Notes under the pieces: generated by a model
Told to the model about the DNA's origin: nothing
Database searches by the model: none
Seen by the model: the letters and a program-made list of their open reading frames with translations, nothing else
Translations under genes and position numbers: made by a program
In this document: positions 1-64,000 of the stretch, one piece after another
How the letters are laid out: each line of letters begins with the position of its first letter
Numbering within the stretch: position 1 is the first letter of the stretch
From: Niveispirillum lacus
Lineage (GTDB): Bacteria > Pseudomonadota > Alphaproteobacteria > Azospirillales > Azospirillaceae
Length of the DNA stretch: 64,000 nt
Assembly: GCF_002251795.1 (NCBI RefSeq)
Contig: NZ_NOXU01000025.1
Span: forward strand, 124,001 to 188,000
Reading direction: 5' to 3'

Positions 1-953
1 ACGACATTGGTCACCGCCTCTCGCATGACCATGGCCAGGACAGCGCCGGCGCCCTGCCCCAGCGTGTCCGGCCGTCCTTCGACTTGGAATTCAATGCCCG
101 CGGCGCTACAGGCCAATCGGGCAGCATCCAGTTCCCGCGGAAGGCTGGCCACCATGCCGGTAACGGCGGCCCGAACTTCTACCAACGCCTCCCGCGCGGC
201 TTGCGCGACGTCACGCATCTCTTGTTCCGCTTTTACCGGATCGCGGCCGGCCAGCCGGGCCGCCAGTTCTGCCTTGATCGATACCAGGGTGAGTGTACGG
301 CCCAGGAGGTCATGCAGATCGCGACCGATCCGCTCCCGTTCCGCCAACGCTGCCAGTTGGCGCGCGGCATCCTGACTGACAAGCAACAATCGGTTTCGCT
401 CCCGGATCGCGGCATTGGCCATGCCGGCGCCGGACGCCAGTGCCATCAGACCCAAACCGGGCACCCATGTCACCCACGCCCCACCCCGCCACAGGCCGAC
501 GACCAATGTCGTCAGCATAAAGGCGGCGATCACCGCCACAGCCTGTCGTGCTGGCCGCGTATCCGCCACCATGGCGGCGGCATAGATGGCGAGGACGGTC
601 CATACCGCCCCGGTCCAAGTCAGAACAAAGGACAAGAGCAGCACAAACAGGGCCGCCACCCTTTTCGGCCCATCCTTCCACCGGTATCCCATCAGATACA
701 GCGGCAGGAACAGGGCCAGCACCACCAGGATCAGGGGCAGCCTTGGCTCGTCCGGCACACGCCAGAGCCAGGGCCAGAACAGCAGGGGCAGATAGGCCAG
801 CCACGGATATGGCCCGGTCCAGAATTGTTTCGGTGCAGCCACCCCGTCCAAGACCACCCCCCCAGCCCCATGATCGGCCACGATAGAGGGAGGGGTACGC
901 TGCTGAAAAGTGACATCTGTCACCTTGGTCGGGTGACATGCGCCACTGCCCAT
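1..953 (-). CDS. Sensor histidine kinase, NarL/DesK type (3' end outside window)
   Basis: Reading the minus strand gives an open frame that runs off the left edge. The N-terminal half is hydrophobic, with about five membrane segments. It is followed by a dimerisation/phosphotransfer helix of the HisKA_3 type (ERERIGRDLHDLLGRTLTLV, where H is the phosphorylated histidine). The frame leaves the window at the start of the ATPase domain (REAVTNVV). Such kinases sense membrane or envelope state and phosphorylate a NarL/LuxR-type regulator; no partner regulator lies next to it inside the window. The start is unresolved: ATG at 953 gives the longest form, but in-frame GTGs at 923, 881, 857 and 842 are possible, and the dyad at 910-938 would then lie upstream of the later ones. 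The family call is firm; start and substrate are not. Confidence 0.85.
   Translation of the reverse strand, partial: MGSGACHPTKVTDVTFQQRTPPSIVADHGAGGVVLDGVAAPKQFWTGPYPWLAYLPLLFWPWLWRVPDEPRLPLILVVLALFLPLYLMGYRWKDGPKRVAALFVLLLSFVLTWTGAVWTVLAIYAAAMVADTRPARQAVAVIAAFMLTTLVVGLWRGGAWVTWVPGLGLMALASGAGMANAAIRERNRLLLVSQDAARQLAALAERERIGRDLHDLLGRTLTLVSIKAELAARLAGRDPVKAEQEMRDVAQAAREALVEVRAAVTGMVASLPRELDAARLACSAAGIEFQVEGRPDTLGQGAGAVLAMVMREAVTNV
910..938. promoter_or_regulatory. Array of three TGTCAC half-sites
   Basis: GTGACA (910-915) faces TGTCAC (918-923) as a perfect dyad with a 2-bp spacer. TGTCACC (918-924) also pairs with GGTGACA (932-938) across a 7-bp spacer. The array sits between a divergent sensor kinase and a membrane protein gene, which suits a regulator site, for example for the kinase's partner. 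The regulator is not identified. Confidence 0.5.
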
Positions 954-1004
954 CCCCACAGGGGAGCCCTAGGGTCAACACAAGTGGAACTGACGGAGGC
1001 GACA

Positions 1005-1592
1005 ATGGACCGCGCAATGAACCCTATGATGGACAGCATGGTGCTACGGGCGCTGGTGGCCGCAGATCGGCGGGCAAGCTATCTGCGGCTCAGCGGTGGG
1101 TTTCCTGTGCCTCTGGCCGGTATGATCTATTGGCTGATTCTGGCCGGTGCCGGGCAGTTATTGGACTTCAAGGGCTGGTTGATGGTGGCTGTCTGGGGCA
1201 GCGGCCTGATCTTCCCGCTGGCCTTGCTACTGGCCAAGCTGTTCAACTGCCATTTCATTGGCGACCGCACGGCAGTGACAAATGTGTTGCTGCCTGCCTT
1301 CATTTCCATGCTGCTGTTCTGGCCGGTGCTGGCGGCCTCGCTGAGCATCAGCCCGGAACTGGCCCCACTGATCCTGGCCATTGGCATGTCAGGCCATTGG
1401 CCGATTATTGGCTGGACCTATGACCGTGTGGGCCTTTATGCGGGTCATGCTCTTATCCGGGCGCTGATAACCACCCTGATCTGGTTCTGGCTTCCGGACG
1501 CCCGTCTGACATTGCTGCCATTGTCGGTGGCGATCCTCTATGGCCTGACCGTGCTGGCTATCCTGATGGATGTGCGGCGGCTGAGGGACTAA
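1005..1592 (+). CDS. DUF7010-like integral membrane protein
   Basis: The protein has 195 aa and about six hydrophobic segments; after a short N-terminal cytoplasmic stretch nearly the whole chain is membrane-embedded. The pattern (LSGGFPVPLAG near the start, then a SGHWPIIGWTYDR region after the fourth helix) resembles the DUF7010 family, whose function is unknown. The ATG at 1005 is chosen because GGAGG lies 5 bp upstream and the predicted membrane protein begins just after; the frame stays open further upstream but codes for implausible sequence. It is divergent from the sensor kinase and shares its upstream half-site array, so co-regulation with that kinase is likely. No catalytic motif is visible. 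Confidence 0.75.
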   Translation: MDRAMNPMMDSMVLRALVAADRRASYLRLSGGFPVPLAGMIYWLILAGAGQLLDFKGWLMVAVWGSGLIFPLALLLAKLFNCHFIGDRTAVTNVLLPAFISMLLFWPVLAASLSISPELAPLILAIGMSGHWPIIGWTYDRVGLYAGHALIRALITTLIWFWLPDARLTLLPLSVAILYGLTVLAILMDVRRLRD

Positions 1593-1597
1593 TAAGC

Positions 1598-3196
1598 TCA
1601 CCCCTTCTGCACACCCGGCTTGTTTGGATCAACGGCGAACTTTGCCCGGCTGGACAGTTTGCCGCCCGGTAAAGTCACCTGATCCAGCACCTTCAGATCC
1701 ATGGTCAGATGCTTCTGGGTGACCTCACAAAGGCCATAACCGCGCTGATCATTGATCAGTTTAATATGCGGATTCTCGGCCAGCATGCCTTTGGCATTGC
1801 GCCGTTCCATTCCACCATCGCCACCGGACGAGATGGACGTGACCACAAACTCCGAAGCAACAACGGCGCTGGCGGGGTCCTTGTCGTCGAAGACCACATT
1901 GCCGACAATGTTCTGATGCTCGTCACCCGTCAGAACAACGGCGTTACGGATGTTATTGCCCTGAATGTGCTTCAGCAGGCGGGCGCGGGCCACGCGATAA
2001 GGGTCCCAACTATCGAGGTTGCGGATATTGGCGTCACCGGGTTCCCGGTCGCACGGCATCAGCATCACCTGTTGCGCCAGAAAGTTGAAGCGTGCCTTGC
2101 CCTGCGCCAGCCCATCGAACAGCCATTGCTCTTGTGCCTCACCCAAAACGGTCAGATTGGGATTGTCGACATCCGGGCAGGCAGCGCGGAAACCGTCGCG
2201 GCAGGGCTGGTCGCTGCGATACTGGCGGGTATCCAAAACATGCATCTCGGCCAGATCGCCAAAGCTGAACTTCCGGTAAAGCTGCATCCGCGCCCCGTCC
2301 GGAAGCGATGTCCGGCGGAAAGGCAGATGTTCATAATAGGCCTGGGCCGCCGCTGCCCGACGCAGGTGGAAGATATCCGGCGGGGTATTGTCCCAATTGA
2401 AGTCGCTGACCCAATTATCCACAATCTCATGATCGTCCCAGACCGCAATCCACGGGGCGGCAGCATGGGCCTTCTGCAGATCGGTATCCAGCTTATACCT
2501 GGCATAGCGTCGGCGATATTCATCCAGCGAGACCGGGTCGGGCAGGTCGGCACGGCGCGGGCTAGGCACCGTATCTTCCAGATATCGGCTGAAATAGAAG
2601 GGCCTTGAGTGCCCCTCATAGATATAGTCGCCGTGGTGATAGATGAAATCCACCTCTTCACGGGCCAAGTGATCGAAAGCGGTGAACAGACCCTGGTCGT
2701 AATTCTGACAGCCGGCGATGCCGAAGCGCAGTTTCGACACAGGCGCGCCCGCAGCGGGCGCGGTGACCGCCCTGCCTTGCATGGACCGGTGGTCACCGCA
2801 GCGGAAACGGTACCAGTAGGGACGGCCCGGCAACAGGCCCGCGACCTCGACATGCACAGCATGGCCCAGCTCGGGATGGGCCATGGCCGTGCCCTTGGTC
2901 GCCACCTTGCGGAACAGTCGGTCCTCCGCGACCTCCCAGTCGACGGGGATGATGTCGCTGGACATGCCGTAGCCCGGTTCCAGTGGGCGGGGGGCCAGAC
3001 GTGTCCAGATGACGAAACCGTCAGGCCAGGGCTCCCCCGACGCGACGCCTAACTGGAAAGGGTAATCAATGAAATTGACAGCCGCGAAAGCCAGACGTGG
3101 GTCGACGGGAATGGCCAGCGCCGCCACTGCCAGACTCCCAGCCCCCCGCAGCAGTTGTCGGCGGGACAGGGCGATGGTCGACGGCAGCACGGACTT
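1598..3196 (-). CDS. phoD: Alkaline phosphatase D (PhoD family), Tat-exported
   Basis: This is a phosphodiesterase/phosphomonoesterase of the PhoD family, a metal-dependent (Fe/Ca) periplasmic or secreted enzyme that releases phosphate from organic esters. It has about 532 aa from the internal ATG. A twin-arginine signal (SRRQLLRGAGSLAVAALAI) ends near AFA. A beta-sandwich N domain (LGVASGEPWPDGFVIWTRLA) is followed by the metallophosphatase core with FGIAGCQNYDQG, HHGDYIYEG, VWDDHEI and LTGDEHQN, which carry the metal ligands. The longer start at 3229 adds 11 residues before MKSVLP and is less likely. It lies downstream of phoX on the same strand with a 274-bp gap, so it probably has its own promoter. 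Its stop is 5 bp from the convergent gene at 1592. Confidence 0.93.
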   Translation of the reverse strand, partial: KSVLPSTIALSRRQLLRGAGSLAVAALAIPVDPRLAFAAVNFIDYPFQLGVASGEPWPDGFVIWTRLAPRPLEPGYGMSSDIIPVDWEVAEDRLFRKVATKGTAMAHPELGHAVHVEVAGLLPGRPYWYRFRCGDHRSMQGRAVTAPAAGAPVSKLRFGIAGCQNYDQGLFTAFDHLAREEVDFIYHHGDYIYEGHSRPFYFSRYLEDTVPSPRRADLPDPVSLDEYRRRYARYKLDTDLQKAHAAAPWIAVWDDHEIVDNWVSDFNWDNTPPDIFHLRRAAAAQAYYEHLPFRRTSLPDGARMQLYRKFSFGDLAEMHVLDTRQYRSDQPCRDGFRAACPDVDNPNLTVLGEAQEQWLFDGLAQGKARFNFLAQQVMLMPCDREPGDANIRNLDSWDPYRVARARLLKHIQGNNIRNAVVLTGDEHQNIVGNVVFDDKDPASAVVASEFVVTSISSGGDGGMERRNAKGMLAENPHIKLINDQRGYGLCEVTQKHLTMDLKVLDQVTLPGGKLSSRAKFAVDPNKPGVQKG

Positions 3197-3295
3197 CATC
3201 AAGGACAACCCACGAAAGATGACCACCACTGCCGCCAGGGTGACGGATCAGCGGGCGGACTTGGCGGCAAACAGACAAACCGGCCTTCCGGTTTC

Positions 3296-3352
3296 GTCAC
3301 CCTTGCTTGTGACACCGGTGGAGCCGCATTGGCAAGTGTCCGATGGATTATA
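3296..3352 (-). promoter_or_regulatory. phoD: Candidate phoD promoter region
   Basis: On the minus strand an exact TATAAT (3347-3352) lies about 150 bp upstream of the phoD start, inside an AT-rich stretch that could hold a weak PHO-box. A GTCAC/GTGAC dyad with an 8-bp spacer follows at 3296-3313. No good -35 is visible, as expected for an activator-dependent promoter. An ATACCC/GGGTAT repeat lies at 3389-3406. Assignment is by position and sequence only. Confidence 0.35.
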
Positions 3353-3428
3353 ATAAAGTTACAAAGCAGACCGGCGCCACACCTGCAATACCCATAAGCG
3401 GGTATTTCAAGACCCTGGTATCATTCGC

Positions 3429-3450
3429 CTCCCCGGCAAAGGCCGGGGAG
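3429..3450 (-). terminator. GC hairpin after phoX
   Basis: CTCCCCGGC (3429-3437) and GCCGGGGAG (3442-3450) form a perfect 9-bp stem with a 4-nt loop, 20 bp beyond the phoX stop. No T-run follows on the minus strand, so this may be a weak or Rho-assisted terminator or an mRNA 3'-end stabiliser. Confidence 0.5.
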
Positions 3451-3470
3451 ACAGGAACAGAATATACCCC

Positions 3471-5522
3471 TCACGCGCCGATTGCCCCCCCACCCTTCTT
3501 GGTGATCACGACCACTGACGGGCGTGCGGGCATATTGTCCTTGAAGTCGGGCCAGCGTGTACCTGGATCGGCGAAGGTGCCGTTACGGTTACCGGACTTG
3601 GTGACCCGATCCACGGCGTCTGATCCCGGATGCTGGACGGACACGAACAGTGTCTGGTCATCGGGCGTGAAGGTGGGACCCGTCAATTCCGCGCCAACGG
3701 GTGTGCGGAAGAACAGGCGCGCGGTACCACGCAGCGGGCCTTGTGTTTCCATGGCCCAGATGCCGTCGGACGACCCGGATGTCCATTGCCACTTGGACCC
3801 CTGGTCTGTGCCCACCCACAGGCGTCCCATACTGTCGAAGGCGCAATTGTCGGGGCAGGAGAACCAGCCATTTTCCGTGGTGGCCTTGTTGAAGCTGGCA
3901 CCGGTCTTCGGGTCCGCTGGATTGCCGGCCTTGACCAGGATCTCCCATTTGAACTTAGACGCCGCATGGTCACCGCCCGGCGGGTGCATCTCGATAATAT
4001 GGCCCCAACTGTTGGCCGCGCGCGGGTTGGCGGCATTGGGCCGGGACGCAGCCACATGATGGGGCAGATCAGGCAAACGGTCGTCATTGTTGGTCAGCAT
4101 GACATAGACCAGCCCGGTCTTGGGATTGACCTCCACATCCTCTGGCCGGTCCATGCGGGTGGCGCCGACCAGCGTGGCGGCAATGCGAGCCGCGATGACC
4201 ACATCGCCCTGATCCTTGAAACCGTTGGCGGGCGTCAGCGGCCCCTGCCCCTGTACCAGCGGCAGCCAGGTGACGGTGCCATCGGCATCGAACCGCGCCA
4301 CCGACAGGGTACCGTCATCCAGCAGTGTCATGTTGGCCTTGCGGTCGGCCGGGTTGAACTTGCCCTTGGACACGAACCGATACACATGCTCGAACCGCTG
4401 ATCATCGCCCATATAGACGACGACCCGGCCATCCTTGTTCACGGTGACGCCGGCCCCTTCATGTTTGAACCGGCCCAGCGCTGTCAGCTTGCGCGGCGTG
4501 CTGGTCGGGTCATAGGGGTCGATCTCCACGATCCATCCATAGTGATTCGCGCCATAAGGTTCCTTGTTGATATGGAACCGGTCCTGGAACCGCCCCCACT
4601 GGTACCAGGGCGATGGCACCGTCATGCGGTCATAATTGCGCTGTTCGGGGTGGGTCTGATCGACGGTCCCCATGAAATAGCCGTCGATATTCTCCTCACC
4701 CGACAGGACCGTGCCCCAGGGGGTGACGCCGCCCGCGCAATTATTCAGCATGCCGATGACGCTGCGCCCATCCGGATGCTCCTTGGTCTTCATGCGGACA
4801 TGGCCCGCCGCCGGCCCTGTAAATACCATCTTAGTGTTGAGCGCGTTGATACGGCGGTTGAACTTGCCGCCCTTCACATAGGCCCACTTGCCATCCTTGC
4901 CCCGCTTGACCTCAACCAGGCTGCCACTATGGGCCGCCATCTCGATCTCCACGATTTCCTTGGTAACGGCCTCGGGCGGATAGCGATCCTGGCCTTCCGG
5001 GGCCAGACCGGGGAACATCATCTCGGCCTGGGTATATTCATGGTTCACCCACAGCAGCCCATGATCAGCACTGTTGGAACCCTGGGGCAGCGGGAAAAAG
5101 GCCGTGTAATCGCAATTATAGCCGAACTGCTGCAACTGGCTGGCGGCGCTCTGCTTGTACGGGTCAAAATCCGGGCTGTCGGCGAACAAAGGATCGCCCC
5201 ACCGGATCAGGACATCCGCATCATAACCGGGCGCCACATGGTGCTTGGCATCAATACCGCGTGTCAGCTCCTCGAAGCTGAAGCCGAATCCAGCCTGCTT
5301 CCCGGCGGCCCCCGCCGCCTGCGCCTCGTCCGCCATCAGGACCACGGGCACAGCCGGGGCAAAAGCGGCGATCGCGCTCGTGCCCAGCAGGCCGCGCAGG
5401 ATGTCGCGCCGACCCAGCCTGGCCTGAATCACCTCGCCAAAGGTCGGCTCACTGTCCGGCGACGCGCCCGTATCCTGGATGGCCTCAAACTCTGCATGGG
5501 TCAGGAAACGGTTCTCGGACAT
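3471..5522 (-). CDS. phoX: Alkaline phosphatase PhoX (DUF839), Tat-exported
   Basis: This 683-aa PhoX-type phosphatase is a calcium/iron enzyme that hydrolyses phosphomonoesters outside the inner membrane. An N-terminal cytoplasmic stretch of about 35 residues is followed by a twin-arginine signal (GRRDILRGLLGTSAIAAFAP), which is typical of the family. The body contains PhoX landmarks such as LLWVNHEYT, NNCAGGVTPWGT, LSGEEN, GRFKHEGAG, YMGDDQRFEHVYRFVSKG, RPEDVEVNP and GLLWVGTD-like segments near the end (GRLWVGTDQG). Length fits the family (about 600-700 aa). It has a 357-bp upstream region shared with a divergent nucleoside transporter and a PHO-box-like site at 5663-5680, so phosphate control is likely. 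PhoX and PhoD together suggest strong organic-phosphate scavenging. Confidence 0.95.
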   Translation of the reverse strand: MSENRFLTHAEFEAIQDTGASPDSEPTFGEVIQARLGRRDILRGLLGTSAIAAFAPAVPVVLMADEAQAAGAAGKQAGFGFSFEELTRGIDAKHHVAPGYDADVLIRWGDPLFADSPDFDPYKQSAASQLQQFGYNCDYTAFFPLPQGSNSADHGLLWVNHEYTQAEMMFPGLAPEGQDRYPPEAVTKEIVEIEMAAHSGSLVEVKRGKDGKWAYVKGGKFNRRINALNTKMVFTGPAAGHVRMKTKEHPDGRSVIGMLNNCAGGVTPWGTVLSGEENIDGYFMGTVDQTHPEQRNYDRMTVPSPWYQWGRFQDRFHINKEPYGANHYGWIVEIDPYDPTSTPRKLTALGRFKHEGAGVTVNKDGRVVVYMGDDQRFEHVYRFVSKGKFNPADRKANMTLLDDGTLSVARFDADGTVTWLPLVQGQGPLTPANGFKDQGDVVIAARIAATLVGATRMDRPEDVEVNPKTGLVYVMLTNNDDRLPDLPHHVAASRPNAANPRAANSWGHIIEMHPPGGDHAASKFKWEILVKAGNPADPKTGASFNKATTENGWFSCPDNCAFDSMGRLWVGTDQGSKWQWTSGSSDGIWAMETQGPLRGTARLFFRTPVGAELTGPTFTPDDQTLFVSVQHPGSDAVDRVTKSGNRNGTFADPGTRWPDFKDNMPARPSVVVITKKGGGAIGA

Positions 5523-5662
5523 GGGTGCTCACTCCGACGTAAGAGGATGTTCTTCAGGTTGTTCACACGCTGCTGGATGGCCTCACCCAGCATTTAAGGA
5601 CGTCAGTCACCTCTCCGGATCGATGACGATCACGAGAGGTGGGTATTACATACGCCCCGCAA

Positions 5663-5680
5663 GCTACAGTTATTTGACAG
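5663..5680 (-). promoter_or_regulatory. PHO-box-like site upstream of phoX
   Basis: The minus strand reads CTGTCAAATAACTGTAGC, which fits the PhoB 7-4-7 pattern (CTGTCAT, AT-rich 4, CTGTCAT) well in the first half and in CTGT of the second. It lies about 140 bp upstream of phoX and 200 bp upstream of the divergent transporter, so it could serve either. The rest of 5523-5879 holds no gene. Fit to the consensus is by eye. Confidence 0.55.
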
Positions 5681-5879
5681 CCTGCTGCCAGACCTGAAGG
5701 GCGGCGATGTGACACAGGCGGCAGATTCCGCATCGCCAAAGAGACCGACAGGCTTTGTCACCTTGCCGTGCGCTTGCGAACTGGCTAGCTTCACAGGCTG
5801 GTATGATTGCTGGGACCCTTTCCCGGTGGCGCCCGTTTTGGGACTGCTGCCCGGGGTTCCCCTGTTCGGAACGGAGCCG

Positions 5880-6887
5880 ATGAAGTTTACCCGTCGTGCC
5901 GCAGCCGCGGCCCTTGCCCTTTTCATGTCCACCGCCGCCACGGTCGCGCCCGCTTTCGGGTTCGAACCGGCCATCGTCTTCGACATGGGCGGTCGTTTTG
6001 ACAAGTCGTTCAATGAGGGGGCCAATAACGGCGCCGAACGTTTCAAGAAGGATACGGGCACTAATTTCCGCTGGTTCGAGGTCACCAATGAGGCGCAGCG
6101 TGAACAGTTCCTGCGCCGTCTGGCCAGCCGCAATGCCGATATCATCGTCTCTGTTGGTTTCTCCATGGCTCCGTCGGTGGAAAAGGTGGCCAAGGAGTTT
6201 CCCAATGTCCGTTTCACCCTGATCGATGGGAAGGTCGACCTTCCCAATGTGCAGTCGATTGAATTTGCTGAACATGAAGGCTCCTACCTCGTCGGCGTTC
6301 TGGCGGCCATGGCATCCAAGACGGGGACAGTGGGCTTTATCGGCGGCATGGATATCCCGCTGATCCGCCGTTTTGCTTGCGGCTATGAACAGGGCGTGAA
6401 GGCCACCAATCCCAAAGCCAACGTCATCGCTAACATGGCCGGCTCCACACCCGCCGCCTGGGCCGATCCCACGCGCGGCAGCGAACTGGCCAAAAGCCAG
6501 TTTGACCGCGGGGCCGATGTGATCTTCGCCGCCGCAGGGCAGACCGGCATGGGCGTTCTGCAGGCGGCAAGCGATGCTGGTAAGCTGTCCATCGGTGTCG
6601 ACAGCAACCAGAACTACCTGTTCCCTGGCAAGGTGCTGACCTCCATGGTCAAGCGCGTGGATATCGCCGCTTATGAGGCATTCAAGACCGCGCAGGACGG
6701 CACCTGGAAGGCGGGTCACCGCCGCCTGGGCCTGAAGGAGGATGGCGTTGGCTGGGCCTTTGACGACAATAACAAAGCGCTGATCACGCCGGCCATGAAG
6801 GCCGCCGTGGACAAGGCCACCGCCGACATCAAGTCCGGCGCCCGCACCGTCGCCAATTATGACGACGCCAAGGGCTGCAAGTACTGA
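5880..6887 (+). CDS. BMP-family (PnrA-like) nucleoside ABC transporter, substrate-binding protein
   Basis: This is a periplasmic binding protein of the basic-membrane-protein family (335 aa), which usually binds purine nucleosides for an ABC importer. The signal peptide (KFTRRAAAAALALFMSTAA) is cleaved near AFG/FEP. The BMP core begins VFDMGGRFDKSFNEGA and contains GFSMAPSVEKVAKEFPNV and FIGGMDIPLIRRFACGYE. The ATG at 5880 follows GGAG and starts exactly at the signal peptide; an upstream in-frame extension to 5709 is not plausible. It begins a four-gene transporter operon (binding protein, double ATPase, two permeases). Extracellular nucleotides dephosphorylated by PhoX/PhoD would yield its likely ligands; this link is inference. 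Confidence 0.92.
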   Translation: MKFTRRAAAAALALFMSTAATVAPAFGFEPAIVFDMGGRFDKSFNEGANNGAERFKKDTGTNFRWFEVTNEAQREQFLRRLASRNADIIVSVGFSMAPSVEKVAKEFPNVRFTLIDGKVDLPNVQSIEFAEHEGSYLVGVLAAMASKTGTVGFIGGMDIPLIRRFACGYEQGVKATNPKANVIANMAGSTPAAWADPTRGSELAKSQFDRGADVIFAAAGQTGMGVLQAASDAGKLSIGVDSNQNYLFPGKVLTSMVKRVDIAAYEAFKTAQDGTWKAGHRRLGLKEDGVGWAFDDNNKALITPAMKAAVDKATADIKSGARTVANYDDAKGCKY

Positions 6888-6924
6888 TCGTCCCCTGACT
6901 GATTTTTGCGCCTGAGCAGGACCC

Positions 6925-8496
6925 ATGTCGGCCGCCCCCTCCTCCGCTTCCCCCGCCTGGGCGGTCGAACTTGTCGGCATCGACAAGCGATTCGGCCCGG
7001 TCCATGCCAACCGCGACGTGACGCTGCGTTTCGCCCCCTCCAGCATTCATGGGCTGGTGGGGGAGAACGGGGCCGGCAAGTCCACCTTGATGAGCATTCT
7101 GTACGGCTTCTATGAGGCGGATGCCGGAGAGATTCTGGTTCGCGGCAAGCAGGTTGATATCCGCACACCTCAGGATGCGATCCGCCTGGGCATTGGCATG
7201 GTACATCAGCATTTCATGCTGGTAGAGACCTTCACCGTTCTGGAAAACCTCCTGCTGGGACATGAGGGCGGACCGGTCCTGGGTCCCGCCATGGCCCGTG
7301 CGCGAACCGAAGTACAGGCGCTGGAACAGCAGTTCGGACTGGAGGTGCCGCTGGACGCGCTGGTCTGCGACCTGCCCGTCGGCGTGCAACAGCGCGTGGA
7401 GATTCTGAAGGCGCTCTATCGCGGGGCCGACGTGCTGATCCTGGACGAACCGACGGCCGTTCTGTCCCCGCCAGAGGTGGAGCAGTTGTTCCGCATTCTG
7501 GAACGGCTGCGCCAGCAGGGGCGTACCGTCCTGCTGATTACCCACAAACTGAAAGAGATTATGGCCATCACCGACCGGGTGTCGGTGCTACGCCGGGGTC
7601 AAGTGGTTGCGGAGTTTGTCACTGCCGAAACCGACCGTCAGGCCCTGGCCGATGCCATGGTGGGGCGCAAGACCTCGCTGTCGGTGGATAAGGCACCCGC
7701 GAAACCCGGCCCGGTCTTGTTGGCGGCACAGAACCTGAATGTCGTCGATGCGCGCGGGGTCACGACGCTGAAGGATGCCTGCCTGACCGTACGGGCCGGC
7801 GAGATTGTGGGCATCGCCGGGGTAGCCGGCAATGGTCAGTCAGAGTTACTGGAAGTTCTGTCCGGCATGTGCCGTTTCGTTAGCGGAACGGTTACGCTGA
7901 AGGGTGAAGATATCGGTCCAGCCACTCAATATGACGCGGCCGATGCCCGCCGCCGGGGCGTTGCCCATGTACCGGAAGACCGGCTGAAGCTGGCCGTGAT
8001 CAAGGACTTTCCGGCCCATGAAAGTGCTATCCTGGGGTACCACCAGGATAAATCTTTGTCCAAGGGCTGGCGGCTGGATTGGAAGCGCACCATTGCCAAG
8101 ACTGTTTCGTTAATGGAACAATTTGACGTACGCCCACCCAACCCTAATTTGCGCACTGCATTGTTTTCGGGCGGCAATCAGCAGAAGCTGGTCATGGCCC
8201 GCGAGATGGAACGGGAGCCGGATATCCTGCTGGTGGGACAGCCGACACGCGGTGTCGATATCGGCGCGATCGCGTTCATTCACCGTCAGCTTGTGTCGCT
8301 TCGCGACCGGGGCAAGGCCATCCTGCTGGTCTCGGCAGAGTTGGATGAGATACTGGCCCTATCCGACCGTATTCTGGTGATGTGCGATGGTGAGATCGTA
8401 GGCGAACTGTCGGCGGCAGAGGCGACAGAGGGCCGGATCGGGACGATGATGGCGGGCATTAAGGACAGCCCGACCGCTGAAGGGGTTTCGGCATGA
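6925..8496 (+). CDS. Nucleoside-type ABC transporter ATP-binding protein (two fused ATPase domains)
   Basis: This 523-aa protein carries two ATPase domains. The first has an intact Walker A (GENGAGKST), a signature-like LPVGVQQRVEILKAL and Walker B (LILDEPTAVLSP). The second has a degenerate Walker A (GVAGNGQSE) but a strong signature (FSGGNQQKLVMARE) and a Walker-B-like LLVGQPTRGVDIG. This asymmetry is the rule in sugar/nucleoside importers of the RbsA/NupO type. It energises uptake through the two permeases encoded next. The stop overlaps the start of the next gene by 4 bp (ATGA), indicating translational coupling. Confidence 0.93.
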   Translation: MSAAPSSASPAWAVELVGIDKRFGPVHANRDVTLRFAPSSIHGLVGENGAGKSTLMSILYGFYEADAGEILVRGKQVDIRTPQDAIRLGIGMVHQHFMLVETFTVLENLLLGHEGGPVLGPAMARARTEVQALEQQFGLEVPLDALVCDLPVGVQQRVEILKALYRGADVLILDEPTAVLSPPEVEQLFRILERLRQQGRTVLLITHKLKEIMAITDRVSVLRRGQVVAEFVTAETDRQALADAMVGRKTSLSVDKAPAKPGPVLLAAQNLNVVDARGVTTLKDACLTVRAGEIVGIAGVAGNGQSELLEVLSGMCRFVSGTVTLKGEDIGPATQYDAADARRRGVAHVPEDRLKLAVIKDFPAHESAILGYHQDKSLSKGWRLDWKRTIAKTVSLMEQFDVRPPNPNLRTALFSGGNQQKLVMAREMEREPDILLVGQPTRGVDIGAIAFIHRQLVSLRDRGKAILLVSAELDEILALSDRILVMCDGEIVGELSAAEATEGRIGTMMAGIKDSPTAEGVSA

Positions 8497-9617
8497 GTGC
8501 GGGCGGTTCCGATAATCTTCCCTGGTGGGTGACAGGTCTGCTGCTGCCCGCAATCAATGTGGGCCTGGCACTGGCCGTCTCAGCCCTGGTCATTCTGGCG
8601 ATTGGCGAGGATCCGCTGGGTGCGCTGGGGTCCATGCTGCGTGGCGCTCTGGGGACTGGTGAGGGCATTGGCTACACGCTTTATTACGCCACCAGCCTGA
8701 TCTTCACGGCACTCGCCGTGGCCATCGCCTTTCATGGCGGCCTGTTCAATATCGGCGGCGAGGGGCAGGCCTATATTGGCGGTCTGGGGGTGGGTCTTGT
8801 GCTGCTGTCCCTGCCCGGCTGGCCCTGGTGGGCGGCACTCCCCCTGTCGGTGCTGGGCGGTGCGGCCTTCGGCGCGCTCTGGGCCGCGATCCCTGGCTGG
8901 CTGCAGGCCTATCGCGGCAGCCATATCGTCATCACGACCATCATGTTCAATTTCATCGCGTCCTCGCTGATGGTTTACCTGATGGTTAATGTCCTGATCA
9001 AACCGGGGCAGATGTCGCCGGAAAGCGAGGCGTTTAGCGCCTCTCTGTTTCTGCCCATGATGGCCGACATGATGGCCGGTATCGGGATTGAGATGGCGGC
9101 CTCGCCGCTGAATTTCTCGCTGTTCCTGGCGCTGCTGGCCTGTGTGGCTGTCTGGGCCTTTATCTGGCACACGCGCTGGGGCTTTGCCTTGCGTGCCACG
9201 GGCGCCAATGAGAACGCCGCCCTTTATGCTGGCATTGATCCAAAACGGGTCATCGTCGTGACCATGGCCCTGTCGGGTGCGCTCGCCGGCCTGCTGGGCG
9301 TGAATGAACTGCATGGGGTGCAGCACCGGCTGATGCTGAATTTCCCGGCGGGTCTGGGCTTTACGGGCATTGCCGTGGCCCTGATGGGTCGCAACCATCC
9401 TGCCGGCATCATCCCCGCCGCCCTGCTGTTCGGCGCGCTCTATCAGGGGGGGACCGAACTGGTCTTTGATTACCCGACCATCAGCCGCGAACTGGTGGTG
9501 GTGATCCAGGGTGTCGTCATCCTGTTCGCCGGTGCCTTGGAACATATGTTCCGTCCGGCCCTGGTGCGCCTCTTCTCCCGCCGCCCGGTGGCGGCTTCCA
9601 AGCCGGCGGGGGCCTGA
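8493..9617 (+). CDS. Nucleoside ABC transporter permease 1
   Basis: This inner-membrane permease (374 aa) belongs to the branched-chain-amino-acid/ribose/nucleoside permease family (NupP-like). About nine or ten membrane helices are visible. Family landmarks include FHGGLFNIGGEGQAYIGG near residue 80, RGSHIVITTIMFNFIA, and a cytoplasmic RATGANENAALYAGID segment that contacts the ATPase. It overlaps the upstream ATPase gene by 4 bp and ends 4 bp before the second permease gene. With the BMP protein it should import purine nucleosides or related compounds. Confidence 0.92.
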   Translation: MSAGGSDNLPWWVTGLLLPAINVGLALAVSALVILAIGEDPLGALGSMLRGALGTGEGIGYTLYYATSLIFTALAVAIAFHGGLFNIGGEGQAYIGGLGVGLVLLSLPGWPWWAALPLSVLGGAAFGALWAAIPGWLQAYRGSHIVITTIMFNFIASSLMVYLMVNVLIKPGQMSPESEAFSASLFLPMMADMMAGIGIEMAASPLNFSLFLALLACVAVWAFIWHTRWGFALRATGANENAALYAGIDPKRVIVVTMALSGALAGLLGVNELHGVQHRLMLNFPAGLGFTGIAVALMGRNHPAGIIPAALLFGALYQGGTELVFDYPTISRELVVVIQGVVILFAGALEHMFRPALVRLFSRRPVAASKPAGA

Positions 9618-9621
9618 TCCC

Positions 9622-10595
9622 ATGGACATCTTCCTGACGCTCCTGTCGCTGCTGGACAGCACGGTCCGCCTTGCCACGCCCTTGCTGCTGGCCGCATTGG
9701 CCGGCTTCTATTCGGAACGGGCCGGCGTGGTCGATATCGGGCTGGAGGGCAAGATGCTGGTCGCCGCCTTCGCGTCTGCCGCCGCTGCCGCCCTCTATGG
9801 TTCCGCCTGGATGGGTTTAGGGGCCGGCATTCTGGCATCGCTGCTTCTGGCCCTGCTGCATGGCTTTGCCTGCATCACGCATAGGGGCAACCAGGTCGTG
9901 TCCGGCGTGGCGCTGAACATCGTCGCGTTGGGTCTGACGGCGGTACTGGGCAATGCGTGGTTCCAGATGGGGGGGCGCACCCCCAACCTGCCGGCCGATG
10001 CCCGCTTTGGTGAAATCACCCTGCCCCTGGCCAACGCCCTGCAGGGCGTTCCCCTGTTGGGTCCCCTCTATGTTGAGCTGATCAGCGGCCATAACATCCT
10101 GGTTTATCTGGCGCTGGGCATCGTGCCCCTGACCTGGTGGATCGCCTATCGCACCCGCTTCGGCCTGCGCCTGCGCGCTGTGGGCGAAAACCCCGCCGCC
10201 GTGGATACGGGGCCGGCATCTCCGTCACCAAACTGCGCTATCAGGCCGTCCTGATTGCGGGCCTGCTGTGCGGCATCGCCGGCGCCTATCTGTCCACGGC
10301 CCAAGGGGCCGGGTTCCAGACCAACATGACGGCGGGCAAGGGCTTCCTGGCCTTGGCGGCCCTCATCCTGGGCAAGTGGAAGCCGGTGCCGACCCTGTTC
10401 GCCTGTCTGCTTTTTGCCTTCGCCGATGCGTTGCAGACGCGGTTGCAGGGTGTGGCCCTGCCCGGCATCGGCGAGGTGCCGGTACAGTTGATCGAGGCTT
10501 TGCCCTACCTGCTGACCGTCCTGCTCCTGGCTGGCTTCGTCGGTAAGGCGATCCCGCCCAAGGCCAGTGGACGGCCTTATGTGAAGGACCGGTAG
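9622..10595 (+). pseudogene. Nucleoside ABC transporter permease 2, frameshifted
   Basis: The first part (from ATG 9622) encodes a NupQ-like permease (LAGFYSERAGVVDIGLEGKM, GNQVVSGVALNIVALGL, RFGLRLRAVGENPAAVDT) and then runs into unrelated sequence with a stop at 10254. The remainder of the family sequence (AGISVTKLRYQAVL through GAYLSTAQGAGFQTNMTAGK and onward) continues in another frame to 10595. Removing two G from the GGGG tract at 10209-10212 restores one continuous protein of about 323 aa. Either the gene is inactivated, or the tract is a sequencing error; the clean remainder and the second homopolymer shift 0.7 kb away make an error quite possible. If real, the transporter would lack one membrane half. 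Confidence 0.85.
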
Positions 10596-10642
10596 AGGCG
10601 GCACCCAACCGTAGGCAGGGCGAGGCTCTGCCTCCCCCTAGC

Positions 10643-11312
10643 TTACGACGCCTCCGCCTGGGTCTCCGCCACCGGCGCCAGGGCCAGCTTGCTTGCCACA
10701 ATCGCCGCCTGCGTGCGACTGACCACGCCCAGGCGGCGCAGGATCACCGTAACATGCGCCTTCACGGTGGTTTCCACCACGCCCATCTCGTACGCGATCT
10801 GCTTGTTCAGCTTGCCCTCGGCAATGCCGCCCAGCACCCGCAATTGCTGCGGCGTCAAGCCCGCCACACGGGCGGCCATGTCGGCATCGGCCACGGGGGC
10901 CTGGGCATGGGCCGGGGTAACCGGCACTGGGCAACCAGACGGCCCCGTCCAGAACAGCGCGGATAGCGTCACTGATGTGGGTGATGGGGGCGGATTTCGG
11001 CACAAAGCCGGCAGCACCATATTCCATGGCGCGGTGAATGGTGGCCGCATCTTCGGACGCCGACACCACAATGATGGGAATGGTCGGATGTTCATGGCGC
11101 AGCAGGGCCAAGCCGATCAGCCCATTCATACCCGGCATATGCAGGTCGAGCAGAATAGTGTCGATAGAGGATTCACGTTTCAGCGCCGCTTCGACATCGG
11201 CAAAACAGGCGGCCTCCACCGTGGTGAGATCCGGCAGAGTCCCCGCCACAGATTGGCATAAGGCAGCGCGCATCAACGGATGATCATCGGCCACCAGAAC
11301 CCTGATCGACAT
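10643..11312 (-). pseudogene. NarL/LuxR-type response regulator, frameshifted
   Basis: The receiver domain is complete: acidic pocket VLVADDHPLMR, phosphorylatable Asp in ILLDLHMPG, and Lys in FVPKSAP. About 120 residues in, just after AVLDGAVWLP, the frame diverges. The helix-turn-helix (GLTPQQLRVLGGIAEGKLNK, then VETTVKAHVTVILRRLGV) continues in a second frame to 10643. Dropping one base of the GGG run at 10929-10931 (plus strand) restores a regulator of about 222 aa. It converges with the frameshifted permease. No kinase is adjacent, so its signal is unknown. It may be a real pseudogene or a base-call error. Confidence 0.85.
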
Positions 11313-11427
11313 TCCCTTTGCCCCTCCCAGTTATTCATGCCTGCGGCTGTTTCGCCGCTTTTTTGACAGGGCGATTCAATGCCCATCCGCCGCTGGACGC
11401 AAGCCCGCATTTCACAAAAAAGAATAT

Positions 11428-11451
11428 GGCGGGTGGTCTTCACCACCCGCC
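11428..11451 (-). terminator. Strong hairpin terminator after the MFS gene
   Basis: GGCGGGTGGT (11428-11437) pairs perfectly with ACCACCCGCC (11442-11451) around a 4-nt loop. On the minus strand, downstream of the transporter stop at 11490, it is followed by ATATTC and a run of six T, a good intrinsic terminator that separates the transporter from the response regulator gene. Confidence 0.75.
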
Positions 11452-11489
11452 AGGTTTTCAAGGGGAAATCATCAAGGACGCGACGGCCA

Positions 11490-13208
11490 TTAATCGTCTG
11501 CGTAGATGTCGATATCCTTGGTTTCTTTCACGAACAGCAGGCCGATGACCAGCGTGCCGGCCGCAACAATGATCGGGTACCAGAGACCGGAATAAATGTC
11601 GCCGGTTGCCGCGACGATGGCCAGGCTGGTCGCCGGCAGGAACCCACCAAACCAGCCATTACCGATATGGTAGGGCAGCGACATCGAGGTGTAGCGAATG
11701 CGGGTCGGGAACATCTCCACCAGCATGGCGGCGATGGGGCCATAAACCAGCGTCACATAGATCACCAGGATGGTCAGAAGAACGACGACCATCGGCTTGT
11801 TGATCTTCTCCGGGTTGGCCTTTGCCGGATAACCAGCGGCCTTCAACGCGTCGCCCAGGCTCTTGTCGAATTCGGCGGCAGCGGTCTTCGGATCAGCCGG
11901 GGCGGCACTGCTGTGGGCGGGGCCATGCAGTGACACTTCCGTCTTGGTGGCAACACTGGCGCCATCATAGGCGGTGATGACGGTCTCACCGACCTTGATC
12001 ACGGCCAGACTGCCAGCGGGGGCCGCCTCGTTAGAGTAGGGCACGCCCTTCTTCACCAGCGCCGACTTGGCGATATCGCAGGAGCTGGTGAATTTGGAGG
12101 TACCGACGGGATTGAACTGGAAAGAACAGCTTTCCGGATCGGCAATGACCACGACCGGCGAGGTGGCGACAGCCTGTTCCAACTCCGGATTGGCGAAATG
12201 GGTGATGCCCTTGAAGATGGGGAAGTAGGTGACAATGGCCAGGACCAGACCGGCCATGATGATCGGCTTGCGGCCAATCTTGTCAGCCAGGGTGCCGAAC
12301 ACCACGAAGAAGGGCGTGCCGATCAGCAGGGCGGCGGCGATCAGCAGGTTGGCCGTATAGGCATCGACCTTCAGGGTCGAGGTCAGGAAGAACAGGGCAT
12401 AGAACTGACCCGTGTACCAGACCACCGCCTGACCCGCGACCAGACCAACCAGGGCCAGGATCACGATCTTGAGGTTCTTCCAGTTGCCAAAGGCTTCGGT
12501 CAGGGGCGCCTTGGAGTGCTTGCCCTCTTCCTTCATCTTCTTGAAGGCCGGGCTTTCGTTCAGCATCAGGCGGATCCAGACGGAAATGCCCAGCAGCACG
12601 ATGGAGATCAGGAACGGGATACGCCAGCCCCAATTCTCGAAATCTTCCACGGACATGGAGGAGCGGCAAGCCAGAATGATCAACAGCGACAGGAACAGAC
12701 CCAAGGTCGCTGTCGTCTGAATCCAGGACGTGTAATTGCCGCGGCGGCCATGCGGCGCATGTTCGGCCACATAGGTCGCAGCACCACCATATTCACCGCC
12801 CAGCGCCAGACCCTGCAGCATACGCAGGATAATCAGGATGATGGGGGCGGCAATGCCGATGGTGGCGTAATTGGGCAGGATACCGACGACAAAGGTCGAG
12901 GCACCCATGATCAGGATGGTGACGAGGAAGGTATATTTGCGACCAATCAGATCCCCCAGCCGCCCAAAGACCAGCGCACCGAAGGGACGCACAAAGAAGC
13001 CGGCGGCAAAGGCCAGCAGGGCAAAAATCATCGCCGCCGTTTCATTCACGCCGGAGAAGAACTGCTTGGCGATAACCGCCGCCAGCGAACCGTAAAGGTA
13101 GAAATCGTACCATTCGAACACGGTGCCAAGTGAAGAGGCGAAAATCACCTTCTTCTCTTCCTTGGTCATCGGGGCTGGTTCCGCCCCGCCCACTGCCACA
13201 TTAGCCAT
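11490..13208 (-). CDS. MHS-type MFS transporter with large periplasmic insertion
   Basis: This 12-helix major facilitator (572 aa) belongs to the metabolite:H+ symporter family (ProP, KgtP, ShiA relatives), as shown by SSLGTVFEWYDFYLYGS in helix 1, VRPFGALVFGRLGDLIGRKY after helix 2 and RMLQGLALGGEYGGA in helix 4. A hydrophilic insertion of about 130 residues lies between helices 9 and 10, predicted to face the periplasm, with two cysteines (ESCSFQ and SSCDIA) that could pair. ATG 13208 is chosen because GGAGGG lies 5-10 bp upstream; a longer start at 13238 lacks this. Substrate is probably an organic acid, osmolyte or amino acid but cannot be read from sequence. It is a single-gene unit with its own terminator. 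Confidence 0.9.
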   Translation of the reverse strand: MANVAVGGAEPAPMTKEEKKVIFASSLGTVFEWYDFYLYGSLAAVIAKQFFSGVNETAAMIFALLAFAAGFFVRPFGALVFGRLGDLIGRKYTFLVTILIMGASTFVVGILPNYATIGIAAPIILIILRMLQGLALGGEYGGAATYVAEHAPHGRRGNYTSWIQTTATLGLFLSLLIILACRSSMSVEDFENWGWRIPFLISIVLLGISVWIRLMLNESPAFKKMKEEGKHSKAPLTEAFGNWKNLKIVILALVGLVAGQAVVWYTGQFYALFFLTSTLKVDAYTANLLIAAALLIGTPFFVVFGTLADKIGRKPIIMAGLVLAIVTYFPIFKGITHFANPELEQAVATSPVVVIADPESCSFQFNPVGTSKFTSSCDIAKSALVKKGVPYSNEAAPAGSLAVIKVGETVITAYDGASVATKTEVSLHGPAHSSAAPADPKTAAAEFDKSLGDALKAAGYPAKANPEKINKPMVVVLLTILVIYVTLVYGPIAAMLVEMFPTRIRYTSMSLPYHIGNGWFGGFLPATSLAIVAATGDIYSGLWYPIIVAAGTLVIGLLFVKETKDIDIYADD

Positions 13209-13459
13209 GTGCCCTCCCTTTTGCGCAGATAGCGTCAAACGGACCGGCCCCGGCCTTTATGTGTGCCGCCCCACCGGGCGACCTTTTGTTGGGCGTCCGG
13301 GTCGATCCTGAGGATGTGACGATGGGACAGACGGAAGGTTAACGCAGCCCCGACCTTGGTCGCTTCGACCTTGGTCCAGAGGATTGAAACCATTGCGAAA
13401 TTGGTGCGGCGCAACATAAGTCACAGATCGACCGCACTGGCTATTCAGCCCCCCTCCCG

Positions 13460-13969
13460 CTATTGACGATGAGGCCGCGTTTCGCGATGGAGGTCGAACG
13501 CAACACCGAGCAAAATCGACATCTGCCGCAGGTAAAGAGCGTCATCCTCCGACCATTCCCGAACACGCCCGCCTTGCTCACAGCACATCACCGCAAACGG
13601 CTTGCCCTGGGTGAACACGACATGGTCCAGCAGCGAGCGCACATCACGCTGTGCCAGATAGGGCCGAAGGCAGCTTGTCGCAGGATGGGTCAGGGCATCA
13701 TCCGCCACCACCCTTCCTTCCTGCTGCAAGGCCAGGAAATACTGGGGACTGTCGGCCGACCGCAGGAACGTACCACGCAAGAGGCGTGCATCGCGGGCAT
13801 CATAAAGGGCAGCGCACTCAATGCCGGTTCCATCTCTGTCGAAGAACCAGACGCTGCCGCTGCTGACACCCAGATCTTCCACAATATCCCGGCAGGCCGC
13901 TTCAAACACAGGCGAAAGATCTTCCGCCCGGCCCTGAAACACTGCCAGGGCTGCCCGTACATGTCGCAT
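13460..13969 (-). CDS. GAF-domain protein
   Basis: A single GAF-type domain fills most of this 169-aa protein: LSPVFEAACRDIVEDLGVSS, then SVWFFDRDGTGIECAALYDA and ending in WSEDDALYLRQMSILLGVAF. GAF domains bind small ligands or cofactors, but no output domain is attached, so it may act on a partner protein or be a free-standing sensor. ATG 13969 follows GGAGG by 5 bp; an in-frame start at 14002 lacks such a site. It is preceded on the same strand by the ParB-like gene (103-bp gap). Several cysteines (IEC, SCL, MCCEQ) are noticeable. Specific role unknown. Confidence 0.7.
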   Translation of the reverse strand: MRHVRAALAVFQGRAEDLSPVFEAACRDIVEDLGVSSGSVWFFDRDGTGIECAALYDARDARLLRGTFLRSADSPQYFLALQQEGRVVADDALTHPATSCLRPYLAQRDVRSLLDHVVFTQGKPFAVMCCEQGGRVREWSEDDALYLRQMSILLGVAFDLHRETRPHRQ

Positions 13970-14072
13970 GCACGCCTCCGCCACAAGACCGCCCAGGGGC
14001 AATCCCTACAGCAGCGACACGATTATTCATGGTGAGGGCGGCCCACGCAACACCGTTGCTTGAAAATCGCAT

Positions 14073-14942
14073 TCAGCCCATCAAGGCGGCGATGCGCCGT
14101 GACAGGGCCGCCAGATGCGCCCGCTGCCCGTCGGTCAGGCCAGCCGGCCCCACCTTAAGCTGTTCCAGGGCCGTCACTGTGCGATCCACCTGCCGCAAGG
14201 CCACTGTGACCCTGTCCGTGGACAGGCCTGCCGTGGCGGCATTGGCCGGCGCCTGGCTGGCCTTCTCGGACCGAATGGCACGCACCGTCAACGCCCCCTG
14301 ACAGGCCCGGTCCCATAAGGCCATCTGACGATCGGGATCATCAATAGTCGCCAGTTCCACCAGCATCGACCGCGACACCTGCCGTTCATGCTGTGGATAG
14401 CTTTTGACAATGTCGGGGTGCAGGGTCAGCAGACGCAGGGTGGAACTGATCTGACCCTGTGTGCGGCCGATGGCCCGGCCCAGCGCATCCTGTGTATAGT
14501 GATGTTTGTCCATCAGCCTTTGCAGCGCCGCCGCCTCTTCCAGGGCGTTCAGATCCTGGCGCTGCAAATTCTCGATCAGGGCGATTTCATCGACATCGCC
14601 GCTAGTGATCAGGGCCGGCAGCCAATCCCAGTCCAGCCGTCTGGCCGCCCGCCAACGCCGCTCCCCGGACACAATCTCATACATCTCAGCATCGTCCGGT
14701 GCCGGGCGCACCAACAGGGGATGCAAAAGGCCGACGCGCGCCATGCTGGCTGCCAGTTCGTCCAGCGCGGCAAGGTCGAAATGCCGGCGTGGCTGGTCCG
14801 GCCGGGGCCGCAACTGTTGCAGGGCCAGCGTCAGAACGCGCGGTGACTGGCGGTCATCGTCGCTGTCGGCAAGGGTTTGTACCGGAAGGGGGGGCGTTGT
14901 CTGCACGCGTGGTGGGTCGGTCAGGTGGACATACCCTGGCAT
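14073..14942 (-). CDS. Orphan ParB/Spo0J-family protein
   Basis: This 289-aa protein has the ParB N-terminal CTP-binding domain (LALQQLRPRPDQPRRHFD; SGERRWRAARRLDWDWLPAL, the GERRxR box; ALIENLQRQDLNALEEA) followed by the helix-turn-helix (YTQDALGRAIGRTQGQISST) and a short C-terminal helical tail. ParB proteins slide on DNA as CTP-dependent clamps in chromosome or plasmid segregation. No parA lies beside it and I found no canonical parS near it, unlike the usual gidB-parA-parB locus, so it is more likely a ParB-like regulator or a relic of a replicon than the main partition protein. The N-terminal 30 residues are low-complexity. Confidence 0.88.
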   Translation of the reverse strand: MPGYVHLTDPPRVQTTPPLPVQTLADSDDDRQSPRVLTLALQQLRPRPDQPRRHFDLAALDELAASMARVGLLHPLLVRPAPDDAEMYEIVSGERRWRAARRLDWDWLPALITSGDVDEIALIENLQRQDLNALEEAAALQRLMDKHHYTQDALGRAIGRTQGQISSTLRLLTLHPDIVKSYPQHERQVSRSMLVELATIDDPDRQMALWDRACQGALTVRAIRSEKASQAPANAATAGLSTDRVTVALRQVDRTVTALEQLKVGPAGLTDGQRAHLAALSRRIAALMG

Positions 14943-15040
14943 TAGAACAATCGTTCCCCGGCGTCAATCAAGGCGGTGAGGCACCAACCTGAGCGACGCC
15001 ATCAAGCACTGGGCGGCAGCGGCATCGCTGGTCGACCGTA

Positions 15041-15691
15041 TCACGACAGCAGCTTGTCCAAAGGAGTGAAAATCGGCTGTTCGGGCAGGGCCGCAAACGT
15101 AGAGGGCGTGACGGTCCGACGTTCATAAAGACAGACCGGTGTCCCGTCAGGCAGATGCATCGGCACCCACCGGGTCAAAGCATGACGCAGCGTCATGCCG
15201 CCCGGTACATATTGCAGCCAGATCAGGCGCATCGTAGCCATCACCATTTCGCCGCCATAGAACCGGCCCTGACTGTTCAGCAGGCTGTCGGCCTCCGCGG
15301 TCAGTTCAACATGCTGCCGCGTGCGCGGGGCAAAAAAGATATCACGCCCAAAAGGCTGTTCGGCGGCAAGCGCGTCACTCAGCTCCAGAATACGGCTGGG
15401 GGCGCCGACCTTCGGCGATCGGTCACAACGAAAAAGATAACGCCCGGCCTTGCTTTGCCTGATCATGCTGGAAAGGCGCGCCTCTTCCACGGGCTGCCCC
15501 AAGAGGTCACGCACCAGACGCTGCACAGTGCAATCGGGAAGGTCGTCCCCATTCTCCCAACTACGCAAAGAGCAGACCGACACGTTCAGTTGGGCCGCCA
15601 TCTGGGCGATCGTCCAGAACCGGGTGCCGCGCACCATGCGCAACAGATCCGGCCAACAAACATCACCAGTGTCCACGATCTGTGTGTTCAT
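15041..15691 (-). CDS. HTH-domain protein with unknown C-terminal domain
   Basis: Residues of about 12-70 form a helix-turn-helix of the XRE/MerR-like excisionase shape (FWTIAQMAAQLNVSVCSLRS, then WENGDDLPD). The remaining 140 residues (GRYLFRCDRSPK, FGRDIFFAPRTRQHVELTAE, YVPGGMTLRHALTRWVP) match nothing I recognise and could be a ligand or protein-interaction domain. The protein has 216 aa and the ATG at 15691 is the only good start. It is a single gene, with an AT-richer 158-bp upstream region. A DNA-binding regulator is the best guess; its targets are unknown. Confidence 0.65.
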   Translation of the reverse strand: MNTQIVDTGDVCWPDLLRMVRGTRFWTIAQMAAQLNVSVCSLRSWENGDDLPDCTVQRLVRDLLGQPVEEARLSSMIRQSKAGRYLFRCDRSPKVGAPSRILELSDALAAEQPFGRDIFFAPRTRQHVELTAEADSLLNSQGRFYGGEMVMATMRLIWLQYVPGGMTLRHALTRWVPMHLPDGTPVCLYERRTVTPSTFAALPEQPIFTPLDKLLS

Positions 15692-15849
15692 GCTGTCCGG
15701 AATGAGAAACAGAATGCCAAATAGAGTTTATACTAGCTTCAGACTTCCTGCACAGCAGGAAAAGCGTAAAGCTAATTAAAATACGATGTGCTGTTGCACT
15801 ATATTCACCGGCAGAGGGGGCGGCGACCGCCGCCACCCCACCTTGTCTC

Positions 15850-16029
15850 TCACACACTCTGCGACTTAGGCAGGTAATCCTGGGCAATCAACCAGAAATT
15901 CAGCGCCACACCGAACAGGCAAAACAGCATGCCACCCAAAAACATTCCTGTGTCCTGTGCACCGGCCGCCAGAAAAAGACCCAGGAAACCCAAGGCGATT
16001 CCGACCAGACGCAAAACAACATTAGTCAC
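15850..16029 (-). CDS. 59-aa two-helix membrane protein at the end of the cco operon
   Basis: A short protein with two hydrophobic helices (VVLRLVGIALGFLGLFLAAG and GGMLFCLFGVALNFWLIA) and a short charged tail. The GTG at 16029 is chosen because GGAG sits 7 bp upstream; it overlaps the end of ccoS by 8 bp, so the two are probably translationally coupled. It is the last gene of ccoG-ccoH-ccoI-ccoS. Its size resembles small accessory subunits of haem-copper oxidases, but I do not recognise a named family. A role in cbb3 oxidase assembly or stability is inferred from position only. Confidence 0.65.
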   Translation of the reverse strand: MTNVVLRLVGIALGFLGLFLAAGAQDTGMFLGGMLFCLFGVALNFWLIAQDYLPKSQSV

Positions 16030-16213
16030 AATGTTTCTCCTTAGCAGGTTGCGAGGCGGGCACCGGCAGAGGGTGCCCGTCGTCAAAAAGGACACGGGCG
16101 CCAGCCCCGTCCAGGTCTTCAAACTGTCCGCTGCGCACGGACCACAGGAAGGCCGCCAAACCCAGCAGGCCCATACCCAGCGCAATCGGGATCAGGAACA
16201 AAAGGCTGGTCAT
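16022..16213 (-). CDS. ccoS: cbb3-type oxidase assembly protein CcoS
   Basis: This 63-aa protein has one N-terminal membrane helix (LLFLIPIALGMGLLGLAAFL), followed by WSVRSGQFEDLDGAG, the hallmark of CcoS/FixS. It is needed for insertion of haem and copper cofactors into cbb3 cytochrome oxidase. Its ATG overlaps the ccoI stop by 4 bp (ATGA). The soluble tail is slightly long and proline-rich. Confidence 0.93.
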   Translation of the reverse strand: MTSLLFLIPIALGMGLLGLAAFLWSVRSGQFEDLDGAGARVLFDDGHPLPVPASQPAKEKHCD

Positions 16214-18741
16214 CGACGCCCCTCCATTGGAGATGTTCGCGGGTGATCGGAAACCCTATTGGCAACTTTTGCGGCCGCGTCGGCGTGCGCGTGTAAGACC
16301 GGGGCAGGCGCCGGCGCCAAATGCAAGGACCGCCGCGACAGGCGCAGCGCATTGCCCAGAACCACCAACGACGAACTGGACATGGCGAGGGCCGCAATCA
16401 GCGGGGTGGCATGCCCCAGCATGGCAATGGGCACAGCGCACAGATTATAGAAAAGCGAAAAGCCCAGATTCTGCAGAACCAACCGGTCAGCCCGACGGGC
16501 CACGTCCAACAACTCTGCCACCGGGGCCAGTCGGTCGCCCTGAAACACGGCGTCGGCGGCATTCTGCGCCACATCCACCGCGCTGCCCGGAGAGGCTGAA
16601 ACATCGGCTGCCGAGAGGGCGGCTGCATCGTTCAACCCATCACCGACCATCAGCACATGGCGACCCTCGGCCTTCATGGTTGCCAGGGCAGCAGCCTTGC
16701 CAGCGGGGTCGACCCCGGCATGGCTGTTACTGATGCCCAACCGCACGGCCATGGCGGTCACCACCGGTTCCCGATCGCCGGAAATCAGCGCCAGTCTGTA
16801 ACCTTTGCGGCGCAGATCAGCCACCACCGCCAGGGCGTCAGCCCGCGGGCTGTCGGCAAAGGTGAACCGCACCGGTTGACGGCCAGGGCGGGACAGCCAC
16901 AGTTCAGGCCCTTCGATCAAGCCACCGGGTACGCTGACCGGTCCGACGAACCCACGACGGCCCAAACGGACCATGCCGTCCGGCCCCGGCCATTCCAGCC
17001 CGGCGCCTGGCACCTCCCGCACCCCGTCGGCAACGGGCCCCGGCCCAGCGGCCCGTACGATGGCCCGCGACAGGGGGTGGCGGCTGGACCGGGCGAGGCG
17101 GGCCGCCAGATCCAAATCGGCACCATCACGGGCCGGATCGGGCAGAAGGTCCGGACGCCCCAAGGTCAATGTACCGGTCTTGTCAAAGACAATAGTATCG
17201 ACCTTAGCCAACCGTTCCAGGGCAGTCGCGGATTTCAACAGAATGCCGCCGCGCATCAACCGCCCCGTCGCCACAACCTGTACCGCTGGTACCGCAAGGG
17301 CCAGGGCGCAGGGGCAGGTGATGATCAGGACGGCGACGGCGATAAACAAGGCCTCCTGCCAAGCGATCCCAACCCAGAGGACCCAGACCAAGAAGGTGGC
17401 CAAGGCGGCGCTATGCACCACGGGCGTGTAGGAACGGGCCACACGGTCGGCCAGGGCCACATAACGGGCCCGTCCCTGTTCGGCGGCTTCCATCAGTCGC
17501 ACGATCTCAGCCAGAAGAGTGCCTTCACCCCGCGCAGACACCGTCAGACGCAGCGGCGCTGACAGGTTGACCATGCCGGCAAACAGGCGATCGCCGGGCC
17601 GGGCCGGTTGGGGATGGCTTTCCCCGGTGACCACCGAGGTGTCGATATCCGACACACCATCGGCTACGGTCCCGTCGACCCCGATCCGCTCTCCCACCGC
17701 GACCATGACTGTGGCCCCCACCGGCACCTGTGCGGGGGCTGTGGGTACGGCCATGCCGGCATCGTTCAACACCATCACCGGAGCGCGGCCCAGGGCCAGA
17801 AGATGTTCCGCAGCCCCCCGTGCCCGGCCGCGTGCACGCGCATCCAGGAACCGCCCGACCAGCAGGAAAAACAGCAGCATGACAGCGCCATCGAAATAGG
17901 CATGCGCCCCGTGCCGCGCCGTTTCCCACAAGCTGACACTGGTGGCCAGCGTCACGCCCAGGGAAATGGGGACATCCATATTTGTCCGTCCGGCGCGCAA
18001 CGCATTCACGGCTGACCGGAAAAAGGGGCGGCCCGCATAGGCCACGATCGGGACGGCGATCAAGGCCGACAACCAATGCATCAGTGTGCGCGTCGCCTCC
18101 CCCATGCTGCCCGCATGGCCGGACCAGACGGACACAGACAGCAGCATGATATTCATCATGCCGAATCCGGCCACCGCCATGGCGCGCACCAGTTCCTTTT
18201 CTGCCTGCTTCTGGGGATCATCGGCCCCTTCCGTCCCGGCCACGGCCGGGCGATAGCCCAGGCGACGAACAATACCGGCCAGCCTTTCCGCGATGCCGGC
18301 CCCACCATCGTCCACGCCGGTGGCGCCCGTGCTGGTGTCGGTGTTCCGCCAGTTCACCAACAACCGGCGCGTTGTCAGGTTCATCCGCGCGGCGGTGACC
18401 CCCGGCGCCCGCCGCAACGCGCATTCGATGAGCCAGACACAGGCCCCACAGGTCACCCCATCCACCACCAAGCGCAAACAATACGACCCATCCGGCAACA
18501 ACTCCACCGCCGCCGACAGGTCCAGTGGTACCGGGTCTTGCGCTGGCGGAATGGGTGCGGCCGTGTCGCGTCGGGCATAATAGGCATCGAGACCCAGATC
18601 ATGGATCAGGCCATAAGCATCGGCGCAGGCCGGGCTGCAAAAACGCTCCCCCGCCACGACCGCCTGCCCACAATGGGCGCATCCCGGGCAAACACCGTGA
18701 TCAGGCACAGGATTGATGGCAGGGGATGGGGTGGATGTCAT
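16210..18741 (-). CDS. ccoI: Copper-translocating P1B-type ATPase CcoI/FixI
   Basis: This ATPase (843 aa) exports copper for assembly of the CuB centre of cbb3 oxidase. The N-terminus has a Cys-rich metal-binding segment (CPGCAHCGQAVV, then RFCSPAC), then an HMA domain with CGAC. After the first helices come the transport motif CPC (TCPCALALAVP), the phosphorylation site DKTGT around residue 520 and the hinge GDGLND. The ATG at 18741 overlaps the ccoH stop (ATGA), which decides the start against a longer frame from 18813. The C-terminal tail beyond the last helix is rich in Ala, Pro and His. It is the third gene of the cco maturation operon. Confidence 0.95.
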   Translation of the reverse strand: MTSTPSPAINPVPDHGVCPGCAHCGQAVVAGERFCSPACADAYGLIHDLGLDAYYARRDTAAPIPPAQDPVPLDLSAAVELLPDGSYCLRLVVDGVTCGACVWLIECALRRAPGVTAARMNLTTRRLLVNWRNTDTSTGATGVDDGGAGIAERLAGIVRRLGYRPAVAGTEGADDPQKQAEKELVRAMAVAGFGMMNIMLLSVSVWSGHAGSMGEATRTLMHWLSALIAVPIVAYAGRPFFRSAVNALRAGRTNMDVPISLGVTLATSVSLWETARHGAHAYFDGAVMLLFFLLVGRFLDARARGRARGAAEHLLALGRAPVMVLNDAGMAVPTAPAQVPVGATVMVAVGERIGVDGTVADGVSDIDTSVVTGESHPQPARPGDRLFAGMVNLSAPLRLTVSARGEGTLLAEIVRLMEAAEQGRARYVALADRVARSYTPVVHSAALATFLVWVLWVGIAWQEALFIAVAVLIITCPCALALAVPAVQVVATGRLMRGGILLKSATALERLAKVDTIVFDKTGTLTLGRPDLLPDPARDGADLDLAARLARSSRHPLSRAIVRAAGPGPVADGVREVPGAGLEWPGPDGMVRLGRRGFVGPVSVPGGLIEGPELWLSRPGRQPVRFTFADSPRADALAVVADLRRKGYRLALISGDREPVVTAMAVRLGISNSHAGVDPAGKAAALATMKAEGRHVLMVGDGLNDAAALSAADVSASPGSAVDVAQNAADAVFQGDRLAPVAELLDVARRADRLVLQNLGFSLFYNLCAVPIAMLGHATPLIAALAMSSSSLVVLGNALRLSRRSLHLAPAPAPVLHAHADAAAKVANRVSDHPRTSPMEGRR

Positions 18742-19217
18742 TTGGGCACCATGATGCGCTGCACCAATAGGTACTGATCGTCGCCATGGCGCAGTGCCGC
18801 CTTCACATCCCATTGACCGGGATAAGGCGCATCCAGCCGAGCCACGAATCGCCCATCGCCAGTGGCTTCAAAGTCCAATGGCAGCGGGGCAGCATTGCTG
18901 ACCGGCCGCTCCAGTCGACCGGTAATGCCGACATCATTCAGGGGCTGTCCATTCCGGTCCTGAAGACGCAGGACAAGCTGCCCGGCCTCGACATTCACCG
19001 ACACACGCCAGCCCAGTGCATCCTGTCCCTTCTGGGCGGCCAACACATCATTGTAACGCACCCCCCGCTCATAGGGTTTCTCCACGGCAAGGCCGGAATA
19101 GGAGCTGAGCGCATAGGTCACCATCACCGCATTGACGGCGATGACAACCAGCATGGCTCCGACAAACACCCAGGGAATCCAGTTGCTTTTGCGCGGCTGA
19201 TCGATGGTCATGGCCAT
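18738..19217 (-). CDS. ccoH: FixH/CcoH family protein
   Basis: A 159-aa protein with a single N-terminal membrane helix (WIPWVFVGAMLVVIAVNAVM) and a periplasmic immunoglobulin-like domain (GWRVSVNVEAGQLVLRLQD, PGQWDVKAALRHGDDQYLL) typical of FixH. CcoH associates with cbb3 oxidase subunits and stabilises the complex during assembly. The ATG at 19217 follows AGGGA and lies 3 bp after the ccoG stop. It lies between ccoG and ccoI, as in most alphaproteobacteria. Confidence 0.93.
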   Translation of the reverse strand: MAMTIDQPRKSNWIPWVFVGAMLVVIAVNAVMVTYALSSYSGLAVEKPYERGVRYNDVLAAQKGQDALGWRVSVNVEAGQLVLRLQDRNGQPLNDVGITGRLERPVSNAAPLPLDFEATGDGRFVARLDAPYPGQWDVKAALRHGDDQYLLVQRIMVPK

Positions 19218-19220
19218 GGC

Positions 19221-20762
19221 TCAATCCCTGTTGTGAGGGTTACGGAGATGGGGGCCGACAAACACCGCGTCATAGGCGTCGCCCTCCCCGCGCACCGGGT
19301 TGGTCAGCACAAATTCAATCTTCACCCGTTCATCCCGCGCCCGGTCGGGCGGGGCCGTCACAAAGACGCGGAAGGTGGCGACCTTGTCGGACTTGACGGG
19401 CAGAATCACCGACTGACCACCGCCAGCTTCGCCGACATCCTGAACCAGCAGATGTGCATCCTTCAGCCCTTTCAGGCTTAACAGAAAATCCACCGCCTCG
19501 CGGCGCTTGTTCAGCACCTTCAGGGTATAGCCGTTGCGCACGCCGCCATCCGACAATGTCACAAACAGCGGCGCGCGATCGCGCAGCACATTCACTTCCA
19601 CCGTCGTCCGGAGCAGCAGGGCCGCCAGCATCACGGCGCCAACCAGGGCCAACAGGCCGGCGTAAATGATGGTGCGCGGGCGCACGATCTTCCATGGGGC
19701 GCGGCCGCCCTTGGCACGGGCCTGCTGGCGTGCCTCGGTATCAAAGGTGATCAATTCACGCGGACGCCCGACCTTGTCCATGATCTGGTTGCAACTGTCG
19801 ATGCAAAGGCCACAACCGATGCATTCCAGTTGCAGCCCATCGCGGATATCAATCCCGGTGGGGCAGACGGTCACGCATTGACCGCAATCGATACAGTCGC
19901 CGCGCCCGTCCCAACTGGTGCCTGCCTTGTGCGGTCCGCGTGTCTCTCCACGCCAACGCTCATAGGTGACGACCATGGACTGGTCATCCAGCATGGCGGC
20001 CTGGAAACGCGGCCAGGGACACATGTAGGTGCAGACCTGTTCACGCGCCCAGCCGGCCAGGACATAGGTGGTGGTGGTGAACAGGCCCACGAAGAAATAC
20101 TGGACCAGCGTCGCCTGACCGGTAAAGAACTGCACCACAAAGGTCGGCGCATCGTTGAAATACAGCGCCCAGGCCCCGCCTGTCGCCAGGGCGATCAGCA
20201 GCCAGGCCGTGTGTTTGGCCGTCCGTTTCACGATCTTCTCTGCGCTGATTGGCGCCTTGTCCAGGCGCATACGGGCCCCACGATCCCCTTCAATCCAGCG
20301 CTCAACCAACATGAACAGGTCGGTCCACACAGTCTGCGGGCAGGCATATCCACACCAGAGCCGCCCGAACAACGCCGTGACCAGAAACAAACCCAGCGCG
20401 CCCAACACGAGCAAGCCAGTGATGAAGTAAACCTCCTGGGGCCAGATCTCGATTCCGAACAGGTAGGCGCGCGGTGCGCCCATGTCGATCAGCAGGGCCT
20501 GGCTTGGCGCGTCCGGACCCCGGTCCCACCGCACCCAGGGTGCTAGATAATAGAGCGTGAGGCAGAAGATCAGCACCGCCCATTTGATGGTGCGGTACTT
20601 GCCCGTCACTGATTTAGGCTGCACCTTGACGCGCGCGGCATAAAGCGACGGCGGGGCCGCGACAGTCGCCGGCTTTGCCGCCGACTTACGCGCACCCTCA
20701 AACGCCGTCTGCGCCACATCCGCCGCAGCGGCCTTCTCCAGCAATGTCTCCGGCCCGGCCAT
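19221..20762 (-). CDS. ccoG: cbb3 oxidase accessory protein CcoG (FixG/RdxA), ferredoxin-like
   Basis: This is a membrane-bound 2[4Fe-4S] protein of 513 aa that reduces copper for delivery to cbb3 oxidase. It has several membrane helices, with conserved FGRLWCGYACPQTVWTDLFM and YMCPWPRFQAAMLD. Two ferredoxin clusters follow (CIDCGQCVTVCPTG and CIGCGLCIDSCNQ). The C-terminal part is a periplasmic FixG Ig-like domain after a late helix (GLLALVGAVMLAALLL). ATG 20762 follows AAGGGG; a TTG 18 bp upstream is less likely. It leads the ccoGHIS operon. The structural genes ccoNOQP are not in the window. Confidence 0.95.
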   Translation of the reverse strand: MAGPETLLEKAAAADVAQTAFEGARKSAAKPATVAAPPSLYAARVKVQPKSVTGKYRTIKWAVLIFCLTLYYLAPWVRWDRGPDAPSQALLIDMGAPRAYLFGIEIWPQEVYFITGLLVLGALGLFLVTALFGRLWCGYACPQTVWTDLFMLVERWIEGDRGARMRLDKAPISAEKIVKRTAKHTAWLLIALATGGAWALYFNDAPTFVVQFFTGQATLVQYFFVGLFTTTTYVLAGWAREQVCTYMCPWPRFQAAMLDDQSMVVTYERWRGETRGPHKAGTSWDGRGDCIDCGQCVTVCPTGIDIRDGLQLECIGCGLCIDSCNQIMDKVGRPRELITFDTEARQQARAKGGRAPWKIVRPRTIIYAGLLALVGAVMLAALLLRTTVEVNVLRDRAPLFVTLSDGGVRNGYTLKVLNKRREAVDFLLSLKGLKDAHLLVQDVGEAGGGQSVILPVKSDKVATFRVFVTAPPDRARDERVKIEFVLTNPVRGEGDAYDAVFVGPHLRNPHNRD

Positions 20763-21297
20763 CGGGGCACCCCTTGGCAACGATCATGAACAGTTCGGTG
20801 GGCAACCCACCCTGGCTGCACCCTAAGCCGGCGCGATAGGGGGCGCTTTGCGATAGATCAAATGACGGTAGGATGATTGGTCGCAGGATAAAGCGACGCA
20901 CGGCAGCGCCCGGCCCCAAGTTTGCGCAGGCTACCGGACCGGCGCGGCAGACCACGGGGTAGTTCGCGTCTTTCGGTCGCATTAGACATTGCTGAAAGAA
21001 GATCAATCGCCATGATCACCAGCACTGCCTTGTTATTGGGCAATGACTGCCCTCAAGACGTGCATCGTCCGCATGAAATCGCGGCAATTAAGGGAAACAC
21101 ACGGCAGCAGTCACTATCCAGAAGTATATCGTATAATTTTTTGTCATATTTCACTGCACATCACCGGGTCTCCGGTGATAGTTTCAGGTCACTGATTGAT
21201 ATGGCTTGGGTTTGTTTTTGTTGCCGACCGAACAAGGGGCATAACAGGCCGGCTATATCCAATAAACTGCAATCATACGTCATGAACCGTGAGCTGC
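20763..21297. other. Non-coding gap between ccoG and the MCP/Cache gene
   Basis: This 535-bp gap holds the ccoG promoter side (with the FNR-like box) and, from about 21115, an AT-rich stretch. A perfect 8-bp hairpin, ATCACCGG (21160-21167) with CCGGTGAT (21172-21179) around a 4-nt loop, follows and lies about 120 bp before the next start. No open frame in the gap looks like protein. The hairpin could be a terminator or a leader structure. Confidence 0.5.
20848..20861 (-). promoter_or_regulatory. FNR/FixK-like box upstream of ccoG
   Basis: The minus strand reads TTGATCTATCGCAA, a good left half (TTGAT) and a partial right half (CGCAA) of the TTGAT-N4-ATCAA anaerobox, centred about 92 bp upstream of the ccoG start. 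Low-oxygen control by an FNR/FixK protein is usual for cco genes. Only one half-site is perfect. Confidence 0.55.
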
Positions 21298-22425
21298 ATG
21301 CCAAAGCAACTGACACTGCCCATCTCCAACGATCCGGGTAACGTAATCGACCACGACGCGTCACCGGAAACCATCATCGAACTGGCAAAGGAAGTCGCCG
21401 AAGTGTCGGCGGTGCGCACCAGTGCCATTGGCGATATCACCCGGCGGACCAAGATCCTGGCGCTCAATGCCAAGATAGAGGCCGCGCGCGCCGGCATTCA
21501 TGGTGCTGGCTTCGGTGTGGTCGCGGCGGAGGTGCAAAACATCTCTTCTGAGATTGACCTTGCCGCGAACCGTATGCGTGATGAAATCGTCGGCAGCGCC
21601 ACCCGTTTGCACCAGTTGGGGCAGGGGCTGGTCGGGTCCATGCGTGGACAGCGTCTAGCAGACCTTGCACTGAACATGATCGATATCATCGACCGCAACC
21701 TTTATGAACGATCCTGTGATGTGCGGTGGTGGGCGACCGACAGCGCCGTCGTGGATGCGTTAGAACATCCCGGTACCGTAACGGCTGACCATGCCGGTCA
21801 ACGGATGGGCACCATCCTGAAATCCTACACGGTCTATCTCGACATCTGGATCGCCGATGCACAGGGGAAGGTGATCGCCAATGGCCGTGCCGACCGGTAC
21901 CCTGTCGCAGGTCGATCAGTCGCCCAGGAAAGCTGGTTCCGCGATGCCATGGCGACACGCGATGGCACGGAATTCAGCGTCGCTGATGTCGCTCCGCATG
22001 ACGGGCTGAACGGTCAGCCGGTGGCCATCTATGCCACGGCCATCCGGGCGGGCGGGGCCGAAAACGGGGCGCCCCTGGGGGTGCTGGGCATCTTCTTTGA
22101 TTGGGCACCACAGGCCGGGGCGGTGGTAAAATCGGTCCGCCTGACAGAAGAGGAACGGTTGGAAAACCGGACCAAATGCCTGATCGTCGACAGCAATTTC
22201 CGTGTAATCGCGGCCAGCGACGAACGGTATCTGATGATTGGCCGTTACCCGTTGCAGACCGGTGGCAAGGATATGGGTTATTATCAGGCCGGTGACGGTA
22301 CCCTGGTAGCCTTTGCCCTGACCCCTGGCTATGAGACCTACAAGGGGCTGGGCTGGTACGGATTGATCCTGCAACGCCCACCAGAGGTTGAAGCTGCGTG
22401 GAATGCGCGGCACGGTCACGCCTGA
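21298..22425 (+). CDS. Soluble MCP-like/Cache-like sensor protein with reversed domain order
   Basis: This 375-aa protein has no membrane helix. Residues of about 25-110 resemble the MCP signalling hairpin (ILALNAKIEAARAGIHGAGF, then GVVAAEVQNIS). The remainder, after the linker RNLYERSCDVRWWATD, looks like a double Cache-type sensor (VYLDIWIADAQGKVIANGRA, then DSNFRVIAASDERYLMIGRY). Chemoreceptors normally place the sensor first, outside the membrane, and the signalling hairpin last; here the order is reversed and all is cytoplasmic. The start is uncertain: GTG 21289 or ATG 21298, neither with a good ribosome site. It may dock onto chemotaxis arrays or other MCPs; no che genes are nearby. 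Target and ligand unknown. Confidence 0.72.
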   Translation: MPKQLTLPISNDPGNVIDHDASPETIIELAKEVAEVSAVRTSAIGDITRRTKILALNAKIEAARAGIHGAGFGVVAAEVQNISSEIDLAANRMRDEIVGSATRLHQLGQGLVGSMRGQRLADLALNMIDIIDRNLYERSCDVRWWATDSAVVDALEHPGTVTADHAGQRMGTILKSYTVYLDIWIADAQGKVIANGRADRYPVAGRSVAQESWFRDAMATRDGTEFSVADVAPHDGLNGQPVAIYATAIRAGGAENGAPLGVLGIFFDWAPQAGAVVKSVRLTEEERLENRTKCLIVDSNFRVIAASDERYLMIGRYPLQTGGKDMGYYQAGDGTLVAFALTPGYETYKGLGWYGLILQRPPEVEAAWNARHGHA

Positions 22426-22517
22426 CCCGGTTTGGACTGGCATTTTTAGACTTGGCACCGGCCATGCCCGCATCGGATAGAATGGGCACCTCCTGTCCAT
22501 TCTATCTTCGGTCCCTG

Positions 22518-23510
22518 ATGCCCTGCGCTGCCGAGCACCCCTCCTTGACCTGGATCGTCGTTCTGAACTGGAACGGGGCGGAAGATACGATCGGCTGCAT
22601 CGACGCGGTGCGGACCTTGACAGGTGGGCGCTGGCGACTGGCCGTCTGCGACAATGCCTCTGGCGATGATTCGGTACCTCGCCTGCGGGCGGCATTGAGG
22701 GAGCGCTTTGGCGACCGGTTTGCCGAGCTGGCGGAAGCTGATGTAGCCACCACGACCCCACAGCATGACGTCTACCTGATCCGCAATGCCGGTAATTACG
22801 GTTATGCCGGCGGCAATAATGTTGGCCTGCGGCTGGCGATGCGTGATCCGGACATGGGGTTCGCGTGGATCTTGAATAATGACACGCTGCCGCAGCCGGG
22901 CGCCCTGGCGGCATTGCTGGGCCATGCAGCCGACCATCCGCAGCAAGGCATGATCGGCTCCACCCTGCTTTACGCCCATCAGCCCGACCTGATCCAGGGG
23001 GCGGGGGGCGCCCGCTATAATCGCTGGACCGGTCTTGTGCAGCATTTGGGGTGGAATCGCTCACGCACGGAAGCCGCAACCTTTGCTAACGCCCCCCTGG
23101 ATTACATCATCGGGGCCGCCATGTTCATCCGGCGCGCCTGGCTGGAACAGATCGGCCTGATGGATGACAGTTTTTTCCTTTACTTCGAGGAAATTGACTA
23201 TTGTCGGCGCGGTCGCCACCGGTTCGATCTGGGCTATGCCCCGGACAGTCTGGTGCTGCACAAGGAAGGCGGCACAACGGGCGGGCATCGCGACCAGATT
23301 AGCTGGCTGGCTGATTTCTATAATCTGCGCAATCGGCTGCGGATCACTTGGCGGCATTTCCCGTATGCCATGCCGACCATTATTGCTGGCCTGTGTGTGA
23401 CGGCGCTGAACCGGCTACGCCGGGGTCAAGCAGACCGACTGCCCATGCTCTGGCGTATTCTCTGGCGGTTTCAGACCATCCGGTTCGAGGATGTACGGCG
23501 GCCGGGTTGA
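22518..23510 (+). CDS. Family 2 glycosyltransferase (rhamnosyltransferase-like)
   Basis: A GT-A fold transferase of about 330 aa begins with LTWIVVLNWNGAEDTIGCID, then YGYAGGNNVGLRLA and the metal-binding ILNNDT (the DxD equivalent). GAAMFIRRAWLEQIGLMD and FFLYFEEIDYCRR are typical of rhamnosyl- and related transferases acting on polysaccharide acceptors. The start is not certain: ATG 22518 fits the fold; 22482 and 22464 add 12 or 18 residues. It precedes the dTDP-rhamnose genes on the same strand, so dTDP-rhamnose is the likely donor. A C-terminal hydrophobic patch may bind the membrane. Confidence 0.85.
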   Translation: MPCAAEHPSLTWIVVLNWNGAEDTIGCIDAVRTLTGGRWRLAVCDNASGDDSVPRLRAALRERFGDRFAELAEADVATTTPQHDVYLIRNAGNYGYAGGNNVGLRLAMRDPDMGFAWILNNDTLPQPGALAALLGHAADHPQQGMIGSTLLYAHQPDLIQGAGGARYNRWTGLVQHLGWNRSRTEAATFANAPLDYIIGAAMFIRRAWLEQIGLMDDSFFLYFEEIDYCRRGRHRFDLGYAPDSLVLHKEGGTTGGHRDQISWLADFYNLRNRLRITWRHFPYAMPTIIAGLCVTALNRLRRGQADRLPMLWRILWRFQTIRFEDVRRPG

Positions 23511-23639
23511 GCCCTGCTGTTGCCTGTCCGGGTCGGACAGTGCATAAAGCGGCCAGTCTCACTTCCGTACCCTGGGGCGAGGGGGCGGGCGGTGTGATGC
23601 CAATGCCCTTCCTTTGCCCCCTTCGCCGGATAGAATCCC

Positions 23640-24194
23640 ATGCAAGTGACCAGATACGATATCGACGGCCTCGCCCTGCTGAAGCCGGCCCGGTTCGGTG
23701 ACCATCGTGGTTATTTCGCCGAAACATACAGCCGCCGCCGCTTTAAGGAGATGGTCGGCGTGGATGTGGATTTTGTGCAGGACAACCATTCCCTCTCGCG
23801 GGATGTCGGCACGCTGCGCGGCCTACATTTTCAGCGTCCGCCAACCGCACAGGGCAAGCTGGTGCGGGTGGTGCGCGGGGCGGTTCTGGATGTCGCTGTC
23901 GATATGCGTCGCGCTTCCGCCACCTTCGGCCGGCATGTCGCTGTGGAGCTAACCGCCGAAGGGGGCGAACAATTGTGGATACCAGCGGGCTTTGCACACG
24001 CCTTCTGCACGCTGGTTCCGGATACGGAATTTGTCTACAAGGTGACTGACTATTACAGCCCCGCCGATGATGGCGGCATCATCTGGAACGATCCCGATCT
24101 AGGGATCGCTTGGCCCTTCCCGGCGGACAAGCTGATCCTGTCCGACAAGGACAGCAAACTGCCACGCCTGCGCGATCTGCCGCCGATTTTCTGA
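23640..24194 (+). CDS. rfbC: dTDP-4-dehydrorhamnose 3,5-epimerase
   Basis: RfbC (184 aa) epimerises dTDP-4-keto-6-deoxyglucose at C3 and C5, the third step of dTDP-L-rhamnose synthesis. Landmarks: [20 protein letters not shown] at the start, the DNHS motif ([20 protein letters not shown]) with the catalytic-region His, and [14 protein letters not shown] in the cupin barrel. Length is normal. It opens a run of four biosynthetic genes rfbC-rfbB-rfbA-rfbD. The four steps together convert glucose-1-phosphate to dTDP-rhamnose. Confidence 0.96.
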
Positions 24195-24216
24195 ACCCGC
24201 TGACAAGAGTCCTGGA

Positions 24217-25287
24217 ATGACCATGCTTTCCCCCAAAATGATCCTTGTCACCGGGGGCGCCGGCTTCATCGGTTCCGCCTTCATCCGCCATGCGGTGGGC
24301 GAAAAGGGCTGCGCCGTCGTCAATATCGACAAGCTGACCTATGCGGCCAATCTGGAGAATGTGCGGATAGTGCAAAACAGCCCGCTCTATCATTTCGAGC
24401 AGGCTGATATCTGCGACCGCCCCGCCATTGACGCAATTTTCGATAAGTATCAACCCGACGCCATCGTGCATCTGGCCGCCGAAAGCCATGTCGACCGCTC
24501 CATCGACGGTCCAGACGCCTTTATCCAGACCAATGTCGTGGGTACAGGCGTGCTGCTGTCGGCAGCACGCGACTATTGGCAGGGCCTGGACGGACAGAAG
24601 AAGGGCGATTTCCGCTTCCACCATGTCTCAACAGATGAGGTGTTCGGGTCGCTGGGCGATGAAGGGTTCTTTACCGAGACCACACCTTATGCTCCGCGTT
24701 CACCCTACTCGGCGTCCAAGGCATCCAGCGATCATCTGGTCGATGCTTGGCACCATACCTATGGGCTGCCTGTCGTCCTGACCAATTGTTCCAACAATTA
24801 CGGGCCGTTCCACTTCCCGGAAAAGCTGATCCCGCTGGTCATCCTGAACGCCCTGGAGCGTCGGCCGCTGCCTGTCTATGGCAAGGGCGACAATGTCCGT
24901 GACTGGCTTTATGTCGAGGATCACGCCCGCGCTTTGTGGGAGGTGCTGACGCGCGGGCCGGTGGGTGAACGGTTCAATATCGGCGGCAATAATGAAAAGA
25001 CCAATCTGGAGGTCGTGGAGCGTATCTGCGACATCCTGGATGACCTGCGTCCCGATGGAGAACCACGCCGCACGCTGATCACCTTCGTTAAGGACCGTCC
25101 CGGACACGACCATCGATATGCCATCGATGCCACCAAGATTCGGCAGCAGCTCGGCTGGGAACCGCAGGAAAGTTTTGAAACCGGCCTGGAGAGGACGGTT
25201 CGCTGGTATCTGGACAATGAATGGTGGTGGGCTCCCTTGCGGGAAGAAGCCCACAAGCGCCGCGGAGAGGGTAAAAAGAATGGCTAA
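24217..25287 (+). CDS. rfbB: dTDP-glucose 4,6-dehydratase
   Basis: This 356-aa enzyme is an NAD-dependent short-chain dehydratase catalysing the second rhamnose step. Rossmann motif [14 protein letters not shown], substrate/catalytic region [12 protein letters not shown] and YxxxK (YSASKAS) are all intact; [15 protein letters not shown] is a family signature. It lies 22 bp after rfbC, and its last 8 bp overlap the rfbA start, so translation is coupled. ATG 24217 is taken; nearby ATGs at 24223 and 24238 would trim only a few residues. Confidence 0.96.
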
Positions 25288-26164
25288 CCGCAAGGGCATC
25301 ATCCTGGCTGGCGGCTCCGGTACCCGGCTTTATCCCATCACCATGGGTGTGTCGAAGCAACTGCTGCCGGTCTACGACAAGCCGATGATCTATTATCCGC
25401 TGTCGGCCCTGATGATGGCGGGCATTACCGATATCCTGGTGATCAGCACGCCCCACGACCTGCCGCAATTCAGCCATCTGTTAGGCGATGGCAGCCAGTG
25501 GGGCCTGAACCTGTCTTATGCGGTGCAGCCCAGCCCCGACGGGCTGGCCCAGGCTTTCATCATCGGGCGGGGGTTTGTCGGCAATGACCCGGCCGCCCTG
25601 GTGTTGGGTGACAATATTTTCTACGGCGACGGGTTCGAAAAACTGCTGGCCAACGCCCATGGCCGCGACAGCGGTGCCACCGTCTTCGCCTATCATGTCA
25701 ACGACCCGGAACGATACGGCGTGGTCAGTTTCGACGGTGACGGCAATGCCCTCAGCATCGAAGAAAAGCCCAAGGCGCCGAAATCGAACTATGCCGTTAC
25801 CGGCCTCTATTTCTACGACAATTCGGTTCTGGACATCGCCGCCACCATTAAGCCTTCGCCGCGTGGCGAGCTTGAAATCACCGACGTCAACAATGTCTAC
25901 CTGCAACGGAACAAGCTGCGGGTCGAACGGATGGGCCGGGGCTATGCCTGGCTGGACACGGGTACGCATGACAGCTTGGTGGAGGCCACGCATTTTGTGC
26001 AGACAGTGGAGCGCCGTCAGGGTCTGAAGATCGCCTGCCCAGAAGAGATCGCGTTCCGTCGCGGCCTGATCACCGCGGACCAGGTGGAAAAGCTGGCCAA
26101 GCCGTTGCTGAAAAATGAATACGGCCAGTATCTGATCAAGATCCTGGCCGAAGCACGAGCCTGA
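25280..26164 (+). CDS. rfbA: Glucose-1-phosphate thymidylyltransferase
   Basis: RfbA (294 aa) makes dTDP-glucose from dTTP and glucose-1-phosphate, the first rhamnose step. The nucleotide-binding loop [20 protein letters not shown] and [13 protein letters not shown] are exact family motifs, and [11 protein letters not shown] and [14 protein letters not shown] follow. The ATG at 25280 ([12 protein letters not shown]) overlaps the end of rfbB by 8 bp and lies close to GGAGAGGG; a longer in-frame ORF upstream is antisense-like noise in rfbB. Confidence 0.96.
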
Positions 26165-26192
26165 TCATCGGCTGCAACAACGGGAACATGCG

Positions 26193-27071
26193 ATGAAGGT
26201 CCTGGTATTCGGCCGTGGGGGCCAATTAGCACTCGCCCTGCGCGATCAAGGCAGCGCCGCCGGTCATGACGTCACCTGCCTGGGTCGGGAGAGCCTGTCC
26301 ATCGCCGATGGTTCGGCGGTTGCCAACGCGGTGCGTCGCTCCACACCCGACCTGATCGTCAATGCTGCCGCCTATACGGCGGTGGACAAGGCAGAGAGCG
26401 ATGCGACGGAAGCCTTTGCCGTCAACCGTGACGGCACGCGCCACATCGCGGCGGCGGCGCGTGATGGCGATATTCCCTTCATCCATGTCTCCACGGACTA
26501 TGTTTTCGCCGGCGACGGTGACCGGCCGTGGCGGGAGAATGATGTTACCGGCCCGTTGGGTGTATATGGTGCCTCCAAACTGGCGGGTGAGCAGGCCATG
26601 GCTGAACTGGGCCCCGCGCGGAATGCCATCCTGCGCACGTCCTGGGTGTTCAGCCCCTATGGCGCCAATTTTGTGCGGACTATGCTGCGTCTGGGTGCCG
26701 ACCGCCCGGAATTGCGGGTTGTAGCCGACCAGCATGGGCGGCCGACCGCCGCACATGACATTGCCGATGCCATCTTGCTGTTGGCGCCCTTGGTGGCGAA
26801 TGGCATGGCTCAGGGCCTCTACCATTTCGGGGGTGCTGAACCGACCACCTGGCATGGTTTTGCCCAGGCGGTTTTCGCCAGTGCCGCCCGGCATGGGCGG
26901 CCCGTTCCTATCGTACATCCGATCACCACCGCGGACTATCCAACCCCGGCCCGGCGTCCGGCCAATTCTGTTCTGGCTTGCGACCGCTATCTGGCTCTGC
27001 CCGGTGCCACCCTACCCGACTGGCGGGTGGGGCTGAACCGAGCGGTTGATACGCTGCTGGCGGCGGGCTGA
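26193..27071 (+). CDS. rfbD: dTDP-4-dehydrorhamnose reductase
   Basis: This 292-aa short-chain reductase completes dTDP-L-rhamnose synthesis with NAD(P)H. The nucleotide loop FGRGGQLALALRD, HVSTDYVFAGD and the YxxxK motif (VYGASKLAGEQ) are intact, as is DQHGRPTAAHDIADAI. It is in tight series with rfbA (28-bp gap) and 3 bp ahead of the next glycosyltransferase, so all five genes are probably one operon. Confidence 0.95.
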   Translation: MKVLVFGRGGQLALALRDQGSAAGHDVTCLGRESLSIADGSAVANAVRRSTPDLIVNAAAYTAVDKAESDATEAFAVNRDGTRHIAAAARDGDIPFIHVSTDYVFAGDGDRPWRENDVTGPLGVYGASKLAGEQAMAELGPARNAILRTSWVFSPYGANFVRTMLRLGADRPELRVVADQHGRPTAAHDIADAILLLAPLVANGMAQGLYHFGGAEPTTWHGFAQAVFASAARHGRPVPIVHPITTADYPTPARRPANSVLACDRYLALPGATLPDWRVGLNRAVDTLLAAG

Positions 27072-27074
27072 CCT

Positions 27075-28193
27075 TTGCACCCGCCTATCACCTTCAGCCA
27101 TGACATCTTCACCTCCCAGATGGTGGGCGGCATCTCGCGTTATTTCTGCGAACTGGCCCTGGCCTTGTCCGATGGCGGCGAGGTGGTGGAAATCGTGGCC
27201 GGACGGCACCGCAATCATCACCTGAAAACCCTGGAGAGCACCAGCGCCGCAAAGGAACGGGGTTTGGTACGGGGCCGGTACGAACCGCCCATCCGACTGC
27301 CTGCCCAGTTGTTACGACTACGGAATGAAGCATGGGCAACGGCGCGGACCCGCACCGACGGCATCTTCCACCGCACATATTATCCTTTGCTCGACCTGGT
27401 TCCTGGCCGCCGCCCCCTGATCACCACTGTCCATGACATGGTGTGGGAGATGTTCCCTGGTGAGGCGCGCTCCTTTGCCATCAACAGCCGGCTCAAGCGG
27501 CGGGCTGTCGACCGTGCCGACCTGATCATTGCCCCAACCGAGGCAACCAAACGGGACCTTTGCCGCCTCTGGTCCTTACCGCCCGACCGGGTGCACGTGG
27601 TCAATCATGGTTTCACCGCCCCCGCGCTGCCGCCCGATGATGGTCAGCATCTGCTGGACGGCAAACCCTATATCCTGTTCGTGGGTCGGCGGGGGGGATA
27701 CAAGAACTTCGCCCGTTTCGTACAAGGCTATGCCCGTAGCGTGTTGCCCGCGCGCGGTGTGCATCTGCTCTGTTTTGGGGGGGGAGATTTCTCGCCGGCG
27801 GACCATGCGCTGCTGGCCGCGGCGGGCATCACGGATCATGTCACCTGGATGGGCGGCGACGATGCCACCATGATGCGGGCCTATCGTGATGCAGAACTGT
27901 TCATCTATCCGTCACGCTGTGAGGGCTTCGGTCTCCCCGTACTGGAAGCAATGGCTGTCGGATGCCCGGTCGCCATCGCAAAGGAGGCTGAGGCGCTGGT
28001 GGAGGTGGCGGGCGATGCCGCTCTGACCTATGACGCCAGCGACATAGATGCCACGGTGCATCTGCTGGATACGCATGTCGGGGACGAGAGCGGGCGGGCG
28101 GCGCTGGCCGCACACGGCCGCGCGCGCATCGGTCAGTTCGGCTGGGAGCGCTGTGCGGCGGAAACGGCCGCGCTTTATGCCTTGTTGGCATGA
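27075..28193 (+). CDS. Family 4 (GT-B) glycosyltransferase
   Basis: A GT-B fold transferase of 372 aa for surface polysaccharide. N-domain: FSHDIFTSQMVGGISRYFCE, a common opening for retaining transferases of this type. C-domain: LFVGRRGGYKNFARFV and the nucleotide-sugar motif YPSRCEGFGLPVLEAMAVG (EGFGLP with the acidic residue). The start is a TTG at 27075, 3 bp after the rfbD stop, with no clear ribosome site, suggesting coupling. Acceptor and sugar are unknown. It belongs to the rhamnose cluster. Confidence 0.88.
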   Translation: MHPPITFSHDIFTSQMVGGISRYFCELALALSDGGEVVEIVAGRHRNHHLKTLESTSAAKERGLVRGRYEPPIRLPAQLLRLRNEAWATARTRTDGIFHRTYYPLLDLVPGRRPLITTVHDMVWEMFPGEARSFAINSRLKRRAVDRADLIIAPTEATKRDLCRLWSLPPDRVHVVNHGFTAPALPPDDGQHLLDGKPYILFVGRRGGYKNFARFVQGYARSVLPARGVHLLCFGGGDFSPADHALLAAAGITDHVTWMGGDDATMMRAYRDAELFIYPSRCEGFGLPVLEAMAVGCPVAIAKEAEALVEVAGDAALTYDASDIDATVHLLDTHVGDESGRAALAAHGRARIGQFGWERCAAETAALYALLA

Positions 28194-28269
28194 TGGACAG
28201 GCGGCTTCATTGATCGTAGGGTCGCGCCGAACAGTCAACCGGCGTCATTCGAGGACCGGAGGGAAACAA

Positions 28270-29148
28270 GTGACGATGCAGGCCCAGACCAGCCCCCAGG
28301 CCACCGATGCGGAAGTGATCTATATTGGCGACATCGTTATCTTTTTCCTGCGCCGCTGGACCGTGTTCCTGGCCGCCATCCTGCTGGCCGTGGGCGCCGC
28401 ACTGCTTTACCTGTTCCTGACAACACCACTTTACAAAGCGTCCGCCACCGTAGGCCCGCCGACCTCTTCCAACAATTCATCGAAGGCTGGCGGCTTGGCC
28501 GCCCTGCCCTTTGGCCTCGGGTCTGCACTGGGTGATGGCGGTGGGTCCACCCTGCACAAGCAGTTTTTGCAGACGCTCAAATCCTATGATGTCGCCGCCA
28601 AACTGGCAGCCGACAAGGAGATGGTGCAGCGCCTGCTCGAACCCAAGGAGGGGGAGGCTGTTACGCCCAGCAAGATTTCCGAACGGCTGGACTCCCTGAT
28701 GGTGGTAAACAAGCTGCGCAACGCGCCGTTGGAAGACACGACCTTCACGGAAATCACCTTGCTGCACGCCGACCCGGCCTTCGCGCAGAAGGTGCTGAAT
28801 CAGGTTTTCGACCTGTCAGACACGATAATCCGTCGGCAGGTCCGGGAATCGAAAACTGCCCAGCGTGAGGTGCTGCTACGCTCCTTGGAACAGACCAGCA
28901 ATTCTTACCAGCGTGACGCGTTGGTGAAGAACCTGCTGGAGGTCGAACATGAGTTGATGACCAGCCAGACGGATGAGCCTTTTTCCTATCGGATCATCGA
29001 AAGCATGCATGCCGGCGACCGCCCAGCGTCCCCGCGACGGCTGCTGACCCTGGCCGGTTCGATGGTGGTCGGCGGCATATTGGGGTTCCTGGTGGTCTGT
29101 GTGATGTTGTTCAACACCTACCGTCGCAATCGGGGCCGGATCGTTTGA
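28270..29148 (+). CDS. Wzz-like polysaccharide chain-length/co-polymerase protein
   Basis: The 292-aa protein has an N-terminal membrane helix (RWTVFLAAILLAVGAALLYL) after a short cytoplasmic segment and a second helix near the C-terminus (LLTLAGSMVVGGILGFLVVC). A coiled-coil periplasmic region in between fits Wzz/Wzc-type co-polymerases that set polysaccharide chain length. GTG 28270 is chosen for its upstream GGAGGG (6-bp spacing). There is no Walker motif, so it is the Wzz part only, with any tyrosine kinase elsewhere. It lies just after the glycosyltransferases, in keeping with O-antigen or exopolysaccharide export. Confidence 0.85.
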   Translation: MTMQAQTSPQATDAEVIYIGDIVIFFLRRWTVFLAAILLAVGAALLYLFLTTPLYKASATVGPPTSSNNSSKAGGLAALPFGLGSALGDGGGSTLHKQFLQTLKSYDVAAKLAADKEMVQRLLEPKEGEAVTPSKISERLDSLMVVNKLRNAPLEDTTFTEITLLHADPAFAQKVLNQVFDLSDTIIRRQVRESKTAQREVLLRSLEQTSNSYQRDALVKNLLEVEHELMTSQTDEPFSYRIIESMHAGDRPASPRRLLTLAGSMVVGGILGFLVVCVMLFNTYRRNRGRIV

Positions 29149-29233
29149 TATCAGCCCTCGGGTGTTTCGGCTTCACAACGCCGATGTCAGGCGTCACTGA
29201 CCCTGGCCGCCACTGGGACAACCGCCGCCCCGT

Positions 29234-30367
29234 CTAGCGGCGAAGCCCTTCGGCCAAGGCCATCATCAGGGCGCCGACCCCCTTGGGATCATTAGACACC
29301 ATCGGTTCGGACAGATAATAATCATAGCTGCCGTCGCGGTACGGGGCGTTACCCAGCCCCGCCACACCGCAGATACCGCCCAGTTCCGTTTCGGTCAGAA
29401 AATCCCGGATCACGGTACGCAATGCCGCCTCGCCCGCGCGCCCATGGTCAGCCGGCAGCAAGCCTAACCGTGACCCGGCCATCAGGGCATAGGCGATCAT
29501 CAGACTGGCAGAGGTTTCTTCGTAATTCCCCCGCTCTCCGCCACGGTCAAGCACCTGCCACCACAGGCCGCGGGCACTGCGCACCGCCATCAAGGCGATG
29601 GCCGCATCCTGGAACATGGCGATCAGCGCAGCGCGACCGGGCCCGTCGAACGGCGCGGCCAGTTCGATGCAATCCACCATGGCCATCATGAACCAGCCCA
29701 TGGCCCGGCCCCAGAAACAAGCGGAACAGCCCGTCACCGGGTCGGCCCAGAGTTCCTGACGGCTTTCATCCCAGCCATGGTAATAAAGTCCCGTGCGCGG
29801 GTCGCGCATGATGTCCCGCACCTGGGTAAACTGATGGACAACATCCTCCCAGGCATCGCGGTCGCCGGTCGCTACCGCCTGTGCCGTAATCAACGGCTGC
29901 GCCATGTACAGCCCATCCAGCCAGACCTGCCAGGGATAGATCTGCTTATGCCAGTAATTGCCGGATCGGGTCCGCGGATGGGTCCGAAGCTGTGCGATCT
30001 GGGTTTCGATGGCCCGTCGGAACCGTTCTTCGCCCGTACGGTCATAAAGCGGGAAGAAGACCTTGGCCGGCTTCACGTTGTCGATGTTATATTCGGTCGG
30101 ATCGAACCCTTCGATGCTGCCATCCTCATCGACCCGTGCCCCCACCTTATCATGCACGAAGTCGGAAAATTCTGACCGGCCCGTCGCGTCGGCAAGGTCA
30201 AGGCAGCCCTTGAAGACACAGCCATCTTCATAATTCCAGGTCGGCTTGAAGAAAACCCATTCCGACAGGTAATAGCGCAGGAACGGCAGGACCTGCGGTC
30301 CGAAATGGCGAAAATCATGCATGATGGGTTTGGCACCAGGGACAGGTGAACCGGCGGCAATCTTCAT
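29234..30367 (-). CDS. Glycoside hydrolase family 105 (unsaturated galacturonyl hydrolase, YteR/RhiN-like)
   Basis: This (alpha/alpha)6-barrel protein of 377 aa carries YteR/RhiN-like landmarks: SGNYWHKQIYPWQVWLDGLY, CFWGRAMGWFMMAMVDCIEL, GLWWQVLDRGG and NYEETSASLMIAYALM, with the catalytic Asp expected in WLDGL. Family members remove 4,5-unsaturated uronic acid from oligosaccharides made by pectin or rhamnogalacturonan lyases. No signal peptide is seen, so it acts in the cytoplasm on imported oligomers. It lies 51 bp after the TogB-like binding-protein gene, in the same direction, supporting a pectin-oligomer operon. Confidence 0.88.
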   Translation of the reverse strand: MKIAAGSPVPGAKPIMHDFRHFGPQVLPFLRYYLSEWVFFKPTWNYEDGCVFKGCLDLADATGRSEFSDFVHDKVGARVDEDGSIEGFDPTEYNIDNVKPAKVFFPLYDRTGEERFRRAIETQIAQLRTHPRTRSGNYWHKQIYPWQVWLDGLYMAQPLITAQAVATGDRDAWEDVVHQFTQVRDIMRDPRTGLYYHGWDESRQELWADPVTGCSACFWGRAMGWFMMAMVDCIELAAPFDGPGRAALIAMFQDAAIALMAVRSARGLWWQVLDRGGERGNYEETSASLMIAYALMAGSRLGLLPADHGRAGEAALRTVIRDFLTETELGGICGVAGLGNAPYRDGSYDYYLSEPMVSNDPKGVGALMMALAEGLRR

Positions 30368-30418
30368 TGATACGCCAACCGGAAACCGGTGTCATCATCA
30401 ACAATCGGACGAGGGGGA

Positions 30419-31702
30419 TCATCGGCGGATCACCCTTTGCAAGATGCTATTGATCTCTCGTTCCATGGCCAGCCCCGCCTCCTCCGGCGTCAGCATGCCA
30501 TATCCAAGTTTCTCCAATATGTCATTGAACCCATCACGCACCCTTGCATGTTCATAATATCCAGACAGGACAATGCCGCGCGGCAGGCTTTCGATCTGTC
30601 GCTGGCCCTCAAGGGCCAACCCTGTCAACTGCCCATCCTCTTCCAGGATACGGCGGGCCGCCGCGCTGGCCGGCACCCCACGCCGGGCGCCCAGGGTCCG
30701 CACACCATCAGGATCATTCAGCAGAAACTGCAAGAGCAGCGCCGCCTCACGCGGGTGATCCGTATGACGGTTGATGGAATACAACATGGCTGGCTTGTAC
30801 AGCAGGCCCGGATCAGTCGCACCGGGCAGAAGCGGATAGGGCGCCAGCACCATTTTCTGACCTGGCTCCAACGTCTCCACATATTTGCCGACAGAACTGG
30901 TCCATTGATAGATGCCGGCATAACGACCGGTGATCCAGGGCCGAGTCTCCTGCAACTGTACATGCCCGAAACTGGCCCGCTCGCGTGCTGACGGCACCAC
31001 ATGATTGTCAACCCACTGCTGGTACAGCCGCGCCGCTTCGATCAGCAGGTTGCGATCCGGCACAAGGCGCTTGGCGTCCTCGTCAATGAATTCCTGCTGG
31101 GTCTTCTGGCTCATCCAACTGTATAGCAGGGCCACCGTGTCCTGGAAGTTCATGTCCAGCGGGTAATAGTCCGGGCCTAACCGATCCCGGAAAATCGGCC
31201 CTGCCGCCATCAGCGTATCCCAACTGTCTGGTACGGCCAAACCCGCCTTGGCGAAGGTGGTCTTGTTAAACCAGAACAGCCGCGCCGTCATGTTGGGCGG
31301 CAGACCGTTCAGTTTGCCGCGTACCGACGACATGGAAATGGCGTCATGGTCGAACTGGGTCAGGTCAATGATGTCTGCCTGCTGTTGCAGGTTCAGGAAC
31401 CCTTCCCCGTCGCGGGAAAACAGTTTGAGCCAATTCCAGTTGACGGTCATCACATCGGGTGCGGTGCCTCCGGCGATCTGGGTGGTCAACCGCTCCAGAT
31501 GCCCGACCCAGCCCGTATATTCCGCCGTCACCTTGATATGGGGATATCGTGCCTCGAACAGTTCCAAGGCGCGCAGATGCGCCCGGTGGACGTCATTGCC
31601 ACCCCACCAGGACATGCGCAGATGTACCGGCGCCCGCGCCACTGCGAGCGGCACGGGCAACAGCAGGCCGGCAGCCAGAAGAAGCCGTCTGGCGATGATC
31701 AT
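30419..31702 (-). CDS. ABC substrate-binding protein, TogB-like (oligogalacturonide type)
   Basis: A 427-aa family 1 solute-binding protein with signal peptide (ARRLLLAAGLLLPVPLAVAR). Mature start VHLRMSWWGGNDVHRAHLRA and YTGWVGHLERLTTQIAGGTA, then PDVMTVNWNWLK and PWITGRYAGIYQWTSS match the oligogalacturonide-binding protein TogB of soft-rot bacteria closely in my recollection. It would capture pectin-derived oligosaccharides in the periplasm. No permease or ATPase gene accompanies it, so the rest of the transporter must be elsewhere. It is probably co-transcribed with the GH105 gene. Confidence 0.85.
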   Translation of the reverse strand: MIIARRLLLAAGLLLPVPLAVARAPVHLRMSWWGGNDVHRAHLRALELFEARYPHIKVTAEYTGWVGHLERLTTQIAGGTAPDVMTVNWNWLKLFSRDGEGFLNLQQQADIIDLTQFDHDAISMSSVRGKLNGLPPNMTARLFWFNKTTFAKAGLAVPDSWDTLMAAGPIFRDRLGPDYYPLDMNFQDTVALLYSWMSQKTQQEFIDEDAKRLVPDRNLLIEAARLYQQWVDNHVVPSARERASFGHVQLQETRPWITGRYAGIYQWTSSVGKYVETLEPGQKMVLAPYPLLPGATDPGLLYKPAMLYSINRHTDHPREAALLLQFLLNDPDGVRTLGARRGVPASAAARRILEEDGQLTGLALEGQRQIESLPRGIVLSGYYEHARVRDGFNDILEKLGYGMLTPEEAGLAMEREINSILQRVIRR

Positions 31703-31804
31703 CGCAAAGGCCCTCCCTTTGGCCAGATCGTTGCCCCCTTTGGTAACCGATTTCCTGGATGGGGAAAACCCGGTCCAGGGCCTGACCCATCGCCGGCACC
31801 GCGA

Positions 31805-32701
31805 TTACGCCGTGGCGTAACGGCGGGCAACCAGCGCCGCCAGATCGGCATGGGCGGCGCTGCGTTCCTGCGCATTGGCAGTATCATTCTGGTAATAGCT
31901 GGTCAGCAACAGGGGTCCACCGGCGGGGGGCCACAGGATGGCGATGTCATTATTCATGGCACCATAGGACCCCGTCTTGTCACCGATACGCCACCCGCGC
32001 GGCAGTCCGGCCCGCAGGCGGGTGTCACCCGTCCGGTTGTCGATCATCCAGTCGGTCAGACGCTGACGAGAGTCCGGGTTCAAGACAGAGCCCATCAAAA
32101 GCGTGCGCAGCAGGCTGAGCATGGATAGCGGTGTGGTCGTGTCCCGCTCTTCCCCCGTCGGGACGAGGTTCATGTCGGGTTCGATCCGGTCGATGCGCGT
32201 CACCCGATCACCAATCTGGCGCAGGAAAGCGGTCAAGGCCGCAGGCCCACCGCTTTCCCGCATCAGGACATTCGCACCAGTATTGTCCGACTGAATCATG
32301 ATCGCCTCGCACAGCGCGTCGATGCGCAAGCCCTGGCCGACATGCGGCTCAGTCAGGGGGGACCAGGAAACCAACTCATGTTTGTCAAACAACACCTTTC
32401 GGTCCAGTTGTTCAACACCCGCATCAACCCGTGACAAAATGAAGGCCGCCAGGAGAAACTTGAACGTGCTGCACAGGGCAAACCGCTCATTACCCCGCCA
32501 TTGGGCGGCGGCGCCGGTCTGCATGTCCAGCATCGCCACACCCAGCCGCCCGCCGCGCACTCGTTCCAATTTGCCGATAGCTGAGCTTATATCTTCCAGC
32601 GGCGGGACATTAGGGCCCGCCCATCCGGGGAGCGCGAGACCAGTACCGGCCATTGCACCCAGAAATGCCATATTTCCAATAAATTGCCGCCGCGAACGCA
32701 T
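31805..32701 (-). CDS. bla: Class A beta-lactamase, Tat-exported
   Basis: A serine beta-lactamase of 298 aa. All catalytic motifs are present: CSTFK (Ser78, Lys81; Ambler 70-73), SDN (138-140), EPDMN with the general base Glu174 (Ambler 166), and KTG (242-244). It starts MRSRRQFIGNMAFLG, a twin-arginine signal, unusual but known for some environmental class A enzymes. The residue before the nucleophile is Cys (Ambler 69), without an obvious partner near 238. The loop after KTG (GDKTGSYGAMNNDIAILWP) seems about two residues shorter than in CTX-M or KPC. It is divergent from an ampR gene, so inducible expression is likely. Spectrum cannot be read from sequence. Confidence 0.95.
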   Translation of the reverse strand: MRSRRQFIGNMAFLGAMAGTGLALPGWAGPNVPPLEDISSAIGKLERVRGGRLGVAMLDMQTGAAAQWRGNERFALCSTFKFLLAAFILSRVDAGVEQLDRKVLFDKHELVSWSPLTEPHVGQGLRIDALCEAIMIQSDNTGANVLMRESGGPAALTAFLRQIGDRVTRIDRIEPDMNLVPTGEERDTTTPLSMLSLLRTLLMGSVLNPDSRQRLTDWMIDNRTGDTRLRAGLPRGWRIGDKTGSYGAMNNDIAILWPPAGGPLLLTSYYQNDTANAQERSAAHADLAALVARRYATA

Positions 32702-32778
32702 CGTTTCCTCCCATATTGCATGCCCAGGCTATCCAGGCTGCCCCTTCCAGGCAAACTGTGATAAATCGCACCAAGCAT

Positions 32779-32789
32779 TAGAAATTCTA
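32779..32789. promoter_or_regulatory. AmpR-type dyad between bla and ampR
   Basis: TAGAAATTCTA is a perfect 5-bp inverted repeat around one base, 8 bp before the ampR start, in a 96-bp divergent region. It is a fair LysR-type operator and would serve both genes; assignment rests on position. Confidence 0.5.
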
Positions 32790-32797
32790 GGCCATAG

Positions 32798-33709
32798 ATG
32801 ACCCGACCCCACCTTCCGCTGAATGCTCTGCGCGCCTTTGAGGCCTCTGCCCGGCACCTGTCTTTCACCAGGGCCGCTATCGAGCTCTGCGTGACCCAGG
32901 CGGCGGTCAGCCACCAGGTCAAGGGGCTGGAGGAACGGCTGGGCGCACAGCTTTTTCGACGGCTGCCGCGCGGACTGGTGCTGACAGATGAAGGCATGGC
33001 CCTGTTGCCCGGTGTCCGCGACAGTTTCGATCAGATCGCCCGCCTCCTCCACCGGTTCGATGGCGGGCCGGTGACCGAACCATTATCCGTGGGCGTGGTG
33101 GGCACCTTCGCAGCGGGGTGGCTGCTGGCGCGCATCGACGGGTTTCAGGAAGCCAACCCTTTCGTGGACCTGCGCCTGTCCACAAACAATAACCGTGTCG
33201 ATATCCAGGCAGAGGGGCTGGACGCCGCGATCAAGTTTGGCGACGGCGCCTGGCATGGGATGGAAGTGCAGCCATTACTGGTGGCGCCAATGGCGCCGCT
33301 CTGCCTGCCATCGGTGGCCGCGCGACTGAAATCGCCGTCCGATCTGGCAGGGGAACGGCTTCTGCGCTCCTACCGGTCGGATGAATGGCCGCGCTGGTTT
33401 GCCGCTGCCGAGACACCCTGCCCGCCCCTCCGCGGGCCTGTCTTCGACAGTTCCTGGATCATGGTGGAAGCGGCATTACAGGGCCATGGTGTTGCCCTGG
33501 CCCCAGTCATGATGTTCAGCCGCGAGGTGGCGGCGGGCAGGCTGGTTCAGCCCTTTGCCACCACCATCACCCTGGGCCGCTACTGGTTGGTCTGGCCCAA
33601 ATCACGCCCGCCGGGCCGCGGCCTGACCGCCTTTTCCGGCTGGCTGGCGGATCAATGCGGAAACTGGTTTACAGACGCGCCGCGTGCCAGCGCAGGTGAT
33701 CTTCCATGA
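32798..33709 (+). CDS. ampR: LysR-family regulator AmpR
   Basis: A 303-aa LysR regulator that opens with RPHLPLNALRAFEASARHLS, then FTRAAIELCVTQAAVSHQVK, the strongly conserved AmpR helix-turn-helix. It is followed by the effector domain (SVGVVGTFAAGWLLARIDGF; LRLSTNNNRVDIQAEGLDAA). AmpR senses cell-wall muropeptides and UDP-MurNAc-pentapeptide to induce the neighbouring beta-lactamase. Its 3' end overlaps the convergent fghA by 41 bp. Confidence 0.94.
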   Translation: MTRPHLPLNALRAFEASARHLSFTRAAIELCVTQAAVSHQVKGLEERLGAQLFRRLPRGLVLTDEGMALLPGVRDSFDQIARLLHRFDGGPVTEPLSVGVVGTFAAGWLLARIDGFQEANPFVDLRLSTNNNRVDIQAEGLDAAIKFGDGAWHGMEVQPLLVAPMAPLCLPSVAARLKSPSDLAGERLLRSYRSDEWPRWFAAAETPCPPLRGPVFDSSWIMVEAALQGHGVALAPVMMFSREVAAGRLVQPFATTITLGRYWLVWPKSRPPGRGLTAFSGWLADQCGNWFTDAPRASAGDLP

Positions 33710-34511
33710 AGCTGGAAATGAAATAGTAAGAATGGTCGTACCCTTCCTGCATCCGCAGGGTCAGGCGGATGCCAGCCTTGGTACAGGCCTCTGCCAGCAG
33801 ATGCGGCCGCAACTGGTTCTCCAGGAACCCATCCGCCGTACCCTGATCGACCAGCAATTCAGCAACCCACGCCCCGTCCTCGATCAAGGCCACCGCGTCA
33901 TGCTGGCGCCAAAAGGCTTTATTGCTGCCCAGATAGGCCGGAAATGCCTTCTGACCCCAGGGTACCTGCGACGGCGCCACAATGGGGGCGAAGGCTGAGA
34001 TCGATTTGAACCGGTCGGGATGGCGCAAAGCCACTGTCAGCGCACCATGCCCGCCCATGGAATGGCCGGTGATGCCCTGGCGCTCCAGATCGACGGGGAA
34101 ATGCTCTGCCACCAGGGCTGGCAACTCTTCCGTCACATAAGACCACATACGGAAATGCGGCGCCCAAGGCGCCTCGGTGGCGTCCACATAAAAGCCTGCG
34201 CCCTGGCCTAGGTCCCAGGCGGCATCATCGGCCACGCCCTCGCCGCGCGGGCTGGTATCGGGGCAGATGATGATCAGACCCAGTTCCGCCGCCCAGCGCC
34301 GAAACTCTCCCTTCTCCGTGGCATTGGCATGGGTGCAGGTCAGGCCCGACAGGTACCAGATTACGGGGCATTTCACCCCGTCGGCCGCCTGCGGCGGGGT
34401 GAAGACGCTGAACACCATTTGCGTGCCGGTGGATGTCGAGGCATGGCGGTAAACGCCCTGCACACCGCCATGGGACCGGGTGGTGGAGACGGTTTCCAGG
34501 GTCATGGTCAA
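33669..34511 (-). CDS. fghA: S-formylglutathione hydrolase
   Basis: This esterase-D-type alpha/beta hydrolase of 280 aa converts S-formylglutathione to formate and glutathione. The nucleophile elbow is [10 protein letters not shown], with [14 protein letters not shown] and [20 protein letters not shown] near the start and [20 protein letters not shown] at the end, all family signatures. It follows adhC with a 4-bp overlap (ATGA), making a two-gene formaldehyde detoxification operon. Its 3' end overlaps ampR by 41 bp on the opposite strand. Confidence 0.96.
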
Positions 34512-35617
34512 TAAACCACCACGCTGCGGATGCTCTCACCCGCATGCATCAGGTCAAAGCCCTTGTTGATCTCTTCCAGGGTCAGGACATGGGTGATCAT
34601 CGGGTCGATCTCGATCTTGCCCTGCATGTACCAATCCACGATCTTCGGCACATCGGTGCGTCCGCGGGCACCACCAAAGGCCGAGCCTTTCCACACGCGG
34701 CCCGTGACCAGTTGGAACGGGCGCGTCGAAATCTCCTTGCCGGCCTCTGCCACGCCAATGACCACCGACACGCCCCACCCGCGATGGCACGCTTCCAGCG
34801 CCTGTCGCATGACCAGGGTATTGCCGGTGCAGTCGAACGTGTAATCGGCCCCCCCCTCCGTCAATGCCACCAGATGCTGGACGATATCGCCCTGGATCTT
34901 CTGCGGGTTCACAAAATGGGTCATGCCGAAGCGCTGTCCCCATTCGGCCTTGCGGTCATTGATGTCGACACCGATGATCTTGTCGGCGCCCACCATGCGG
35001 GCCGCCTGGATGACATTCAGGCCAATACCGCCCAGGCCGAACACCACGACATTGGAACCCGGTTCCACCTTGGCCGTGTTGGTCACGGCCCCCACCCCCG
35101 TAGTGACGCCGCAACCAATATAGCAGGAGGACTGGAACGGCGCGTCTTCGCGGATCTTGGCGACCGCAATCTCCGGCAGGACGGTGAAGTTGGAGAAAGT
35201 GGAACAGCCCATATAGTGATAGATAGGCTGGCCCTTATAGCTGAACCGCGTGGTGCCGTCGGGCATCAGGCCCTTGCCCTGGGTCGCGCGGATGGCAGTA
35301 CACAGGTTGGTCTTGCGCGACAGGCAGCTTTTGCACTGCCGGCATTCGGGGGTGTACAGCGGAATGACATGGTCGCCCGGCTTCAGGCTGGTGACCCCTG
35401 CCCCCACCTCCCGCACGATGCCGGCCCCTTCATGGCCCAGGATGGAGGGGAAGATGCCTTCGCTGTCGAACCCGTCCAGCGTGTAGGCATCGGTGTGGCA
35501 GATGCCCGTCGCCATGATCTCGATCAGCACCTCACCCGGCTTGGGCCCTTCCAGGTCCAGTTCGACGATCTCCAGCGGCTTCTTGGCCTCGAAAGCGACG
35601 GCGGCGCGGGTCTTCAT
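34508..35617 (-). CDS. adhC: S-(hydroxymethyl)glutathione dehydrogenase (class III alcohol dehydrogenase)
   Basis: A 369-aa zinc dehydrogenase that oxidises S-hydroxymethylglutathione, formed from formaldehyde, to S-formylglutathione with NAD. Zinc ligands: [21 protein letters not shown] (catalytic site) and [15 protein letters not shown] (structural zinc). [18 protein letters not shown] is the Rossmann loop and [13 protein letters not shown] a class III signature; such enzymes also reduce S-nitrosoglutathione. It leads the operon and is divergent from the LysR gene at 35759. Confidence 0.96.
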
Positions 35618-35723
35618 AGCGGTTCTGTTCCGGTCATTGGGTCGGAGAAAACTCTATCCGGGCAGCGTGGCACGGACGGCATGGGGGCGACAATAGCTTG
35701 AATATCCCGGCAACGATCATGCA

Positions 35724-35734
35724 ATTTAGCAAAT
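35724..35734. promoter_or_regulatory. LysR-type ATTT-N3-AAAT dyad
   Basis: ATTTAGCAAAT lies in the 141-bp divergent region, 25 bp before the LysR start. A GCAAT/ATTGC repeat surrounds it (35721-35743). It suits a LysR operator that could control the LysR gene and adhC-fghA. Confidence 0.4.
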
Positions 35735-35758
35735 GATTATTGCCATGTGGGAACAATC

Positions 35759-36637
35759 ATGGGCTCCTGGGACGGGATCGACAGCTTCATCGCCGTCTGT
35801 GAAACGGAAAGCTTTTCTGCCGCCGCGACCCGTCTGGGTGTTTCCACCTCCCATGTCAGCCGGGAGGTGGCGCGGCTGGAGGATCGGCTGCAGGTGCGCC
35901 TGCTCTACCGAACGACCCGACGGGTCAGCGTCACCGATGCCGGCCGCACCTTCCTGGAACGCTGCCGCCGGCTGGTGGAGGAACGGGAGGAGGCATTCGC
36001 GGCCGTCAGCGAAAGCGATGGCGCCCCGCGCGGTCATCTGCGTCTCACCTGTTCCATTGCCTATGGGGAGCGGTTCATTGTGCCCCTGGTCAACCGCTTC
36101 CTGCTGTCCCATCCGCAATTGTCCGTCAGCATCGATCTGACCAACCGACTGGTGGATCTGGTGGGCGAAGGCTTTGATCTGGCGGTGCGTACCGGCGCCA
36201 GCCTGAATGACAGCCGGTTGATCGCCGTGCAGTTGACGTCCCGCCGTCGTTATCTCTGTGCTGCTCCCGCCTATCTGGAACAGGTTGGCGCGCCCGTCAG
36301 CCTCGATGATCTGGCCCGCCATGAATGCCTGACGGGGACCGCCGAACTCTGGCATTTCGATGATCATGGCCAGCAGGTCTCCTTCCGGCCCGCTGGCAAT
36401 TGGCGTTGCAACAGCGGCTTTGCCGTGTTGGATGCCGCACGCCAGGGGCTGGGTCTTTGCCAACTCCCCGATTTCTATGTCGAAACGGACCTGGCCGCTG
36501 GAACCCTGGTCAGCCTGCTGGACCAGCACCGCCCACCCGATGAAGGCATCTGGGCCGTCTATCCCCACCGCCGCCACCTATCACCCAAGGTGTCATTGCT
36601 GGTCGACTATCTGAAACACCATGTCGGGCGGTTGTAG
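35759..36637 (+). CDS. LysR-family transcriptional regulator
   Basis: This 292-aa regulator has the N-terminal LysR helix-turn-helix (FIAVCETESFSAAATRLGVS, then SHVSREVARLEDRLQ) and a PBP2-like effector domain of the CrgA/YafC type. ATG 35759 is preferred over the in-frame GTG at 35747 as it fits the usual length. It is divergent from adhC-fghA and may respond to aldehydes or related stress; the effector is unknown. Confidence 0.88.
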   Translation: MGSWDGIDSFIAVCETESFSAAATRLGVSTSHVSREVARLEDRLQVRLLYRTTRRVSVTDAGRTFLERCRRLVEEREEAFAAVSESDGAPRGHLRLTCSIAYGERFIVPLVNRFLLSHPQLSVSIDLTNRLVDLVGEGFDLAVRTGASLNDSRLIAVQLTSRRRYLCAAPAYLEQVGAPVSLDDLARHECLTGTAELWHFDDHGQQVSFRPAGNWRCNSGFAVLDAARQGLGLCQLPDFYVETDLAAGTLVSLLDQHRPPDEGIWAVYPHRRHLSPKVSLLVDYLKHHVGRL

Positions 36638-36700
36638 CGCCTTGGCGCTTCGCCGCCCATGCAGGCGAAACGCCGTCATTTAACCTGCATATCGACAGAT

Positions 36701-36722
36701 CGCCGCCTTCCGATCGGCGGCG
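36701..36722 (+). terminator. Possible hairpin after the LysR gene
   Basis: CGCCGCC (36701-36707) pairs with GGCGGCG (36716-36722) around an 8-nt loop, 64 bp past the LysR stop and 49 bp before the next ATG. No T-run follows; it could equally be part of the leader of the lysine operon. Confidence 0.3.
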
Positions 36723-36770
36723 CCGGGCGGCACCATCTCCCCTAACAGTTTTCGGGAAACGGGGAGCAAT

Positions 36771-37841
36771 ATGAAGAACATCCTGCTGCTGGGCGCCGGC
36801 AAGATCGGCATCGCCATCACCCTGCTGCTGCGCCGGACCGGCGATTACACGGTCACCGTCGCCGACCACAGCGCCAACGCCTTGACGCGTTTTGCCGACC
36901 TGGGTGTGGACACGATCCAGTTGGACATTCATGACGGTGCAGCCCTGCGCGCGGCCATGGCCGGCAAATATGCGGTGCTGAACGCCCTGCCCTTCCACAC
37001 CACGGCCACCGTCGCCTACGGCGCCTATGATGCCGGGATTCATTATTTCGACCTGACCGAGGATGTGGCCAGCACCCGCATTGTAAAGGAGGTGGCCGCC
37101 AAGGCCGGCAGCGCCTTTGTCCCGCAATGCGGTCTGGCTCCCGGTTTCGTCTCCATCGCCGCGCATGGCCTTGCCGCCGGCTTTGACAGCCTGCGCGATG
37201 TGCAGTTGCGCGTCGGCGCCTTGCCGCGTTATCCGACCAACGCCCTGAAATATAACCTGACCTGGTCCACCGACGGCCTGATCAACGAATATCTGAACCC
37301 GTGCGAGGCGGTGCAGGACGGCAAGAATGTTGAGCTGCCCCCCCTGGAAGACCTGGAAGAATTTGCACTGGAAGGTGTGACATACGAGGCGTTCAACACC
37401 TCGGGCGGCCTGGGTTCGCTGACCGAGACGCTGGCCGGCAAGGTGGAAAACCTGACCTACAAGTCGGTCCGCTATCCGGGCCATTGCGCCATCATCAAGT
37501 TGCTGGTGGAAGACTTGCGCCTGGGCCGCCGCCGCGACCTGTTGAAGGAAGTGCTGGAAGAGGCACTGCCCATCACCATGCAGGATGTGGTGTTGGTCTT
37601 CTGCACCGTCAGCGGCAAGCGCCATGGCCGCCTGGAACAGGAAAGCATCGTCCGCCACATCCATGGCGAGGAGGTCGAAGGCCATTTCCTGTCGGCCATT
37701 CAGATGAGCACAGCCGCCGGCATCTGCGCCATGCTGGACCTGCAGGCCGCCGGTCACCTGCCGTCCAAGGGTTTTGTCCGTCAGGAACAAATGCCGCTGG
37801 ACCTGTTCCTTTCCAACCGTTTTGGAAAGGTTTATGCGTGA
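36771..37841 (+). CDS. Saccharopine dehydrogenase-family protein, probable L-lysine 6-dehydrogenase
   Basis: A single-domain saccharopine-dehydrogenase-like oxidoreductase of 356 aa. The nucleotide loop ILLLGAGKIGIAITLLL opens the protein, with YFDLTEDVAST, VPQCGLAPGFVSIAAHGLAA and the C-terminal substrate half. This size matches lysine 6-dehydrogenase (lysine to allysine/piperideine-6-carboxylate) more than two-domain saccharopine enzymes. The next gene encodes an ALDH7-type dehydrogenase that would take the product to 2-aminoadipate, and an Lrp regulator follows; together a lysine catabolism operon is likely. The exact reaction is inferred from context. Confidence 0.82.
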   Translation: MKNILLLGAGKIGIAITLLLRRTGDYTVTVADHSANALTRFADLGVDTIQLDIHDGAALRAAMAGKYAVLNALPFHTTATVAYGAYDAGIHYFDLTEDVASTRIVKEVAAKAGSAFVPQCGLAPGFVSIAAHGLAAGFDSLRDVQLRVGALPRYPTNALKYNLTWSTDGLINEYLNPCEAVQDGKNVELPPLEDLEEFALEGVTYEAFNTSGGLGSLTETLAGKVENLTYKSVRYPGHCAIIKLLVEDLRLGRRRDLLKEVLEEALPITMQDVVLVFCTVSGKRHGRLEQESIVRHIHGEEVEGHFLSAIQMSTAAGICAMLDLQAAGHLPSKGFVRQEQMPLDLFLSNRFGKVYA

Positions 37842-37845
37842 CCCA

Positions 37846-37878
37846 AAATGGGGATGGGTGCCGTACCCGTCCCCATTT
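37846..37878 (+). promoter_or_regulatory. Long intercistronic hairpin
   Basis: Arms AAATGGGGATGGGT (37846-37859) and ACCCGTCCCCATTT (37865-37878) form a 14-bp stem (one T.G pair) with a 5-nt loop, starting 4 bp after the dehydrogenase stop and ending 46 bp before the next ATG. No T-run follows, so it is more likely an mRNA stability or attenuation element than a full terminator. Confidence 0.65.
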
Positions 37879-37924
37879 CCCATAAAGCATAAACAAACAG
37901 CCATCCATACCGGAGTTCCGCCCC

Positions 37925-39427
37925 ATGTCCGCCACCGCCGCCCTTCTGGACCGTCTGGGCATTGCCCATCTCGTTGCCGACGGGGATATCGTGTCCCGCT
38001 CCCCCATTGATGGTGCCCGTCTGGGGGCCGTGAAAGCGCACAACGCCGCTGAGGTTGATGCCGCCCTGGCCCAGTCCGCCGCCGCCTTCAAGGCCTGGCG
38101 CACCGTCCCCGCCCCGCGCCGGGGCGAGTTGATCCGCTTGTTCGGTGAGGTGCTGCGCGAGCATAAGGCCGACTTAGGCGCGCTCGTCACGTTGGAAGCC
38201 GGCAAGATCGTCCAGGAAGGCCTGGGCGAAGTGCAGGAAATGATCGACATTTGCGACTTCGCCGTCGGCCTGTCGCGGCAGTTGCACGGCCTGACCATCG
38301 CGTCCGAACGTCCCCGTCACCGTATGGTGGAGACGTGGCAGCCGCTCGGCCCCGTCGCCATCATCACCGCCTTCAACTTCCCCGTGGCCGTCTGGGCCTG
38401 GAATGCGGCCCTGGCCTTGGTCTGCGGCGACCCGGTGATCTGGAAGCCCTCGGAAAAGACGCCGCTGACGGCACTGGCCACGCAGGCTTTGTTCGAAAAG
38501 GCCCTGGCCCGTTTCGGCGACGCGCCGGAAGGATTGTCGCAGTTGCTGTTCGGCCTGCGCGCGGTGGGTGAACAAATCGCCGCCGACCCCCGCGTGCCGC
38601 TCGTCAGCGCCACCGGTTCCACCCGCATGGGCCGCGAAGTGGCCCCGGTGGTCGCCAAGCGCTTTGGCCGGTCCATCCTGGAACTGGGCGGCAATAACGC
38701 CATGATCGTGACGCCCTCGGCCGATCTGAAACTGGCCGTGCGCGCCATCCTGTTCGCCGCCGTCGGCACCGCCGGTCAGCGCTGCACCACCCTGCGCCGC
38801 CTGATCGTGCATAATGACTGCTATGACAAGGTGGTGTCGGCGGTGAAGACGGCCTTCGCCGCCATTCAGCCGGGCGACCCGCGCCATGCGGGCACCCTGA
38901 TGGGTCCGCTGATCGACAAGGCCGCCTTTGACGCCGTGACCAAGGCCCTGGAGGCCGCCAAGGCACAGGGCGGCACCGTGCATGGCGGTGGCCGCGCCCT
39001 TTCGGACATCTTCCCCGAGGCTTGGTACGCCTACCCCGCCATCGCGGAAATGCCGTCTCAGACGGAGATCGTGAAGCACGAGACCTTCGGCCCCATCCTC
39101 TATGTCCTGCGTTACAGCGACTTCGAGGAGGCCGTGGCGATGCAGAACGATGTGCCGCAGGGCCTGTCGTCCAGCATTATGACCCGTGACCTGCTGGAGG
39201 CGGAGCGCTTCCTGGCGCCCGATGGCTCCGACTGTGGTATCGCCAATGTTAATATGGGGCCCAGCGGTGCCGAAATCGGTGGCGCCTTCGGGGGGGAGAA
39301 AGAAACGGGCGGCGGTCGCGAAAGCGGGTCCGACAGTTGGAAGCAGTATATGCGCCGCCAGACCTCGGCTATCAATTACGGCACCTCGCTGCCGCTGGCC
39401 CAGGGGATTGAGTTCCCGGAGCTGTGA
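37925..39427 (+). CDS. Aldehyde dehydrogenase, ALDH7/AmaB type (2-aminoadipate semialdehyde dehydrogenase)
   Basis: A 500-aa NAD-dependent aldehyde dehydrogenase with the antiquitin-like (ALDH7A1, AmaB/Pcd) pattern: ITAFNFPVAVWAWNAALALV, WKPSEKTPLTALAT, GSTRMGREVAPVVAKRFGRS, ELGGNNAMIV and the catalytic Cys in GTAGQRCTTLRR. FGGEKETGGGRESGSDSWKQ near the end is characteristic. It oxidises aminoadipate semialdehyde (from piperideine-6-carboxylate) to 2-aminoadipate. It is downstream of the lysine 6-dehydrogenase-like gene, separated by the hairpin at 37846. Confidence 0.93.
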   Translation: MSATAALLDRLGIAHLVADGDIVSRSPIDGARLGAVKAHNAAEVDAALAQSAAAFKAWRTVPAPRRGELIRLFGEVLREHKADLGALVTLEAGKIVQEGLGEVQEMIDICDFAVGLSRQLHGLTIASERPRHRMVETWQPLGPVAIITAFNFPVAVWAWNAALALVCGDPVIWKPSEKTPLTALATQALFEKALARFGDAPEGLSQLLFGLRAVGEQIAADPRVPLVSATGSTRMGREVAPVVAKRFGRSILELGGNNAMIVTPSADLKLAVRAILFAAVGTAGQRCTTLRRLIVHNDCYDKVVSAVKTAFAAIQPGDPRHAGTLMGPLIDKAAFDAVTKALEAAKAQGGTVHGGGRALSDIFPEAWYAYPAIAEMPSQTEIVKHETFGPILYVLRYSDFEEAVAMQNDVPQGLSSSIMTRDLLEAERFLAPDGSDCGIANVNMGPSGAEIGGAFGGEKETGGGRESGSDSWKQYMRRQTSAINYGTSLPLAQGIEFPEL

Positions 39428-39436
39428 TAGGATGCC

Positions 39437-39477
39437 GGGGCGGGTGGGCAACCATCCGCCCCGATGATCCGTTTTTT
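39437..39477 (+). terminator. Intrinsic terminator after the lysine operon
   Basis: GGGGCGGGTGG (39437-39447) pairs with CCATCCGCCCC (39452-39462), 11 bp with one G.T, loop GCAA. Six T follow from 39472. This is a good terminator 9 bp after the ALDH stop and 20 bp before the Lrp start; the Lrp gene may be read by leakage or from its own promoter. Confidence 0.75.
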
Positions 39478-39496
39478 CGTTTTGCCAAGGCCCCCG

Positions 39497-39940
39497 ATGG
39501 ACGCCACCGACGCCCAACAGGATGCCGTTGATACGGCCCTGCTCGCCCTCCTGAAGGCCAATGCCCGCGAACCGGCGGCGTCGCTGGCCCGCAAACTCGG
39601 ACTGGCGCGGTCGTCGGTGCAGGCCCGTATCGCCCGGCTGGAACGGCTGGGCATTATCCAGGGCTATACGCTGCGCCAGGATCCGGGCAGCAGCCGGCTG
39701 ATCCGCGCCTATGTGCTGCTCTCCACCAATCCTAAGATGCTGTCGCGTATCGTGGCAGAGGTGAAGCGCATCACCGAGGTGGAAAGCCTGTCCGCCATCT
39801 CGGGCACCTACGACATGATGGCCGTCATTGCGGCGCAGTCGGTGCAGGATATCGACCGGGTTCTGGACCTGCTGGGGCAGGTGCAGGGGGTGGAACGCAC
39901 CATGTCGTCCCTGGTCCTGTCGGACAAGTTCAGGCGATAG
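39497..39940 (+). CDS. Lrp/AsnC-family regulator
   Basis: A 147-aa regulator from ATG 39497 (AAGG 7 bp upstream). N-terminal winged helix: DTALLALLKANAREPAASLA, then GLARSSVQARIARLERLGII. The C-terminal RAM (ligand-binding) domain is intact (EVESLSAISGTYDMMAVIAA). Such proteins sense amino acids; placement after the lysine catabolism operon points to lysine or its breakdown products. Its end overlaps the convergent coxM-like gene by 11 bp. Confidence 0.88.
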   Translation: MDATDAQQDAVDTALLALLKANAREPAASLARKLGLARSSVQARIARLERLGIIQGYTLRQDPGSSRLIRAYVLLSTNPKMLSRIVAEVKRITEVESLSAISGTYDMMAVIAAQSVQDIDRVLDLLGQVQGVERTMSSLVLSDKFRR

Positions 39941-40715
39941 CGCGGCGCGCCAGCACTCCGACGAGATGCGCCCGATATGCCGCGTCGGCATGCATATCGC
40001 TGTTCAACCCCTCGGCGTCCAGCACCAAGCCATCCAGCGCATCCGCACTGAACCGTGCGCTCAGCGCCGCTTCCGCTGCGTGCCAGCGGAAGACGGAAGG
40101 CCCGGCACCCGTCACCGCCGCGCGAACCGCGTCCCCCCGCTTGGCGACAAATACGCCGGCCATCGCATAGCGGCTGGCCGGATTGGAAAACTTGGCATAG
40201 CGGGCATGGGAGGCGGCGGGGAAGAAGAGGGAGGTCATCACCTCGCCCGGCTGCAAGGCGGTTTCAAACAGGCCGGTGAAGAACGCACCGCCCGCAATAT
40301 CCCGGCGGTCGGTGCGGATAATGGCATCCAGCGCGACCACCGCCGCCGGATAATCCGCCGCCGGGTCGGCATTGGCGATGGACCCGCCAATGGTGCCGCG
40401 GTTGCGCACCTGGGCATCGCCAATATGCGCCGCCAGATCGGCCAGCCCCGGCAGCACCGCGCGCACAAGCGCGTTACGGGCCACGGCGGCATGCGTCGCC
40501 ATGGCGCCGATACGCACCCCGTCGCCCTCCGCCACAATCTCCCGCAATCCGGGAACGGCGGACAGATCCACCAGGGCGCTGGGCATGGCCAGACGCTGTT
40601 TCAGGGTGGGGATCAGGGTCTGGCCGCCCGCCAGGACCTTGGCATCCTCGTCCGCGATCAACAGCGCGACCACATCGGCCAGCGCAGTCGGGCGGTGATA
40701 ATCGAACCCGTACAT
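39930..40715 (-). CDS. FAD-binding (CoxM-like) subunit of a molybdenum hydroxylase
   Basis: A 261-aa medium subunit of the xanthine dehydrogenase/CO dehydrogenase family that carries FAD. MYGFDYHRPTALADVVALL opens it; the FAD-binding motifs AGGQTLIPTLKQRLAMP and HIGDAQVRNRGTIGGSIANA (flavin loop) are present. It follows the [2Fe-2S] subunit gene by 4 bp. The catalytic molybdopterin subunit (CoxL) is not beside it: the next gene is the convergent Lrp. It is either a partner for a distant CoxL, or a remnant. Substrate unknown. Confidence 0.88.
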   Translation of the reverse strand: MYGFDYHRPTALADVVALLIADEDAKVLAGGQTLIPTLKQRLAMPSALVDLSAVPGLREIVAEGDGVRIGAMATHAAVARNALVRAVLPGLADLAAHIGDAQVRNRGTIGGSIANADPAADYPAAVVALDAIIRTDRRDIAGGAFFTGLFETALQPGEVMTSLFFPAASHARYAKFSNPASRYAMAGVFVAKRGDAVRAAVTGAGPSVFRWHAAEAALSARFSADALDGLVLDAEGLNSDMHADAAYRAHLVGVLARRAIA

Positions 40716-40719
40716 GGGC

Positions 40720-41196
40720 TTACCCTTCCCGCATGGCCTGGGCGCCAGCGCGCACAGCCTTGACGATATTCTGATATCCCGTACAGCGGCAGAGATTGCC
40801 CTCCAACCCTTCGCGGATCGTCGCCTCCTCCAGATCGCGGGCCGTCCGGGCCAACTCAATAGCCCCCATCACCATGCCCGGCGTACAGAACCCGCATTGC
40901 AGACCATGATGCTCCCGAAACGCCGCCTGCATCGGGTGCAAGGCCCCGTCCGGCCCCGTAATCCCCTCAATGGTCAGCACGTCGGCGCCATCGGCCTGGA
41001 CCGCCAGTACGGCACAGCTTTTTACGGACAATCCGTCCAGATGTACCGTGCAGGCCCCGCACTGGCTGGTATCACACCCGACATGGGTGCCGGTCAGGCC
41101 CAGCTCATCGCGCAACAACTGCGACAGCAGCAGGCGCGGGTCCACCTCAAGGCTTACCGGTGCGCCATTCACGGTCAGAGTAATCGCAACGGACAT
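40720..41196 (-). CDS. [2Fe-2S] (CoxS-like) subunit of a molybdenum hydroxylase
   Basis: This small subunit (158 aa) carries two [2Fe-2S] clusters: plant-type [15 protein letters not shown] near residue 42, with SVKSCAVLA, and the C-terminal [11 protein letters not shown] ... CRCTGYQNI cluster. It transfers electrons from the molybdenum centre to FAD. ATG 41196 is used with GAGAGG upstream; a GTG at 41214 is less likely. It heads a two-gene unit with the coxM-like gene and no large subunit. Confidence 0.92.
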
Positions 41197-41257
41197 GGGG
41201 CAAACCTCTCGCACTACAGCAGCCTGGGCCTTATCTGGCCCGCCGCCATACCCGTCG

Positions 41258-44200
41258 TCAATCCACCTCCTTCGGCGCCAGCAACAGATACATGGCCGGT
41301 GTCACCAGACGCGACAGCACCGTGGAAGAGATCAATCCACCGATGATGACCGCAGCCAACGGCGAATAGAGGCCCGAACCGCCCAGCGCCAGGGGCAGTA
41401 GACCGCCGATGGCGGTGACGGAGGTCAGCAGTACCGGCAAAAACCGTACCTCGCCCGCTTCCTCAATCGCAGCCTTCAGCGGCGTGCCGGCGCGGCGCAA
41501 CTGGGTGGTGAAATCGACCAGCAGGATGGAGTTCTTGATCTCGATCCCGATCAGCGCGATGAAGCCGATCACGGCGGTGAAGGACAGGGTGTATCCAGTC
41601 ACGAACAGCGCCACCATGCCGCCGATAATACCCAGCGGGATGACGCCGGCCACCACGGCGGTGGTGGCAAAACTGCGGAATTCCAGGATCAGGACGGCCA
41701 TGATCCCGAACATAGCCACCAGGATGGCACCTGACAGGCCGGCGAAGCTTCGTGACCGGCTCTCTGCCTCTCCACCCGTCATCAACCGGTAACCCGGCGG
41801 CAAGGCCAGGGCTGAGAGCTGTTCGCCAATGGCACGGGTGACGCGGTCAGTGTTAAAGCCGGTGGCTGTGAAGGCCGTGATCGTCACTGCACGCTCACGG
41901 TTGAACCGATCAATGCGGGCAGGACCGGTGATAAAGTGCGGATCGCTGATCGCTGACAGCGGTACGGCCCCCGCCGCCCCCGGCACCCGGATATCGGCCA
42001 GCACATCCAGTTCATGCCGCCCCTCCATGGGCAGGCGCAGGGTGACGGGATAGTCATCGCCGTCGCTTTCCCGATAGGTCGCCACCGCTTCGCCGGACAG
42101 TGACAAGCGCACGGCGCGGTCCACCGCTCCCGCCGGCACACCCAGCACGCCCGCCTTGTCCAGGTCGATACCCAGATCCAGGTCGGTGCGGTCCAGGCGC
42201 AGCGGGTTGACCACGTCGCGCGATCCGGCCGTGCCCTCAATGATGGCGGTCACCTTGGCCGCCAGTTCCTTCAGGACCGGCAGTTCCGGGCCAAGGATAC
42301 GGACCGCGATGGGCGCCTCAATCGGCGGGCCATTCTCGAACACCCGCACGATGATCTGCGCACCGGGATAGGCCGCCAACCGCGTCCGCAGCTTGTCCAG
42401 TTCCGCCGTGCTCTGCTTTCCCTTCCACTGCGTCAGGCCGACAAAGATCGCGCCATGGGTGGGGTCATCTTCGCGTGGGCTGATGTTGTAATAGATACGG
42501 GGATTGCCATGCCCGGCATTGGCCATGACAAAGCGCACATCCGGCATTTGCTTGACCTGTTCCTCAACGAACCTCACTGCCTTGTCGGTTTCCGCCAGCG
42601 GCGCACCGTCGGGCAGGTCGATCTCGATCAGGAATTGCGGAATATCGGCCGGTGGAAACAGGCTGAAACCGATACGCGGCACCAGGGCAATGGACCCCAC
42701 AAACAGCAATGATGCGATCAGCACGGTGACGCCGGGCCTTTCCAAGGCTCTGTGCAGAACGGGGCGATAAACGGCATGGATGGCCCCCATCACCCATTGC
42801 AGGGCCTTGTTGCCCTCCGGGTCCTCGTGACGCGACAGGATGCGTGCGGCCAGGAACGGGATCATGGTCAGCGCCACGAATAAGGACGCGGCAACGGTGG
42901 CCAGCACTGACACAGGTAGCGACTTGATGAACTTGCCCGACCCTTCGGGCAGAAACATCAGCGGCAGGAACGCCAGCAACAGGGTGGCGGTGCAGCCCAG
43001 GACAGCGACGGCAATCTGCCGCGTGCCCTCAATCGCCGCTTCCTCCCGGCTTTTGCCCATGCGCAGGTGCCGGGCGATATTCTCGGTCACCACAATACTA
43101 TCATCGACCAGCAGACCCAGTGACAGCACAAAGCCGGCAATGGATAATTGGTTCAACGTGAAGCCGGTGAAGTGCAAGACGGTCACGCCGATGGCCAGTG
43201 ACAGCGGAATGGCCAGCATCACCACCAGCGATGCACGCAGACCCAGCGGGATCAGGGTGACCAGCACCAGTCCCAGCGCGATGGCGAAATCACGGAACAG
43301 GGTCGATAGGCGTTTGGCCACATTCTCTGACTGATCGAATCCACGCTCTAACTGGATATTGGGCGGCAGGGTTCGCTCAAACGCATCCAGTGCCTGATAG
43401 GTGGCTTTCTTCAGATCGAAGATATTCTGGCCCGGCTTCTGGTTGGCCGTGATGAAAACAGCCCGCTTGCCACTGAACCGCGCAATATGGTTGGCTTCAT
43501 CCGCCGCCCAGGTGACCTCGGCCACATCGCGCACCCGTACCACGCGGCCGTCGGCCGCTCGTACAACCGTGTTGGCAATATCGTCCAGCGTGTCGAAATC
43601 GCCCTCGGTCTTCACCGTAAAGCGCCGTTCCCCGGCATGCAGGGCGCCCAGCGGCACCGCCGCCCCTTCTGCCTTCAAGGCATCGGCCACCGCCGTGACG
43701 GGCAGGCGCAGTTCGGCCAGTCGCCCCGCATCAATGGCGACACGAACCTCTGTCCGCTCTTCTCCCCATATCTCGCTTTCCCAGACGCCGGGAACCCGGT
43801 CGATGATATCGCGCAGATCATCGGCACGTTTGCGCAACTCCAAGGCCGACACGCCGTCGCCAACCAGGGCCACCTGCATGAAATTGGTCAGCGCTGTATT
43901 GAACTTCTTCACCTCCAGCCGGACCAGACCCGCTGGCAGGGTGGGGCGTATGGCATTCACCTCCCGCACCACCTGATCGTATTTGCGCTCTGCATCAGCG
44001 GACCAGTCGAACTCGACGGTGATCACCGCCACGCCGTCCCTTGTCCGCGAGGTGAGTTTGGTAATGTCATCCAGACTGTCGATGGCATCTTCCAGCGGGT
44101 CGGTGACCTGCTTTTCCAAATCAATCGTATCGGCCCCCGGCAGAACCGCGACCACCAGCACCGTGGGAATGGGAAAGCTGGGATCTTCGGCACGCGGGAT

Positions 44201-44296
44201 GGACAGAAGCGAGCTGACGCCCATGGCGGCCAGCATGGCGAACAGGACCAGTGTGAATTGCCACTGGCGCACGGAGAAAGCGGCGATATTGCCCAT
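41258..44296 (-). CDS. RND efflux pump inner-membrane transporter (AcrB/MexB-like)
   Basis: A 1012-aa resistance-nodulation-division transporter with 12 membrane helices and two large periplasmic loops. N-terminal [20 protein letters not shown]; helix 4 carries the proton-relay aspartates ([16 protein letters not shown]), and [14 protein letters not shown] lies in the C-terminal half. The length fits HAE1-type drug efflux pumps. It is the second gene after an adaptor protein (3-bp gap), but no outer-membrane factor is encoded nearby; a TolC-type protein elsewhere would complete it. Confidence 0.94.
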
Positions 44297-44299
44297 GGC

Positions 44300-45349
44300 T
44301 TATTTCCCCGCCGGTGCGATGCTGATGGCACTATCGGGCCGCAGGTAGGCACCACCGGCGGAGACCACCTGTTCGCCTTCCGCCAGACCGGCCGCGACCA
44401 GCAGATCGGCACCACGCAGACCCGCCACCTTCACTTGCCGCCGTTCCACCCCCTTGCCATCGGCCTTTACGACATAAAGGGTGGCCAGATCGCCGAACCC
44501 TTCGATAATGGCCGACGCCGGTACGGCCAGAGGTGGTGGGGTATTGCCTGATTTCGGGGCGATGAACAGGGTGACGATGCGTCCACTGGACAGATCGGCC
44601 GGGGCTTCGGGCAGGGTCACTTCCACATCGAACACCCCGGTGCCCGTCGCGCTTTTGGCGGCGATGCGGGTCACCTGGCCCGTCAGCTTACCGTTGGGCA
44701 GGGCCAGTTCCACTGCATTGCCAGTGCCGATAAGGGCCACATCGCGGTCGGACAGGCCGGCGCGCACGATGACCCCGCTTTCTCGATCCCCAATGACCAG
44801 GGCCGTCGTGCCGGCGGGTACGATCTGCCCTGGTTCCAGCGGTCGGGCCAGAACCACGCCATCGGCGGGGGCCGAAATCTCCGACAGGCCGCGGTTGAAG
44901 GCGATGGCGTCACGGTCGGCCTGCGCCGTGTCCAGTGCCGACTTGGCGGCATCCACCCGCGCCTTTTCCACAAAGCCCTTGGCAACCAGCGGCAGCAGCC
45001 GGTCAAGATCCTGCCGCGCCTTCGTGACGCGCGCATCGGCGGCGCGCAACTGCGCATCCACCTCTGTCACCTGGATACGGGCCAGACGTTGGCCGCGCGT
45101 CACCGGATCGGCGATATCAACCTGGAACCCCTCTACCTTACCCGCCACCTTGAAGGAGAGCGGGATCTCCCGCTTGAAAGCGATGGTGCCGGTCGCTTTC
45201 ACCCATTCCGCCTCTGGTGCAGGGCGCGCGGCACTGACTGTAACGGGTACAGGCGGGGTCGCGGGGGCCGCTTGTGCTGCGTCGGGATCATCCTTGCCGC
45301 ATGCGGAAAGGGCCAGAACAAGGATCAGGAGAAGGGACGCGCGCAGCAT
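44300..45349 (-). CDS. RND efflux periplasmic adaptor, lipoprotein (MFP/HlyD type)
   Basis: A 349-aa membrane-fusion protein with a lipoprotein signal (LLLILVLALSAC, then GKDD). A long alpha-hairpin (VDAQLRAADARVTKARQDLD) lies between lipoyl halves, where the second lipoyl half contains ISAPADGVVLARPLEPGQIV; the beta-barrel (DVALIGTGNAVELAL) follows. It links the RND transporter to an outer-membrane channel. It begins 10 bp from the TetR-type dyad, so direct control by the divergent TetR is likely. Confidence 0.93.
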   Translation of the reverse strand: MLRASLLLILVLALSACGKDDPDAAQAAPATPPVPVTVSAARPAPEAEWVKATGTIAFKREIPLSFKVAGKVEGFQVDIADPVTRGQRLARIQVTEVDAQLRAADARVTKARQDLDRLLPLVAKGFVEKARVDAAKSALDTAQADRDAIAFNRGLSEISAPADGVVLARPLEPGQIVPAGTTALVIGDRESGVIVRAGLSDRDVALIGTGNAVELALPNGKLTGQVTRIAAKSATGTGVFDVEVTLPEAPADLSSGRIVTLFIAPKSGNTPPPLAVPASAIIEGFGDLATLYVVKADGKGVERRQVKVAGLRGADLLVAAGLAEGEQVVSAGGAYLRPDSAISIAPAGK

Positions 45350-45358
45350 GGCACACCT

Positions 45359-45391
45359 AACCTAACATCGATAAGTTTACGGTGTTAGGTT
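45359..45391. promoter_or_regulatory. Long dyad operator (TetR type)
   Basis: AACCTAACA (45359-45367) and TGTTAGGTT (45383-45391) are perfect 9-bp inverted arms around 15 bp. It lies in the 89-bp divergent region, 10 bp before the adaptor gene and 48 bp before the TetR start, the right place for a TetR operator controlling both. Confidence 0.75.
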
Positions 45392-45438
45392 TAGTCCGGC
45401 TGCGCTATAGGTCAATAGGAATTTTGAGAGTTGATGGC

Positions 45439-46119
45439 ATGGTTAACAAAAAAGGCACACGCGCTGTCAATCCGGGCAAGCGGACGCGGCTTCCCGCCGC
45501 TGAACGGCGCGCCCAGATCCTGGCTGTGGCCCGCGACCTGTTCGTGACCCAGGGATTTGAACAGGCCAGCATGCGCCGCATTGCCGATGCCGCTGGCATT
45601 ACACCGACGGCGATTTACGATCATTTCGCAGACAAGGAAGCGCTGCTGACCGCCATCGCGGCAGACTTCTTTGATGGTCTGGTGGCGGCCATGACCATGC
45701 CGCCGGATGCGGCGACCGACCCGTTGGGCCTGCTGCGGCAATTGATGATCAATTATGTACGCTATGGACTGGCGCACCCGAACGAATACCGCCTGGTCTT
45801 CATGACCAGCCTGTCGCGCTTCGTGCCCACCTTGGGCCATCGCGGCCTGCCCTGCTCTGGCGTGGTGCCGGAAGAGGTGGCGCAGAAAACCGTTAAGGCC
45901 ATGCAATCCTTCGGCATCTTGCAGACCGGGATTGAGCGGTTGGTGGCCGCCGGCCTGCTGCGTGGCGACGACCCGGAAGGCTTCGCCGACAGCGTCTGGG
46001 CCATGGGCCACGGCATCGTCTCCCTGATCATCACCAAGGGCGACAGCAACTTCACCCCCATCGACCGCTGGATCGACACATCCATCGGAATATTGATGGA
46101 GGGGATGCGGCCGCGTTAA
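45439..46119 (+). CDS. TetR-family regulator
   Basis: A 226-aa repressor. TetR helix-turn-helix: RRAQILAVARDLFVTQGFEQ, then ASMRRIADAAGITPTAIYDH, FADKEALLTAI. The C-terminal domain is a WHG/TetR_C-like helical bundle. The ATG at 45439 follows an AT-rich leader; frame upstream to 45382 runs through the operator. Likely repressor of the efflux genes. Its 3' end overlaps the gamma-carbonic-anhydrase gene by 4 bp. Confidence 0.92.
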   Translation: MVNKKGTRAVNPGKRTRLPAAERRAQILAVARDLFVTQGFEQASMRRIADAAGITPTAIYDHFADKEALLTAIAADFFDGLVAAMTMPPDAATDPLGLLRQLMINYVRYGLAHPNEYRLVFMTSLSRFVPTLGHRGLPCSGVVPEEVAQKTVKAMQSFGILQTGIERLVAAGLLRGDDPEGFADSVWAMGHGIVSLIITKGDSNFTPIDRWIDTSIGILMEGMRPR

Positions 46120-46664
46120 CCGACCCCGCCGCCCACCTCTTCCAGATAGACCTTGGCCATTTCCGCATAATGCGGCGCGATGGACATCTGCATCCGGATG
46201 TCATCCTCGGTCAGGAGGCGCAGGAATCTGGCGGGGCTGCCGCCCCACAATTCACCTGCCTTCACCCGCTTACCGGGCGTGACCAGGGCACCGGCGGCCA
46301 CCATCGCCCCCGCTTCCACCACCGCGCCATCCATGACACAGGCCTTCATGCCGATGAAGGCCCCATCCTCCACCACACAGCCATGCAGCAGGGCCAGATG
46401 ACCGACGGTGACATTGTCACCGATGGTGGTGCTGAACCGGTTGCGGGTGCAGTGGACGACGCTGCCATCCTGGATATTGCTGTTGCGGCCAATGCGGATG
46501 GCGTTGACGTCACCGCGAACGGTGACGCCGAACCACAGGTTGGTCCCCGCCCCGATCTCGACATCGCCGATGATGGTCGCATTGGCCAGAAAGACCGACG
46601 GGTCGATCACGGGCAGCTTGCCCCTGAAGGGCAGGATGGTGGGGATGGGACGGGAATGGATCAC
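46116..46664 (-). CDS. Gamma-carbonic anhydrase-like hexapeptide-repeat protein
   Basis: A left-handed beta-helix protein of 182 aa with repeated hexapeptides (ANATIIGDVEIGAGTNLWFG and onward). The three metal-binding His of the Cam/CaiE family are in place: VVHCTRN, VTVGHLAL and LLHGCVV. Family members can be zinc or iron carbonic anhydrases or enzymatically unclear. Its start overlaps the argC stop by 4 bp (ATGA), so it is probably co-transcribed with argC. Confidence 0.9.
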   Translation of the reverse strand: MIHSRPIPTILPFRGKLPVIDPSVFLANATIIGDVEIGAGTNLWFGVTVRGDVNAIRIGRNSNIQDGSVVHCTRNRFSTTIGDNVTVGHLALLHGCVVEDGAFIGMKACVMDGAVVEAGAMVAAGALVTPGKRVKAGELWGGSPARFLRLLTEDDIRMQMSIAPHYAEMAKVYLEEVGGGVG

Positions 46665-47722
46665 GGGAACACCGGCACGACATCCAGGCCCAAGGTCTCG
46701 TCAAACCCGTTCATGATGTTGAAATTCTGTACGGCCTGACCCGAGGCCCCCTTCATCAGATTGTCGATGACAGAGACCAGGATGGCGCGGCCCGGTATGC
46801 GGTCGGCGAAGACATTGATCAGCGACAGGTTGGACCCGGCGACATGGCGCGTCTGCGGGCCGACACCGGGGGCCAGCAGCTTCACGAACGCCGCACCGGC
46901 ATAGGCCTTTTCCAGGGACGCCCGCAAGGCCGCCACATCCACCCCGTCCTTCAGGCGGACATAGGTGGTGGCCATCATGCCCCGGTTCATAGGGATCAGG
47001 TGCGGGGTGAAGGCGATGCGGATATCGCCGCGACCGGCGGCCCAGCCCAGGCTCTGCTCAATCTCTGGCGCGTGGCGGTGCGAGGCAATGCCATAGGCAT
47101 GCATACCCTCCGCCACTTCGCAATAAAGGCTGCCCTGCTTGGCATCGCGGCCCGCACCTGACACGCCCGACTTGGCGTCGATGATGATGTCATCGGCGGA
47201 GATCAGCCCGTCCTTCAGCAGCGGCAGCAGCGGCAGCAGCGAAGCGGTGGGATAGCAGCCCGGATTAGCGACCAGCCTTGCCTTAGACACCTGTTCACGC
47301 GCCACTTCCGACAGGCCATAAACGGCGTTTTCTTGCAGATCGACGGCCTTGTGCGCGTGGCCATACCATTCGGCATAGGTATCGACATTGAACAGCCGGA
47401 AATCCGCCGACAGGTCACAGACGCGGACATGGGGCGGCAGGCCGGCGATCACCTCCTGCGTGGTGCCATGCGGGAGGCCGCAGAACACAAAATCCACCTC
47501 GTCCCAGTTCACATCGGCGATCTTGGTCAGGACCGGCAGGTCATAGGGGGCCAGATGGGGAAACACCTCGGCCACCGGCTTTCCGGCCGCGCGTTCGCCC
47601 GTCAGGGCCGTGATGCGCACACGCGGATGGCGCAACAGCAATCGCATCAGCTCGGCACCCGTATAGCCGGAAGCGCCCAGAATGGCGACGCGGACGGGAG
47701 TGGAGGCGGAAGCGGTGCTCAT
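46661..47722 (-). CDS. argC: N-acetyl-gamma-glutamyl-phosphate reductase
   Basis: ArgC (353 aa) reduces N-acetylglutamyl phosphate to the semialdehyde in arginine synthesis. The nucleotide loop VAILGASGYTGAELMRLLL and the catalytic Cys in LVANPGCYPTASLL are present, with SGVSGAGRDAKQGSLY and HRHAPEIEQSL downstream. Length and motifs fit the type 1 enzyme. It leads a two-gene unit with the gamma-CA gene. Confidence 0.95.
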   Translation of the reverse strand: MSTASASTPVRVAILGASGYTGAELMRLLLRHPRVRITALTGERAAGKPVAEVFPHLAPYDLPVLTKIADVNWDEVDFVFCGLPHGTTQEVIAGLPPHVRVCDLSADFRLFNVDTYAEWYGHAHKAVDLQENAVYGLSEVAREQVSKARLVANPGCYPTASLLPLLPLLKDGLISADDIIIDAKSGVSGAGRDAKQGSLYCEVAEGMHAYGIASHRHAPEIEQSLGWAAGRGDIRIAFTPHLIPMNRGMMATTYVRLKDGVDVAALRASLEKAYAGAAFVKLLAPGVGPQTRHVAGSNLSLINVFADRIPGRAILVSVIDNLMKGASGQAVQNFNIMNGFDETLGLDVVPVFP

Positions 47723-47773
47723 TGACGATGGTCTCCTGCTGAACGGATGGGCACCCAGATTGGCACCCGTCCG

Positions 47774-48235
47774 TTACAAATACAGCTTCATGCCCTCATG
47801 CGAAGCATCAAAGCCAAGGCGCTGGTAGAACCTGTGTGCATCGGTCCGCCGCTTGTCGGTGGTCAACTGCACCAGTCCGCAGCCGCGCGCGCGGGCCAGG
47901 TCGATGCAATTCTCCATCAAAATGGCGCCCAATCCCTTGGACCGCAGGTTGGCGGCCACCCGCACTGCCTCGATGGTGCAGCGGCGCATCCCTTTACGAC
48001 CCAGGCCGCGGGCATAGTTCAGTTGCGCCATGCCCACCACACGCCCATCCAGATCCAGAATCAGGATTTCGGCATTGGGGTCCAGGATGATCTCATCCCA
48101 CGCCTCATAATAGGGTTCCAGGTCGGTCGACTGCTCACGCCCCTGGCCCAGCAGGTCGTCGGTCAGCAGCGCCACCATCTCCGGCACGTCCCGACGCTGG
48201 GCCACGCGCACAACGATTTCATCCTTGATCGACAT
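47774..48235 (-). CDS. GNAT-family N-acetyltransferase
   Basis: A 153-aa acetyltransferase with a GNAT fold: IVVRVAQRRDVPEMVALL, then acetyl-CoA-binding AANLRSKGLGAILMENCID, followed by RFYQRLGFDASHEGM. Substrate unknown; context (next to argC) does not fix it. Confidence 0.87.
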   Translation of the reverse strand: MSIKDEIVVRVAQRRDVPEMVALLTDDLLGQGREQSTDLEPYYEAWDEIILDPNAEILILDLDGRVVGMAQLNYARGLGRKGMRRCTIEAVRVAANLRSKGLGAILMENCIDLARARGCGLVQLTTDKRRTDAHRFYQRLGFDASHEGMKLYL

Positions 48236-48327
48236 CAGGTCCCCCGGCTGATTACAGGGGGCAATGTACCAGGGATGACATCAGACAGGTGCCGATAGTT
48301 TATCGCGCAGCGCCCACTGCGAGCAAT

Positions 48328-48373
48328 TGCGATGAATTCGCATTTTCAGGCTGGTATGTGCGAGTGATTTGCA
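48328..48373 (+). promoter_or_regulatory. Two tandem Fur-like dyads upstream of bfd
   Basis: TGCGATGAATTCGCA (48328-48342) and TGCGAGTGATTTGCA (48359-48373) are 15-bp dyads of the form TGC-N9-GCA, 31 bp apart centre to centre (about three helical turns). They lie 46-91 bp before the ferredoxin gene and resemble alphaproteobacterial Fur/Mur boxes. Iron control of bfd is usual. Confidence 0.6.
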
Positions 48374-48418
48374 GTAGCTTACCGCCATCGTTCTGGTGAC
48401 CGGGGCCGCTGTCCGATC

Positions 48419-48625
48419 ATGTATGTCTGCATCTGCAACGCCATCAACTGCAAGACCGTGCGTCATAGCGTGGAGAATGGCGCGTCCAGTGTGGCCAGTG
48501 TGTTCAAGGCTTGCGGCAAGACCCCGCAATGCGGCCGCTGTTTCACCACGATCCGGGAAATGGTGGGCGATGCCCGCCCCGCCCATGGCTGCACTGGCCA
48601 TTCCCATGCCATCGCGGCGGAATAA
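48419..48625 (+). CDS. bfd: Bacterioferritin-associated ferredoxin
   Basis: A 68-aa [2Fe-2S] protein with MYVCICNAINCKTVRHSVEN and the second pair in KTPQCGRCFTTIREMV (CxC near the N-terminus, CxxC later). Bfd reduces ferric iron in bacterioferritin to release it. No bfr gene is adjacent. The Fur-like dyads upstream suggest iron control. A Cys/His tail (HGCTGHSH) is longer than typical. Confidence 0.92.
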   Translation: MYVCICNAINCKTVRHSVENGASSVASVFKACGKTPQCGRCFTTIREMVGDARPAHGCTGHSHAIAAE

Positions 48626-48640
48626 TCGGGGTCATTGACC

Positions 48641-49195
48641 TCAACAGACACGCAGTGTGGTCATGGAGCACGGGACCTTACCCTCTCCATAACGATTGCC
48701 GCGCTCGGCTCGTTCCTGCTTTTCTTCCTCGACCACGGCCTTCTCTGCTTCGATACGGCGGGCCCGTTCTTCCTGGATCTCCCGCAGGCCGGCATCATTT
48801 TTATCCAGGCGTCCCCCCAGCAGGCGCAGATGGCGCTCGGCCGCGACAAAGAGCGGCTCCTCGCTGGTTGAGCCATCCAGGCGCGGGGCCTCCTCCTCGC
48901 TGCCCGACACATACACCACCCGGAACAGGCCATACGCCTCCTCATGCCGGCCAATTTCCTGATGGATCAAAGCCAGTTGATAGCGGGCACCCATATCTTC
49001 CGGGTCCTCCTGGGCCAATCGGCCATAGAATTCCAGGGCCATGACGTAATCCCGCGCCTGCAGCGCCGCCCGCCCCCGGTCCGTGTCATCATTCATGAAA
49101 GGGTTTATCGGCTGCGCCCAGCGTGGTGACAGGCATCCCGGCAGAAGGACCAGAACGGACAGGGCCATGCACAGGGCGGGCAGACGGCGGATCAT
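48641..49195 (-). CDS. TPR-containing lipoprotein
   Basis: A 184-aa protein with a lipoprotein signal (ALSVLVLLPGCL, lipobox LPGC). Residues of about 40-95 resemble TPR units (GRAALQARDYVMALEFYGRL, then ARYQLALIHQEIGRHEEAY). The C-terminal third is a charged coiled-coil with many Glu and Arg (REIQEERARRIEAEKAVVEE). It probably sits at the envelope and makes protein contacts; no specific function is recognised. Confidence 0.72.
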   Translation of the reverse strand: MIRRLPALCMALSVLVLLPGCLSPRWAQPINPFMNDDTDRGRAALQARDYVMALEFYGRLAQEDPEDMGARYQLALIHQEIGRHEEAYGLFRVVYVSGSEEEAPRLDGSTSEEPLFVAAERHLRLLGGRLDKNDAGLREIQEERARRIEAEKAVVEEEKQERAERGNRYGEGKVPCSMTTLRVC

Positions 49196-49330
49196 GCAAT
49201 CCTCAAGATCGGAAAGACGCGGTTCGTCTTATCCTAGCACGATGACGTGATCCGTCACCGGTCGCGCGAAAGCATAGTGTCCAACGCGCTCCTGCTGACC
49301 TATCCTGGGAGCAATGAGACAGGGGTGGGC

Positions 49331-49912
49331 ATGTTGCTGGACGAATCCGCCGCGCAAATCGATCACGCGATCCTGACGGCCGATCGCGGTATGCGGACCC
49401 TTCTCCTGTTCTGGTGGCACCTGAAGCGGGGCAATCCCGGCACCGCACTACCCACCCGCACCCAGATGGACCCCTGTGCCCTGCCGCGGTCCATCCTCCC
49501 GGTCATGTTCATCTATGAACGTCTTGGGGATGGACGATTGCGTTGCCGCCTGTCAGGGACCCGCCTGCGTGACCTGTTCGGTCAGGATGGCACAGGTCTT
49601 TGTCTGGACCAGTTGATCATCCCGGCCGCTGTGCCCGGACGCAGCGCATTGTTCCATCAATGCCTGGATAGCGGGCTGCCCTTGTTCTATCGCGGTTTCC
49701 TGGGGCCGGCTGGACGGAGCTGGCGGGGGTTCAACCGTCTGCTGCTGCCGGTATCGGTCAAGCCGGGCGCAGCGGCAACACAGATCATGGGCATGGTCCG
49801 CGTCTTTGACCCACCGCCGGGCGCCCCTGCACTGGACGGTGCTGACAGTGACGGTCTGCTCAGCGCCCGGTTGCTGGACGATGCCACCTGCGCCAGCCTC
49901 GCCGGGACCTGA
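49331..49912 (+). CDS. PAS-domain protein (PAS_5-like)
   Basis: A 193-aa protein that looks like the PAS_5 family: WWHLKRGNPGTALPTRTQMD at residue 24, MFIYERLGDGRLRCRLSGTR, then LRDLFGQDGTG and a later GFNRLLLPVS strand. These free-standing PAS proteins are common in Rhodospirillales and their role is unknown. ATG 49331 is preferred after GGGGTGGG; a GTG at 49247 gives 28 more residues. It converges with the chemoreceptor gene, 47 bp apart. Confidence 0.7.
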   Translation: MLLDESAAQIDHAILTADRGMRTLLLFWWHLKRGNPGTALPTRTQMDPCALPRSILPVMFIYERLGDGRLRCRLSGTRLRDLFGQDGTGLCLDQLIIPAAVPGRSALFHQCLDSGLPLFYRGFLGPAGRSWRGFNRLLLPVSVKPGAAATQIMGMVRVFDPPPGAPALDGADSDGLLSARLLDDATCASLAGT

Positions 49913-49958
49913 CCGGCAAGCGTTCCCCTTGATCAATCAGGCCCGACGGTGCGCGGGA

Positions 49959-51938
49959 TCACGCGGCTGCCAGCACCGGTGCCGTTGCCTCATCCAGGCG
50001 AAACTGGACCCGCAGGACACCATTCTCCGTGCTGACGGTACGCCCCCGCAGGGAGCCGCAACTCAGTCCCATCAACACCACCTCATCCCCTGGGTCCACC
50101 GAAAGGGTTGTGCGGATGGCCGCCCCGGCCGCTGACAGATCAGTGATACGCCCCGGTTGACGCCCGCCCCTTGGCCCCGACAGTTCGACGGCCAGATCAA
50201 CAATCCGGCGTTCATAGGCGCGGCGTTCACCGGCCCTGTCCATGGCTGACAGGAAATCCTCCACCTCCTGGCGCAACTGTTCGGCCTGTTCAGACAGTTC
50301 CCCGGCCGCGGCGTGCAACTGTGACGAAGCCGAAAGGGTGAACTGCGCACCCTCACGCACCGCGCCAATGCTTTCCGATACCTCGCCCGTGCGCCGCGCC
50401 GCTTCATGAACGTTACGGCTGATCTCGGCGGTTGCGGCCTCCTGTTGGTTAACCGCACCGGCAATCGCGCTCGAATTCCGACCGATATTATCAATAATGT
50501 CGGCAATGGTCGCAATCATACCAGCGGCATCGTCGGCCGCTTCTTTGACCGCCCGGGCCTGGGTGCTGATATCCTCCGTGGCCCGCGCCGTCTGTCCGGA
50601 CAGGTTCTTGACCTCGCTGGCCACGACGGCAAAACCCTTGCCGGCCTCGCCGGCACGGGCGGCCTCAATCGTAGCGTTCAGGGCCAGAAGATTTGTCTGG
50701 CTGGCAATCTCACTGATCAGGCTTACAACACCCTGCACATTGGCCACAACCGCTGACAATTCGCCGACAACCCGTCGGGCATTGTGGGCCTTTTCCACAG
50801 CTTCAGCGGTAATCCGGCCGGTAATGCCCACCTGCCGACCGATCTCTGCGCTGGACGCGGACAGTTCCTCGGTCGCAGCCGCGACGGTCTGTGCATTGTC
50901 GCGGGCAACCTGGGCGCTGTCGGCAACAGTGGTGGACTGGTGTCCCGTCATTTCCGCCTGCTGCTGCAACCCGCCGGATGTCGCCTCCAACTCGGTCGCT
51001 GCCGCCGCCACCGTGCGCAGTTTACCCGCCACCGCTAACTTGAAGTCGCGGGTCAGCACCTCCAGCGCGGCGCGGCGGCGTTCCTTGGCCTCCTCCTCCC
51101 GCTGCTTGTCCTCCTCCAGCGCGCGGGCGCGCAGGGCATTCTCGCGGAAAATGGCGATCGCACCGGCCATGGCGCCAATCTCATTGGTGACCTTGGCATC
51201 AGGCACCTCGACTTCCAGTTTTCCCGCCGCCAGATCCCGCATAACATTGGTCAGGGCCGACAAGGGGCGGGCCAGGGTCCGAGCCACGGCACTGGCACAG
51301 GCCGCCGATAGGCCCCCCAACACGATCACTGCAATTATCTGGATCAACAGCATCTGCCGATGTTTACGGCCTACATCATCCAGATAGACCCCGGACCCGA
51401 TGACCCAGTTCCATTCCGGGACCAGCATGACAAAGGAGATTTTGTCCACCGGCTCGTCAAAACCGGGTTTGGGCCATTTATAAGGCACAAAACCCGCCTT
51501 GTCAGGACCGGTTGCCACCCGGACCATATCGCGGAACATCAGCGTTCCCGCCGGGTCCTTGAAGTCTGACATGTCCTTGCCATCCAGGTCGGCCTTGATC
51601 GGATGCATGACCATTCGATGGGCAGTGTCATTGACCCAGACATACTCGCCATCAAAACGCATCGCCTTCACAGCCGCCAGCGCACGGGCCTGGGCTTCTG
51701 CCCGGCTCAGGGTTCCAGCCTGTTCCTGGGCGGCATAGGATGTGACGATACCCCTGGCCGCCGTCGCTGCCGCCTGAGCACTGCTGTTATAGCGTTCCTG
51801 GAGCTGTGTATATTGCTGCTCACTGGTCAGGGCCGCAAACGCCATCAGACCAATTAGCAAGATCATGACAATCAAACCCAGCCGGGTTGAGATAGCACTA
51901 TTATGAAACCACTGCGAAATATTCACCAACCACACCAT
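49959..51938 (-). CDS. Methyl-accepting chemotaxis protein with C-terminal PilZ domain
   Basis: A 659-aa chemoreceptor. N-terminal membrane helix ([18 protein letters not shown]), a periplasmic single Cache-type sensor ([20 protein letters not shown]), a second helix ([18 protein letters not shown]), HAMP, and the signalling hairpin ([38 protein letters not shown]). After it, residues 570-655 form a PilZ domain with the c-di-GMP motif RxxxR (about 573-577) and DxSxxG (about 600-605, DLSAAG). The fusion would let c-di-GMP tune chemotaxis. No CheB/CheR pentapeptide tail is seen. Confidence 0.93.
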
Positions 51939-52214
51939 TTTACCACCCGCCGAAGCCCTGGAATTTGTGAATAGCTATTCATGTCTCTGCGGTCGCCTGT
52001 ATCATGGATGTCACTTTTTCAAGCAAGGTTGATTTTTTTGATTGGCGCCAAAGCGGGGTTCATCTGTGGTTAACCCAACCGCCAATGTCTTGATCTGGCG
52101 GGATCTTATGATCAGATTGTGGGAGGCGCATTGGGTTGCAGTCGGACGGTGTGGCGAACGATGCGTCACTCCGCCACAGGCAACGATCACTCCACTCTGC
52201 AATCAGGGATTACA

Positions 52215-52625
52215 ATGGTGGCACCCTTCACCTTGCTGGGTCTGGATCATATCGTCCTGCGGGTCTATGATATCGACCGAATGCTGGGGTTTTACCAGAC
52301 CGTCCTGGGCTGCACCCTGGAAAGGGTGCAGGCTAAAATTGGCCTTTATCAATTGCGGGCCGGGCGGCAACTGATTGATCTGATCCCCTTGGACGGCGAG
52401 TTGGGCCGGACAGGTGGGGCCGGGCCGGGACCGGAAGGCCGAAACCTGGAGCATTTCTGCCTGGAAATCACGCCTTTCGACGATCGTGTTATTCGCGCAC
52501 ATCTGGCCCGGCATGGCGTGACCATGGGCAGCACGGCTATCCGCAACGGGGCAACAGGGGAAGGTCCGTCGATCTACCTGACTGATCCGGAAGGCAATAC
52601 CCTTGAATTGAAAGGAACGCCGTAA
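52215..52625 (+). CDS. VOC (glyoxalase/fosfomycin-resistance superfamily) protein
   Basis: A 136-aa single VOC protein. Opening LLGLDHIVLRVYDIDRMLGF; metal-ligand regions HIV, EHFCLEI and DPEGNTLEL are intact. Members are metal-dependent dioxygenases, isomerases or transferases; the substrate cannot be assigned. ATG 52215 starts the fold directly; the ORF extends to 52119 but without homology. Confidence 0.85.
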   Translation: MVAPFTLLGLDHIVLRVYDIDRMLGFYQTVLGCTLERVQAKIGLYQLRAGRQLIDLIPLDGELGRTGGAGPGPEGRNLEHFCLEITPFDDRVIRAHLARHGVTMGSTAIRNGATGEGPSIYLTDPEGNTLELKGTP

Positions 52626-52783
52626 GCGGGCACCGGCCTAGGGGGCGGCCCGGCGAGGGCGCCCTATCGCAAGGATGTTTGAGGGCGATGGTTGCCCCAC
52701 GCGCCACACTGTGCTGCCGAACCACCGGTAGTCGCTGCGGCCGATTGAAACCGTCTGATCGGTCCAATCACGGGAACGCCGCC

Positions 52784-53788
52784 TTAGCAATGACGCCAGC
52801 CGCCGACCCCCAGGTCTGTTTCCGCCCCTTCAAGGCCAAGAAGGTCGAGACCCGGTTCGCCCTCCACCACCTTGCCGATGCGGGTCACCTTGATCCCAGC
52901 ATTAATGCCAGCGGCAGCAATATCTTCGGCCTTGTCAGCCGGGGCGGTGAAGGCAACTTCGTAATCATCGCCGCCAGTCAGAACAACCCGGCGCAGGGCC
53001 GGCACCCCGACCAGCAGACGCAGGGCCGCGCCGGACAGGGGGACGGCTTGAGTATCCACCTGTAAGCGCACCTTGCTGGTCACGGCCAGATGCCGCAGGT
53101 CTGCAACCAGCCCGTCTGAAATATCGAGCGCCGCCGTCCCAAACACGCGCAAAGAGGCAACAAGGTCCAGGCGGGGCAACGGACGGTGCAGGCGCGACAG
53201 CAGATAGGCGCGGTCACCCTCCGGTATCGGCTGGGTTAACGCCCCTTGCACCAACCGCAGCCCCAGGGCGGCATCGCCGATGGAACCGGTGACGAACAGG
53301 GCATCACCCACCCTTGCACCCTTACGGCGGATCATCCGATTGCACGGCACCAGACCCAGAGCCGTGACGGTCAGCGATAATGGTCCGGATGTCGAAACCG
53401 AATCACCGCCCAGCAGGTTGATCCTGAATTGGCGCTGCGCCTCGCCCAGCCCCTTGGCAAAAGCCTCGACCCACTCATCACCGATCGTTTTTGGTAAGGC
53501 CGTGACGAGGGAATAGGCCAACGGCTCCGCGCCCTTGGCGGCCAGATCCGACATGTTAACGGCCAGGAGCTTCCAGGCAAGGTCGGCCGGATTGTCATGG
53601 GGCAGGAAATGCACGCCAGAGACCATGGCATCGGTGGTCACCACCAATTGCTGATCATAGGGCACGTCCAGAACAGCGGCATCATCCGTCAGATCAAAGG
53701 CGCCGGGTACGCCCATGGCCAGGGGCCGGAAGAACCGTTCGATCCGGCCGAATTCACCCAGACTGACAGGCGCGCCTTGGTCGGTCAC
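52784..53788 (-). CDS. thiL: Thiamine-monophosphate kinase
   Basis: ThiL (334 aa) phosphorylates thiamine monophosphate to the diphosphate cofactor. FDLTDDAAVLDVPYDQQLVV and VNMSDLAAKGAEPLAYSLV, then GGDSVSTSGPLSLTVTALG are ATP/Mg-binding motifs of the PurM-like family. The start overlaps the nusB stop by 4 bp (ATGA). Last gene of ribE-ribBX-ribH-nusB-thiL, a common alphaproteobacterial order. Confidence 0.95.
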   Translation of the reverse strand: MTDQGAPVSLGEFGRIERFFRPLAMGVPGAFDLTDDAAVLDVPYDQQLVVTTDAMVSGVHFLPHDNPADLAWKLLAVNMSDLAAKGAEPLAYSLVTALPKTIGDEWVEAFAKGLGEAQRQFRINLLGGDSVSTSGPLSLTVTALGLVPCNRMIRRKGARVGDALFVTGSIGDAALGLRLVQGALTQPIPEGDRAYLLSRLHRPLPRLDLVASLRVFGTAALDISDGLVADLRHLAVTSKVRLQVDTQAVPLSGAALRLLVGVPALRRVVLTGGDDYEVAFTAPADKAEDIAAAGINAGIKVTRIGKVVEGEPGLDLLGLEGAETDLGVGGWRHC

Positions 53789-54336
53789 AGCTCGCCGCCC
53801 TTGCCCGCCGGCTTGGTGTTCATCTCGCTTGCACGCAGGATGCGGGCCAGCTTGTCCAGAACGCCATTGACCATACCCGGCTCTCGCCCCGCGAAGAACG
53901 CGTGAGCGACGTCGATATAGTCATTAATGATGATGTGGGGAGCAACGGCAGTATTGGCCAGCAGTTCCCAAGAGCCCGCCCGCAGAATGGCGCGCAGCAG
54001 CAGTTCCATGCGGTCCAGCGACCATTGCCGGTCCAGCAGACCGCCCAGATGCTGATCCACTTCGGCCAGACGGCCCTGCACCCCACGCACGATATCCGCG
54101 AACAGGGTTGGGTCGGCGGTCACAAACTCCTCGCCATCCTGTTCCTGGCCGATGCGGTGGCGGGCGAATTCATGGATCACCGTATCACTGGAGGCACCGG
54201 CCAGATCAATCTGGTAAAGGCCCTGAACGGCAGCCAGACGGGCAGCCGAACGGCGGGCCTTGGCAGACCCGGTGGGCTTGATCTTGGGCGCCGGTTCAGG
54301 GGCGACCGGGGGGGTGATCTTCTTGCGCGGCGGCAT
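53785..54336 (-). CDS. nusB: Transcription antitermination factor NusB
   Basis: NusB (183 aa) binds boxA RNA with NusE in rRNA antitermination. After a basic, proline-rich tail the helical core reads RRSAARLAAVQGLYQIDLAG, then WSLDRMELLLRAILRAGSWE, VAPHIIINDYIDVAHAFF and GMVNGVLDKLARI. The N-terminal 25 residues are longer than in E. coli, as in other alphaproteobacteria. Overlaps thiL by 4 bp. Confidence 0.94.
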   Translation of the reverse strand: MPPRKKITPPVAPEPAPKIKPTGSAKARRSAARLAAVQGLYQIDLAGASSDTVIHEFARHRIGQEQDGEEFVTADPTLFADIVRGVQGRLAEVDQHLGGLLDRQWSLDRMELLLRAILRAGSWELLANTAVAPHIIINDYIDVAHAFFAGREPGMVNGVLDKLARILRASEMNTKPAGKGGEL

Positions 54337-54352
54337 CTTGGAACCTGGAAAC

Positions 54353-54838
54353 TCAGCGTGAATAAAGACGGAACTGTTTTTTCAGTTCGATCATCTGAAG
54401 GCAGGCATTGGCGGCAAAACCGCCTTTGTTCTTCTGGTTGACGGCGGCGCGGGCCCAGGCTTGCTCGTAATTTTCAGTGGTGAGAATGCCGTTGCCGATA
54501 GCCAGCGTATGGCGTAGGGCCAAATCGGACAGGCCGCGGGCGCTTTCCTGACAGACATAGTCATAATGCGTCGTCTCGCCCCGGATGACGCAGCCAAGCG
54601 CCACATAGCCGTCGAAACGGCGACGACCGGAATAGAAATCCATAGAGCGGACGGAGAACTGAATGGCGGCAGGGATCTCATAGGCGCCGGGCACCTGAAA
54701 AATCTCGTAGGTGGCACCGACCGCCTCCAGAGCACCGACGGCGCCCTTCACCAGCTCGTCCGCGAGGTCCTCATAAAAACGAGCCTCAACGATCATGATA
54801 TGGGGCGCGTCAGCCATGGGGGCCATCCAGTTGGTCAT
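54353..54838 (-). CDS. ribH: 6,7-dimethyl-8-ribityllumazine synthase
   Basis: RibH (161 aa) condenses 5-amino-6-ribitylaminouracil with 3,4-dihydroxybutanone phosphate. Family blocks: IMIVEARFYEDLADELVKGA, FQVPGAYEIPAA, ALGCVIRGETTHYDYVCQES and NGILTTEN. The ATG at 54838 is the most plausible start (11 bp after the ribBX stop), although no clear ribosome site is visible. Length is close to typical RibH. Confidence 0.94.
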   Translation of the reverse strand: MTNWMAPMADAPHIMIVEARFYEDLADELVKGAVGALEAVGATYEIFQVPGAYEIPAAIQFSVRSMDFYSGRRRFDGYVALGCVIRGETTHYDYVCQESARGLSDLALRHTLAIGNGILTTENYEQAWARAAVNQKNKGGFAANACLQMIELKKQFRLYSR

Positions 54839-54848
54839 GGTGGAAGGA

Positions 54849-55991
54849 TCAGAAGGGGGTGGGTATGGCCCGTTGGCCGACAATGGTCAACCCATAGCCT
54901 TCGAGGCCCACCACCGTCTTTTTGGTATTGCTCAGCAGCACCATATTCTTCACGCCCAGATCATTCAGGATCTGGGCACCGATGCCATAGTCGCGCAGCT
55001 CCCCGTTCAGTTCGCCATTGCCATTATCAATGGCGCGCAGCCGGTCGGCCAGGGAGAAGGGCTGAGCATCGCGCATCAGAACGATGACACCGCGCCCTTC
55101 CTCGCCGATCGCCTTCATGGCTGCTTCCAGGCTTCCCACCGGCCCATGCCGGCTGTCGGCCAGGAGATCTTTGACGATGTTCAGGGAATGCATGCGCACG
55201 GGCACCGGCACAGCGTCATGGATATCGCCCTTGACCAGCGCGATATGCTCCGCCCCGCTGATGCGGTTGCGATAGACGATCATTTCAAAGCGGCCGCCGA
55301 AATGGCTATCCAGCACGGTGCGGTAGGAGCGTTCGATGATGGTTTCCGTGCGGCGGCGATAGGCGATCAGGTCGGCAATCGTGCCGATTTTCAGCCCATG
55401 CAACTGCGCGAACTTCACCAGGTCCGGCATGCGGGCCATGGTGCCGTCATCATTCATGATCTCGCAGATCACGCCCGCCGCCGGCAGGCCGGCCAGACGG
55501 GAGAAGTCCACCGACGCCTCAGTATGGCCCGCACGGACCAGCGTGCCGCCATCGCGCGCCAGTAGCGGGAAAACATGGCCGGGCGTGACGATATCGCGGC
55601 TATCGACATTCGGGTCGATGGCGACCTGGATGGTCCGGGCACGATCGGCAGCACTGATGCCGGTTGTGACGCCCGTCCGCGCCTCGATCGACACCGTGAA
55701 GGCCGTCTGATGGCGGGTGCCGTTCTGCTGTGCCATCAGGGGCAGACGCAGACGTTCATTCATCGGGCTGTCAATGGCCAGACAGATCAGGCCGCGGCCG
55801 AAACGGGCCATGAAATTAATGGCTTCCGGCGTGGCGGCAGAGGCGGGGATGACCAGATCGCCCTCATTCTCCCGGTCTTCATCATCGACCAGGATGAACA
55901 TGCGGCCCTGGCGGGCCTCCTCGATCAGCTCCTCGGTGCTGGACAGCACGGGACGGTCGTCCTCGGTCAGACGGGTTTCGATGGCCGACAT
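54849..55991 (-). CDS. ribB: 3,4-dihydroxy-2-butanone 4-phosphate synthase fused to a degenerate GTP cyclohydrolase II domain (RibBX)
   Basis: The N-terminal half (residues of about 20-220) is an intact DHBP synthase: [59 protein letters not shown]. The C-terminal half aligns with GTP cyclohydrolase II, but where RibA has the zinc cysteines (CxTGD...RCDC) this one reads [16 protein letters not shown] and [11 protein letters not shown], with no Cys, so it cannot be a normal zinc cyclohydrolase. This is the RibBX arrangement known in many Proteobacteria; the X half may be regulatory. A functional ribA is needed elsewhere. It lies 4 bp after ribE. Confidence 0.9.
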
Positions 55992-55995
55992 GTCG

Positions 55996-56586
55996 TTAAG
56001 CGTCCTTCCCCACCAGCCGCGCGACATAACGCGCCAGCATGTCCACTTCCAGATTGATGCGTGCCCCCGGCCCGATCAGGCCGAAGGTCGTCTGTTCTGC
56101 GGTGTGCGGGATGATGTTGACGCCAAAAACATCATCATCAACCTCGTTCACTGTCAACGACACACCGTTCAAGGCCACAGAGCCCTTGGCCGCGATGAAC
56201 CGCTTCAGGCTCTGCGGCACGCGGAACCGCCAGCGCTGGCTGTCACCATCAGGCGTGACAGACACAACCGTGCCCACCCCGTCGACATGGCCATAGACCA
56301 GATGGCCGCCCAGCTCATCGCCCAGCTTCAGCGAGCGTTCCAGGTTCAGCGGCGTGCCGACAATCCAGTCGCCAACCGTCGTCTTGGCGATGGTTTCAGC
56401 GGACACATCCACCCGATAGGCATCGGCCAGCTTCTCCACGACGGTCAGGCAGACCCCGTTGGAAGCAATGGACGCGCCCATGGCCACGCTGTTCAGGTCG
56501 AACCGCGTTTGGATGGTCAGTCTCAGGTCGCCACGGCGCTCGATCTCCACGACGCGGCCGACATCGGTGATGATTCCAGTAAACAT
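55996..56586 (-). CDS. ribE: Riboflavin synthase alpha subunit
   Basis: This 196-aa enzyme dismutates two ribityllumazines into riboflavin. It has two repeated beta-barrel halves: MFTGIITDVGRVVEIERRGD, ASIASNGVCLTVVEK, then HLVYGHVDGVG and the second copy KGSVALNGVSLTVNEVDDD. MFTGII at 56586 is the conserved N-terminus, so the ORF start at 56592 is trimmed by two residues. It leads the operon (no ribD here and I see no FMN riboswitch upstream). Confidence 0.94.
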   Translation of the reverse strand: MFTGIITDVGRVVEIERRGDLRLTIQTRFDLNSVAMGASIASNGVCLTVVEKLADAYRVDVSAETIAKTTVGDWIVGTPLNLERSLKLGDELGGHLVYGHVDGVGTVVSVTPDGDSQRWRFRVPQSLKRFIAAKGSVALNGVSLTVNEVDDDVFGVNIIPHTAEQTTFGLIGPGARINLEVDMLARYVARLVGKDA

Positions 56587-56690
56587 GGGCATAACCTAGG
56601 GCTTGACGCGTCAATGCGCGAGGGGGCGATGGATGCGCGGGGCGCATGGCGGGATGGGGGTAATGGGATGCGCGGCGGAACAGGCTACCG

Positions 56691-57119
56691 TCAATCCACC
56701 CACTTCACCGCCAGCTTCTGGAAAATATCCACCAAACCGGGTTCACTGACCAGCGCCACGGCCTCATCAGGGGTGAACCATCGCCGTTCCCGCTGTCCCT
56801 GTTCCGGCCAGTCGGTAAACTCTGTCATCACCTCAAGTGCATGGACTGTTACGTCGCAGGTGACGGTCGACCCATCATCCATGCGCTTTTCATACGTATA
56901 TTCGCCGACAGGCCTTTTCTTGATCTTGCCGCGCACGCCCGCTTCCTCGAACGCCTCAATGGCGGCCATGTCCTGCGGCTCAATATTTTTTTTGGCCCAG
57001 CCTTTAGGGATGATCCACCGCCGCGTCTCGCGTGATGTGACCAAGAGGATCTGCGGGCCGGTTTCGGTCATGCGGAACGGCAGGGCCGCATGCTGGACAG
57101 TATGTTTTCGATCACCCAT
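56691..57119 (-). CDS. NUDIX hydrolase
   Basis: A 142-aa protein with a NUDIX box whose metal-binding core is kept (GWAKKNIEPQDMAAIEAFEE, then AGVRG). The usual Arg of REUxEE is Ile and the first Glu is shifted by one, so it is a diverged box, similar to diadenosine/diphosphoinositol polyphosphate hydrolases (IIPKGW, GEYTYEKRMDDG). Substrate is unproved. Confidence 0.85.
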   Translation of the reverse strand: MGDRKHTVQHAALPFRMTETGPQILLVTSRETRRWIIPKGWAKKNIEPQDMAAIEAFEEAGVRGKIKKRPVGEYTYEKRMDDGSTVTCDVTVHALEVMTEFTDWPEQGQRERRWFTPDEAVALVSEPGLVDIFQKLAVKWVD

Positions 57120-57301
57120 TGACTAATTCTACACCCCGAACGAACCGCCTGAATAGCTATCCGTTCTTGGTTGCGACGGATAATCACCCAGTATCCTGGC
57201 CTAACATGATTTTTTTGTGACAATTACATTACAACGCCATGCTGTTCAATGTTACACAGTTGGTCAGGCAGACGCTACGTGCCGCCGACATCCGATAGGA
57301 T

Positions 57302-57394
57302 ATGATAAAGACTATCACGATGGGCGTGGAACTGCGGCGTCTGGTCCTGGTCGCCCTGGAGATCGTCTTCGACGGGTTGACGTCCCTGTTCTGA
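57302..57394 (+). CDS. Possible 30-aa small protein
   Basis: ATG 57302 opens a 30-codon frame: MIKTITMGVELRRLVLVALE, then IVFDGLTSLF. It forms an amphipathic or weakly hydrophobic helix. It has AGGA close upstream, and a second ATG at 57320 would give 24 aa. It lies in the 315-bp gap before the hydrolase gene; the rest of the gap is AT-richer and has no other candidate. Coding is speculative. Confidence 0.25.
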   Translation: MIKTITMGVELRRLVLVALEIVFDGLTSLF

Positions 57395-57434
57395 CCCGGT
57401 CACCATGGCCCTGTTCTGCAAACAGGAACTGGTC

Positions 57435-58328
57435 ATGCTGCGATTTGTTTATCTTCTCGCCTGTCTGCTGCTGTCGGTTCCCACACGGGCCGCCGATCCA
57501 CCGCCCGTCTTGACGTACAAGGACATGTTGGCCAGGCCGGCAGTGACAGGTGGACTTCGACTGACCTATGGCAGCGATGCGCAACAGTTCGGCGATCTCT
57601 GGCTGCCGTCCAGCCCCGGCCCGCACCCGGTCCTGATCCTGATCCATGGCGGTTGCTGGCTTGGGGATGTGCCCGCCTTCGATCTGATGAACCCTATGGC
57701 CAAGGCACTCAGCACCGCAGGGGTGGCCGTCTGGAACATCGAATATCGCCGCTTGGGTCAAGACGGCGGGGGTTATCCCGGCACCTTCCAGGATACAGCC
57801 GCAGCCATCGACCATCTACGCAGACTAGCAGGACAGCATCGACTGGATTTGTCGCGGGTGGCCGTCGCCGGCCATTCCGCCGGTGGTCATCTGGCTGTCT
57901 GGGCCGCAGGACGCGCACGGCTGCCGGCGGACAGCCCGTTGAAAACGCCCAACCCGCTGCCCCTGCGCGGTGTTGTCTCCCTGGCCGGCATTGTTGATCT
58001 GCGGGATTATCGGGAACGGGGCCCTTCCGCCTGCGGCGGGCCCGCTACGGTGGACCGGCTGATCGACGCCGCCCGTCGCGGGGATGCTGCCTACGCCGAT
58101 ACCTCACCGGGCGAAGCCCCGGTTACCGACTTGGCCCTGACCCTTATTTCCGGCACACGCGACATCATCGTCCCCCCCACCTTCGCGCAGCATTATGCAG
58201 CAAAGGCTGGTGGCCCCGATCTGCGGGAGCTGGAGATTGATGACGCCGGACATTTTGAGCTGATCGACCCGCAATCAGCGGCCTGGCCGGTGATCCAGGC
58301 CGAGATCCGCGACCGACTGCGACGATGA
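57435..58328 (+). CDS. Secreted alpha/beta hydrolase (esterase/lipase-like)
   Basis: A 297-aa hydrolase with signal peptide (LRFVYLLACLLLSVPTRA, then ADPP). Oxyanion-hole motif VLILIHGGCWLGD, the nucleophile elbow AVAGHSAGGHLAVW and the acid/His region near LISGTRDIIVPPTFAQHY and DDAGHFELID are all intact, like the BD-FAE/kynurenine-formamidase family. A periplasmic esterase is likely. ATG 57435 is preferred over 57405 because the signal peptide then begins cleanly. Confidence 0.85.
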   Translation: MLRFVYLLACLLLSVPTRAADPPPVLTYKDMLARPAVTGGLRLTYGSDAQQFGDLWLPSSPGPHPVLILIHGGCWLGDVPAFDLMNPMAKALSTAGVAVWNIEYRRLGQDGGGYPGTFQDTAAAIDHLRRLAGQHRLDLSRVAVAGHSAGGHLAVWAAGRARLPADSPLKTPNPLPLRGVVSLAGIVDLRDYRERGPSACGGPATVDRLIDAARRGDAAYADTSPGEAPVTDLALTLISGTRDIIVPPTFAQHYAAKAGGPDLRELEIDDAGHFELIDPQSAAWPVIQAEIRDRLRR

Positions 58329-58419
58329 TACCCAATCACGGGATAATGAACCGCGGGGTGGCGGTGCTGGCGATGGAGGCCCAGGGAACGGTCCCGATCC
58401 TTGCGGCCGGGTATAGGGG

Positions 58420-60357
58420 TCAGAATCTCAGCGTTGCTGCCACCCGCCATGTCCGGCCGCTCAGGGGTTCATACTCACCATCCCCTTCGACATCCCACCC
58501 ATCGGCGTTGAACAGGTTCTGCACCTGGGCGCGCAGGGCCATGGCCTGCTCCCCCAGCATGATCTCCCGCCGTACACCCAGATCGACCAGGGTAAAGGCG
58601 GGGGCATCGGCCAGATTGTCCCCGCGCGCCGTTGTCCGCGCCCGATGGTCAACTGTCATGTCGACCGACAGCCCGTTCAGGAAGTCGGGGGCGTAATCGA
58701 CACTGCCTTGCCATTGCAGCGCGGTCTGCCCCACGGGCCGCCGCCCAATCAGCCCAGTGCGCACCTCCGGCCCCGACACGACCGGATCCAGTAGCACCGC
58801 GCCCAGCACGACCGACAGGCCCGGCACCGGTTCCCCGGACAGAGAGGCCTCCACGCCGCGATGCCGGACCTGGCCCAGGAAACCATAAAGGCCGTCCGCG
58901 TCCACCCCATCATAGGGACGGCGCACATCAAAGGCGGAACTGGTTAAGGTCAAGGGCCCCAGCCTCAGGCGCAGCCCCAATTCGCGTTGTGTCGTCTGCA
59001 CGGCGGGCAATACGCTGTTCCGATTGATCGCGGTGATCGGAGCAGATCCGCTTTCTTCCAGCCCGCGTGAGTAGCTGGCATAGGTGACAATCCCCTGATC
59101 GAACCGCCAGGCCACCACCGCATTATAAAGCCATGGCGCCGAGGTGCCCCGCGCACGTCCCCCGGCACCCGGCCGCGTGGTTTTGGTATAGTCGGCCTTC
59201 TGCACACCGGCACCAATATCCAACCGCCCGTCCCAGGACAAGTTATAGGCCAACCCCAGTGTATATTGCTGGACCCGGTCACGATCCTGCGGCCGGTCAA
59301 AGGCAACAGCAGGCCGTCGGACAACGGGCGGCTGGTCAAGCGGCCAGCGGCCATAGGCGATGTCCACATCACCGCCCTTGCGGCTTTTTTTGGTGAGGCC
59401 ACGCCCGGCGAGGCTTAGAGTATGACCCGCCTGCCCCGACAGCCATTGATAGGCGACCGATGCCTCGCCCGACAGGGCAGCGTAGCGGGTTGCGGGCAAC
59501 AGGACATGCAGCATTTCGCCCTCCCGCGTCTGGTTTACCGACAACAAGGCAAAAGCGTCATAAGGCAGGCGCTGCACCGACCGGAACAAGCCGGCGCGTG
59601 CCACCAGACCGTCGGCCAGACCGGCATCCAGAATGACCCCCTGATTTTCAACCGCATAGGCCCAGTCACCCCAGGCCAGGCTATGGTCCACGTTGCGGTC
59701 GATCCGCGGTGGCAGGTAGGGGCCTTCTGGAAGGTAGCTGGGCACAACTTCGCTGTCGCGCATCTGGTCCCAATCGGCAAAGGCCGTCAGGCTCACATCG
59801 TCGCTGATCTGCCAGCGCGGTACAAAACCCGCCGACCATGCCCGCTGATCCCCACCAAAATCACCATTCTGGTCAGGATAGGCCGCCAGCCCAGCGGCCA
59901 GACTGAAGCGGCCGTCGGCGCTGACATAACCGGTGTCCAGGTGCAGATAGGGCGAAAGGTGCGGGTCGATGCCCAGCACCAGTTCCGCTCCCGTTTCACT
60001 CGGGCGACGTAAGGACAGGTCGGCAATACCCGATGGTGCGGGAAACAGCAGGCCGACCGTGTTCAGGCCGACACGAATGCTCGTTGCCTCCACCACCCGG
60101 TCTGACAACATTCCCTGTTGCGAAATGTACAGCCCTTCCACACGGACATTACCGGCACTGTCGGGGCTGAACCCACGCACATTGCCGGCATCATACAGGC
60201 CGATGGACTCCGTCCCCACCCGCAAGCCGAACGCATCGGTCGCGTTGCGGACGACATTGTCATCGCTGCCATCCTGCGCCCAGGCCGTTGCTGCCCCTAT
60301 CAGCAGGGCCGCTGCCGAGATTGCCAGCGACCGGGCGGAAAACGTCACACCAACCAT
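58420..60357 (-). CDS. TonB-dependent receptor
   Basis: A short outer-membrane receptor of 645 aa. Signal peptide (SLAISAAALLIGAATAWAQ) precedes a plug domain (AFGLRVGTESIGLYDAGNVR, then GFSPDSAGNVRVEGLYI) and a beta-barrel ending in an aromatic-terminated strand (TWRVAATLRF). It resembles siderophore/vitamin receptors, yet its substrate is unknown; no Ton-box can be named with certainty. The GGDEF gene is divergent from it. No Fur-like dyad of the bfd type is clear in the upstream gap. Confidence 0.88.
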   Translation of the reverse strand: MVGVTFSARSLAISAAALLIGAATAWAQDGSDDNVVRNATDAFGLRVGTESIGLYDAGNVRGFSPDSAGNVRVEGLYISQQGMLSDRVVEATSIRVGLNTVGLLFPAPSGIADLSLRRPSETGAELVLGIDPHLSPYLHLDTGYVSADGRFSLAAGLAAYPDQNGDFGGDQRAWSAGFVPRWQISDDVSLTAFADWDQMRDSEVVPSYLPEGPYLPPRIDRNVDHSLAWGDWAYAVENQGVILDAGLADGLVARAGLFRSVQRLPYDAFALLSVNQTREGEMLHVLLPATRYAALSGEASVAYQWLSGQAGHTLSLAGRGLTKKSRKGGDVDIAYGRWPLDQPPVVRRPAVAFDRPQDRDRVQQYTLGLAYNLSWDGRLDIGAGVQKADYTKTTRPGAGGRARGTSAPWLYNAVVAWRFDQGIVTYASYSRGLEESGSAPITAINRNSVLPAVQTTQRELGLRLRLGPLTLTSSAFDVRRPYDGVDADGLYGFLGQVRHRGVEASLSGEPVPGLSVVLGAVLLDPVVSGPEVRTGLIGRRPVGQTALQWQGSVDYAPDFLNGLSVDMTVDHRARTTARGDNLADAPAFTLVDLGVRREIMLGEQAMALRAQVQNLFNADGWDVEGDGEYEPLSGRTWRVAATLRF

Positions 60358-60562
60358 GGGATCACTGCCTATTTTTGGTTAACCCTTTTTTTTAAGCGAG
60401 GTGCATATAGCACAGGCCCAATACATCCGTCATCGGATATATTTAGCCGGCGCGCTGTTCAAGCGGGGACCTTTTTCAATCACCCTATGCGATTGAACAG
60501 TTTCGCAAAACCGCATCCTTGGGTTAGCTGTGGAAAGTGCGCGCGCGACAGGAGAAGGCGAA

Positions 60563-61729
60563 GTGACCGCGGACCGCCCTGTGGTAAGTCGGCTGACGGC
60601 CGGTTATGTAATTGCCTTGACGCTGATCGCGTTCCTATCTGGCGGGGCCCACCTGCTGCTGGATCATGTCATTGCCGAACAGCACGACGCTGCCACCATC
60701 ATCAATGTCGCGGGTCGTCAACGCATGTTGTCGCAGCGTATTGCGCTGCTGAGCACTGATCTGCGCCAAGGCGATGAGAGCGCTCGCCAACCCTTGCTGG
60801 ATGCCATCGGCCTGATGCGCCAATCACAAGACGCGCTGGTGCATGGTAAGGGTCTGGGCATCACCAACCCGTTACCGCCAGAGGCGCGATCACATTATTT
60901 CGATGGTCGTACCGGCCTGGACCTTGCGGTCCGTACCTTTCTGGGTGAGGCGGAACGCTTTGCCATCAACCGCGATGAACTGGCCTATCAGCGCGTCCAC
61001 AGCGCGGCGCGCAGCACCCTTCTGCCCACCCTCGATCATGCGGTCGGTATTTTTGAAGCCAAGGCCAATGGCCGCACGCACTGGCTGCAACAAGCACAGC
61101 AGGTGGTGATGGCCATTCTGCTGACCACAGTTCTGGCGACGATGGTATTGATTTTCCGCCCCCTGGTGACCCGGTTGCGGCGTTATGTCGGGCGCTTGTT
61201 CGATCTGGCCCGCAGCGACAGCCTGACCGGTCTGCCCAATCGCCGTTTCCTGGTGGATGCCGGAGAGGCCGCGATCATCCAGGCCCGGCGCGACGGCGCC
61301 GATCTGTCCTGCCTGATGGTGGATCTGGACCATTTCACGGCAATCAATGACCGGTACGGGCGTGCCACCGGCGATGCCATCCTGATCCGTTTCGCCGACA
61401 TCGTACAGACAACGCTGCGCCAGGGCGATCTGATCGGTCGCACGGGGGGTGAAGAATTCACCATCCTGCTGCCGGGCGCGGGAGAGGCCGGGGCTTTGCT
61501 GGTCGCTGAGAAGCTGCGCAGCCTGCTGGAGTCCGACCGCAGCGACGGGCTTCCGGCCTTTACCACCAGCATCGGTGTCAGCAGCCTGTCGGGCGACGAC
61601 CGGGGCCTGACCGACCTGCTGTCGCGGGCCGATGCTGCCCTTTATGTTGCCAAGGGGCTGGGCCGAAACCGCGTGCGTTTTGAAGCCGCGCGCCCGTCCA
61701 GCCTGTATGGCGCCGTCCACATGGCGTGA
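60563..61729 (+). CDS. Diguanylate cyclase with PilJ-like (type IV pili MCP) sensor domain
   Basis: A 388-aa membrane-bound cyclase. N-terminal helix (GYVIALTLIAFLSGGAHLLL), a PilJ-type sensor that begins INVAGRQRMLSQRIALLS, a second helix (VVMAILLTTVLATMVLIF), then a GGDEF domain with DSLTGLPNRRFLVDAGE and an active-site RTGGEEFTILLPG, so it should make c-di-GMP. GTG 60563 is preferred: GGAGAAGG lies upstream, while GTG 60530 has no such site. Confidence 0.92.
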   Translation: MTADRPVVSRLTAGYVIALTLIAFLSGGAHLLLDHVIAEQHDAATIINVAGRQRMLSQRIALLSTDLRQGDESARQPLLDAIGLMRQSQDALVHGKGLGITNPLPPEARSHYFDGRTGLDLAVRTFLGEAERFAINRDELAYQRVHSAARSTLLPTLDHAVGIFEAKANGRTHWLQQAQQVVMAILLTTVLATMVLIFRPLVTRLRRYVGRLFDLARSDSLTGLPNRRFLVDAGEAAIIQARRDGADLSCLMVDLDHFTAINDRYGRATGDAILIRFADIVQTTLRQGDLIGRTGGEEFTILLPGAGEAGALLVAEKLRSLLESDRSDGLPAFTTSIGVSSLSGDDRGLTDLLSRADAALYVAKGLGRNRVRFEAARPSSLYGAVHMA

Positions 61730-61760
61730 ACGACGCCTTTGGTCCCCCGCACCATGGGCT

Positions 61761-63089
61761 TCAATCCAGTCCGGTCAGCGCCTCCCGGATTGTTTCCACG
61801 ATCTGATCGATCTGTGCCGTTTCCACGATCAGCGGCGGTGACAGGGCAATAATGTCGCCCGTGGTGCGGATCAGTACACCCTTTTCGAAACATTTCAGGA
61901 AGGTACTGAAGGCACGCTTTGTTGGCTGCCCAGGCAGGGGGTCCAGTTCAATGGCGCCGATCAGGCCCAGATTGCGGATATCGACCACATGCCGCGCATC
62001 CTTCAGTGAATGCACCGCTGCCGCCCAATAGGCATTCAGATCGGCTGCCCGCGTCAGCAGCCCTTCATCCTTATAGAGTTTCAAGGTGGCAAGACCGGCC
62101 GCCGCTGCCAGCGGGTGGCCGGAATAAGTGTAGCCGTGAAACAGCTCGATCATATGCTCCGCCCCGGTCATGAAGGCGTCATAGATCTTCTTTTGGAAAA
62201 ACACCGCCCCCATGGGAACCGTGGCATTGGTCAGGCCCTTGGCCGCCGTGATGATATCAGGGACGACACCGAAATAATCGGTGGCAAAGGGCGTGCCCAA
62301 GCGGCCGAACCCCGTGATCACCTCATCAAAAATCAGCAGCAGCCCGTGCTTGTCACAGATGGCGCGCAGACGTTCCAAATATCCTTTGGGCGGAACCAGC
62401 ACACCGGTTGAACAGGCCACCGGTTCCACGATGACGGCGGCGATGGTGCTGGCATCATGCAGCGCCACAATGCGCTCCAACTCATCCGCCAGATGCGCGC
62501 CCCATTCCGGCTGGCCTATGGAAAAGGCCTGCCGTGACCGGTCATGCGTATGCGGCAGATGGTCAACGCCAGGCAACATGGCGCCGAACGCCTTGCGGTT
62601 GGTGACGATACCGCCAACGGAAATGCCGCCGAACCCGACACCATGATATCCCCTTTCGCGCCCGATAAAACGGGTGCGTTGTCCTTCACCGCGCGCGCGG
62701 TGATAGGCCAGCGCCACCTTCAGGGCCGTATCCACCGATTCCGACCCGGAATTGGTGAAGAATACATGGTCCAGACCAGCGGGCAGCAACGCCGTCAGTT
62801 GCGAGGCAAAGTCGAACGCGCCTGGATGGCCCATCTGAAAAGCCGGGGCATAGTCCATCTCCGCCGCCTGCGCCTGGATCGCTTTCACAATCTCCGGCCG
62901 GCAATGGCCAGCATTCACGCACCACAGGCCTGCCGTGCCATCGAGCACGCGGCGCCCATCATCGGTGCGGTAATACATGCCGCTGGCAGAGACCAGCATA
63001 CGCGGCGCCTGCTTGAACTGCCTGTTCGCGGTGAAGGGCATCCAGAAAGCGTCGAGATTGTTGGTGGACGGGTGCGCTGATCCGGTCAC
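61761..63089 (-). CDS. Omega-amino acid:pyruvate aminotransferase (class III)
   Basis: A PLP-dependent class III transaminase of 442 aa. Start NNLDAFWMPFTANRQFKQAP, with NSGSESVDTALKVALAYHRA, RGYHGVGFGGISVGG, then LLIFDEVITGFGRLG and the PLP lysine in ITAAKGLTNATVPMGA. It resembles beta-alanine:pyruvate aminotransferase, which converts beta-alanine (or other omega-amino acids) to semialdehydes. Substrate is inferred from overall likeness. It is a single gene. Confidence 0.92.
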   Translation of the reverse strand: MTGSAHPSTNNLDAFWMPFTANRQFKQAPRMLVSASGMYYRTDDGRRVLDGTAGLWCVNAGHCRPEIVKAIQAQAAEMDYAPAFQMGHPGAFDFASQLTALLPAGLDHVFFTNSGSESVDTALKVALAYHRARGEGQRTRFIGRERGYHGVGFGGISVGGIVTNRKAFGAMLPGVDHLPHTHDRSRQAFSIGQPEWGAHLADELERIVALHDASTIAAVIVEPVACSTGVLVPPKGYLERLRAICDKHGLLLIFDEVITGFGRLGTPFATDYFGVVPDIITAAKGLTNATVPMGAVFFQKKIYDAFMTGAEHMIELFHGYTYSGHPLAAAAGLATLKLYKDEGLLTRAADLNAYWAAAVHSLKDARHVVDIRNLGLIGAIELDPLPGQPTKRAFSTFLKCFEKGVLIRTTGDIIALSPPLIVETAQIDQIVETIREALTGLD

Positions 63090-63202
63090 GACACACGGGC
63101 TCCATCTTGTTCACGATGGGCGCAAGGATGACATAGAACTGTTGGGCGGTGTGCAGGAAGTTCGCGGGTGGCGGCTGTCACAAGAAATGAACCGCTAGGA
63201 AA

Positions 63203-63288
63203 TGGTGCTCGCTACCGGACTCGAACCGGTACGCCCCGAAGGACAACAGATTTTAAGTCTGTGGCGTCTACCATTCCGCCAAGCGAGC
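63203..63288 (-). tRNA. tRNA-Leu (UAA anticodon)
   Basis: The minus strand folds into a class II tRNA: acceptor GCTCGCT pairs with AGCGAGC, D-stem GCG/CGC, anticodon stem ACAGA/TCTGT with loop CTTAAAA (anticodon TAA at 63253-63255), a long variable arm, T-stem ACCGG/CCGGT with loop TTCGAGT, discriminator A and encoded CCA. No integrase or repeated att site is seen beside it. Confidence 0.95.
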
Positions 63289-63420
63289 CCGCGACAATGA
63301 ACCGGAAGCTAGCCGAAGGCAGCCCAGGATTGCAAGGCCCGAGGTTGTCCGCCACATTGCCATCACATGCCGTTCAGAAAGGCCCAGCCAGGAGGCTAGG
63401 GCAACAAGAGGTGATACACC

Positions 63421-63939
63421 ATGCTGATCCGCGACGCGGTCGACAGCGACGCTGCCGCCATCGCCGCCATCTATAATGACGCCGTGGTCAACACAACTGC
63501 CATCTGGAATGAGGTGACGGTGACGGCGGACAACCGTGCCGCCTGGATGGCGGATCGGCGGCGGATGGGGTATCCAGTGCTGGTGGCCGTCGACGACAGG
63601 GAGCAGAGCGTGATCGGTTACGCCTCATTTGGTGACTGGCGCGCCTTTGATGGCTATCGCCAGACGGTTGAACATTCCGTCTATGTCCGGCATGACCGGC
63701 GCGGTGGCGGCATCGGCCGGGCATTGCTGCTGGCCCTGGTCGACAGGGCACGTGGGATCGGCAAACATGTGATGGTCGCTGCAATCGAAGCGGGGAACAG
63801 GAGCTCCATTGCTTTGCATGAAAAGTTGGGCTTCCAGCGCACAGGCCTGATGCCGCAGGTCGGCATGAAGTTCGGGCGCTGGTTGGATCTGGCCTTTCTG
63901 CAACTGATCCTGGACGACCGCCCCACTCCGGGGGCGTGA
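63421..63939 (+). CDS. Phosphinothricin-type GNAT acetyltransferase
   Basis: A 172-aa N-acetyltransferase of the Pat/Bar type. LIRDAVDSDAAAIAAIYNDA opens it; acetyl-CoA loop HDRRGGGIGRALLLALVD; VAAIEAGNRSSIALHEKLGF and GMKFGRWLDLAFLQLIL are family blocks. Such enzymes acetylate phosphinothricin, methionine sulfoximine or similar amines; the substrate here is unproved. The ATG at 63421 is the clear start. Confidence 0.9.
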   Translation: MLIRDAVDSDAAAIAAIYNDAVVNTTAIWNEVTVTADNRAAWMADRRRMGYPVLVAVDDREQSVIGYASFGDWRAFDGYRQTVEHSVYVRHDRRGGGIGRALLLALVDRARGIGKHVMVAAIEAGNRSSIALHEKLGFQRTGLMPQVGMKFGRWLDLAFLQLILDDRPTPGA

Positions 63940-64000
63940 ACGCAGATGGCAAGCCACAGAACGGGCACGGGGGGGGGCCTTGCAGGCCTGTCCCTCCCAC

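Follow-up and report, generated by a model that had tools for sequence, protein, structure and literature searches.

A soluble Niveispirillum lacus protein with a minimal chemoreceptor tip ahead of a predicted dCache domain is a candidate cytoplasmic chemoreceptor of inverted design

Gene, domain order and soluble character

Within the window, which is the whole 64,000-nucleotide stretch of Niveispirillum lacus DNA analyzed here (from a genome designated G000, 4.97 Mb in 31 contigs), we focused on a single gene (Table 1) that is flanked by ccoG, on the minus strand, and by a glycosyltransferase/rfb cluster. Pfam placed a match to MCPsignal (PF00015) at residues 26-97 of its product (E = 3.6e-15; 56.7 bits, above the cut-off of 34.6) and a match to dCache_1 at residues 141-307 (E = 4.9e-9; 36.5 bits, below the Pfam cut-off of 45); a paralog in the same genome clears the dCache_1 cut-off with 46.6 bits. 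The MCPsignal match covers profile positions 25-95 of 172, and the MCP tip (approximately residues 23-104) runs directly into the dCache domain (approximately residues 105-361). Many homologous frames begin at the equivalent of residue 21-22. A second MCP gene lies in the window at 50577-50771 on the minus strand, in an open frame of 671 codons (L008), and elsewhere in the same genome a 122-codon frame (L171:1927-2292; G000:C14:505028-505264) encodes little beyond an MCP signaling hairpin.

The Kyte-Doolittle hydropathy of the protein (19-residue mean) peaks at 1.23, arguing that it lacks a membrane segment. Over 111 family segments, taken from approximately residue 21 onward, the maximum was at most 1.79, and among 17 other MCPs encoded in this genome, 15 reached at least 2.2; by this measure, no membrane segment was detected in the window protein or in the 111 family segments. 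The placement typical of dCache_1, extracytoplasmic and between two membrane helices, was not found in the window protein by hydropathy, and a membrane-bound or exported Cache domain was rejected because a hydrophobic segment is absent by hydropathy. These results bear out the original prediction of a soluble protein in which the MCP part precedes the Cache domain, is reduced to one hairpin tip, and is encoded by a gene lying alone between cco and polysaccharide genes.

Table 1. Features of the gene and open reading frames of double-Cache relatives
Feature	Coordinates	Strand	Basis
Whole gene	21298..22425	+	ATG at 21298, stop at 22423-22425; 375 aa plus stop
N-terminal extension, residues 1-20 (low confidence)	21298..21357	+	pLDDT 40-45; homolog starts
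N-helix of the MCP hairpin, residues 23-65	21364..21492	+	Pfam, alignment, hairpin model
Hairpin turn, residues 66-71	21493..21510	+	Ungapped match of residues 21-135 to Tsr 345-459
C-helix of the MCP hairpin, residues 72-104	21511..21609	+	Alignment, model; F72, V75 and A76 invariant in 48 sequences
Long first Cache helix, residues 105-148, continuing the MCP C-helix	21610..21741	+	Helix H23-145; dCache crystal structure matches start at 103-115
Family signature RNLYERSCDVRWWATD, residues 133-148	21694..21741	+	12/16 positions invariant in 48 sequences
dCache body, two PAS-like subdomains, residues 149-361	21742..22380	+	Pfam, model, fold comparison
C-terminal helix and tail, residues 362-375	22381..22422	+	Model
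Double-Cache ORFs	L166:2829-5468, L165:3909-6494, L202:1368-3980, L203:1989-4556 and 16 further		

The MCP hairpin tip and the dCache domain

When residues 21-135 were modeled separately (46 sequences; pLDDT 91), the best fold match was 3g67 (chain B; Z 11.3, 1.9 Å over 115 residues), which we take to be Tm14 of Thermotoga maritima, followed by the Escherichia coli core signaling unit (6s1k, chain E; Z 11.1, 1.6 Å over 97 residues) and Tsr (1qu7, chain B; Z 10.7, 2.1 Å over 115 residues, ungapped on residues 345-459). Unrelated helical hairpins, e.g., ESCRT-III, also reach Z 10-11, so that Z alone discriminates weakly, and it is the Pfam match and the Foldseek E-values that separate the MCP rows: 16 of these had E ≤1.6e-3, while the next row was at 0.11. 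DSSP assigned an unbroken helix to both models (H23-145 for the full-length protein and H3-114 for residues 21-135), and the ungapped matches at 1.6-2.1 Å to both arms of MCP hairpins support that the shorter model folds back. The N-helix begins approximately 43 residues ahead of the turn, and the C-helix extends as the first Cache helix. Fold similarity to the MCP tip, the lack of which was to count against the original prediction, is present in the matches to Tsr, 3g67, and 6s1k.

In the register given by the Tsr alignment, window residue n corresponds to Tsr residue n+324. Eight residues in the hairpin (L54, N57, A58, E61, R64, F72, V75, and A76) are invariant in 48 aligned sequences. Of these, N57, E61, and R64, present in the window protein and in 48/48 sequences, align with Tsr N381, E385, and R388, which we assume to be tip contact residues; a literature search on MCP tip residues returned nothing. 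When the comparison was extended to 127 distinct frames, E61 was replaced in two, by T or V, and R64 in three, all from one genus, by H, so that the two residues are intact in 125 and 124 frames, respectively; the members with E61 changed to V or T, or R64 to H, are L132 and L135, and L139, L143, and L147. The positions of Tsr Q374 and N376 are R50 and K52 in the window protein (R-T-K). Q and N at these positions occur in all 18 other MCPs of the same genome that were compared, and the family has Q in 8/48 and N in 3/48 sequences. Accordingly, the Q-T-N triplet that commonly precedes L-L-A-L-N-A in MCPs, a frequent feature and no strict criterion, is replaced in most family members by E/R/Q-T-K/R/T. 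One family member (L109:2244-3281) has a hairpin turn two residues shorter, and two genomes of one genus encode divergent MCP-Cache proteins (L163:3500-4561 and L164:3569-4609) in which the tip has the canonical T-N-L-L-A-L-N-A and the junction motif is weaker. The Tsr methylation sites are presumably at 297-311 and 493/502. By the Tsr offset, 297-311 precede residue 1, and 493/502 fall at residues 169/178, inside the Cache domain, which argues that the adaptation region is missing.

The full-length AlphaFold2 model (47 sequences; mean pLDDT 87) predicts a dCache fold for the C-terminal half, in line with the Cache-type domain proposed originally. Residues 105-366 matched DctB of Vibrio cholerae (3by9, chain B) with Z 21.7 and an rmsd of 2.4 over 220 residues, and numerous dCache domains from chemoreceptors scored Z 17-19; the top fold row was an integrative model of McpB, with Z 22.3 but an rmsd of 4.6. 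Within the Cache body, Y177, Y180, G190, F267, W269, Q272, Y345, and W353 are invariant in 48 sequences. In dCache receptors for amino acids, a basic residue presumably lies two positions before the W of the distal pocket motif (R126 of PctA and K149 of Tlp3); position 211, placed by the register of a weak Tlp3 profile match (E = 0.02), is E in 21, A in 9, and Q in 7 of 48 sequences and never R or K.

Distribution, gene neighborhood and chemotaxis genes

A search for this architecture across bacteria, proposed together with the original prediction, recovered a family in Pseudomonadota. Scanning species genomes yielded 126 candidate stretches, of which 100 were confirmed and 80 loci kept. The Cache part is carried by 29 of 59 relatives, and a profile of it matched at least 35 of 398 sampled Pseudomonadota genomes at E 1e-10, with at most six candidates scored per genome. 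In 30 of these 35 genomes, the Cache domain is preceded by an MCP-type tip (24 assigned by motif and 6 by eye; the frame in L153 shows the second half of the hairpin only), and the other five have a double-Cache relative. Among 113 homologous ORFs, which include some genes met via two collections, the alignment begins no later than query residue 30 and ends no earlier than residue 350 in 112, supporting that the architecture is not due to chance. After selection at <80% identity and exclusion of a few rows, 47 homologs spanning alpha-, beta-, and gammaproteobacteria remained; 45 of these share 46-69% identity with the window protein, and the remaining two share 92% and 39%. Mean column identity is 53% in the 48 aligned sequences, and the junction RNLYER..DVRWWATD is nearly invariant across the family. 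The second copy in the N. lacus genome is 55% identical, and Hyphomicrobiales bacterium UR115 has a tandem pair of family genes (L093:5145-6293 and 7228-8487).

Several candidate matches were set aside. In L113, a 700-aa "fusion" seems to be an artefact of assembly, in which a run of N is followed by an apparent glycyl-tRNA synthetase frame; a 1336-aa open frame of G438 contains an 862-aa ORF when counted from the first start codon; and a 1717-aa frame in L168 is antisense to che genes. A phage origin was also rejected, as the matches in eight records were to the MCP tip only, with none covering 80%, and phrog_8572 covers residues 18-124 only. In the tree, L094, labeled as an Akkermansia metagenome-assembled genome, clusters with Cupriavidus, and L109 and L112 fall among Pseudomonadota without a resolved placement; the other-phylum labels of these three are likely binning errors.

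The gene neighborhood is not conserved over the family: no family other than MCPsignal was present in more than two of 88 adjacent ORFs scanned against Pfam, which gave MCPsignal in three (one of them added by hand), GGDEF in one, and EAL in one. Neither ccoG nor ccoH lies beside a relative among the loci examined. GT2 and rfb genes adjoin the family gene in close relatives (L051/L022 and L053/L025), and in a Pandoraea locus (L085), rfb genes lie 1.4-4 kb away on the opposite strand. In G223, the family gene and cheA are oriented divergently within a CheR-CheB-CheW-CheA cluster, with 436 bp between the frame starts. At six loci (five labeled Azospirillum and one, L062, labeled Roseomonas), it follows 166-245 bp behind a gene for a soluble MCP of 463-467 codons with a C-terminal extension of its own. 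The extension of these upstream MCPs (L060:4405-5793, L063:4404-5792, and those in L062, L065, L067, and L070) reads CRNRRIFNDRVGL...GRHWGGLR and has no Pfam name. On two Methylobacterium plasmids, the family gene precedes a co-directional gene for an EAL (L218) or a GGDEF (L221) protein; in L218, more diguanylate cyclase/phosphodiesterase genes lie behind the EAL gene, and in L221, three other genes annotated as MCPs lie within 7 kb. Outside these cases, the family gene is an orphan. Using a consensus that we assumed for FliA-type promoters, no enrichment was detected upstream of 39 beta-/gammaproteobacterial loci; the score was in the top 3% of its own controls in only three of the 39 (L088, L096, and L101).

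CheA (PF02895) is encoded in all 35 genomes with a match to the Cache profile, compared to 301 of 398 genomes sampled overall. The hypergeometric probability, ignoring descent, is 3.4e-5 by genome and 0.005 by genus (20/20 versus 166/213), and CheA is present anyway in most of the sampled Pseudomonadota. The most distant strong matches are soluble-looking double-Cache ORFs, 856-1038 codons long (Table 1). Of 21 such ORFs examined, 20 have two Cache stretches, while that in L217 is short and broken; among 60 relatives of G445, 17 have Cache matches of the same kind. A C-terminal CheW domain (PF01584) scored above its cut-off in 14 of the 15 double-Cache ORFs scanned against Pfam (4/5 and 10/10; L161 is the exception), and none of these 15 had an MCP match. 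The second Cache domain of L166 and L165 contains the junction D-R-N-L-Y-E-R-A-N-D-C-R-W-W, which is similar to the junction in the window family. A tree of 83 Cache stretches separates first Cache, second Cache, and MCP-type rows into three sets, the joins of which are unsure given long branches. Together, the family with an MCP tip and the relatives ending in CheW suggest that two different adaptors link one Cache class to chemotaxis proteins.

Proposed function and alternative explanations

Based on the sequence comparisons and structural models, we consider the window protein to be probably a cytoplasmic chemoreceptor of inverted design, which would insert into a CheA/CheW array via its tip and sense an internal metabolite. 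The protein would act as a homodimer, in which the hairpins pair into the usual four-helix tip and the Cache domains pair through their first helices. The tip would join trimers of receptor dimers and contact CheW and the P5 domain of CheA, either in the main array under the membrane receptors or in a cytoplasmic array; with approximately 45 residues per hairpin arm, the molecule may be short enough to fit below membrane receptors, and the pair of Cache domains would take the position of the flexible bundle on the hairpin. Since only the N-terminal Cache helix is joined to the output, ligand binding would have to act through this helix: a cytosolic metabolite in the Cache domain would shift the packing of the two first helices and, through the tip, alter CheA activity. 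The absence of the methylation helices implies that the protein would not be subject to CheR/CheB adaptation and would provide a non-adapting metabolic bias, adaptation being left to neighboring receptors. The original prediction had offered insertion into arrays and the feeding of other signaling as alternatives. The former has gained support from the predicted tip fold, the conserved residues, the co-occurrence with CheA, the che cluster of G223, and the CheW-fused relatives, while the latter keeps the EAL and GGDEF cases in Methylobacterium.

More tentatively, and with slightly less than even confidence, the family and its relatives may represent a class of intracellular dCache proteins marked by an NL(Y/F)ER...D junction helix, which is plugged into chemotaxis arrays in two ways (a minimal MCP tip in front or CheW behind a pair), is methylation-free, and gives its output through the N-terminal helix, opposite to the direction in membrane dCache receptors. 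Cache is regarded as the extracellular counterpart of PAS, from which the signal leaves by the C-terminal helix. If the proposal is correct, a conserved cytosolic dCache domain with N-terminal-helix output would offer a soluble, membrane-free system for studying dCache signaling with purified parts, and a receptor tip alone, with neither HAMP nor methylation region, could feed a chemotaxis array. Among the proteins annotated as "methyl-accepting chemotaxis protein", a group that probably cannot be methylated would likewise be set apart.

Cytoplasmic chemoreceptors, dCache receptors, and CheW-fused sensors are each well known. Tm14, the best fold match, is likewise soluble with the same MCP tip, as is YfmS (9a72), another cytoplasmic MCP with an MCP hairpin. 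Tm14 and other cytoplasmic MCPs, including TlpD, McpY, TlpT, and HemAT, possess hairpins of full length and either no sensor or one of the PAS, globin, or CZB type, whereas the window protein has a tip-only hairpin with a dCache sensor behind it. The dCache fold is shared with the transmembrane receptors Tlp3, PctA, Mlp24, and McpX and the kinase DctB (Z 17-22), in which the Cache domain is extracytoplasmic with output by the C-terminal helix, in contrast to the window protein with its N-terminal-helix output and no membrane segment. Upadhyay et al. (2016, PMC4822843) describe Cache families as principally extracellular, with Diacid_rec and YkuI_C as exceptions, and have the Cache signal of membrane receptors exit by the C-terminal helix. 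The double-Cache-CheW relatives resemble in kind CheWS of Treponema denticola, an intracellular sensor tied to the array (PMC10653840); the sensor of CheWS is a CheR-like SAM-binding domain, and the window protein has an MCP tip instead of CheW. That study counts 30 undescribed CheW architectures, among which the double-Cache-CheW architecture may be included, and the term "Cache" is absent from its main text (PMC10653840). MtpA of Methylobacterium aquaticum 22A is a cytosolic MCP without membrane segments that is linked to metabolism (formaldehyde taxis); its authors detected an MCP signal domain only, and it is set beside the window family here by its description alone (PMC10613068). Two further papers bear only loosely on the MCP-tip/dCache architecture (PMC8694187 and PMC10904736). 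Neither an intracellular dCache domain behind a tip-only MCP hairpin nor double-Cache-CheW proteins were found described in the literature searched, outside which many subscription papers lie.

An unlikely alternative to a place in the array, although the most probable of those considered, is that the MCP-like hairpin drives c-di-GMP enzymes or another non-chemotaxis output by direct contact, with the Cache domain sensing a metabolite. The MCP-like BdlA of Pseudomonas is an example of such control. The EAL and GGDEF genes next to the two Methylobacterium copies agree with this alternative, as do the altered Q-T-N triplet and the loss of E61 or R64 in 5/127 frames; the window protein itself retains both residues. 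Against it, these two genes are the only ones of their kind among the 88 adjacent ORFs scanned, the GGDEF locus also has its three other MCP genes nearby, and CheA is present in every genome with a Cache match, in addition to which there are relatives fused to CheW. It appears somewhat less probable still that the protein modulates the array, its tip occupying places of receptor trimers or CheW and thereby tuning array size or sensitivity, while the Cache domain mainly serves as a dimerization or switch module. A hairpin reduced to the protein-contact region, without methylation helices and with a changed flank of the tip, would suit such a role, but the invariant residues throughout the Cache body suggest ligand binding or a strict signaling geometry. 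Finally, the short MCP part and the orphan position could indicate a decayed, functionless fragment of an ordinary receptor, which we regard as very improbable and as largely refuted by sequence conservation, given an open frame, the 46-69% identity retained by nearly all homologs across three classes of proteobacteria, and the second copy in the same genome.
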